The translations under genes and the position numbers were made by a program. A stretch of 36,220 nt of DNA from Gemmatimonadota bacterium. GTDB lineage: Bacteria; Gemmatimonadota; Gemmatimonadetes; Gemmatimonadales; Gemmatimonadaceae. Of the stretch, positions 1 through 36,220 are shown piece by piece; positions within the stretch are counted from its first letter, which is position 1, and each line of letters starts with the position of its first letter. The notes under the pieces were generated by a model. The model did no database searches, was not told the DNA's origin, and saw nothing but the letters and a program-made list of their open reading frames with translations. Where the stretch lies: positions 1 through 36,220 of the forward strand of contig JARIEY010000011.1 of assembly GCA_031127085.1 (NCBI GenBank), written 5' to 3'.

Positions 1-2452
<2,452 letters not shown>

Positions 2453-2536
2453 GAAGAGCAGCGAGACCTCAGGGCGGTGTGGTCGTTCGGGCGCCCCGCA
2501 GCGTCCGTCGAGGCAGGCGCGGGGGACCGATGTGAA

Positions 2537-3985
2537 ATGAACACGGCGATCGAACGTTCGCCAAGCACATCAGTCCCGGTAACCCCGACACCCGTCGCAT
2601 CACGTGCGCTTGGGGTTGCCGCCACCGAAAAGTCGGCATACCATCCTGCCGTGAACTCGCCCCTGCCAGCCAACCGATGGCACGCGGTCCTCGCGCTTGC
2701 GCTCCTGATGGTGGTCCTCGCGGGTGCGCTCGCGCTCCTGACACCCCCAGGGACGTTCTTCACGAGAACCGCCACAGACTACTATGGCTGGCAGACCGAT
2801 GCCTACCTCTCAGGGCAGCTGCACCTGAAGATCGCCCCGCATCCGGCGATGCTCGCGCTCGACAACCCGTGGTCAACGGCCAATGCGCCGTACTACATTC
2901 GCGACCTCGCGCTCTACGATGGGCGCTACTTCGTCTACTCGGGTATCGCGCCCATTCTGACGGTGATGGCACCCGTACGTCTGGCCACCGGGTGGTTCGC
3001 CACCGAGACATTCGCGTGTGTCGTGTTGGCGCTTGTCGCCGCCGTGGCGACCTTGGCCTTTCTCGCGGAGTTTCGGCGGCAGTGCGCGATTCAGGTGCCA
3101 AGGCCACTCGGCGCGCTCACTGTCCTGATGACCCTGATTGGGAACGGCGCGCTCTGTTGGCTGGCGGAAATCGGCAACACCCAGCTCGCCGCCGTCAGTG
3201 GGTGGGCGTTTCAGTCGCTGATGCTGTGGGCGGGACTGCGTGCGCTGCGCGCGACGCACCCCGCGCGCTGGCTCGCGCTTGCCAGCCTGGCCTTCGGACT
3301 CTCTGTCGCTTCTCGCCCTTCGCTGCTTTTCGCTGGCGCGGCGCTGCTGCCGTTCGCGTGGGCCGTGTGGCGCAAGGCAGATGACGAGCCCGTCAGCCTT
3401 GGCGCAGTCGCAGTGGCCGTGCTCGCACCGGCGGCGATCATTGGCGCGGGGCTTGCCTGGTTGAATGCGGCACGGTTTGGGTCGCCATTGGAGTTCGGCA
3501 TTCGGTTCACGCTGAGCCACTGGGGAGACACACGAGAACTCACGTTCTTCTCGTTCTCCCACTTGGGACCAAACCTCTGGGCGTACCTGGTCGCTGCGCC
3601 ACAGGTCGTACCCGAGTGGCCGTTCGTCGAGGTCGGTTGGCGCGCGCCCGTCGGCGCACTCTTTCTTCCCTATCTCGCGGGCATCTTTGGGCTACGCACG
3701 TGGGGGCGGGTCTCCAGCGTCCCCGCTGCAGGACGCGTCGCCGTGGCGGCGGCCGTCGCTCTGCTTATCGGAAATGCTGGCCCCCTTCTCCTGTATCTGG
3801 TCCACTGGTCGCGCTACTGGCTCGACCTCGTGGTGCCAGCCACCTTGCTCGCGTCGCTCGGATGGATGGGCATCTGCCGCAACGCGCAGGGCACACGGCG
3901 GCGCGCGCGCGTCGGCCTCGCCATCAGCGCGGCTGCGGTCAACGTGCTGATGATCGCGGCGGTTTTCTTCGAAACGCTGGACTGA
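2537..3985 (+). CDS. Polytopic membrane protein, GT-C-like (glycosyltransferase 39-like)
   Basis: Many hydrophobic segments; YYGWQTDAYLSGQLHL...ALYDGRYFVYSGIAP pattern seen in large envelope-associated membrane proteins. ATG at 2537 chosen within ORF 2477..3985. Confidence 0.55.
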   Translation: MNTAIERSPSTSVPVTPTPVASRALGVAATEKSAYHPAVNSPLPANRWHAVLALALLMVVLAGALALLTPPGTFFTRTATDYYGWQTDAYLSGQLHLKIAPHPAMLALDNPWSTANAPYYIRDLALYDGRYFVYSGIAPILTVMAPVRLATGWFATETFACVVLALVAAVATLAFLAEFRRQCAIQVPRPLGALTVLMTLIGNGALCWLAEIGNTQLAAVSGWAFQSLMLWAGLRALRATHPARWLALASLAFGLSVASRPSLLFAGAALLPFAWAVWRKADDEPVSLGAVAVAVLAPAAIIGAGLAWLNAARFGSPLEFGIRFTLSHWGDTRELTFFSFSHLGPNLWAYLVAAPQVVPEWPFVEVGWRAPVGALFLPYLAGIFGLRTWGRVSSVPAAGRVAVAAAVALLIGNAGPLLLYLVHWSRYWLDLVVPATLLASLGWMGICRNAQGTRRRARVGLAISAAAVNVLMIAAVFFETLD

Positions 3986-4019
3986 TGACTCCGCCTGTCA
4001 CCGCGCACCGACTGCCCCG

Positions 4020-5696
4020 CTAGAATCGGCCCGTGCGGTCGCTGTAAAACAGCCGGACCTCCCGCCCCTGCAGTCCCGGCGGTGGATTGACTGGCACACC
4101 AACTTCGAGACGGAATGTCTGCTTCGCCCCGGCTGGCACGGCGGCGACCAGCGCGAGACCAACGCCGGTGCGCCATGGCGTGGTTACGCCGAACGGCGCG
4201 TCGCCGGCCCATAGGCGCCCAGTCTGCGCAAGGCCGGCGAGTGCGATCTCGACCCGACGGGAGTTCAACGGAAGCCGGTGCCGTTCCTCGGCGGCGATGA
4301 TGACGCGAGCCGCACCACCCAGATCGGCCGTGCGATAGCCCAACAGCCCCGTCTCGTCATCGCGGAAGTTGAGTTGGGTCGGCACACGGGCATTGCGGAA
4401 CGTCGCGCCCGCGATCGTGAGCTTGGTGAGGTGAGCTTCCGAGCTCTTTCGAAGGAGCGCCGCTCCACCTTCCAGCGCTGTTTGCCCACGCACCGCGCCC
4501 GGGCGCTCCGAGATCCACGAACTGCGCCCGAACAGACGAAGCAGAGCACGCTCACCGCCAAAGGTGCTGGTCGTGCCAGCCAACAGCGTCCGGTCCGTGG
4601 GTTCGCGCTGCATCGCGCCAACGCCAACGCCCACGGCAAGGTAAGCATCGTGCCCCTTCGCGACGTCTTCTGGTGCGCTCAGCGCACCGATGCCACGGAC
4701 GGGAACGAATCGGACGCGACGGTATCCCACGCTCAGTCCGACGCGCGCCGCATCGTAGTACGGATAGCGCGTCGCGACTTGAGGCGGGGCGAGAATTGGA
4801 ACGAACCCGTCGTCACGCAACTGCAGGACGCGCGTCTGCTCCGCCCGCTCCCAACTCATGCTTGCGCCCACGTTCCACGGGGCATTCACGGGCCCGATGC
4901 GACGGCTACCGCCGAGCACGGCAGTGCGCCGCTCGTACTCAACCGATACGCCGTGAACGGCGGTGTCGAGCAATGCATACAGTGCCCGGAACGACCCAAT
5001 GGAGGCTTGCCACGACGTTCGCTGGAAGTTGGTGTAGAATGGGCGCGTGAATGCGAGGTTCCAGTGATCCACGCGTGGGCGTGACGCGAAGCCGGCCTCA
5101 AAGATGATCGGGCGCCCGGCGAACTGGGTGTCCTTGTAGCGCGCCCCCCAGCCCATCTCGCTACCGCGGCCCACTTCAGCAAGTAGACGCAGCCCCTTGC
5201 CCGTCCCACCCACACTCCCCGTCCCCAACTCGAGGCCCGCCGGGAGTCCTTCCCAGCCCCAGCTCTCGAAATACAGCACGTATTCATCAATCGTCTCGAC
5301 CCGCAGGCGCACACCACCGCTCGTGTGGGGAAGCACCCGCACGGCCGCGTCGCTGATGTACGACTGCGCGCGGAGGATACGCTCCGACTCCACGCGCTGC
5401 TGCTCGTTGCACACGTCGCCGACGCTCATCAGCATGAACCGCCGCAGCAACCGCACGCGCGTCGCCGGCTGCAGCACGAGCACCGCCTCGTTTGCAACGC
5501 GAGCCGCTGGGTCGAAACGCCGACTCAGCAACGGACGCCTCGCCCCCACAAACTCGATCGCCGCGATCGGACGGCCGTCGCAGCGCTCCGCCGCCGAGAT
5601 GGGGGCAAGTCGTTGCGCCCCCGCTCGCGACGGCGTGAGCGCAGCGAGCAGGAGCAGGGCAAGTAGGGGGCGAAGCGCCGGCGAACGCGGAATCAT
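4020..5696 (-). CDS. Omp85/BamA-TamA-like outer membrane protein with POTRA-like N-terminus
   Basis: Signal peptide MIPRSPALRPLLALLLLAALTPSRAGAQ, POTRA-like IAAIEFVGARRP...RAQSYISDAAVRVLPHTSGGVRLRVETIDEY, then beta-rich barrel with GLLGYR and terminal aromatic (GRF). Confidence 0.7.
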   Translation of the reverse strand: MIPRSPALRPLLALLLLAALTPSRAGAQRLAPISAAERCDGRPIAAIEFVGARRPLLSRRFDPAARVANEAVLVLQPATRVRLLRRFMLMSVGDVCNEQQRVESERILRAQSYISDAAVRVLPHTSGGVRLRVETIDEYVLYFESWGWEGLPAGLELGTGSVGGTGKGLRLLAEVGRGSEMGWGARYKDTQFAGRPIIFEAGFASRPRVDHWNLAFTRPFYTNFQRTSWQASIGSFRALYALLDTAVHGVSVEYERRTAVLGGSRRIGPVNAPWNVGASMSWERAEQTRVLQLRDDGFVPILAPPQVATRYPYYDAARVGLSVGYRRVRFVPVRGIGALSAPEDVAKGHDAYLAVGVGVGAMQREPTDRTLLAGTTSTFGGERALLRLFGRSSWISERPGAVRGQTALEGGAALLRKSSEAHLTKLTIAGATFRNARVPTQLNFRDDETGLLGYRTADLGGAARVIIAAEERHRLPLNSRRVEIALAGLAQTGRLWAGDAPFGVTTPWRTGVGLALVAAVPAGAKQTFRLEVGVPVNPPPGLQGREVRLFYSDRTGRF

Positions 5697-5901
5697 GGGT
5701 GGGCGGAAGATAGCGGTCGTCTCGTGCCGAGGGCGAACGCTTCGTTCGACGCCACGCCGGTCTCGGCGCCGCCGCGCGACGCCGACGCATCGGGGCCGCG
5801 CGCCTTCCGCCGCACAATTCCCGGCGCGACTATTCTGGGATGCTGGTCGCCCTCGCAACCGAATCACTGGCCGCGCCGTGAGCAATCCCGGCGGTCCATC
5901 T

Positions 5902-7038
5902 ATGCCCTCCAAACCCGTGGTGGCGGTCGTGCTGGGCACACGCCCGGAGGCCATCAAACTGGCACCGGTCATTCACGGCCTCCGTCAGTCGCACCGGCTC
6001 GCCTGTCGGGTCTATTCCACCGGACAGCACCTCGAGTTGCTCGACCAGACCATGGCATCGCTGGGCATTGCGCCCGACGACGCACTCAATTTGATGCGCC
6101 CCAACCAGGCACTGGGGGACTTCACCAGCGACGCCGTGCGTGAGCTGGCTCGGCGATTTGCACACGATCGCCCTGCGATGACCGTCGTCCAGGGTGACAC
6201 GACCACCGCGATGGCCGCCGCGCTCGCGTCGTTTTACGCGGGCGTGCCGGTCGCACACGTGGAGGCCGGGCTTCGCACCGGCGACTCGCGGTCGCCGTTT
6301 CCGGAGGAAGCGAATCGGCGCATCATCAGCGTCCTCGCCGACCTGCACTTCGCCCCGACGGAAGGCGCGCGGCGGCACCTGCTTGCAGAGAACACGCCAG
6401 ACGATCGCATCCTGGTGACCGGCAACACCTCTATCGACAGTGTGCTGCAACTGCGCGCGCGCTTCGAACGTGGAGAGGTTGCGCCGCCGGTCGTTCCTGG
6501 TCGGCGGGCCGGGCACCGGCTGGTCCTGATCACGGGGCACCGTCGTGAGAGTTTTGGCGATGGCCTGCGTGACGTGTGTCTCGCCATCGGTGATCTCGCG
6601 CTCGATTTCCCCGACGTGGATTTCGTCTACCCAGTGCACCCCAATCCCAACGTCCAGGAACCGGTGCACAGCGTGCTGCACGCCGCATCGTACCCGAACG
6701 TCCTCCTCACGGCGCCGATGGACTACGTCGGATTCGTTGCGATGATGGCGCAGGCCGTGTTGGTCATTACCGACTCCGGCGGGGTTCAGGAAGAGGCGCC
6801 CTCGCTGCGCACGCCCGTGCTGGTGACGCGAGCCAAGACCGAGCGGCCGGAGGCTCTCGCGGGCGGCTCGAGCCAGCTCGTCGGCACAGACCGCCAGACC
6901 ATTCGAGGTGCCGCGACAGCCGTGCTGCGCGGTGAGGTGCCCGCTGCATCCGACGTCAATCCGTTTGGTGATGGCCGAGCGGCCGAACGCATCGTCGCCC
7001 GCCTCGAACGCGAACTCTTATCCCGCAACGCCCGCTGA
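5902..7038 (+). CDS. wecB: UDP-N-acetylglucosamine 2-epimerase (non-hydrolysing)
   Basis: VVLGTRPEAIKLAPVI, HVEAGLRTGD, PFPEEANRR, ITGHRRESFGDGL, ITDSGGVQEEAPSLRTPVLVTRAKTERPEAL. Alternative GTG start at 5878. Confidence 0.93.
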   Translation: MPSKPVVAVVLGTRPEAIKLAPVIHGLRQSHRLACRVYSTGQHLELLDQTMASLGIAPDDALNLMRPNQALGDFTSDAVRELARRFAHDRPAMTVVQGDTTTAMAAALASFYAGVPVAHVEAGLRTGDSRSPFPEEANRRIISVLADLHFAPTEGARRHLLAENTPDDRILVTGNTSIDSVLQLRARFERGEVAPPVVPGRRAGHRLVLITGHRRESFGDGLRDVCLAIGDLALDFPDVDFVYPVHPNPNVQEPVHSVLHAASYPNVLLTAPMDYVGFVAMMAQAVLVITDSGGVQEEAPSLRTPVLVTRAKTERPEALAGGSSQLVGTDRQTIRGAATAVLRGEVPAASDVNPFGDGRAAERIVARLERELLSRNAR

Positions 7039-7049
7039 AGCGCGTGGTT

Positions 7050-8234
7050 CTACCACCCAAGCGTCGCGCGAATCCGACTGAGGAGTGTCGGCTCAGTGCG
7101 TGAGCTGCGCGCGGTGTTCACAAGATCGAGCAGCGCATCCACGCGCCGCGCCCACGACTGTTGGGCCGTGAAGTCGATCATGCGCTGACGCAGTTCTGGC
7201 GGAACGCTCACGCCCACCGCCTCGCGAATCGCCTGCTCGAAATCGGGTAGACCAACACACGGGACAACACCCGGGATTCCGGCGAGCGGCTCAAGCGGTG
7301 GGGCCACGACGCGTAGCCCCATCGCGACGTACTCGTAGACCTTCAGCGGACTCGTCGCCTGCGTCACCGCGTTGTCCTTCCACGGCAGCAGCGCGACCGT
7401 GGCGTGGGCCAAATACCGGGGAAGCTCGGTTTGCGCCTTTAAACCCAGAAACCGGCAGTTCGCTGGGAGCCCCTTGCCTTCGGCACGATGATCGCCGATG
7501 AAGACGAAGTTGACCTCGGGGAGTGCCCGGGAGAGTGCGTCCAGCAACTCCCAGTCCATCCATCCGCCCCACAGCGAGCCGACATACATCGCGGTCGGTC
7601 CGGGCAGGAGATCGACTGGACGCTCATGCGCGCCGACGCGAGAAAAGACACGTCCGTTGTACGCGTTGGGGATCAGCGACACCTCTCGGCGCGTGCGTCG
7701 TTCCAAATACCGCGCGAGCGACGGAGCGGTCGCGACCAACACATCCGACTGGACGAGCACGCGTCGTTCGGCGCGGCGGCGGTACCAGCCGTACCCCAGC
7801 TCCGAGTCCCATTCGTCAATCAGATCGTACACCCTAATGGCACCCTGACGGTGTGCTTCGGAGAGTACGGGCAGCCAGTCCGCCACCGGCAGTTGGGTGA
7901 TCACGAAGGCGCCTGCGTGCGCAACGAAGGCCCGCATGGCCTTCTTTCCCTCGCCATGACTGATGTCGTGCAATCCGTGCTCTAACAATCGCGGCGTACT
8001 GAACGCCAGCCCAAGATCGACCGTCTCGGTCACCTGCCCATGGCTGACGAAGAGCACGGCAAAGCCCCGCGCGAGAAACTCGCTGGCGAGTTGTGCGCTC
8101 CGCTGACCGCCCCCGGTGTCGTGCATCGGGTTCGGCGAGAGGATCACGACCGCGCCGGCGGCGCCATCCAAGGCAGCCGTCGCGCGCTCAAGGCCGCTCA
8201 TCGGGGGCACTCCAGATCCGCTCATGATGCGCAA
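7050..8234 (-). CDS. Glycosyltransferase (GT-B fold, GT1/GT4-like)
   Basis: PNPMHDTGGGQRSAQLASEF, YVGSLWGGWMDWELLDALSRALPEVNFVFIG, SPLKVYEYVAMGLRVVAPPL. Confidence 0.78.
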   Translation of the reverse strand: MRIMSGSGVPPMSGLERATAALDGAAGAVVILSPNPMHDTGGGQRSAQLASEFLARGFAVLFVSHGQVTETVDLGLAFSTPRLLEHGLHDISHGEGKKAMRAFVAHAGAFVITQLPVADWLPVLSEAHRQGAIRVYDLIDEWDSELGYGWYRRRAERRVLVQSDVLVATAPSLARYLERRTRREVSLIPNAYNGRVFSRVGAHERPVDLLPGPTAMYVGSLWGGWMDWELLDALSRALPEVNFVFIGDHRAEGKGLPANCRFLGLKAQTELPRYLAHATVALLPWKDNAVTQATSPLKVYEYVAMGLRVVAPPLEPLAGIPGVVPCVGLPDFEQAIREAVGVSVPPELRQRMIDFTAQQSWARRVDALLDLVNTARSSRTEPTLLSRIRATLGW

Positions 8235-8319
8235 AGATACGGCGCGGTCTGCGCGCGACGTAAGTTGAACCCGCTAACCACAGCAGGCACCGCGCGCAAC
8301 GATCCCGTAACTTGATGCG

Positions 8320-9513
8320 ATGAGCCGTTGGAGCCTCTTCCCTGTGGCACCGCGCCACGATGTCCCCACAACGCAGCGCTGCGGACTCATCGTCCCGTCG
8401 CTCGATGCCGGCGGGCTCGAGGAAGTGGTGGCAATGCTTGCCACGGAACTCCCGGCACACGGCTTTGAGACGTCGGTGCTCTGCACCCACCGGGGGGGTG
8501 CCATCGCCGATCGACTGCAAGGCGCGGGCGTATCGGTGACCGTCGCCAAAGGGTCGGCACGCCAGTGGCGCGCGTGGATCAAGCGCACGCAGCCCACGGT
8601 GTTCAGCACGCATTTCGTGTCGCTCCCCGCCGCTGCGCTGCTCGCTAAATGGGCGCCGATCGTCGAGACCGTGCACAACACGTACCTCTGGCTCTCGCCG
8701 AAGGAGTGGGAGGCACAGCGTGCCACGACCGCACTCGCCTCCGCCGTGGTGGCAGTCAGCGAGACCGTCGCATCCTACCACCAGCGCACCTGTGGCCCGC
8801 TGCCGGCGACCGTCATTCCCAATGGCGTGCAGGGGTCCCGCTTGCCAGACATCGCGCGGAGCGATGCGCGGGAGCGCCTGAATCTCGGGCCCGATGACAT
8901 GGCCTTTGTGCACGTGGGACGGTTCTGCGCGCAAAAGAACCAACTCGGCCTCGTTGACGCGCTCGCCGAGGTGGTCGGGGAAGACGCGCGCGTCCACCTC
9001 CTCCTCGTCGGCGGTCAGGACGACGCAGGGTACGTCGATCAGGTGCGCGCACGCGCCGGCGGACTACTCACTCGCGGGGCCGTGCGCTTCATCGCCCCGA
9101 CGCCGGACCCAGCATTCGTTTTCGCGGCCTCCGATGCCTTTGTTTCCAACTCGTTCTTTGAGGGGTGGAGTCTCGCCGCGACGGAGGCGCTCTGGATGGG
9201 CCGGCCAGTCATTCTCAGCCACTGCGGCGGGGCGCGCGAGCAGACGGGCGAAGACGGCCGCCTCGGCTATCTGGTCCCCAACCCCGGCGGGGACCCGGCC
9301 ACGCTGGCCCTCCAACAGGTGCAGCACCCGAGTGCAGAGGTCACCACCGTCAACCGCAACGCGATGCAGCTGGCCGTGCGCACCCTTATCGCCAATCGCG
9401 CCCACTGGGCGAGCCGATCTGACGAGATCGCTCGAGAAGCGCGCGCGCGCTGGTCGTCAGAGCGCATGGCGGCGGAATACGCAGCCGTCCTTCGCGCCGC
9501 CGCGGGTGCCTAG
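8320..9513 (+). CDS. Glycosyltransferase family 4 protein
   Basis: GLIVPSLDAGGLEEVVAMLA, VIPNGVQGSRL, HVGRFCAQKNQLGLVDALAEV, VSNSFFEGWSLAATEALWMGRPVILSHCGGARE. Confidence 0.88.
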   Translation: MSRWSLFPVAPRHDVPTTQRCGLIVPSLDAGGLEEVVAMLATELPAHGFETSVLCTHRGGAIADRLQGAGVSVTVAKGSARQWRAWIKRTQPTVFSTHFVSLPAAALLAKWAPIVETVHNTYLWLSPKEWEAQRATTALASAVVAVSETVASYHQRTCGPLPATVIPNGVQGSRLPDIARSDARERLNLGPDDMAFVHVGRFCAQKNQLGLVDALAEVVGEDARVHLLLVGGQDDAGYVDQVRARAGGLLTRGAVRFIAPTPDPAFVFAASDAFVSNSFFEGWSLAATEALWMGRPVILSHCGGAREQTGEDGRLGYLVPNPGGDPATLALQQVQHPSAEVTTVNRNAMQLAVRTLIANRAHWASRSDEIAREARARWSSERMAAEYAAVLRAAAGA

Positions 9514-9567
9514 GCTACCTTTGCGTATGCTCTCGATCGCGAGGCGACGCCAGGCGGGCGGCCAAGC

Positions 9568-11424
9568 ATGATCCAAGAACCCAATCAGGGGCCGGCGACG
9601 CCCAAGGGCCTGCTGCGCCATTACTGGCGTGTAGCCGGCGTGCGTCCCTGGCAGCTCGGCGTGCCGCTCGTGCTCGTGCTGCTCGCGGGGGCCTGCGAGG
9701 CCGCGTCGTTTTCGCTGCTGATCCCGCTCACGCGAGCCGTCGGGCAGGACTCCTTCGCCTTTCTGAGCGCATCGCGGGCCTTCGGCTGGATTCTTCGCCT
9801 TGTGCCGGACTCGCTCGCAGGGACGGCAACGCGCGACACGGCCCTGATCATCATCACGATCGGTCTCATCATTGTGGGGCGCATCGGTAAACTCGTCTTT
9901 GAGTACGCCCGGCTGCTCTTCGTCGTCGATCGCACCGAGCGCTATCGTGTCGCGGTCAACGCCGCCACGTTCGCCCGCGTGCTTTCATTTGGGCGGCAGT
10001 ACTTCGACCGACAGCCCATCGGAATGATCGATGCGGAGATCGGCTGGGCCGGTTCCGTGATTGGCCTGCTCACTGCAGCAGAGGAGTTCGTCCGCTACGC
10101 GTTTGGTCTCGCCTTCAAGGCCGCAGTGATGGTCGCGATCTCCCTGCCGCTCTCGATCGCCTTCACCGTCAGCCTTCCGTTTGTCAGCTGGTTCATGACG
10201 ACGCTCGACAAGCACGCCGCGCGCATCTCCGCCGACGGTATGCGCGCTGAGCAGACGGTGCGCTCCCGCATACTCGACATTCTGGGCTCGATCCCGCTGG
10301 TGAAGGTCAACTCGCGTGAACCCGAGGCGGCGAGTGCGTACATCGACGCCCTGCACGACGCCAAGCGCGTCGCGATTCGAAAGGATCGACTGACCAGCCT
10401 GCGCTACCCCGTGGAGGAGATCGCGATCCTCCTCATCATGCTGGTCGTGCAAGGCACCGTGATGGTGCTGGCCGGCGATTTCACACCCGGCGATCTGGCG
10501 ACTTTCGGCGCATTCCTGCTCATCGTCCAGCAGGCGCTGCCGGATTACAAGTGGATGAGCATGTTTCGGTTGCGCATCGCCGAGGAGTGGCCACGGCTCG
10601 CTGCGCTGGCCCGCCTATTCTCCGACGAAGGCAAGTACATCGTCCCCTCTGGCCCGCGTCCGTTCCAGGGTCTCACCCACGGCATCACGATCCGCAACTT
10701 GACGTTTGCGTACCAAGCCGGCGTCGATACGCTGCAGGACATCAGCGCGACATTCGCGGCAGGAAAGGTCACCGCGATCGTGGGACGCACCGGGGCAGGA
10801 AAGACCACCTTTGTGGACTTGATCGCTCGCTTGTACGACTGCCCGCCCGGCACGGTCTTTCTTGACGACATCGACATTCGAGAGTTCGCGCTGCCGTCAC
10901 TGCACGGCCGGATGGCCCTCGTCAGCCAGGATGTCTGGCTGCTCAATCGCACCATCCGGGACAATCTCACGTTCGGGCTTGATCGTACGGTGCCCGACGC
11001 GGAGCTCGTCGCGGCCCTCGAGGACGTCGAACTCCACGAGTTCTTCGCTGGTCTGCGTGACGGGCTCGACACCAACATCGGCGATCGCGGCGTCCGGCTT
11101 TCCGGCGGACAGCGCCAGCGGCTCGCGCTCGCCCGCGCGCTGCTTCGTCATCCCGATCTGCTCATCCTCGACGAAGCAACGTCCGCGCTCGACAGCGTCG
11201 TGGAACAGCGGGTGGCGCACGCCATCCAGCGTCGCGCCGCCGGCCGTACGCTGATCATGATTGCGCATCGCCTCTCTACCATCCGAGAGGCCGATATGAT
11301 TCTCGTGATGCACGAGGGGCGCATCGTCGAGCAGGGCTCCTGGGACGCGCTGCTCTCGCAGGGCGGCTACTTCGCCCGCTTGCACGCCGCGCAGTATTCC
11401 ACGGGTCCCGCGGTGCCTGCGTGA
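9568..11424 (+). CDS. ABC transporter, fused permease/ATP-binding protein (MsbA-type exporter)
   Basis: N-terminal TM domain; Walker A GRTGAGKTTF, signature LSGGQRQRLALARALL, Walker B LLILDEATSALDS, H-loop IAHRLSTI. Confidence 0.95.
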   Translation: MIQEPNQGPATPKGLLRHYWRVAGVRPWQLGVPLVLVLLAGACEAASFSLLIPLTRAVGQDSFAFLSASRAFGWILRLVPDSLAGTATRDTALIIITIGLIIVGRIGKLVFEYARLLFVVDRTERYRVAVNAATFARVLSFGRQYFDRQPIGMIDAEIGWAGSVIGLLTAAEEFVRYAFGLAFKAAVMVAISLPLSIAFTVSLPFVSWFMTTLDKHAARISADGMRAEQTVRSRILDILGSIPLVKVNSREPEAASAYIDALHDAKRVAIRKDRLTSLRYPVEEIAILLIMLVVQGTVMVLAGDFTPGDLATFGAFLLIVQQALPDYKWMSMFRLRIAEEWPRLAALARLFSDEGKYIVPSGPRPFQGLTHGITIRNLTFAYQAGVDTLQDISATFAAGKVTAIVGRTGAGKTTFVDLIARLYDCPPGTVFLDDIDIREFALPSLHGRMALVSQDVWLLNRTIRDNLTFGLDRTVPDAELVAALEDVELHEFFAGLRDGLDTNIGDRGVRLSGGQRQRLALARALLRHPDLLILDEATSALDSVVEQRVAHAIQRRAAGRTLIMIAHRLSTIREADMILVMHEGRIVEQGSWDALLSQGGYFARLHAAQYSTGPAVPA

Positions 11425-11539
11425 ACGCGGTGCGCGTAGGCCGGCGGCCCGATAGCTTTCCCCGCAGCGCGTTCTCCTCACCAACACCGTCCGCACCGCC
11501 GCCCGCGCTGTCCCCTCGGCGGACCACACCCACGCTCCG

Positions 11540-12940
11540 TTGAACCTGTCGCAAGTCGCCGCGCTGCTGCTGGCCTTCGTGCTCGGCACGTGGATGTTGT
11601 TGTATGGGTGGGTCTACTACAACACCTGGCTGATTTGGTTGGGGTGGCGGCTTCGCCGCGCGACGCCGGTGCGGCCGTTGCTTCCGGGAGTATTGCCACG
11701 TGTCACGGTTCAGCTCCCGGTCTACAACGAGGAGCGCGTGATCGAACGTCTGCTCGAGGCCGTCGGCCGCCTCGACTGGCCTGCGGAGTTGCTCGAGATC
11801 CAGCTCCTCGATGACTCCACCGACCAGACGCCGGCCATCGCGGCGGCTGTCATTGATCGACTGCGTCGGCGCGGCCTCAACGTCACTCACCTCCGGCGCG
11901 TCGAACGCGAGGGGTACAAGGCGGGCGCGCTGCGGGACGCCCTCGCCACAGCGACCGGCGAGTTCGTCTTGATTTTGGACGCCGACTTTGTGCCAAAGCC
12001 TGATCTGCTCCGACGGCTGATCCCATGGTTCGCGGACTCCAAGGTCGCGATGGTGCAAGGACGCTGGGGACCGCTGGCGCATGCGCGGTCGCTCATCGAG
12101 CGGAGCGCGGGGTTTTGGATTGATCGGCACTTCGTCATCGAACAGCTGGCGCGGAGTCGGTCGGGCCAGTTCTTCCACTTCAACGGCTCCGGCGGTATCT
12201 GGCGTCGTCACGTGATCGCGGACGCGGGCGGGTGGTCGGCCGACACCCTCGCGGAAGACCTGGATCTCTCGTTCCGAGCGTGGCAGCGCGGATGGAAATT
12301 CGTCTTTGACTTCGACACGGTGATTCCCGCCGAGGTCCCGTCGAGCGTGGCCGCGCTGCGCATTCAACAGGCGCGTTGGGCGCGCGGTGCGTTTCAAATG
12401 GCTCGCAAGGCCATTCCGCGACTTGCGAAGGAAACGTGGCGTGACCGTGTTACGATCTCGCTGCACCTGACCGGCTACTCGTTTCCGGTCCTTATGCTCC
12501 TGCTGGCGCTGACCGCCGGTCCAGCGGCGTGGGCACGGCAGTACCACCCGCGGCTCGGCTTCCTGGCGGCGGACCTGCCGATGGTCGGGTTCTTCGTTGG
12601 AATGGCCGCCCAGGCGCTCTGGCAGGGGCTTTCTTCGGGCTGGCGCAGAGGGTGGTTGGAAGTCGAGGCTGCCGCCATCGGCATTGGGATGGCGCCGTTG
12701 GTCCTGAAGGCCGGATTTTCAGGGCTTCGCGCATTTGGCGGCGAGTTCAAGCGGACGCCAAAATCCACACGCGCCGTCGGTCAGACGCCCACGATGGTCT
12801 TCGTCGAGGCGGCACTTGGACTTGCGGCCCTCGCCAGTGCCACCTTGGCCGTCGTGACGGGGAGTCCGTGGATTGCGCTGCTGCCGACCTTGGCGGGCGC
12901 CGGGTTGATCACGTTCGCCTGGCGGACGGTGCGGCCGTAG
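11540..12940 (+). CDS. Membrane glycosyltransferase family 2 (cellulose synthase/glucosyltransferase-like)
   Basis: VQLPVYNEERVIERLLEAV, LLDDSTDQT, LILDADFVP, EDLDLSFRAWQRGW, QQARWARG (QxxRW), C-terminal TM helices. TTG start. Confidence 0.88.
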   Translation: MNLSQVAALLLAFVLGTWMLLYGWVYYNTWLIWLGWRLRRATPVRPLLPGVLPRVTVQLPVYNEERVIERLLEAVGRLDWPAELLEIQLLDDSTDQTPAIAAAVIDRLRRRGLNVTHLRRVEREGYKAGALRDALATATGEFVLILDADFVPKPDLLRRLIPWFADSKVAMVQGRWGPLAHARSLIERSAGFWIDRHFVIEQLARSRSGQFFHFNGSGGIWRRHVIADAGGWSADTLAEDLDLSFRAWQRGWKFVFDFDTVIPAEVPSSVAALRIQQARWARGAFQMARKAIPRLAKETWRDRVTISLHLTGYSFPVLMLLLALTAGPAAWARQYHPRLGFLAADLPMVGFFVGMAAQALWQGLSSGWRRGWLEVEAAAIGIGMAPLVLKAGFSGLRAFGGEFKRTPKSTRAVGQTPTMVFVEAALGLAALASATLAVVTGSPWIALLPTLAGAGLITFAWRTVRP

Positions 12941-13023
12941 GCGCCGTGCTACGGCAGCGCCTTGGCACGGAGGGCAGAGCGACGCTTCCGGGTTCGCGGA
13001 CTCGTCGCGTCCCCACGACATCG

Positions 13024-14733
13024 TCAAAAACCGTAGCTGACGCGCAGGAACGTCGTGCCGGTGTGCGAAGGGATGCGTGTACCGCGGTCGGTCGTCGACT
13101 GGGACCTCTTCCAGGTCACCTTTAGTCCTCTCAGGGGCTCGGTATCAAGCTCCAACTCGACTCGGTGGTAGGACTGCACGTCAGCACCGCGCATGAAGAC
13201 CCCCGAGGCGTCCAATGGCGACATCAGGTCCCCTCCCACGTCCGCGGAGCCGACCGGATTCAGCCCATTTCGGATGCGCCGCGCACCGACCATGAAACGA
13301 GAACGCATCGGGAGCCATCGGGTCAGCCGCACCGCCCATTCGTCGCTGTTGGGACCGATGGCCGTCCCGAGCGGCTGTCCATCGACCACCCAAGCGCTCA
13401 GCTGCGTATAGTGCGTGTACGCAAACGGATCAGCGCGCGTATAGCCGACCCCTAATCGCACGTCGAACGGAAGACGCTGCTGCAGACCCACGGACCATAC
13501 GGCCTTCACATTCTCATCCTCGCGTCCGAGCGAGAACAGCCGCGACCACTTCCCGTCCAAGATGATGTCGATGAGCGCACTGGCGTAGACTTCAGTACCA
13601 GCGGTGGGCCGGTACACCGCATCAAAGCCGTTGATCCCGTTGTCATTATTCGTGGGGTCATCCTGATCAACGGAAGCGTAGATCGGATAGACCGGGTTCA
13701 CATAGCGCGGGTCCGCACCGCGACCGCCATAGACGACCATCTCGTAGCCGGTGAGCGTCAACTTCGGCGTCGGACTCCACGCGAGTCGATGCATGGCAAC
13801 CCACCGACCTGGCCGGACCCCCACACGCGCGACGTGGCCATCGTATGAGATTGTTGAGTCGAAGGTTGTGCCCGGCGCAGCGGGAAGCGCACCGTGCACA
13901 AATGTGTAGTGGATCTTCTCGGTACCGATCCGCATTCGCAGCTGCGTGATGTTCGGAGCGTCCGCTCGCAGTAGAATCGCGTCCGTCACGGCCGGCCCGT
14001 ATGACGCGAAACCTGTGCCGTAGTCGACCCGGAGGTTCTTGCGGGCGTACGACAGCCATCCCTCTGTATGCCATGCTCCCAGCGCCTTCTGCGACATCCG
14101 GTAGTTCCAATCACCGACGAAGCGCGAGTCCAACGCGAACAACTGCGTGGAACTTCCGTTGCGCGCCTCGCCCTTTTCAATCCCCACCGACGCCCCGAGC
14201 CCCATATCCGAGTTCACGAAGGCAGAGAATGCGCCCCAAGAGTGACTGAGATAGTGCGCCTGATCTCCGACAATCCGGTCATATGCGTTCCCGAGTCCAA
14301 CCGAAACGGCAATCGCGCCGCTGAATGACGAGTCGGGCAATCGTACCGCGAGGAGGTACGGATCCTTTCGTTGGCGAAGCGCCTGCAGCGTCGACGCGGG
14401 GATGTTGGTCGGCTCGACGGACCGGAAGAGGCCATTTTCCAGCAGCCGATCGAAGTCGAACTCATTCAGGAAATCGCGCAGCAGCCCTCGGTCCGTTGCC
14501 GACATCGCCGCCGAGTCTTTCGCGAGCGTCCGCAAATGACCGAGAATCACGTCACGCGACGTCGGCAGTGTCTCCCGGTCGAATGCTGACAGCCGCCCGA
14601 AGACTCGCTGTGTCCAGAGCCAGTCGTACACGCCGTGCATCGCCGGAACGATTGACGACTGTTGCCCCGTCGCCACGCGCGACGACAGAGCAATCAAAAG
14701 TGCGAGAATGGTCAGCCGGCACGGGCGGAACAT
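13024..14733 (-). CDS. Capsule assembly Wzi-like outer membrane protein
   Basis: Signal peptide MFRPCRLTILALLIALSSRVATGQQ; long beta-rich sequence ending in aromatic YGF; overall pattern of the capsule assembly Wzi family. ATG at 14733 within ORF 14904..13024. Confidence 0.65.
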   Translation of the reverse strand: MFRPCRLTILALLIALSSRVATGQQSSIVPAMHGVYDWLWTQRVFGRLSAFDRETLPTSRDVILGHLRTLAKDSAAMSATDRGLLRDFLNEFDFDRLLENGLFRSVEPTNIPASTLQALRQRKDPYLLAVRLPDSSFSGAIAVSVGLGNAYDRIVGDQAHYLSHSWGAFSAFVNSDMGLGASVGIEKGEARNGSSTQLFALDSRFVGDWNYRMSQKALGAWHTEGWLSYARKNLRVDYGTGFASYGPAVTDAILLRADAPNITQLRMRIGTEKIHYTFVHGALPAAPGTTFDSTISYDGHVARVGVRPGRWVAMHRLAWSPTPKLTLTGYEMVVYGGRGADPRYVNPVYPIYASVDQDDPTNNDNGINGFDAVYRPTAGTEVYASALIDIILDGKWSRLFSLGREDENVKAVWSVGLQQRLPFDVRLGVGYTRADPFAYTHYTQLSAWVVDGQPLGTAIGPNSDEWAVRLTRWLPMRSRFMVGARRIRNGLNPVGSADVGGDLMSPLDASGVFMRGADVQSYHRVELELDTEPLRGLKVTWKRSQSTTDRGTRIPSHTGTTFLRVSYGF

Positions 14734-14753
14734 GTGAACGATACTCCGGAAAC

Positions 14754-14762
14754 GGGGGGGGG
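14754..14762. repeat. Mononucleotide tract (G9 on plus, C9 on minus) just upstream of the Wzi-like gene ribosome-binding site
   Basis: Sequence aac-ggggggggg-cgg; on the minus strand C9-GTTTCCGGAGTATCGTTCAC-ATG. Confidence 0.85.
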
Positions 14763-15037
14763 CGGACCTGGAGTGAGCGCTTCGATGCGAGCGGATCTGA
14801 ACGACAAGAATACTCGCCCGTCGTGAAGGTGCTGGCAAGGAAGCGCCCACGCGGCAGCAACAGCACATCGCGCTCAACTGGCTGCGCACCGCGCAGACCG
14901 TCAACGCCGCCGCTACTCACTCGCGAATCTGATCCACCGTCTGACGTGACCCCCAACTCTGTACTGAGGATTATGACGGCCCGGTGGTTTCGGGCGCTCG
15001 TGGTTTCGGTCCGGTCTCTCTCGCAATAGGTTCCGGC

Positions 15038-15835
15038 ATGCAAACACCAGGATGGCCCGCACGTTTCGGTCTCTCCGCGCCGTGGGTGGCGATCTGCCTG
15101 ACTATTCAGGTGGCGCCACTGCCCGCCCAAGACGGCAAGGACACGCGATACAATCAGGAGACGGTCGCCATCATGCGGCGTGTGATGACGCCAACGGCGA
15201 ACGGGGTCGACGTGGGCGCATACAAGGGCGCACTCACGAAACCGATGCTCAAGATCGCGCCGCGCGGCACGCATATCGCCGTCGAGCCGCAGCCGGCCTA
15301 CGCACGACGCCTGCGCAAGCGGTTTCCCAAGGTTCGCGTGCTCGAAGTGGCACTCGGTGACACGATGGGCACGGTGGAGTTCGTGCAGGCACTCGACAGT
15401 CCCGCGCGCAGTGGCTTCCGGCGCACCGAGTACCCGACGGCCCGTGAACGCACGCGGACCATCAGCGTCCGAGTGGAACGACTCGACGACCTGGTCGCAC
15501 CGACGGCCCCCCTCAGCTTCATCAAGATCGACGTCGAGGGCGCTGAGTATCAGGTGCTTCGAGGTGCCAAGGCAACGATTCAACGTGACCGTCCTGTGAT
15601 CGTGTTCGAGTACGGACGGGCGGGGCGACAGGACTATGGCATCGAACCTGCCGCGATGTGGCAGCTGCTGCACATCGAACTCGGGATGGAAATCAGTCTC
15701 ATGCGGGACTGGCTGGATGGGCGTCCGGCCTTCACCGAGACGGACTTCACGCGTATGGTCGGATCAGGGGTGGAGTGGATGTTCGTCGCGCACCCGGCGC
15801 AGAGTTCGACCCCGTCGAACGGAGCGCCCCGCTGA
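15038..15835 (+). CDS. FkbM-family methyltransferase
   Basis: NGVDVGAYKGALTKPMLKIAPRGTHIAVEPQPAYARRLRKRF, SFIKIDVEGAEYQVLRGA. ATG at 15038 (ORF track uses GTG 14984). Confidence 0.85.
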   Translation: MQTPGWPARFGLSAPWVAICLTIQVAPLPAQDGKDTRYNQETVAIMRRVMTPTANGVDVGAYKGALTKPMLKIAPRGTHIAVEPQPAYARRLRKRFPKVRVLEVALGDTMGTVEFVQALDSPARSGFRRTEYPTARERTRTISVRVERLDDLVAPTAPLSFIKIDVEGAEYQVLRGAKATIQRDRPVIVFEYGRAGRQDYGIEPAAMWQLLHIELGMEISLMRDWLDGRPAFTETDFTRMVGSGVEWMFVAHPAQSSTPSNGAPR

Positions 15836-16986
15836 TGTCCACCGTGCGCGTGCGTCGGGCGGCCTCGCGCGGCGACCTCCGGGCGTTCATCGGCCTCCCC
15901 TATGAACTCTACGCCGGCCCCGAGTGCGCGAACTGGGTGCCGCCGCTGCGCGTGGCCGTTGCCGACGCGCTTGATGACCGGCGGAATCCGTTCTATCACA
16001 ACGCCGCCCGCGAGCTGTTTCTCGCTTTTGAAGGAGAACGCCTCGTCGGACGCATCGCGGCCATCGAGAACCGGGCGCACAATCAGTTTCATGAGGATCG
16101 CACGGGGTTCTTCGGGTTCTTTGACTGCATCAACGATCAGGCAGTCGCCTCGGCCCTGCTCGACGCCGCCGCGCAGTGGCTCGTAGAACGCGGCCTCGAG
16201 GTGATGTGGGGACCGATGAGCCCCAGCACCAATCACGAGTGCGGCCTGCTCGTCGATGGGTTCGAGCATCGGCCGACCTTCATGACGCCGTGGAACCCGC
16301 CGTACTACGCCGCATTGTGCGAAGCGTCCGGGTTGACAAAGTGCAAGGACCTGCTCGCCGTCTGGTTCTCCATCAAGGACGCCGATTTCCGTCCGCCGGA
16401 GTTGGTGACCCGGCTCGCGGACCGGGCGCTGCAGGGCGGGCGAATGACCTTTCGCGACGTGGACATCGCCAACTGGGATCGCGATGTCGGCATCTGCTGG
16501 GAGATCTACAACGAAGCGTGGGAGCGGAACTGGGGTTTCGTGCCGATGAGCCGAGAGGACTTTCTGCACGCGGCCAAGGATCTGAAACTTCTCCTGCGCC
16601 CCGACCTTTCGTTCATCGCCTATGTTGGCGAGACGCCGGCAGGCTTTATGCTCGCGTTGCCCGACTATAACGAGGCGCTGCGCTTCAACCGCAGCGGCCG
16701 CCTCTTCCCCTTTGGACTTGCTCGAATGCTCTGGTTCAAGCGACGCATGCGCACCGCACGCGTCTTCGCGCTTGGAACCCGCACCGCGTATCGCTCCCGA
16801 AGCATTCTTCCGCTCTTTACGTACGAGATCATGCGCCGGGGGCAGGCACTCGGCGGCGAGGGGGCTGAGGCTTCTTGGCTGCTCGAGGATAATCACCTCA
16901 TTGTGAAACCAATGCGCACCATGGGCGCCACCAACCGGATGCGGTGGCGCATCTATGAGCGACAGCTGGGCGGAGTGGGCGCGTGA
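15835..16986 (+). CDS. GNAT-like acyltransferase of the YghO / bacterial ceramide synthase-like type
   Basis: MSTVRVRRAASRGDLRAFIGLPYELYAGPECANWVPPLR...FYHNAARELFLAFEGERLVGRIAAIENRAHNQFHEDRTGFFGFFDC...MWGPMSPSTNHECGLLVDGFEHRPTFMTPWNPPYY. 1-nt TGATG overlap with FkbM gene. Start revised from ORF 15658. Confidence 0.65.
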   Translation: MSTVRVRRAASRGDLRAFIGLPYELYAGPECANWVPPLRVAVADALDDRRNPFYHNAARELFLAFEGERLVGRIAAIENRAHNQFHEDRTGFFGFFDCINDQAVASALLDAAAQWLVERGLEVMWGPMSPSTNHECGLLVDGFEHRPTFMTPWNPPYYAALCEASGLTKCKDLLAVWFSIKDADFRPPELVTRLADRALQGGRMTFRDVDIANWDRDVGICWEIYNEAWERNWGFVPMSREDFLHAAKDLKLLLRPDLSFIAYVGETPAGFMLALPDYNEALRFNRSGRLFPFGLARMLWFKRRMRTARVFALGTRTAYRSRSILPLFTYEIMRRGQALGGEGAEASWLLEDNHLIVKPMRTMGATNRMRWRIYERQLGGVGA

Positions 16987-18260
16987 ACCCGCGCCGGGTC
17001 GTCGTCACGGGCATGGGCGCCATCACGCCGTGTGGTGTGGGGCTCGAACCGACCTGGGCCGCCGTGACCTCGGGGCAAAGTGGCATTGCGGCCATCAGCT
17101 GCTTCGACGCGTCCGCGCTGACGACGCGCATCGCGGGCGAGGTGCGCGGCTTCGTCGCCGAAGACCATATGGACGGCAAGCTGGCGCGTCGACTGGGCCG
17201 ATATCAGCAGTTCGCCATGGCGGCGGGAGAGATGGCGATGCGTGACGCGGCGCTGGTTATCACGCCGCAGCAGGCGGAACGAGCGGCGGTGGTGGTCGGA
17301 TCATCCACGGGTGGTCTTTCGGAGGCCGAGGCGACGATACATGCCACCGGCCTGCGGGACCCGAAGGCCGTGAGTCCGTTCTTCATTTTGAACGTGCTGC
17401 CCAACGTTGCCGCCAGCTATCTGAGTATCCGTCACGGCATCAAAGGACCGAGTTGGTCGACCAACAGCGCCTGCGCGACCAGCGCACACGCGTTGGGTGA
17501 TGCAATGCGGATGATCCAACGCGATGAAGTGGACGTCGTGCTGGCCGGCGGAGCTGAGGCCCCTATTGGCTTCGTCTGCGTCGCCGGATTCGGGGCGTTG
17601 CGTGCGCTGTCGACTCGCAACCACGATCCCGAACGCGCAAGCCGTCCGTTCGATACCGATCGCGATGGCTTCGTGCTGAGCGAAGGCGCCGCCATGCTCG
17701 TCCTCGAGGATCTCGATCACGCGCGCGCGCGGGGCGCCCGCATCTACGCAGAGTTGGCTGGGTACGGCTCGACATCCGACGCGCACCACATCACGCAGCC
17801 AGCCCCCGGCCACGAAGGCTCGCAACGCTGCATGCGCGCCGCGCTACGCGACGCGCAACTCGCGCCGTCAGCGATTGACTACATCAATGCGCATGCCACC
17901 TCGACGCCACTGGGCGACGTGGCGGAGATCGCCGCCATCGAGGCGGTGTTCGGTGAGCACGCCAAGCGCGTCCCCGTGTCGTCCACCAAGTCGATGATGG
18001 GGCACCTGACCGGAGCGGCCGGTGCGGTCGAGGCGTGCCTGAGCGTCCTCGCGCTCACCACGGGCGTACTGCCACCGACCGTCAACCTCGATTCATGCGA
18101 TCCGGCGATCGGCATGGACTGTGTACCGCACCGCGCGCGGCGGCACGAGTGTGGCGCCGTCATGACGAACTCGTTTGGCTTTGGTGGCACCAACGCCGTG
18201 CTCGTGTTTACGCGAACACGCGATGAGATGCACGACCCGATGACACGGTCGATTCCGTAA
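16983..18260 (+). CDS. Beta-ketoacyl-ACP synthase II (FabF-like)
   Basis: VVVTGMGAITPCG; Cys in STNSACATSAHAL; His in INAHATSTPLGD and SMMGHLTGAAGAVEA; SFGFGGTNAVLVF. GTG start overlaps preceding stop. Confidence 0.93.
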   Translation: MNPRRVVVTGMGAITPCGVGLEPTWAAVTSGQSGIAAISCFDASALTTRIAGEVRGFVAEDHMDGKLARRLGRYQQFAMAAGEMAMRDAALVITPQQAERAAVVVGSSTGGLSEAEATIHATGLRDPKAVSPFFILNVLPNVAASYLSIRHGIKGPSWSTNSACATSAHALGDAMRMIQRDEVDVVLAGGAEAPIGFVCVAGFGALRALSTRNHDPERASRPFDTDRDGFVLSEGAAMLVLEDLDHARARGARIYAELAGYGSTSDAHHITQPAPGHEGSQRCMRAALRDAQLAPSAIDYINAHATSTPLGDVAEIAAIEAVFGEHAKRVPVSSTKSMMGHLTGAAGAVEACLSVLALTTGVLPPTVNLDSCDPAIGMDCVPHRARRHECGAVMTNSFGFGGTNAVLVFTRTRDEMHDPMTRSIP

Positions 18261-19768
18261 TGCGGCTGCGCCTCCCATCGATGCCGCCACGCGGGGCATC
18301 AATTCTTCTGACTATCGCAATCGCCGCACTGCTTGCACAGGTGGCCGACGCGATCGTTGCCGATCGGGCGATGTACGCCGATGGCGCCAACTTCTTTCTT
18401 GGTTGGCGTCTGGCCCCCGGTGACTGGATCATCGCATCCGATGCGAAGCATCCCCGGCTCTTCGTGAACGCGCTCAACCAAGGGCCCGCCATTCTGGCGC
18501 GCTTCGCGGGCGTAACGGATCTCAACGCCCTTCGCCTGTGGTTCGGCGCGGGATTGTTCGCGGCTCCGTTGCTCATCTTCGGTTGGTGCGTCGCACTCGG
18601 TGCGCGCGCGGCCGACTTCCGCGTGGCGCTGGCAATGGGTGCGGGGACCATCGCCGCTCTGATGCCGTCGCAGATCTTTATTCTCGAGCAGGCCATCACC
18701 ACCACGGCCCTCGCGTGGATGCTGTTGTCCTATCAGGTGCTGCCATTGCGGTGGCGGTGGTACGACATCGCTTTGGTCGCCACAGCGTCGTTCGTATTGC
18801 TACAATCGCACGAGACGATCCTCGTCGAAGGCACCATCCTGGGCCTGCTCGCACTTGAGGCCGTGCGGCTCTCCGGATGGCGGCAGACGAGCCGACAGAC
18901 CCTCTACGTGGGTGCCGTAGGCTTCGCGGTGGCGCTGCACGTGATCTGGTGGATGCACGAGCACCCAATCCTCTCGCAGACGTCGAATTTTCTCGGCCTC
19001 TGGTACGTGGCATTGCCGTGGGAGTTGTGGAGAAACAACGGCCGGCCCACACTGTTTTTGCTCGTGGTTGCGCCACTCGCGATTCTGGGCGCCATGCACG
19101 GAATGCCGACTCCGCTCGCTCGACGCTGGCGCCGCATCGCCGCGTGGGTGGGAGCGATCGGCGCCGCCACGATCCTTGCCGGAGCCCTCACGCCGTGGCT
19201 CAGTCCCGAGGCGGTGGCTCCCCGGGTGCAGTTCGACCTTCGCGTGCTGATCCCATTTGTCAGTGCGGCCTTCATGGCATTGGCGGGCGCGTGGGTATTG
19301 GCAGGACCGGATGCGCGGGCGGGCAAGCACACGACCCTGAAGGTCGCCATTGCGGTCGCGCTCCTGGGCGGTACCAGTTGGCAGTTCGCCAATACCGCTC
19401 AGTGGCGGCAGTTCGACGGCGCAGTTCGCACCGTGCTGACATCGTCGCCCGCCGGGGAGGTTGACCCGGAGCTCGTGCGCGAACTGCTCGTTCAGCGCGC
19501 GGCGCCGAATGCCTGGCGCATGCAGTGGGAGTGGGCGTGGGGCTTCCTTTCCCTGGCGCGCCTGGACCAACCGCGCGTCTCGGTCATTATCGTCCCCACG
19601 TCTGAGCGCCAGTCGTTTCGCTCGCCGCGCACGTCGCAGGATTCTCTCCATCTCCCGTGGCTGCGCTCCATTCCCCCCGATGGGGTCTACCGCTTAGATG
19701 CCCTCGCCGCGGCCTGCGCGCAGGGACGGTGCGGTATCGTGCCGGCACCGCCGCAATCGGTGCGTTGA
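18260..19768 (+). CDS. Polytopic membrane protein, paralog A
   Basis: Many TM segments; VADRAMYADGANFFLGWRL...LFVNALNQGPAILARFAGV. TAATG overlap with fabF-like gene. By-eye homolog of ORF 29313..30815. Confidence 0.8.
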   Translation: MRLRLPSMPPRGASILLTIAIAALLAQVADAIVADRAMYADGANFFLGWRLAPGDWIIASDAKHPRLFVNALNQGPAILARFAGVTDLNALRLWFGAGLFAAPLLIFGWCVALGARAADFRVALAMGAGTIAALMPSQIFILEQAITTTALAWMLLSYQVLPLRWRWYDIALVATASFVLLQSHETILVEGTILGLLALEAVRLSGWRQTSRQTLYVGAVGFAVALHVIWWMHEHPILSQTSNFLGLWYVALPWELWRNNGRPTLFLLVVAPLAILGAMHGMPTPLARRWRRIAAWVGAIGAATILAGALTPWLSPEAVAPRVQFDLRVLIPFVSAAFMALAGAWVLAGPDARAGKHTTLKVAIAVALLGGTSWQFANTAQWRQFDGAVRTVLTSSPAGEVDPELVRELLVQRAAPNAWRMQWEWAWGFLSLARLDQPRVSVIIVPTSERQSFRSPRTSQDSLHLPWLRSIPPDGVYRLDALAAACAQGRCGIVPAPPQSVR

Positions 19769-19770
19769 GC

Positions 19771-20472
19771 CTATCCGCCGAACATCGCCCGCGCTTTCGC
19801 TAAATCGTCGGGGAAGTCAATCTCTACCCACGGCGCGCCATCAGTTGGCACCGCCACGACCATCGTGTCGGCCAGCATCCGCGCCAGCGCATCCTCGTAG
19901 CCCCCGGCGGTCTCGCCCTGCGCGATCTGTGTCAGAATGGCGTGGCGCAGACGCCGGACCGAGGCCGCGCTGAGTTTGGCAAACCCAACCCACTCGCCCT
20001 GCGTCTCATACCCGTCCGCCGGGCCCCGACGCAGCGCGCGCACGCGAGCACCGTCGATGCCGGCCATATACTGCTCGTCCGTGAAGACCGTACCAACATC
20101 CACAAGCAATGCGTCCGGTCCTTCGGCGTGCACCAGCCGCGCGAGAAGCGTCGGGTCGAAAGCAACATCGCCGTCCAGCAGCAGCACATCACCGTCAACT
20201 ACGTCCAACCCGGTCGCGAGCGAGACCACGCTCCCTTCGGTGTAGCGCGCGTTGTCGAGCAGCGTCGGAGGCGCCTCGCGCGCGTCGACGTGCGCGCGGA
20301 TAAGGTCAGCCCGGTGGCCGACGACAATCGTCACCGGCAGGCCCAACGCCCCCAGCGCATCGAGGTATCGGTCGAGCAGCACCCGGTCACCGACGGTCGC
20401 CAGGCACTTGGGGGCGTCGTGCGCCAAGCCCAGCCGCGTCCCGCGGCCAGCGGCAAGAATGAGCGCCCTCAC
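19771..20472 (-). CDS. Nucleotidyltransferase, probable CTP:2-aminoethylphosphonate cytidylyltransferase (PntC/LicC-like)
   Basis: Intact ILAAGRGTRLGLAHDAPKCLATVGDRVLLDRYLDAL, LLLDGDVAF, WVEIDFPDDLAKA; ATGA overlap with the phnW stop. Confidence 0.82.
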   Translation of the reverse strand: MRALILAAGRGTRLGLAHDAPKCLATVGDRVLLDRYLDALGALGLPVTIVVGHRADLIRAHVDAREAPPTLLDNARYTEGSVVSLATGLDVVDGDVLLLDGDVAFDPTLLARLVHAEGPDALLVDVGTVFTDEQYMAGIDGARVRALRRGPADGYETQGEWVGFAKLSAASVRRLRHAILTQIAQGETAGGYEDALARMLADTMVVAVPTDGAPWVEIDFPDDLAKARAMFGG

Positions 20473-21539
20473 CGGCCGAGCACCGTCCGCATCTCACGCA
20501 GCAGCGCGTCGATGGCATCGTGGCGGAAGTGCCCGATGATCCCGAGCCGGAACGCGCGCTCCTTCAATGGCCCCTGTGCCGCGTAAATGCAGAGTCCCGC
20601 GCGCTTGAGCGGCGCGTGGAGCGCGTCATATGTCCACCCATCGGGCAAATGGCACGCCACGAGCGTGTTGCCGTACGCGTCGCGTGGCAGCAACAGCTGG
20701 ATGCCCATCGCCTCAAGACCGTCGAGCAGCCGCTGCATCAGCGACGCGTAGTGGGCCTGCCGCGCCGCGACCCCCTCGTCCAGCGTCTCCTGCAACGCCT
20801 CGCGCAGAGCGAACATCGCGTGCAGCGGTGGCGTGAAGGGAAACTCGCCGTTCACCTCCGCCGCGGCGTGCGCGGCCAGGTTGCTGTAGTGGGCGCCACG
20901 CTGCAGCTCAGCGGCGCGCCGCAGTGCAGGACTGGCGATGACGAAGGCCGCTCCCGGCACACCACGCAGGCACTTGTTCGCTGACCCAATCACGCCGTCG
21001 AGGTCCCACCCAGCGATGTCGATCGGTTCGCCAATGATACTGCTCACCGTGTCCGCCAACACCAGCACTCCTCGGCGCTTGGCCACCGCCGTCACCTCGC
21101 GCAGCGGATTGAGGCGGCCGGTCGCGGTCTCGTGATGCACCAGATACACCGCACCATATGCAGCACCATCCAGTCGCGCGCCAAGCGCATCGAGCGGAAT
21201 CGACTCGCCCCACCCTAAGCGCCACTCGTCGATGTCAACGCCGTGATGGCGTCCCATCGCCGACGCGCGCTCGCCATACGGTCCGTTCGCGATCACGAGC
21301 ACCTTACCCAGCGGGCGCGCCGCCGCAATGATGGCCTCGATCGCAACGGAACCCGAACCGCCCAGCAGCACAATCTCATGCGGTGCCGCGTCGTCCAAGC
21401 CTGTCACCAGACGGATGTCACGGCGGATCTCCGCCAGCAGCGCGCCAAACTCCGGCTCGCGGTGTCCGATATCCGGATGCAACAACGCGTGACGCACCCG
21501 TTCGGAGATGTTCGAAGGGCCGGGAGAAAAGAGGATCAT
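20469..21539 (-). CDS. phnW: 2-aminoethylphosphonate--pyruvate transaminase
   Basis: MILFSPGPSNISERVRHALLHPDIGHREPEF, LLGGSGSVAIEAII, PLP-lysine context GVIGSANKCLRGVPGAAFVIA. Start corrected to ATG 21539, overlapping the ppd stop (ATGA). Confidence 0.92.
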   Translation of the reverse strand: MILFSPGPSNISERVRHALLHPDIGHREPEFGALLAEIRRDIRLVTGLDDAAPHEIVLLGGSGSVAIEAIIAAARPLGKVLVIANGPYGERASAMGRHHGVDIDEWRLGWGESIPLDALGARLDGAAYGAVYLVHHETATGRLNPLREVTAVAKRRGVLVLADTVSSIIGEPIDIAGWDLDGVIGSANKCLRGVPGAAFVIASPALRRAAELQRGAHYSNLAAHAAAEVNGEFPFTPPLHAMFALREALQETLDEGVAARQAHYASLMQRLLDGLEAMGIQLLLPRDAYGNTLVACHLPDGWTYDALHAPLKRAGLCIYAAQGPLKERAFRLGIIGHFRHDAIDALLREMRTVLGR

Positions 21540-22690
21540 GGAAGCGGCGGCGAAAGGGTGCGGCGAAGTCGGTTCGCTACGTCGTGCGGCGCGATCGTGG
21601 GGCGTCCGAGATCCTTGCTGGCGCCAAGGGCAATGCGACAATGAACGAAGTGCGGCCCAGGCACGCGTTGCGCATCCGCAACGGCACGCCCCAGCTCAAC
21701 GACGCCATCCACGGTGCAGGCCGAGGCATAGCCGCACGCCCGCGCGAGCCCGGGAAAGTCCACACTCGGCGCAATCGTCTTCTGCGCGCCGGTCGAGTCG
21801 TACGCCTCGTTATCGAGTACCACGTGCACGAACCGCGGCGGGCGTAGGTGCCCCACGCTCGCCACTGCCTCGAGCCGCATCAGCAAGGCGCCATCCCCAT
21901 CGAGCACGAGGACGGGTGTGTCGGTTGTTGTGGCGATGCCGAGCGCTACGCTCGGTGCGCATCCCATGGAGCCAACGAGATACAGGTTGCGCGCGCGGTC
22001 CTCCAGTTCAAACCACTCGCGCCCCGTTTTACCCGTAGTGGCAACGACCACGCTCTCGGGCCGCATCGCTTCGAGTACCGCGGCGAGCGCCTCGCGGCGC
22101 GCAGGGCGCGGACGCTCCGTGAGCGCCGCAGCCGGCGGAGACTCGGGCGCCGGCTGTGCGCTGCGCCGCGGTGTGTACTCGCCCACCACGTTCTTGCGCA
22201 GGATAAAGGCAAACGGCCGGCCGGTCTGCTCCATATGCTCGACGGCGCGCGCCACCGCAGGGCCAATGTCGGCGTCAGAGGCCGGGAACCAATCGTGGGC
22301 GACCTCGAGTGCACGCAGCACGTCGCGCGTCGTGCGCCCCATCAGGGCGTGCTGTGGCTCATCCGGTGCGCCATCCGGGTCCCCGCGCAGCGTGATGATG
22401 AGCAACGCAGGAATCCGGAACGGATCGAGCAGCGAGGTGAGTGGGTTCACCAGGTTGCCAAGCCCGGAGTTCTGCAGCAGCACCACGGGGCGAGCGCCCG
22501 CCAACTGCGCCCCCGCCGCCATCGCCAGCGCCTCACCTTCGTTTGTCGCCGCGATGTACCGCAGGTCATCGCGATCGATCACGTAGTCAATGAACGGACG
22601 CAGATACGAGCACGGTACGCCGACCCACGGCCCAAAGCCGTGCGCGCCGAGGACATCCACAAAGCGCTCCGATGAGACTCGCGCGATCAC
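21536..22690 (-). CDS. ppd: Phosphonopyruvate decarboxylase (ThDP-dependent)
   Basis: RFVDVLGAHGFGPWVGVPCSYLRPFIDYVI, TNEGEALAMAAGAQLAG, NSGLGNLVNPLTSL, MGRTTRDVL, ThDP motif GDGALLMRLEAVASVG...VLDNEAYDSTGAQ. GTG start at 22690 overlaps pepM stop (GTGA). Confidence 0.92.
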   Translation of the reverse strand: MIARVSSERFVDVLGAHGFGPWVGVPCSYLRPFIDYVIDRDDLRYIAATNEGEALAMAAGAQLAGARPVVLLQNSGLGNLVNPLTSLLDPFRIPALLIITLRGDPDGAPDEPQHALMGRTTRDVLRALEVAHDWFPASDADIGPAVARAVEHMEQTGRPFAFILRKNVVGEYTPRRSAQPAPESPPAAALTERPRPARREALAAVLEAMRPESVVVATTGKTGREWFELEDRARNLYLVGSMGCAPSVALGIATTTDTPVLVLDGDGALLMRLEAVASVGHLRPPRFVHVVLDNEAYDSTGAQKTIAPSVDFPGLARACGYASACTVDGVVELGRAVADAQRVPGPHFVHCRIALGASKDLGRPTIAPHDVANRLRRTLSPPLP

Positions 22691-24390
22691 GATGAGACCA
22701 GCCGGCAGGCGAGTTCGTAGTCGGCGAAGCTGCGGAGCTCGAGCCACCCCGACGTGACTTCAAGCGCCGTTATGTCGAGTCCGCCCGCTAGGGCACGCTG
22801 CAGCAGATCGGGCACCGCGGCAGCACCCATACCTTCCGCCTGATCGCGGAGCACCGGCCACTGCGACGACGAGACCAGCACAAGTCCGGCGAACTCGCCA
22901 TTCGCCGTCTGCGCATCGACCCCGCTGCCAATGGCGAGCACGCGACGCGGCGCTGACGGGCTCAAGAAGCGCTTGGAGGCGGTCCCCTCATCGTCGACGT
23001 GGACAAAATCCCGCGTCGTATGCCCCGGCGTTACCGGTCGATCGCTCCGATCGACCACCACGGTACAAGGATCCGCCGTGGCGAGCAGGCGTTCAATCAG
23101 CGGACGCTCGACGAGGACATCGCCGTACCAGACGAGTGTGCGCGCATCCGCAGCGTCCGGTGTAGCCGGAGCGGCTAGCAACGACCCGACCTCACCGCCC
23201 GCGGGCCACGAGGTACTTACGCAAAGGCGCGCGCCAGAGGCAGGCACCGCATCGTGACGATAGCCCGCCACAACAGTGATGTCGGCAATGCCGCACTGGC
23301 GCAGCACCTCCACCTGACGATGAACCAACGACTGCCCGTTCACATCGAGGGCCGCGAGAGGCACGCTACCGGTCAGCGACGCAAGGGTCGGGTCGTCTCG
23401 GTGATCACCCGCGTGGAGGAGTATGGCGCGCGTCGGCACCGCGCCGCTGCGGTCGAAGGCCTGCTCCGCCGCCCGGTGGGCCGGCATCCCCTGCAGGTCA
23501 AAGAGCACGCTCAGCGGCGCAATCTCGCCTTCGACCGCGAGACTGTTGCCATCTCGCATGATCGTCCGCCAGGTGTCGCTCACGGCGCGCGCTGCGGCGC
23601 GGATTCCCTGATTGGCGTAGATCACCATCTTGATCCCCAGTGCGTCCGCCTCGGCCACCCCCAGCGTGGGATACGTCGTGGGAACCACAATCACCGGCAC
23701 CGAGGGGGTCCAACGCTGCATGAACTCGCGAATCCCCTCAGCGGTGCGCGATTTGTCGTGGATCAGCAGCGCGTCGGCGCCGGCACGCACATAGGCATCG
23801 GCACGCCTCAGCGCCTCGTCGACTCCCCACCCGGCAATAAGCGCTTCCGTGCGCGCGATGACGGCGAACTCGCGGGTGCGCTGCGCGTTCTTCGCGGCGA
23901 GAATCTTCCCCACGAACTCCGCCACCGAGGCCAACTCCTGCTTGCCATCGATGAAGCTGTTGGTCTTGGGGAAGCACTTGTCTTCAATGCAGACCGCAGC
24001 GACACCTGCCGCCTCGAACAGGCGCACCATACGCATCACATTGTTCGAGTTGCCGTATCCCGTGTCGCAGTCGGCGATCACGGGCACCGGCGCCACGCCC
24101 TGCGCGATGCTCTCCGCAGCCGCGAGATACTCGGTCATCGTGAGGATACTGGCGTCGGGCACTCCGTGGGCCGACGAGATCTCAAAGCCGCTGGACCAGA
24201 TGGCGTCGAGCCCCGCCTGCACCGCGAGCTTCGCGCCCAACGCATTGTGGGCGCCGGCCACGCGACCCACGCCCGGGCGCGCCCAAAGCGCACGCAGTCG
24301 TTGCGCGGGAGTTCCAGTTTCGGTGCTGATCGGCGTCACGGCGTGTCTGGGTTGAGGCTCTCGCGTACATTCAACAGATTGCGCGGCCAT
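22687..24390 (-). CDS. pepM: Phosphoenolpyruvate mutase with C-terminal nucleotidyltransferase-like domain
   Basis: Diagnostic PepM motif EDKCFPKTNS; AHNALGAKLAVQAGLDAIWSSGFEISSAHGVPDAS; C-terminal domain with ITVVAGYRHDAV and YGDVLVERPLIERLL. Alternative GTG start at 24339. Confidence 0.94.
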   Translation of the reverse strand: MAAQSVECTREPQPRHAVTPISTETGTPAQRLRALWARPGVGRVAGAHNALGAKLAVQAGLDAIWSSGFEISSAHGVPDASILTMTEYLAAAESIAQGVAPVPVIADCDTGYGNSNNVMRMVRLFEAAGVAAVCIEDKCFPKTNSFIDGKQELASVAEFVGKILAAKNAQRTREFAVIARTEALIAGWGVDEALRRADAYVRAGADALLIHDKSRTAEGIREFMQRWTPSVPVIVVPTTYPTLGVAEADALGIKMVIYANQGIRAAARAVSDTWRTIMRDGNSLAVEGEIAPLSVLFDLQGMPAHRAAEQAFDRSGAVPTRAILLHAGDHRDDPTLASLTGSVPLAALDVNGQSLVHRQVEVLRQCGIADITVVAGYRHDAVPASGARLCVSTSWPAGGEVGSLLAAPATPDAADARTLVWYGDVLVERPLIERLLATADPCTVVVDRSDRPVTPGHTTRDFVHVDDEGTASKRFLSPSAPRRVLAIGSGVDAQTANGEFAGLVLVSSSQWPVLRDQAEGMGAAAVPDLLQRALAGGLDITALEVTSGWLELRSFADYELACRLVSS

Positions 24391-24418
24391 CGCAAGGCGG
24401 CCGCGTACCGCGCTTGCG
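24391..24418. promoter_or_regulatory. Imperfect inverted repeat between divergent pepM and CDP-alcohol phosphotransferase genes
   Basis: CGCAAG-GCGG-ccgcgta-CCGC-g-CTTGCG: 6-bp outer and 4-bp inner complementary arms with one unpaired G. Confidence 0.4.
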
Positions 24419-24447
24419 AGTCATTCTCATCCGCCACACTCCCGCCC

Positions 24448-25473
24448 GTGTCGACTGAGCCGGTCTCGACTTCATATCGTTTTACCGATCGGTCGCTCCT
24501 TCGACCCTGGCTCACGCGGGTCTGGTTTGAGCGCCTGTTCCCGCTGCTGCCACGCTGGCTGGCCGCCAACATCGTCACGGTGCTATCCACCGGGGTGCTG
24601 CTCAGCGTGCTGCTCGCGTCCTTCGTGGCGGACCAGATCGGGGCCGCAGGCTACGCGCTCCTGCAGTTGGTGGCGCTGCAACTCTACGTTGCAGGCGACC
24701 ATCTCGACGGGATGCAGGCCAAGGCAAGCGGTACGACATCGCCACTGGGCGATTTTCTGGACCATCACTGCGACCTGTGGGCCGGCTGCGTGCTCTGCTT
24801 CGGCTTCTGGAGTCTGACGGGGGGCCCTCTATGGGAGCTCTTCGTGCTCACCGGCCTGATGATCCTCGGCTTCGCCATCACCTACGTGGAACGCGCCGAA
24901 CGTCGCGCGTTGCACTTCACCTCGTGGGGCACGCTCGAAGCGATCGCCATCGTCACGGCGTTCTATCTGGCGTGGTGCTTCGGGCCCGTGCGTGCCTGGT
25001 TTCAGCAGACCACGGCAGGCATTCCACGGCATATGTTCGTCGCTGCCATCGGCGTCGTAATGTGCGTCGGCGTGATCGTTGTCATCGCGCGGCGCCTCGC
25101 GCGCCTTCCCGTGCCGCTGCTCCTGTTCGCCTCGATGCTCATCGCGCTCGCCGTGTGGATTGTGCGCCATCCCGCACTCCCTCCGCTGGCGGGCTGGCTG
25201 CTCGTTGGACTCGCGGGCGCAGAGTACGTGGCGCGGGTGATGCAGGCGCACACGACCACGCGACCGCGCCCGTGGCCCGATGCCCTGGCCGTGCTTGGGA
25301 CGGCCGCCCTGTGGCTACGCTATCCGGTTGCTGACGCACCGGTGCCAATCCTGATCGCCTTCGGAGGCTGGCTCACACTGCGGTATCTGGTCACGCTCAC
25401 CAGAATCATCGCCGGCTGGCGGATGCACTGGGTGTGGGTGAACGCAACACCCGGCGACTCGGCGAAAGGCTAG
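24448..25473 (+). CDS. CDP-alcohol phosphatidyltransferase, choline/ethanolamine phosphotransferase-like
   Basis: Motif GDHLDGMQAKASGTTSPLGDFLDHHCD fits D(x2)DG(x2)A[R>K](x8)G(x3)D(x3)D; multiple TM helices. GTG 24448 is the likely start; the track ORF from 23254 reads antisense through pepM. Confidence 0.88.
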   Translation: MSTEPVSTSYRFTDRSLLRPWLTRVWFERLFPLLPRWLAANIVTVLSTGVLLSVLLASFVADQIGAAGYALLQLVALQLYVAGDHLDGMQAKASGTTSPLGDFLDHHCDLWAGCVLCFGFWSLTGGPLWELFVLTGLMILGFAITYVERAERRALHFTSWGTLEAIAIVTAFYLAWCFGPVRAWFQQTTAGIPRHMFVAAIGVVMCVGVIVVIARRLARLPVPLLLFASMLIALAVWIVRHPALPPLAGWLLVGLAGAEYVARVMQAHTTTRPRPWPDALAVLGTAALWLRYPVADAPVPILIAFGGWLTLRYLVTLTRIIAGWRMHWVWVNATPGDSAKG

Positions 25474-25499
25474 CAGCGGTCACTGGGGTGCCGGTCGCC

Positions 25500-26375
25500 A
25501 TGGCAGGTGACGGCAACGAAAACACACTACATCTTTGGTCGGTGCAACACCCCCGCCTGGAACTCAGCGCCACGCCCGCGCCCCGTACGCTCGTCATCGT
25601 GCCGATGTACAACTGCGCGCCGCAGATCACGCGGGTGCTGGCGCAGTTTCACACGGCGCCCGCGTGTCAGGTCGCGCGGGTACTGGTGGTCGATAATCGG
25701 TCGACCGACGATGGCCTGCAGGTCGCGACGCGCGCACTCGCCGCGATGACCGCGCCGGAGGTGCTCTTGGTGCGCAACCGGGAGAACTACGGGCTCGGCG
25801 GTTCGCACAAGGTCGGCTTCAGGCACGCGATCGCCCATGGCTTTGATCGCGCTGTCATCCTGCATGGCGACGACCAGGGCACAATCGAGGATCTGCTCCC
25901 GACCCTTGCGCGCGCGCCGCAGCGGGACGCGTGGCTCGGCGCTCGCTTCATGCCCGGATCGCAACTGCACGGCTATTCCACACTGCGCTCGCTCGGCAAC
26001 CGCGCGTTCAACGCGTTGTTCGGTCTGGTCGCCAGGCGTCGCGTCTTCGATCTCGGGTCAGGCCTCAACTGCTATGATGTGCGGATCCTGCGCGACGGTT
26101 TCTATCGGCGTTTTCCCGACGATCTGACCTTCAACTACTGCATGATTCTGGCGCACATCGCGCTGCGCCACGACATCACGTTCGTGCCGATTCGGTGGCG
26201 TGAGGACGATCAAGTCTCCAACGTGCGGCTCACGCGCCAGGCGCTCAAGGTGCTGCGCTTGCTGTCCCACTTCGCTGGCGGCGCGACGGCCTTCCTGCAG
26301 CGCGAGTGGCGCGCCACGCCCCGGGACGCGTACGAATGTGAGCTGATCGCCGCGAACTATCCGGCCGCCGTGTAG
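25500..26375 (+). CDS. Glycosyltransferase family 2 protein
   Basis: TLVIVPMYNCAPQITRVLAQF, VLVVDNRSTDDG, RNRENYGLGGSHKVGFRHAI, ILHGDDQG. Alternative GTG start at 25434 overlapping the preceding gene. Confidence 0.87.
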   Translation: MAGDGNENTLHLWSVQHPRLELSATPAPRTLVIVPMYNCAPQITRVLAQFHTAPACQVARVLVVDNRSTDDGLQVATRALAAMTAPEVLLVRNRENYGLGGSHKVGFRHAIAHGFDRAVILHGDDQGTIEDLLPTLARAPQRDAWLGARFMPGSQLHGYSTLRSLGNRAFNALFGLVARRRVFDLGSGLNCYDVRILRDGFYRRFPDDLTFNYCMILAHIALRHDITFVPIRWREDDQVSNVRLTRQALKVLRLLSHFAGGATAFLQREWRATPRDAYECELIAANYPAAV

Positions 26376-27206
26376 ATGTCGACACTGGCCCTCGCCATCC
26401 TCGCATACATCGCCTCGCACGCTCTGCGGTACAGCCGCGTGCGCGTTCTCTTCCGAGAAGCGCGTCGCCGTGACGCACGATTGCTCGAGGCGCATCTCAC
26501 CAGCGCGTGGGTCGGCGCGCTCCTCCCGTATCGCTTAGGTGAGTTGGCGAGGCTCTCGCAGTTCATCTCCGTCGCGGGCCAGTGGCGTATCGGCGCTGCC
26601 GCCTACGCGATGGAGAAGTTCTTCGACGCGGTCTTTCTGCTCTGTGTCTCGTTGCTGGCGCTCTTCACCGCGTCATCCCCATTTCCACTGGGATCGCTGC
26701 TAGCGCTTCTTGCCGTGGTGATTACCGCCGGGATTGCGCTCTACGCGACCGCCGAGGGGATGATTGAGTGGAGCGCTCGGCGCCTCCTCTTCGCACCTCC
26801 CTCGCCGGCGCGTATGGGACTGCTGCGCGCGGTCGCAGAGGCGCGCACGCAGATGGCCGCGGTCCGTACCACCGTGCGCCGCCGCGGCCTCTCACTCGCC
26901 GGCCTGACGGCGGGTATCTGGTTGCTCGATGCTTCGGCGTTCGCCTTGGCGATGGCCTCGCCCGCGCGACTTTCGTTCCAAGCGGAGTGGGCGGCATTTC
27001 TCACCCTGCTGCAGGATATGCTGCGGGGACCGCTCGGTGCTGGCGGCGAACGCTATGCCCTAGTAGTCATCGTTCTGCTTTCGCTCGGTGCCGCGGCCTG
27101 TGCCGTCAGCTGGGCACGACGGATGTTCCGCCGCCTCCAGGGCCGAGATACGGCTCGCCCGCCGTATAGACTCTCCTTCGCCTCGCCAGGCAGCCCCGAT
27201 GAGTGA
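26376..27206 (+). CDS. Lysylphosphatidylglycerol synthase TM / flippase-like domain membrane protein
   Basis: Starts immediately after the GT2 stop; LTSAWVGALLPYRLGELARLSQFISVAGQWRIGAAAYAMEKFFDAVFLL with multiple TM helices. Confidence 0.7.
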   Translation: MSTLALAILAYIASHALRYSRVRVLFREARRRDARLLEAHLTSAWVGALLPYRLGELARLSQFISVAGQWRIGAAAYAMEKFFDAVFLLCVSLLALFTASSPFPLGSLLALLAVVITAGIALYATAEGMIEWSARRLLFAPPSPARMGLLRAVAEARTQMAAVRTTVRRRGLSLAGLTAGIWLLDASAFALAMASPARLSFQAEWAAFLTLLQDMLRGPLGAGGERYALVVIVLLSLGAAACAVSWARRMFRRLQGRDTARPPYRLSFASPGSPDE

Positions 27207-28635
27207 GCGTTTTACCTTCGTCCTCGATGACCGCGAGCTGGCATCGTCCCCGGCCAGCACGCTGATTGGCCCGCGCGCCTTCGGCGGCATCGTCTTCAGG
27301 CGCTCAACGCTCGCCGGACGCGTTTCCGACGCACTCAAGGCCGCTGGGGGCGTGGACTTTGTGCACGCGCGCTCGGACGCGGAGTACCTGGCCGCACTGG
27401 CAGCGACCGCGCGTGAAGGCAGCTGGTGCGTGATCTGGCACGCCAGCGCCGTGGCGCGCAGTCGCGAGGCATTTCTTGCGCTTCTCGCACGCCTGCGTCT
27501 GGCAGAACAGCAGGTCAGGGTGGGGGCGCGACGGACGCTTGCCGTCGTTGGTCCAGGGCTCGTCCTGCAACAGACCGCGCTTGATCCGTGGGGTCTGACG
27601 CGCGACTGGCCTGTGCTGGACGTCGACGATGGCCTCGTGGACCTCACAGACTACCGCGAGGCCCTGCGATTTCTTTCCGGCGGATTCGAGGCCCGTCACT
27701 TCAACAACGTCTCCGCCGATGACGCGACGGTGACCAAGCGATCGCAGGATATTGCCAAAATCAGCGCCGAGCACGACTTCTACTACCTGCTGCCCGATAC
27801 GCTGCGTTCATGGTTCGTGGCGCCTACAAACCTCACGGTTGGCGAAGGATGGGCCTCGTATCAGATGCCGCGTCACTACGTGCCAGACGCGGCGCTGCAG
27901 TGGATCCACGGTGCACTGTCGCCCGAAGACTTCGAGCGGCTTCTGGATGCCACATTCGCATTTCTGGACGCGCGACCGGTTCGCGGGGTGTCAGTGAGGG
28001 AGGTGGGAGCGGCAGTCGACGCGCTGTACCTCACCAAGGTGGAGCAGCGCATCGCAGCACTCGAAGCCACCCCGCAGAGCGCACGCTTGAACGGGCTCCT
28101 TCAGTTCGGGACGCGCGAACGGTCGCTCCGGGACCTGGTGGCGAGATATCACGCGCATTTCACACGGCACCGCGCGGCGCTCTGTGAGCCCGCGGCGCTC
28201 GCTATTGGGCATGGCGATCTCTGTTTCTCGAACATGCTGTATGATGCGGACAATGGGCAGTTGCGGCTCATCGATCCGCGCGGAGCGCGCACTGAGGCGG
28301 AGCTGTGGACGCACGCCGGTTACGACCTGGCAAAACTGTCACACTCCGTGCTTGGCGACTACGACTGGATCACCAGTGGCCGATACCGGGTCGCGATGGA
28401 CGACGACCGCTCGCTTGGCATCCATCTGATAGATGGAAACACCGCGTTGGCACCGCGCAAGCAGGCCTTCGTGACACGCATTGAGCAGCGGGGCATCGAC
28501 CCCCGGGTGCTGCGTACGTGCGAAGCGTCGCTCTTCCTATCGATGCTCCCCCTGCACAGCGAGCATCCGAACAAGCTGTTGGCGCTGACCTTGAACGTGG
28601 CTCGCATCCTCGACGAACTGGACGCCAATGCGTAG
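27199..28635 (+). CDS. Phosphotransferase (APH/choline kinase-like) with an extra N-terminal domain
   Basis: VTKRSQDIAKISAEHDFYYLLP N-lobe; catalytic GHGDLCFSNMLYDADNGQLRLIDPRG. ATG 27199 overlaps preceding stop (ATGAGTGA). Confidence 0.8.
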   Translation: MSERFTFVLDDRELASSPASTLIGPRAFGGIVFRRSTLAGRVSDALKAAGGVDFVHARSDAEYLAALAATAREGSWCVIWHASAVARSREAFLALLARLRLAEQQVRVGARRTLAVVGPGLVLQQTALDPWGLTRDWPVLDVDDGLVDLTDYREALRFLSGGFEARHFNNVSADDATVTKRSQDIAKISAEHDFYYLLPDTLRSWFVAPTNLTVGEGWASYQMPRHYVPDAALQWIHGALSPEDFERLLDATFAFLDARPVRGVSVREVGAAVDALYLTKVEQRIAALEATPQSARLNGLLQFGTRERSLRDLVARYHAHFTRHRAALCEPAALAIGHGDLCFSNMLYDADNGQLRLIDPRGARTEAELWTHAGYDLAKLSHSVLGDYDWITSGRYRVAMDDDRSLGIHLIDGNTALAPRKQAFVTRIEQRGIDPRVLRTCEASLFLSMLPLHSEHPNKLLALTLNVARILDELDANA

Positions 28636-29410
28636 TCATCCGTTCGGCAGCGTGGTGATTACGATGGCAGGCGCCGGACGCCGGTTTGCCGACGCCGGCT
28701 ACCAGGGTCCGAAGTACCAACTGCTCGCGCACGGAGAGACCCTGTGGTGGTGGTCGATGATCGGCCTTTCCCACTTGTTCTCGACGGCGCGCTTTGTCTT
28801 TGTGGCCCGGGCGGAGGATTCCAGTCGCGCCTTCCTGCAGGCGGAGTGCCGTCGCCTCGGCATTCGCTCGCACGAGGTGATCGAGCTCGACCACTCCACC
28901 GATGGACAGGCCACGACAGCGCTCAGGGCACTTTCCGCGTGCGATGCCTCGGCTCCGCTCAGCATCTTCAATATCGACACGCACGTGAGGCCCGGAAGTC
29001 TTGGTGCCGTTCCGGAGGAATCGGACGGTTGGATTCCCTGCTTCGCTGGACGGGGCGACCACTGGAGCTTCGTAAGACTCGGCCCCGAGGGCCGAGCCGT
29101 CGAGGTGCGCGAGAAGCAACGCATTGCCCCGCACGCCACGATCGGTTTCTACTGGTTCAGTTCTGCGCGCCTGTTCTGTGCCGCGTATGACGCGTTCTAC
29201 GGGTCCAACCATCCGGCGCGTCCGCCGGGCGAGGCGTTTGTAGCGCCCATCTACAATCACCTGATAGGCGCTGGCCTGTCCGTTCGTATTTCGATGATCC
29301 CCGATGACGCCGTCACGGTGCTGGGGACGCCCGAGGAACTGGTGCGGTTTCAGCAAGCAGCCGCGCCGTCCATTGTTCGAAGCGAAGGATACCGCTCGCC
29401 GGCAACGTAA
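28628..29410 (+). CDS. Nucleotidyltransferase (NTP_transferase-like)
   Basis: VVITMAGAGRRFADAGYQGPKYQLLAHGETLWWWSM, IFNIDTHVRPG. Start overlaps kinase stop (ATGCGTAG). Confidence 0.78.
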   Translation: MRSHPFGSVVITMAGAGRRFADAGYQGPKYQLLAHGETLWWWSMIGLSHLFSTARFVFVARAEDSSRAFLQAECRRLGIRSHEVIELDHSTDGQATTALRALSACDASAPLSIFNIDTHVRPGSLGAVPEESDGWIPCFAGRGDHWSFVRLGPEGRAVEVREKQRIAPHATIGFYWFSSARLFCAAYDAFYGSNHPARPPGEAFVAPIYNHLIGAGLSVRISMIPDDAVTVLGTPEELVRFQQAAAPSIVRSEGYRSPAT

Positions 29411-30815
29411 CAAACGGCACACGCAGCGAGTCCGTCGCGGTGCGTGGCAACCCGAAGCGCGCCCGCGCCCAGTCAGGTTCGATCACGGCCGTCACGACCG
29501 CGCTGTCCTGCAGGCTAAGACCGAATACACTCCACGCCCAGGTGTTTCGGAACTGCCAGACCTCAGGCGCCGCGGTGCGCAGGAGGGTATGCATAACCGC
29601 TCGTGAAGACACCAACGGTCCGTCCGCCGACCGCAAGGCATCCTGCGTCGCGGTACGATAAACGCGCCATTGTGCGGTGGTTCGCATTTGCCAGACCGAC
29701 GAGGCGATCAATCCGGCGGCGAGTGTGCCAGCGAGCAGGCGCTGGTGCGAGGCAGTCAACCGGACGTTCATCCTCATCACCGCAACGGCGAGCGCCATGC
29801 AGAGGGCGCCACCGAACGGGATCAGCACCCGGTGCTGGAATGCGCGATTCGGATCGAGCGACGCAGGGTCGCTCAAGGCAAGGCCAACGCTCAGGCCCAT
29901 GATCGCGATGGCGCCGAGAACGACGATGGTGATCGCCCGGTCACTGCGCGCCCATCCGATCGCACGACGTGCCCGCGCCGCTGCCGCGATGACGAAGATC
30001 ACGGCAACCACGCCGCCCGTTACCAGCGCCACGCGTGCACTGCTCGTCCACATGGCCCATGGGTTTGCGACGTGACGGAGCTCGAGGAACTCCCGGGTTT
30101 GCGCCTGCACAGGATGCGTCTTCTGCCACCCGAGGACGAACGCCGATTGAGCTGCTCCAAGCAGGCTCAGCGCCATAACGGCACCGCGGGGACGACCGGT
30201 GAGAGCGCGGTACTCGGCGACGAGACGGAGGATTCCGGCAGCGGCGGTGATCCCGCCCCATAAGACCATGCCCTCGTGGGCCCTGAACAGCAGCACGCTG
30301 ACCGTCGCCATGACCACGATGTCGTGCCACCGGTAGCGCATGGGCAGGAGGATGTAGTGCAGCGCAATCCACGCCAACGCCAGTGCGGTGATTCCTTGAT
30401 TTATGACGAACAGCTCCGAGGGCATCACACAGCTGACAACGCTGGTAACTGTCAACGCGAAGACCCGATAATCATTGGCGCGACGACTCAACGCATAGCA
30501 GTACACGTACAGCAGCGCCGGCTGAAGAAACAGGCTCGCGCCAAACAGCCGCCGAAGCGTGGGAATGTCCTCGACGCCGACCATCCGTGCCAGAGACACC
30601 GGCCACTGGTTCAGCACATTCACCAGAAGACGAATGTGCACGGAATCATCAAAGACGGGCCACGGCGCCGTGCTCGTGATCAGCCGAATGAAGAACTGCG
30701 CGCCATCGCTGAACAACGCGCGGTCGGAGATAATGGCGTAGCACAGATGCGCACCATAGACGGCGCACGCCATCCACACGAAGGCGGCAACGGTCGGACG
30801 GAGTGGCGCTCTCAT
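29313..30815 (-). CDS. Polytopic membrane protein, paralog B
   Basis: ISDRALFSDGAQFFIRL...LLVNVLNQWPVSLARMVGVEDIPTLRRLFGASLF aligns along its length with ORF 18260..19768. Confidence 0.8.
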   Translation of the reverse strand: MRAPLRPTVAAFVWMACAVYGAHLCYAIISDRALFSDGAQFFIRLITSTAPWPVFDDSVHIRLLVNVLNQWPVSLARMVGVEDIPTLRRLFGASLFLQPALLYVYCYALSRRANDYRVFALTVTSVVSCVMPSELFVINQGITALALAWIALHYILLPMRYRWHDIVVMATVSVLLFRAHEGMVLWGGITAAAGILRLVAEYRALTGRPRGAVMALSLLGAAQSAFVLGWQKTHPVQAQTREFLELRHVANPWAMWTSSARVALVTGGVVAVIFVIAAAARARRAIGWARSDRAITIVVLGAIAIMGLSVGLALSDPASLDPNRAFQHRVLIPFGGALCMALAVAVMRMNVRLTASHQRLLAGTLAAGLIASSVWQMRTTAQWRVYRTATQDALRSADGPLVSSRAVMHTLLRTAAPEVWQFRNTWAWSVFGLSLQDSAVVTAVIEPDWARARFGLPRTATDSLRVPFVTLPASGILRFEQWTARLLAETAPVPRASPAP

Positions 30816-30884
30816 CGCGCAATACTGCGACGGGATCTCACAGGCAACAAGCCGACATGTGGCTCCATCAGCACAGTGTCGCCC

Positions 30885-32072
30885 TCACCGCGCCCGCCGA
30901 ACCGTGCCTCCCACTCCCATCCCCAACGCCGATCGGTGCGCCACGCCGGCGCGCGTCCTGCCGTTGGCGTCGGCCACCAACCACAACCCAAACCCTGCCG
31001 CCCGACCACGCATCACACCGGGATAGACGTTTACCGTCACACGATCCTCGCGTCGCCCACTGAGCCCGACGCTCATCAGCAGCGAGTTATTCCGATCGAT
31101 GGACGCCCAGACCGAATGCACAATCGTCACACGCTCATCGAGCGTCACGGCATCGATCACGCGTTGGTCCGTCTCCTCGCCAAACGCCATGCTCACGGCG
31201 AGCCCGTCGCCCATCGCACGCGACACGCCAAACTGCGTCCCGTAACCGACGCGCGCGAACAGACGCGTGCGTGACGTGCGAGGCAATGGAATCTTGTAGA
31301 TCCAGTAATCCCCAAGATTTGTCACCACGCCCTCAGGATGCACGATCGAGACCAGCGGCGCCCAGTTGGCCGCGTCAACGCGCCGAGCCAGAAACGGCAC
31401 CATACCCCCAACATGCCCCAGCACCGAAGCGCTCAGATCGAACACATACAGATCTGACACCGACGTCGCCGACCCCTTCGTTGCGTGTGGATACTGCACG
31501 CTCTCGTGCAGGAACGAGGCGGCAAGAAAGGTGAGACTCCCCATCACGCGCGGCAGGGGCACCTGATGCGCCCGATACCACTCACTCAGCATCCGCGTCT
31601 GCAGCGAACCGGACACAAGATGCGTCGCATAGTTCGGCACCCAACCGGCGCTGAGCGAAAACTCGATCGGCAGAATCTCCGATCGAATCCACGGTCCCCA
31701 GCCTCCATAGCGCTCGATCGCCTGGATCGGATGAACGACCCCATCCCACGTGGCACCCGCGGCGCGTCGAAATGGAAACGCCCCCAATCGACGGTCCGAA
31801 CCGGCCGCGAGAAAATCCTCGAAACCGACATTCATCAGCATCGTCAGGGGACTGAAGGTCGCCTGGCTGCCATACGGAACGCCTCGGTAGAGTAGCGCTG
31901 CCGATTCCGTCGATCCATCGGCGGACGCCGGAGGCTTTGGCGCCGGCCGCGAGGACTCAGGTGGTTGGGGCCCGGCCATCGGTGGCACAATCGCCTGTCC
32001 CAGTGCCTGCGTTGAGACGACGGCTGCCAGCACACCAGCAGTAAACAGTGCGCGTTGGAGCTGACGAGCCAT
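30885..32072 (-). CDS. Exported protein of unknown function, possibly outer-membrane associated
   Basis: Signal peptide MARQLQRALFTAGVLAAVVSTQALGQA; proline-rich linker; beta-rich C-terminal half. ATG 32072 within ORF 32195..30885. Confidence 0.55.
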   Translation of the reverse strand: MARQLQRALFTAGVLAAVVSTQALGQAIVPPMAGPQPPESSRPAPKPPASADGSTESAALLYRGVPYGSQATFSPLTMLMNVGFEDFLAAGSDRRLGAFPFRRAAGATWDGVVHPIQAIERYGGWGPWIRSEILPIEFSLSAGWVPNYATHLVSGSLQTRMLSEWYRAHQVPLPRVMGSLTFLAASFLHESVQYPHATKGSATSVSDLYVFDLSASVLGHVGGMVPFLARRVDAANWAPLVSIVHPEGVVTNLGDYWIYKIPLPRTSRTRLFARVGYGTQFGVSRAMGDGLAVSMAFGEETDQRVIDAVTLDERVTIVHSVWASIDRNNSLLMSVGLSGRREDRVTVNVYPGVMRGRAAGFGLWLVADANGRTRAGVAHRSALGMGVGGTVRRAR

Positions 32073-32181
32073 CACCGAAGGAGCGCACCGACGCGCGCGT
32101 GGCAGCCACCACGACAAGTCGCGGGTACACGCACCCGCCGCGTGCCCCGCGACGACCACCGTGCCCCGCCTCCCCACCGTC

Positions 32182-33441
32182 CTAATGCCGCGCAAAATAC
32201 GCTTTCACCCGCGCCCGTGCCGCCGACGTCCTGAGATACGGCTCATCCACGAACATGCCAGACAACCCCGCGCTGGCCGGCAATGCGTCAAGCTTCTCGA
32301 ACGCGATCCGGTAAATGTCATCCTCCAGCGTGTCGAACGCCGCATTCGTGCCGTACCCGCACGGATCCAGCGCAAACGGACGCGCGAACAACTCGGCCAC
32401 GTACCAGCGCTTGCCGCCGGAGTTGCGCACAATGATTTGGATGTTCGCCAGCTGCGTATCGAAATACTCGGCCAGCTGCGCCGACACGGGACCGCGTAGA
32501 TCCACCGCCTGACACGACGGAAATAGCGTGAACGCAATCACGTCATACGCCGAGAAGTTCAGGCGATTCCACGCCGTCCCGAGATTCACGTAGTTGAAAT
32601 AGCTGTTTGCCACCAGCTGCCCGGTGAAATGCGGACGCACGGTGCTGGCAATCAGGTCAATCAGCTCCTGCGCAAACGCCAGCTGCTCGCTCTCCGTCAG
32701 CGCCCCCTGCGGACCAAACAGCTTGGTCTGGAAGCGCGTCAGGACTTCAAACTCCACCGGAAACGGCGCAAACGCCTCCACCTTCGCCTTCTCGGCGATC
32801 TTCGCCTCCGCGATCTTCTCCGGGAGATACTCGGTCACAATCCAGTTGCGAAAAGCCTCCTTCGTCTCGAACACCGTCGCCTGCTGCGTTGGCGGATATG
32901 CGTTCGCAAAGACCAGCGGCTTTCCGGTCTTCTTCTTCTGCCGCGCCATCATGATCGTAGCCAGCGCCAGCCGCTGCGACCGGTACGGCTCCGCCATCGG
33001 TGACAGCAGTTCGACCCCCTGATCGTTGGCAAACGGGGGGAGCGACACGTACAGGAACAGCGCCAAGTTGCCGCCGTAGACGGCCGCCAGCGTGTCCCAG
33101 TTGGCGAGGTTCAGCCGCACCAGATTCACCCGGGTGGTCCACTCGCTCCCGGCATTCGTCCCCTTCATGAACGCGGGGAGCGGCACCCGAACGAGGTCCG
33201 TCACATAACAGTCGGCCTCGGCTTGCGTGGGAAGCCGCTGGTACGACGACTCGTCCACGAGCCGAGCCCAATCATCCGGCGTGACGCTCGTATTGCACGT
33301 GGTCGGCGTCCCCCCCGTGGGCGTGTTCCCGGTGGGCGTGCCCGAGGCGGGCATGCCGTTGGGCTCACCAGGCGATGAGCAGGCAGCCAACACAATGAGC
33401 CCTGCAACCAGAAGGACGCGCAATGAAGCCCCCGTCGGCAT
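32182..33441 (-). CDS. Lipoprotein of unknown function
   Basis: MPTGASLRVLLVAGLIVLAACSS with lipobox LAAC, T/P/G-rich linker, then a globular domain. ATG 33441. Confidence 0.7.
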   Translation of the reverse strand: MPTGASLRVLLVAGLIVLAACSSPGEPNGMPASGTPTGNTPTGGTPTTCNTSVTPDDWARLVDESSYQRLPTQAEADCYVTDLVRVPLPAFMKGTNAGSEWTTRVNLVRLNLANWDTLAAVYGGNLALFLYVSLPPFANDQGVELLSPMAEPYRSQRLALATIMMARQKKKTGKPLVFANAYPPTQQATVFETKEAFRNWIVTEYLPEKIAEAKIAEKAKVEAFAPFPVEFEVLTRFQTKLFGPQGALTESEQLAFAQELIDLIASTVRPHFTGQLVANSYFNYVNLGTAWNRLNFSAYDVIAFTLFPSCQAVDLRGPVSAQLAEYFDTQLANIQIIVRNSGGKRWYVAELFARPFALDPCGYGTNAAFDTLEDDIYRIAFEKLDALPASAGLSGMFVDEPYLRTSAARARVKAYFARH

Positions 33442-33472
33442 CAAGTGGTACCGGTAGAAGTGTCGGCCGATG

Positions 33473-33802
33473 TCAGTCCACGATGAACAGCGTGGCCCCG
33501 GCTGGCGCCTCACTCCGGTGCGCGGCGTCGCCGTCTGCCACCTCGTAGCTCATCCCCGGCCGCAACACCACCACCCGCCCGTCCTTCAATCGCGTGTGCA
33601 ACTCGCCCGCCACGCAGAGCAGAATGTGCCCCTTCTCGCACCAGTGGTCCGCCACGTACCCCGGCGAATACTCCACCATCCGCACGCGCAGCTCACCGTG
33701 CTGCTTCACCCGCCACGTCGCGACACCCACGTCACCGGGATGCGCCTCACCAGGCACCTCGGCCCAGTCCGTCACCTGAAACGGAATCCCCGTCAGCTTC
33801 AC
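33473..33802 (-). CDS. DHCW-motif cupin-fold protein
   Basis: YVADHWCEKGHILLCVAGELHTRLKDGRVVVLRPGMSYEVADG cupin pattern; ATGA overlap with the amidohydrolase. Confidence 0.82.
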   Translation of the reverse strand: MKLTGIPFQVTDWAEVPGEAHPGDVGVATWRVKQHGELRVRMVEYSPGYVADHWCEKGHILLCVAGELHTRLKDGRVVVLRPGMSYEVADGDAAHRSEAPAGATLFIVD

Positions 33803-35028
33803 TTCGGGAACCCGGCGCGCGGCAGCGCCGGCGCAATGCGCAGCGCATTCTGATAGTAGACCTTCTTGAGCACGGCGTCGGGAAGATCGATGCCATACAG
33901 CTTCCAGAAGGCGTGGTAGTGCCGGTAATAGTCGAAGTACTCGTCGCGCGTCTCAAAGACGCGCCAGTAATACGGATACTCCTCGGGCTGGTACGAGTCT
34001 TTACCGAACAGAATGCGGTCCTGGTACTTCACAAAGAAGTCGTGCGCACCGCGTGGCTGCCGCCCGATGTCGTACAGCACCGCCCCTACCTCCGCGTACA
34101 CATTGGGCATCGCGTCGAACATCTTCCCCAGACGGCCAAGATCATTGGCGTGCCAGCCCAGATGCGCTGCCACGAAGATCGTCTTGGGATGCCGGCGGAA
34201 GAGGTTGTCCCGCTCGGTCATCAGCGTCTCGAACGACGGATTTGTCTCCGCGGGATAGCGGCGGCCGGGGAAGAGCGCGAGTTCAAGCCACCGCTCGTTC
34301 TTGTAGTCAATCTCGTCCCAGAACTCCTGCGGATCGGCCGTGTGAAGGAAGACAGGAATCTTGAGCCGCGCCGCCGCCTGCCAGACGGGATCGAGCTCCG
34401 GGTCATCGATCTTCAGCCGCGTCCCATCGGCCTTCTTGTACGACAGGCCAAGTCCCTTGCCGATCTCACCGACGCCAACAGCGCCGGCGGCGACGTCGGC
34501 CTCGAGCTGCGCCACCGCTTTCTCGGCCCACCCGGGGCCCACATTGCGAAAGTCGATGCCGGTGAGCGCGCGCACACGATCCTTCATCGCCGGCGTCGCG
34601 GCGACCAGCGCCAGCTGTCGCTTCAGCGCCTCGCCGCTGGTGTTGTTCGCCGTGAGCATCAGCCCGATGTTGAGCGCATCCATCTCCGCGCCCATGCGAG
34701 TCAGCCCCTCCGCACTCGAGAGCTGCGCCCCGGGATGTCCGTGAAAGTCGATCACCGGATATTTCGCCTTCGGCACGAGATGCTCGGCCGTCACCAGCGT
34801 CGACCGCGGCCGATAGTCGAGAATGCTCGGCGCCGGCATCTCGGGCGCACGACAGTTGCGCGGCCGTACTTCCGTCGTTCCGGCGGGGCAGTCCTCGCCA
34901 TCCTTGATCGTCGTGCCGCCGCGCATTCCTGGCGGGCCACCCTGAGCGCCCGCGATCGAAGCGACGAGCAACGTCACGCCGAGCGCCTGGATCAGCCGTC
35001 GTGTTCCAGTTCTCATGGTCTCCCTCAT
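33799..35028 (-). CDS. Exported amidohydrolase family protein
   Basis: Signal peptide; VIDFHGHPGAQ, IPVFLHTADPQEFWDE, TIFVAAHLGWHANDL, RILFGKDSYQPEEYPYYWRVF metal-ligand pattern. Confidence 0.85.
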   Translation of the reverse strand: MRETMRTGTRRLIQALGVTLLVASIAGAQGGPPGMRGGTTIKDGEDCPAGTTEVRPRNCRAPEMPAPSILDYRPRSTLVTAEHLVPKAKYPVIDFHGHPGAQLSSAEGLTRMGAEMDALNIGLMLTANNTSGEALKRQLALVAATPAMKDRVRALTGIDFRNVGPGWAEKAVAQLEADVAAGAVGVGEIGKGLGLSYKKADGTRLKIDDPELDPVWQAAARLKIPVFLHTADPQEFWDEIDYKNERWLELALFPGRRYPAETNPSFETLMTERDNLFRRHPKTIFVAAHLGWHANDLGRLGKMFDAMPNVYAEVGAVLYDIGRQPRGAHDFFVKYQDRILFGKDSYQPEEYPYYWRVFETRDEYFDYYRHYHAFWKLYGIDLPDAVLKKVYYQNALRIAPALPRAGFPK

Positions 35029-35588
35029 TATTGCGGCCAGAGCCAGCCAAACGTGCCGGCAGTCACACAGGCGTACACCAATCCATCAAACGACGAAAGC
35101 AGCGTCACGCGCAGCGAACGGTGGTACCAGACCCACATCTGCCAGAGCGCGAGCGTGTACCCAGCGAACGCCGTCACGCCCGCGAACCGAAACACCGCCA
35201 AGTAGTGCGCCCCGGCGGGCAACGCGCGCCCCGCGACGTAGGCCGCAAAGACACTGACCACCAGCGAATACACAAACCAGAGCGCCAGATTGCGTCCCAT
35301 CCCCCATTCGCCGTTCGGACGCACCGTCAGAATCATCACCGGCCCTTCGTCCATCTTCGCCTTGAAGGCGGGCGACTTGAGCTCGTCCATGCTCCGCGAC
35401 CGCGGCACCATGTAGTCGCCCGGCGGCACTCGCAGCGGACGCACCGCCGCGCGAAAGGCGTCCTCGCCCGGCATCGGGGGATAGTCATCGCGATGCCACG
35501 GCGTCGCCATATGAATGATCGAGCTCACCACGAACACGAAAACGGCCGACAACAGAATCGGGAGCCACAGCGCCGTCAGTCCAGTCAT
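35028..35588 (-). CDS. Small integral membrane protein of unknown function
   Basis: Several TM segments ([57 protein letters not shown]). ATG 35588; 1-nt overlap with the amidohydrolase. Confidence 0.65.
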
Positions 35589-35589
35589 C

Positions 35590-36132
35590 TCAACCTCCTG
35601 TATGGGGGGCCAACTCTGCCAACTGCTCCGCATGCCGCGGCTCGTGATGCGCCACGAGTTCCACCCACGCGCGCAACGTCAGCTCCCCAATGAAGGGATG
35701 CGGAAACGTCACGCCGTCCAGCACTGCCGCGTCCGCCGCGCGAAACGCCGCCAGCAGGGCCTCGCGCGACTGCGTCACCTGCGCCACCACCGCGTCGGCG
35801 TCCACGGCGTCCCGCGGGTGCGTGCGCTCCGGCGCCTGCACCTTGACCGTCCGATCGCGCACGATGTGCGCCTTGCGTTCACTCCACTGCGCCGCGGTCA
35901 GCTCCTCGGCCGTTGCGGTGCGCGCCATCGTCGACCCGGCGCCGAGCATCTTCACCACACCTGCCTCCACCCGCGCCACGTGCTGCACCACCTCGGCGGC
36001 CGACCAGCCGCCGCCCGCAGGGGCTACGATGCGCGCCGCCGCCGGAACGGCGTGAAACCGCGCAAGCAGGGCCGCGCGCTCCACGCCAAGCAGCGCTTCG
36101 AGGCGCGCCACATCCTGTCCGTGCTCCATCAT
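35590..36132 (-). CDS. DinB family protein
   Basis: [23 protein letters not shown]...[22 protein letters not shown], DinB-like helical bundle with conserved His. Confidence 0.8.
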
Positions 36133-36220
36133 GCGCTCCGTTCTTCGGTAATCCCCAGCAGGTGCTGCTCGGGGTCGCGCACGAAGAACATCCAGATCTC
36201 CGTGGTGCCCATCTTTCCCA
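36129..36220 (-). CDS. VOC (glyoxalase-like) family protein, C-terminal fragment truncated by the window edge
   Basis: Minus-strand translation [29 protein letters not shown], typical VOC C-terminus; stop overlaps DinB start. Confidence 0.6.
   Translation of the reverse strand, partial: GKMGTTEIWMFFVRDPEQHLLGITEERSA

Follow-up and report, generated by a model that had tools for sequence, protein, structure and literature searches.

A candidate CDP-AEP:lipid aminoethylphosphonotransferase of the CPT1/CEPT1 type in Gemmatimonadota

Introduction

In the paper describing the structure of CHPT1, helices 7-10 of the fold were called exclusive to the eukaryotic members (PMC10182977). On the phosphonate side, Rice 2019 (PMC6697681) stated that the tailoring steps following CMP-AEP are unknown, and the Nostoc and Burkholderia phosphonate clusters contain CDP-alcohol phosphatidyltransferase genes with a proposed role in phosphonolipid synthesis (PMC5987646, adapting Yu 2013). 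Bdellovibrio stolpii makes a sphingolipid with a phosphonate head. The CDP-choline pathway of Treponema denticola includes a CPT-like enzyme, so that CPT-like proteins in bacteria are in themselves already known; the relatives gathered here include a Treponema putidum protein (L053). Which enzyme moves 2-aminoethylphosphonate (AEP) onto a lipid in bacteria? Our literature search turned up no phosphonolipid or ceramide-AEP synthase, and the bacterial enzyme seems not to have been named. We propose the product of positions 24448-25473 of the window as a candidate CDP-AEP:lipid aminoethylphosphonotransferase. The window, the whole stretch of 36,220 nucleotides analysed, is the entire contig C4 of a fragmented, 81.7% complete Gemmatimonadota genome; a plasmid search gave no match.

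Results

The transferase belongs with CPT1/CEPT1

24448..25473, + strand: CDP-alcohol phosphotransferase, CPT1/CEPT1 type, 341 aa, GTG start
24697..24774, + strand: CDP-binding and catalytic motif, residues 84-109, roles by mapping to CHPT1 (PMC10182977)
24271..24447, no strand: divergent intergenic region between PepM (-) and transferase (+)

Frame 1 of 24448-25473 (+ strand) translates into the 341-aa protein reported in the initial annotation, with the motif quoted there, DHLDGMQAKASGTTSPLGDFLDHHCD, at residues 84-109 (nt 24697-24774). The ORF has a good coding score, and full-length proteins of four other Gemmatimonadota genomes share 44-56% identity with its product. Gene starts are calls from a simple codon model; that of the transferase is supported by the agreement of its N-terminus, VSTEP..., with MSTEP... 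in two relatives (L036 and L042), and PepM could start at 24390 instead of 24270. The match to Pfam CDP-OH_P_transf lies above the cut-off (E 1.7e-8), and the window genome holds four CDP-alcohol transferase genes including this one, the three others being of the same Pfam family.

By eye, the initial annotation had found the protein closer to CPT1/EPT1 than to PgsA/PssA, and it named structure prediction and phylogeny as checks; profile search, fold and tree all agree with that reading. A phmmer search of the PDB with the transferase returned significant matches solely to cholinephosphotransferase and choline/ethanolaminephosphotransferase, and a six-sequence profile matched CPT1/CEPT1 with E 1e-17, the next match being AF2299 (E 0.05). 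The AlphaFold model, built from an alignment of 45 rows (pLDDT 94.4), predicts an N-terminal strand and one helix followed by ten long helices. In Foldseek it matches CEPT1 and CHPT1 over its whole length (E 1e-9, TM 0.71-0.76), and the match after these has E 0.13 and TM 0.41. Helices 7-10 are present in the model, although they were described as missing from other bacterial members. In the tree, a 99/97 branch divides the transferase, its bacterial relatives and eukaryotic CPT1/CEPT1 from 12 other CDP-alcohol transferases, PgsA/PssA-like enzymes among them; the branching order among the bacterial and eukaryotic CPT1-type members is without resolution. A position inside PgsA/PssA, which the initial annotation had named as refuting its reading, is not what the tree shows. 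Judged by sequence and predicted structure, the transferase is thus placed with eukaryotic CPT1/CEPT1 as a variant in which Lys replaces the Arg of the AR pair; because of this residue, K92, we withhold plain membership.

Residue roles were assigned from PMC10182977 by mapping onto Xenopus CHPT1. In this alignment the metal ligands Asp111, Asp114, Asp132 and Asp136 correspond to D84, D87, D105 and D109, Tyr34 (diphosphate) to Y10, Asn64 (cytidine) to N41, the catalytic His133 and Glu129 to H106 and D102, the proposed catalytic pair, and Arg119, the contact of the CDP diphosphate, to K92. Phe186 aligns with F157. D84, D87, G88, G101, D105 and D109 show no variation in 45 rows, the four Asp and the Gly residues of the signature D1xxD2GxxAR...G2xxxD3xxxD4 being kept. 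The wider set of relatives was partly gathered with a motif pattern containing the His, so that motif conservation there is partly imposed; relatives from the whole-protein search are free of this bias, and H106, after D3, is conserved in all that were gathered free of the pattern. At the catalytic Glu position after G2, D102 is a conservative change, most relatives having E. The choline contact Glu43 aligns with R19, a position variable across the family, which makes head-group choice unreadable from the CHPT1 choline site. Verrucomicrobial relatives (L043-L046, L048 and L052) have SR in place of AR/AK in the signature, e.g. DHADGMHSRRTGTSSPLGEFLDH.

Is the Lys a mark of phosphonate chemistry? 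The AK that the initial annotation read for the usual AR is present in 6/6 of the first aligned sequences. Across the family K occupies the position in 16/47 members, R in 30/47 and Q in 1/47, and a small number of changes on the tree accounts for the replacement. Among PepM-linked members the counts are 5 K and 4 R; among unlinked members for which complete flanks were available, they are 5 K, 19 R and 1 Q. A phosphonate signature is refuted by K in clusters lacking PepM and R in clusters possessing it: K at this position is a trait of a bacterial clade, without a tie to phosphonate clusters.

Adjacent genes for AEP synthesis and activation

22687..24270, - strand: PEP mutase (PepM; EDKCFPKTNS motif) fused to a degenerate MobA-like NTP transferase (NTPT) domain
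21536..22690, - strand: phosphonopyruvate decarboxylase (Ppd), TIGR03297 above cut-off
20469..21539, - strand: 2-aminoethylphosphonate aminotransferase, PhnW/AepZ-like, TIGR03301 best match, below its cut-off
19771..20472, - strand: separate MobA-like NTPT, catalytic motif intact, best PDB match T. denticola PntC
25500..26375, + strand: family-2 glycosyltransferase downstream of the transferase, no counterpart found in related clusters
26376..27206, + strand: membrane protein without Pfam match, no counterpart found in related clusters

PepM, Ppd, the AEP transaminase and the separate NTPT all lie on the strand opposite to the transferase, as divergent neighbors, which bears out the earlier description of a CDP-AEP operon next to it. 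The features that define a Pnt gene cluster are all present: the PepM motif EDKxxxxxNS (EDKCFPKTNS), Ppd, a transaminase and a cytidylyltransferase with PntC (6pd1) as best match. Two NTPT domains are encoded, and they have fared differently. The separate protein (19771-20472) has as its best PDB match the AEP cytidylyltransferase PntC of T. denticola (E 1.2e-6), and its R13 and K22 appear to correspond to PntC Arg15 and Lys25, the importance of which has been shown by mutation (Rice 2019, PMC6697681). It keeps both residues wherever its start is completely called and accompanies the transferase even at loci without PepM. From the PepM-fused domain the Arg is missing in almost all clusters examined; in the close clade the Lys is gone as well. 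Given the PntC match, the retained residues and their loss from the fused domain, the separate NTPT is, from its sequence, the likely source of CMP-AEP. The PepM-fused domain, having lost the catalytic Arg and Lys, is disfavored as the activating enzyme, and surveys scoring it as such may need revision for these clusters.

Fused domains without the catalytic Arg were seen in the window (22687-24270) and in L029, L030, L036, L042, L044, L052, L064, L099 and L100. Two large proteins, 34% identical to each other, bracket the cluster (18260-19768, without Pfam match, and 29313-30815, without NCBIfam match). In Opitutaceae, a Stealth-family protein separates the AEP genes from the transferase (L044:6748-7668 and L052:8754-9674).

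Linkage and co-occurrence across phyla

Relatives of the transferase were found in five phyla: Gemmatimonadota, Verrucomicrobiota, Myxococcota and other Deltaproteobacteria, Spirochaetota, and Planctomycetota. Nine loci have PepM, Ppd and the transaminase in the fetched flanks (the window, L029, L030, L036, L042, L044, L052, L064 and L069), so that AEP-pathway linkage recurs in Gemmatimonadota, Verrucomicrobiota, Myxococcota and an unplaced bacterium. At L036 and L042, the NTPT, transaminase, transferase, PepM and Ppd follow one another in that order on a single strand, and at L064 the transferase directly adjoins PepM. Among 298 Gemmatimonadota genomes, the transferase (E < 1e-40) is present in six, the PepM-NTPT protein (at least 250 bits) in seven and both in five, a co-occurrence with Fisher p=7e-9; as the sampled genomes are related, the co-occurrence p-values given here serve only as a guide. 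In one of the five (G248), PepM sits on a separate contig, and the sixth carrier (G176) contains the transferase and NTPT with PepM absent, which means that CDP-AEP cannot be the donor in every case. Relatives without PepM nearby include those of Treponema and many Myxococcota. Along the transferase tree PepM linkage switches seven times, indicating repeated change either of the donor or just of the arrangement of genes.

All five other Gemmatimonadota genomes with the transferase encode PS decarboxylase, which is absent from the 81.7% complete window genome; a necessary role of the transferase in PE synthesis is thus unsupported. As a separate observation, an FkbM-type methyltransferase in the window (15086-15835) has a 65% identical counterpart at an Opitutaceae locus (L039:5727-6398), where a CPT1-type transferase occurs together with an AP-type and a sulfatase-type protein; the similarity suggests transfer between phyla.

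A linked ceramide-like pathway

15835..16986, + strand: GNAT-fold acyltransferase, ceramide-synthase-like by context, adjoining the acyl-AMP-ligase/ACP/SPT gene in L029, L031 and L032
16983..18260, + strand: FabF-type ketoacyl-ACP synthase (TIGR03150), linked to the acyl-AMP-ligase/ACP/SPT block in L032

In four relatives a fusion of acyl-AMP ligase, ACP and a putative serine palmitoyltransferase (SPT), here called the SPT fusion, lies about 4-12 kb from the transferase. L031 and L032 have the transferase, SPT fusion, reductase, glycosyltransferase and GNAT-fold acyltransferase in one stretch, and in L029 the transferase is followed by the SPT fusion and acyltransferase. The window genome carries its SPT fusion on another contig than the transferase, with the acyltransferase in the window. 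That contig (C94, L098) carries in a row a 2OG-Fe(II) oxygenase-like gene, genes for a Phosphodiest-family and then a sulfatase-family membrane protein, a glycosyltransferase matching GT21, an SDR reductase and an acyl-AMP-ligase/ACP/PLP-acyltransferase fusion. Against solved structures the PLP domain of the fusion scores highest with SPT (3a2b, 242.7 bits; KBL 210, BioF 208); in NCBIfam the BioF model scores best, below its cut-off. SPT fusions occur in 11/298 Gemmatimonadota genomes and in 5/6 transferase carriers (p=1.4e-7). Six genomes have the fusion without the transferase, and the divergent Gemmatimonadota transferase carrier G299 is not among the fusion carriers. The GNAT-fold acyltransferase and SDR reductase, conserved beside the SPT-like gene, are by context putative counterparts of bCerS and CerR. 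Ceramide synthesis in Caulobacter uses Spt, bCerS and CerR. This parallel, with the linkage and co-occurrence of the SPT-bearing pathway, favors ceramide as the acceptor in the window lineage.

The 2OG-Fe(II) oxygenase-like gene, which profile search likens to HalD/BesD, accompanies the cluster (L098:5641-6339, L029:10492-11199 and L032:13117-13857). Its product could be an AEP hydroxylase, a role that a similar gene of the Nostoc cluster might also have.

Proposed reaction and its alternatives

PepM, Ppd and the transaminase would produce AEP, which the PntC-like NTPT (19771-20472) would activate with CTP to CDP-AEP (CMP-AEP). The transferase would hold the CDP part through Y10, N41, K92 and two Mg2+ on D84/D87/D105/D109; H106, with D102, would activate a lipid hydroxyl, and AEP would be transferred with release of CMP. 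In the window lineage the acceptor would be a ceramide-type lipid built by the acyl-AMP-ligase/ACP/SPT fusion, acyltransferase and reductase, yielding a sphingophosphonolipid. Transfer of AEP onto a lipid of whatever kind is well supported and in our judgment probable: we infer donor, acceptor and product from the observed family, fold, residues, linkage and co-occurrence, and the tree position and recurrent AEP-pathway linkage support the initial annotation's choice of this gene as the best candidate for that step. That annotation listed diacylglycerol, ceramide and polyprenol as acceptors, among which genome linkage favors ceramide; synthesis of ceramide aminoethylphosphonate from CDP-AEP in the window lineage is moderately supported, and we regard it as an even proposition.

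Why not diacylglycerol? A glycerophosphonolipid made from CDP-AEP and diacylglycerol, much as CPT and EPT use choline and ethanolamine, is a less probable yet serious reading. Diacylglycerol is the substrate of all solved close relatives, and a PAP2-family phosphatase adjoining the transferase in L064 could supply it. Most PepM-linked relatives in other phyla lack a nearby SPT: beyond the close Gemmatimonadota clade, none was found in their fetched flanks, and their acceptor may for this reason be diacylglycerol. In the close clade, however, the transferase is linked to and co-occurs with the SPT-bearing lipid pathway. An ordinary CDP-ethanolamine or CDP-choline phosphotransferase with incidental AEP neighbors, as the relatives without PepM nearby and the PepM-less G176 would allow, is unlikely in view of the repeated AEP-gene linkage in several phyla, one co-directional row included, the PS decarboxylase of the relatives and the PntC match of the partner NTPT. 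PgsA/PssA-type phosphatidyl transfer from CDP-diacylglycerol has the shared Pfam domain in its favor, but tree (99/97), profile search and fold search place the protein elsewhere and contradict membership of that group, and the genome encodes three further proteins with this Pfam domain; this reading is highly improbable.

AEP transfer to ceramide might also be followed by a further step. GPI-ethanolamine-phosphate transferases use PE, and the Phosphodiest-family protein, with its N-terminal helix, alkaline-phosphatase-type domain and many-helix C-terminal half, presumably resembles them in architecture. Most members have the motifs DWxxHE, GDHGH and HKTG. The gene adjoins the transferase in L029-L032, has its window-genome copy on C94, and is found in 5/6 transferase carriers (p=7e-9, 298 Gemmatimonadota genomes); L039 has a homolog downstream of its transferase. 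A planctomycete protein of 1010 aa (L059:9959-12991) fuses a CPT1-type transferase to a sulfatase-family domain, and the cluster is surrounded by capsule and glycosyltransferase genes. This association of Phosphodiest- and sulfatase-type proteins with the transferase suggests that the AEP-lipid may act as an AEP donor to a glycan: on either acceptor, it would be only an intermediate, from which alkaline-phosphatase-superfamily membrane proteins pass AEP to a surface glycan. Against this, the AF2 model of the Phosphodiest-family protein is poor (pLDDT 56), its class resting on Pfam and motifs, and these proteins may be hydrolases. We regard the route as doubtful, including the version in which the CPT1-type enzyme loads ceramide with AEP and its AP-superfamily neighbor hands the AEP to a glycan. 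If true, this two-step route to surface phosphonates would parallel eukaryotic PE synthesis and GPI-ethanolamine-phosphate transfer.

Comparison with known systems

CDP-alcohol transferases in phosphonate clusters have been reported previously; the CPT1-type variant with a specific assignment is new. The ten-helix CPT1 build, eukaryote-only according to one structural paper, extends to several bacterial phyla. The transferase is a good candidate for a bacterial phosphonate-lipid synthase, and a named candidate with a partner cytidylyltransferase and a likely acceptor makes the AEP-lipid question directly testable.

With the eukaryotic CHPT1, CEPT1 and EPT1 of the Kennedy pathway (PMC10156783, PMC10182977), whose human forms make lecithin and PE, the transferase has in common the full-length fold, ten membrane helices, the N-terminal Tyr, the Asn for cytidine, four Asp and the catalytic His, and a lipid-alcohol acceptor is expected. 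It differs in being bacterial, in having Lys for the diphosphate-contacting Arg and Asp for the catalytic Glu, in lacking the choline-contact Glu, and in its proposed donor, CDP-AEP. The PntC pathway (Rice 2019, PMC6697681) has PepM, Ppd, an AEP transaminase and a PntC-like cytidylyltransferase in common with the window, which adds a candidate for the transfer step and a PepM-fused NTPT that looks inactive. The Nostoc and Burkholderia clusters have pepM, ppd, a transaminase, an NTP transferase, a 2OG-Fe(II) oxygenase and a CDP-alcohol transferase in common with it; the description used here mentions no sphingolipid genes, and their transferases are likened to ours by that description. Precedents for ceramide as acceptor are the Bdellovibrio stolpii lipid and Drosophila ceramide phosphoethanolamine synthase (CPES; PMC9550178), likened here by domain and motif. 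CPES has the CDP-alcohol phosphotransferase domain and a ceramide product, but it comes from an animal, its head group is ethanolamine and its motif has R. If the acceptor is ceramide, the cluster offers a candidate route to bacterial sphingophosphonolipids like that of B. stolpii.
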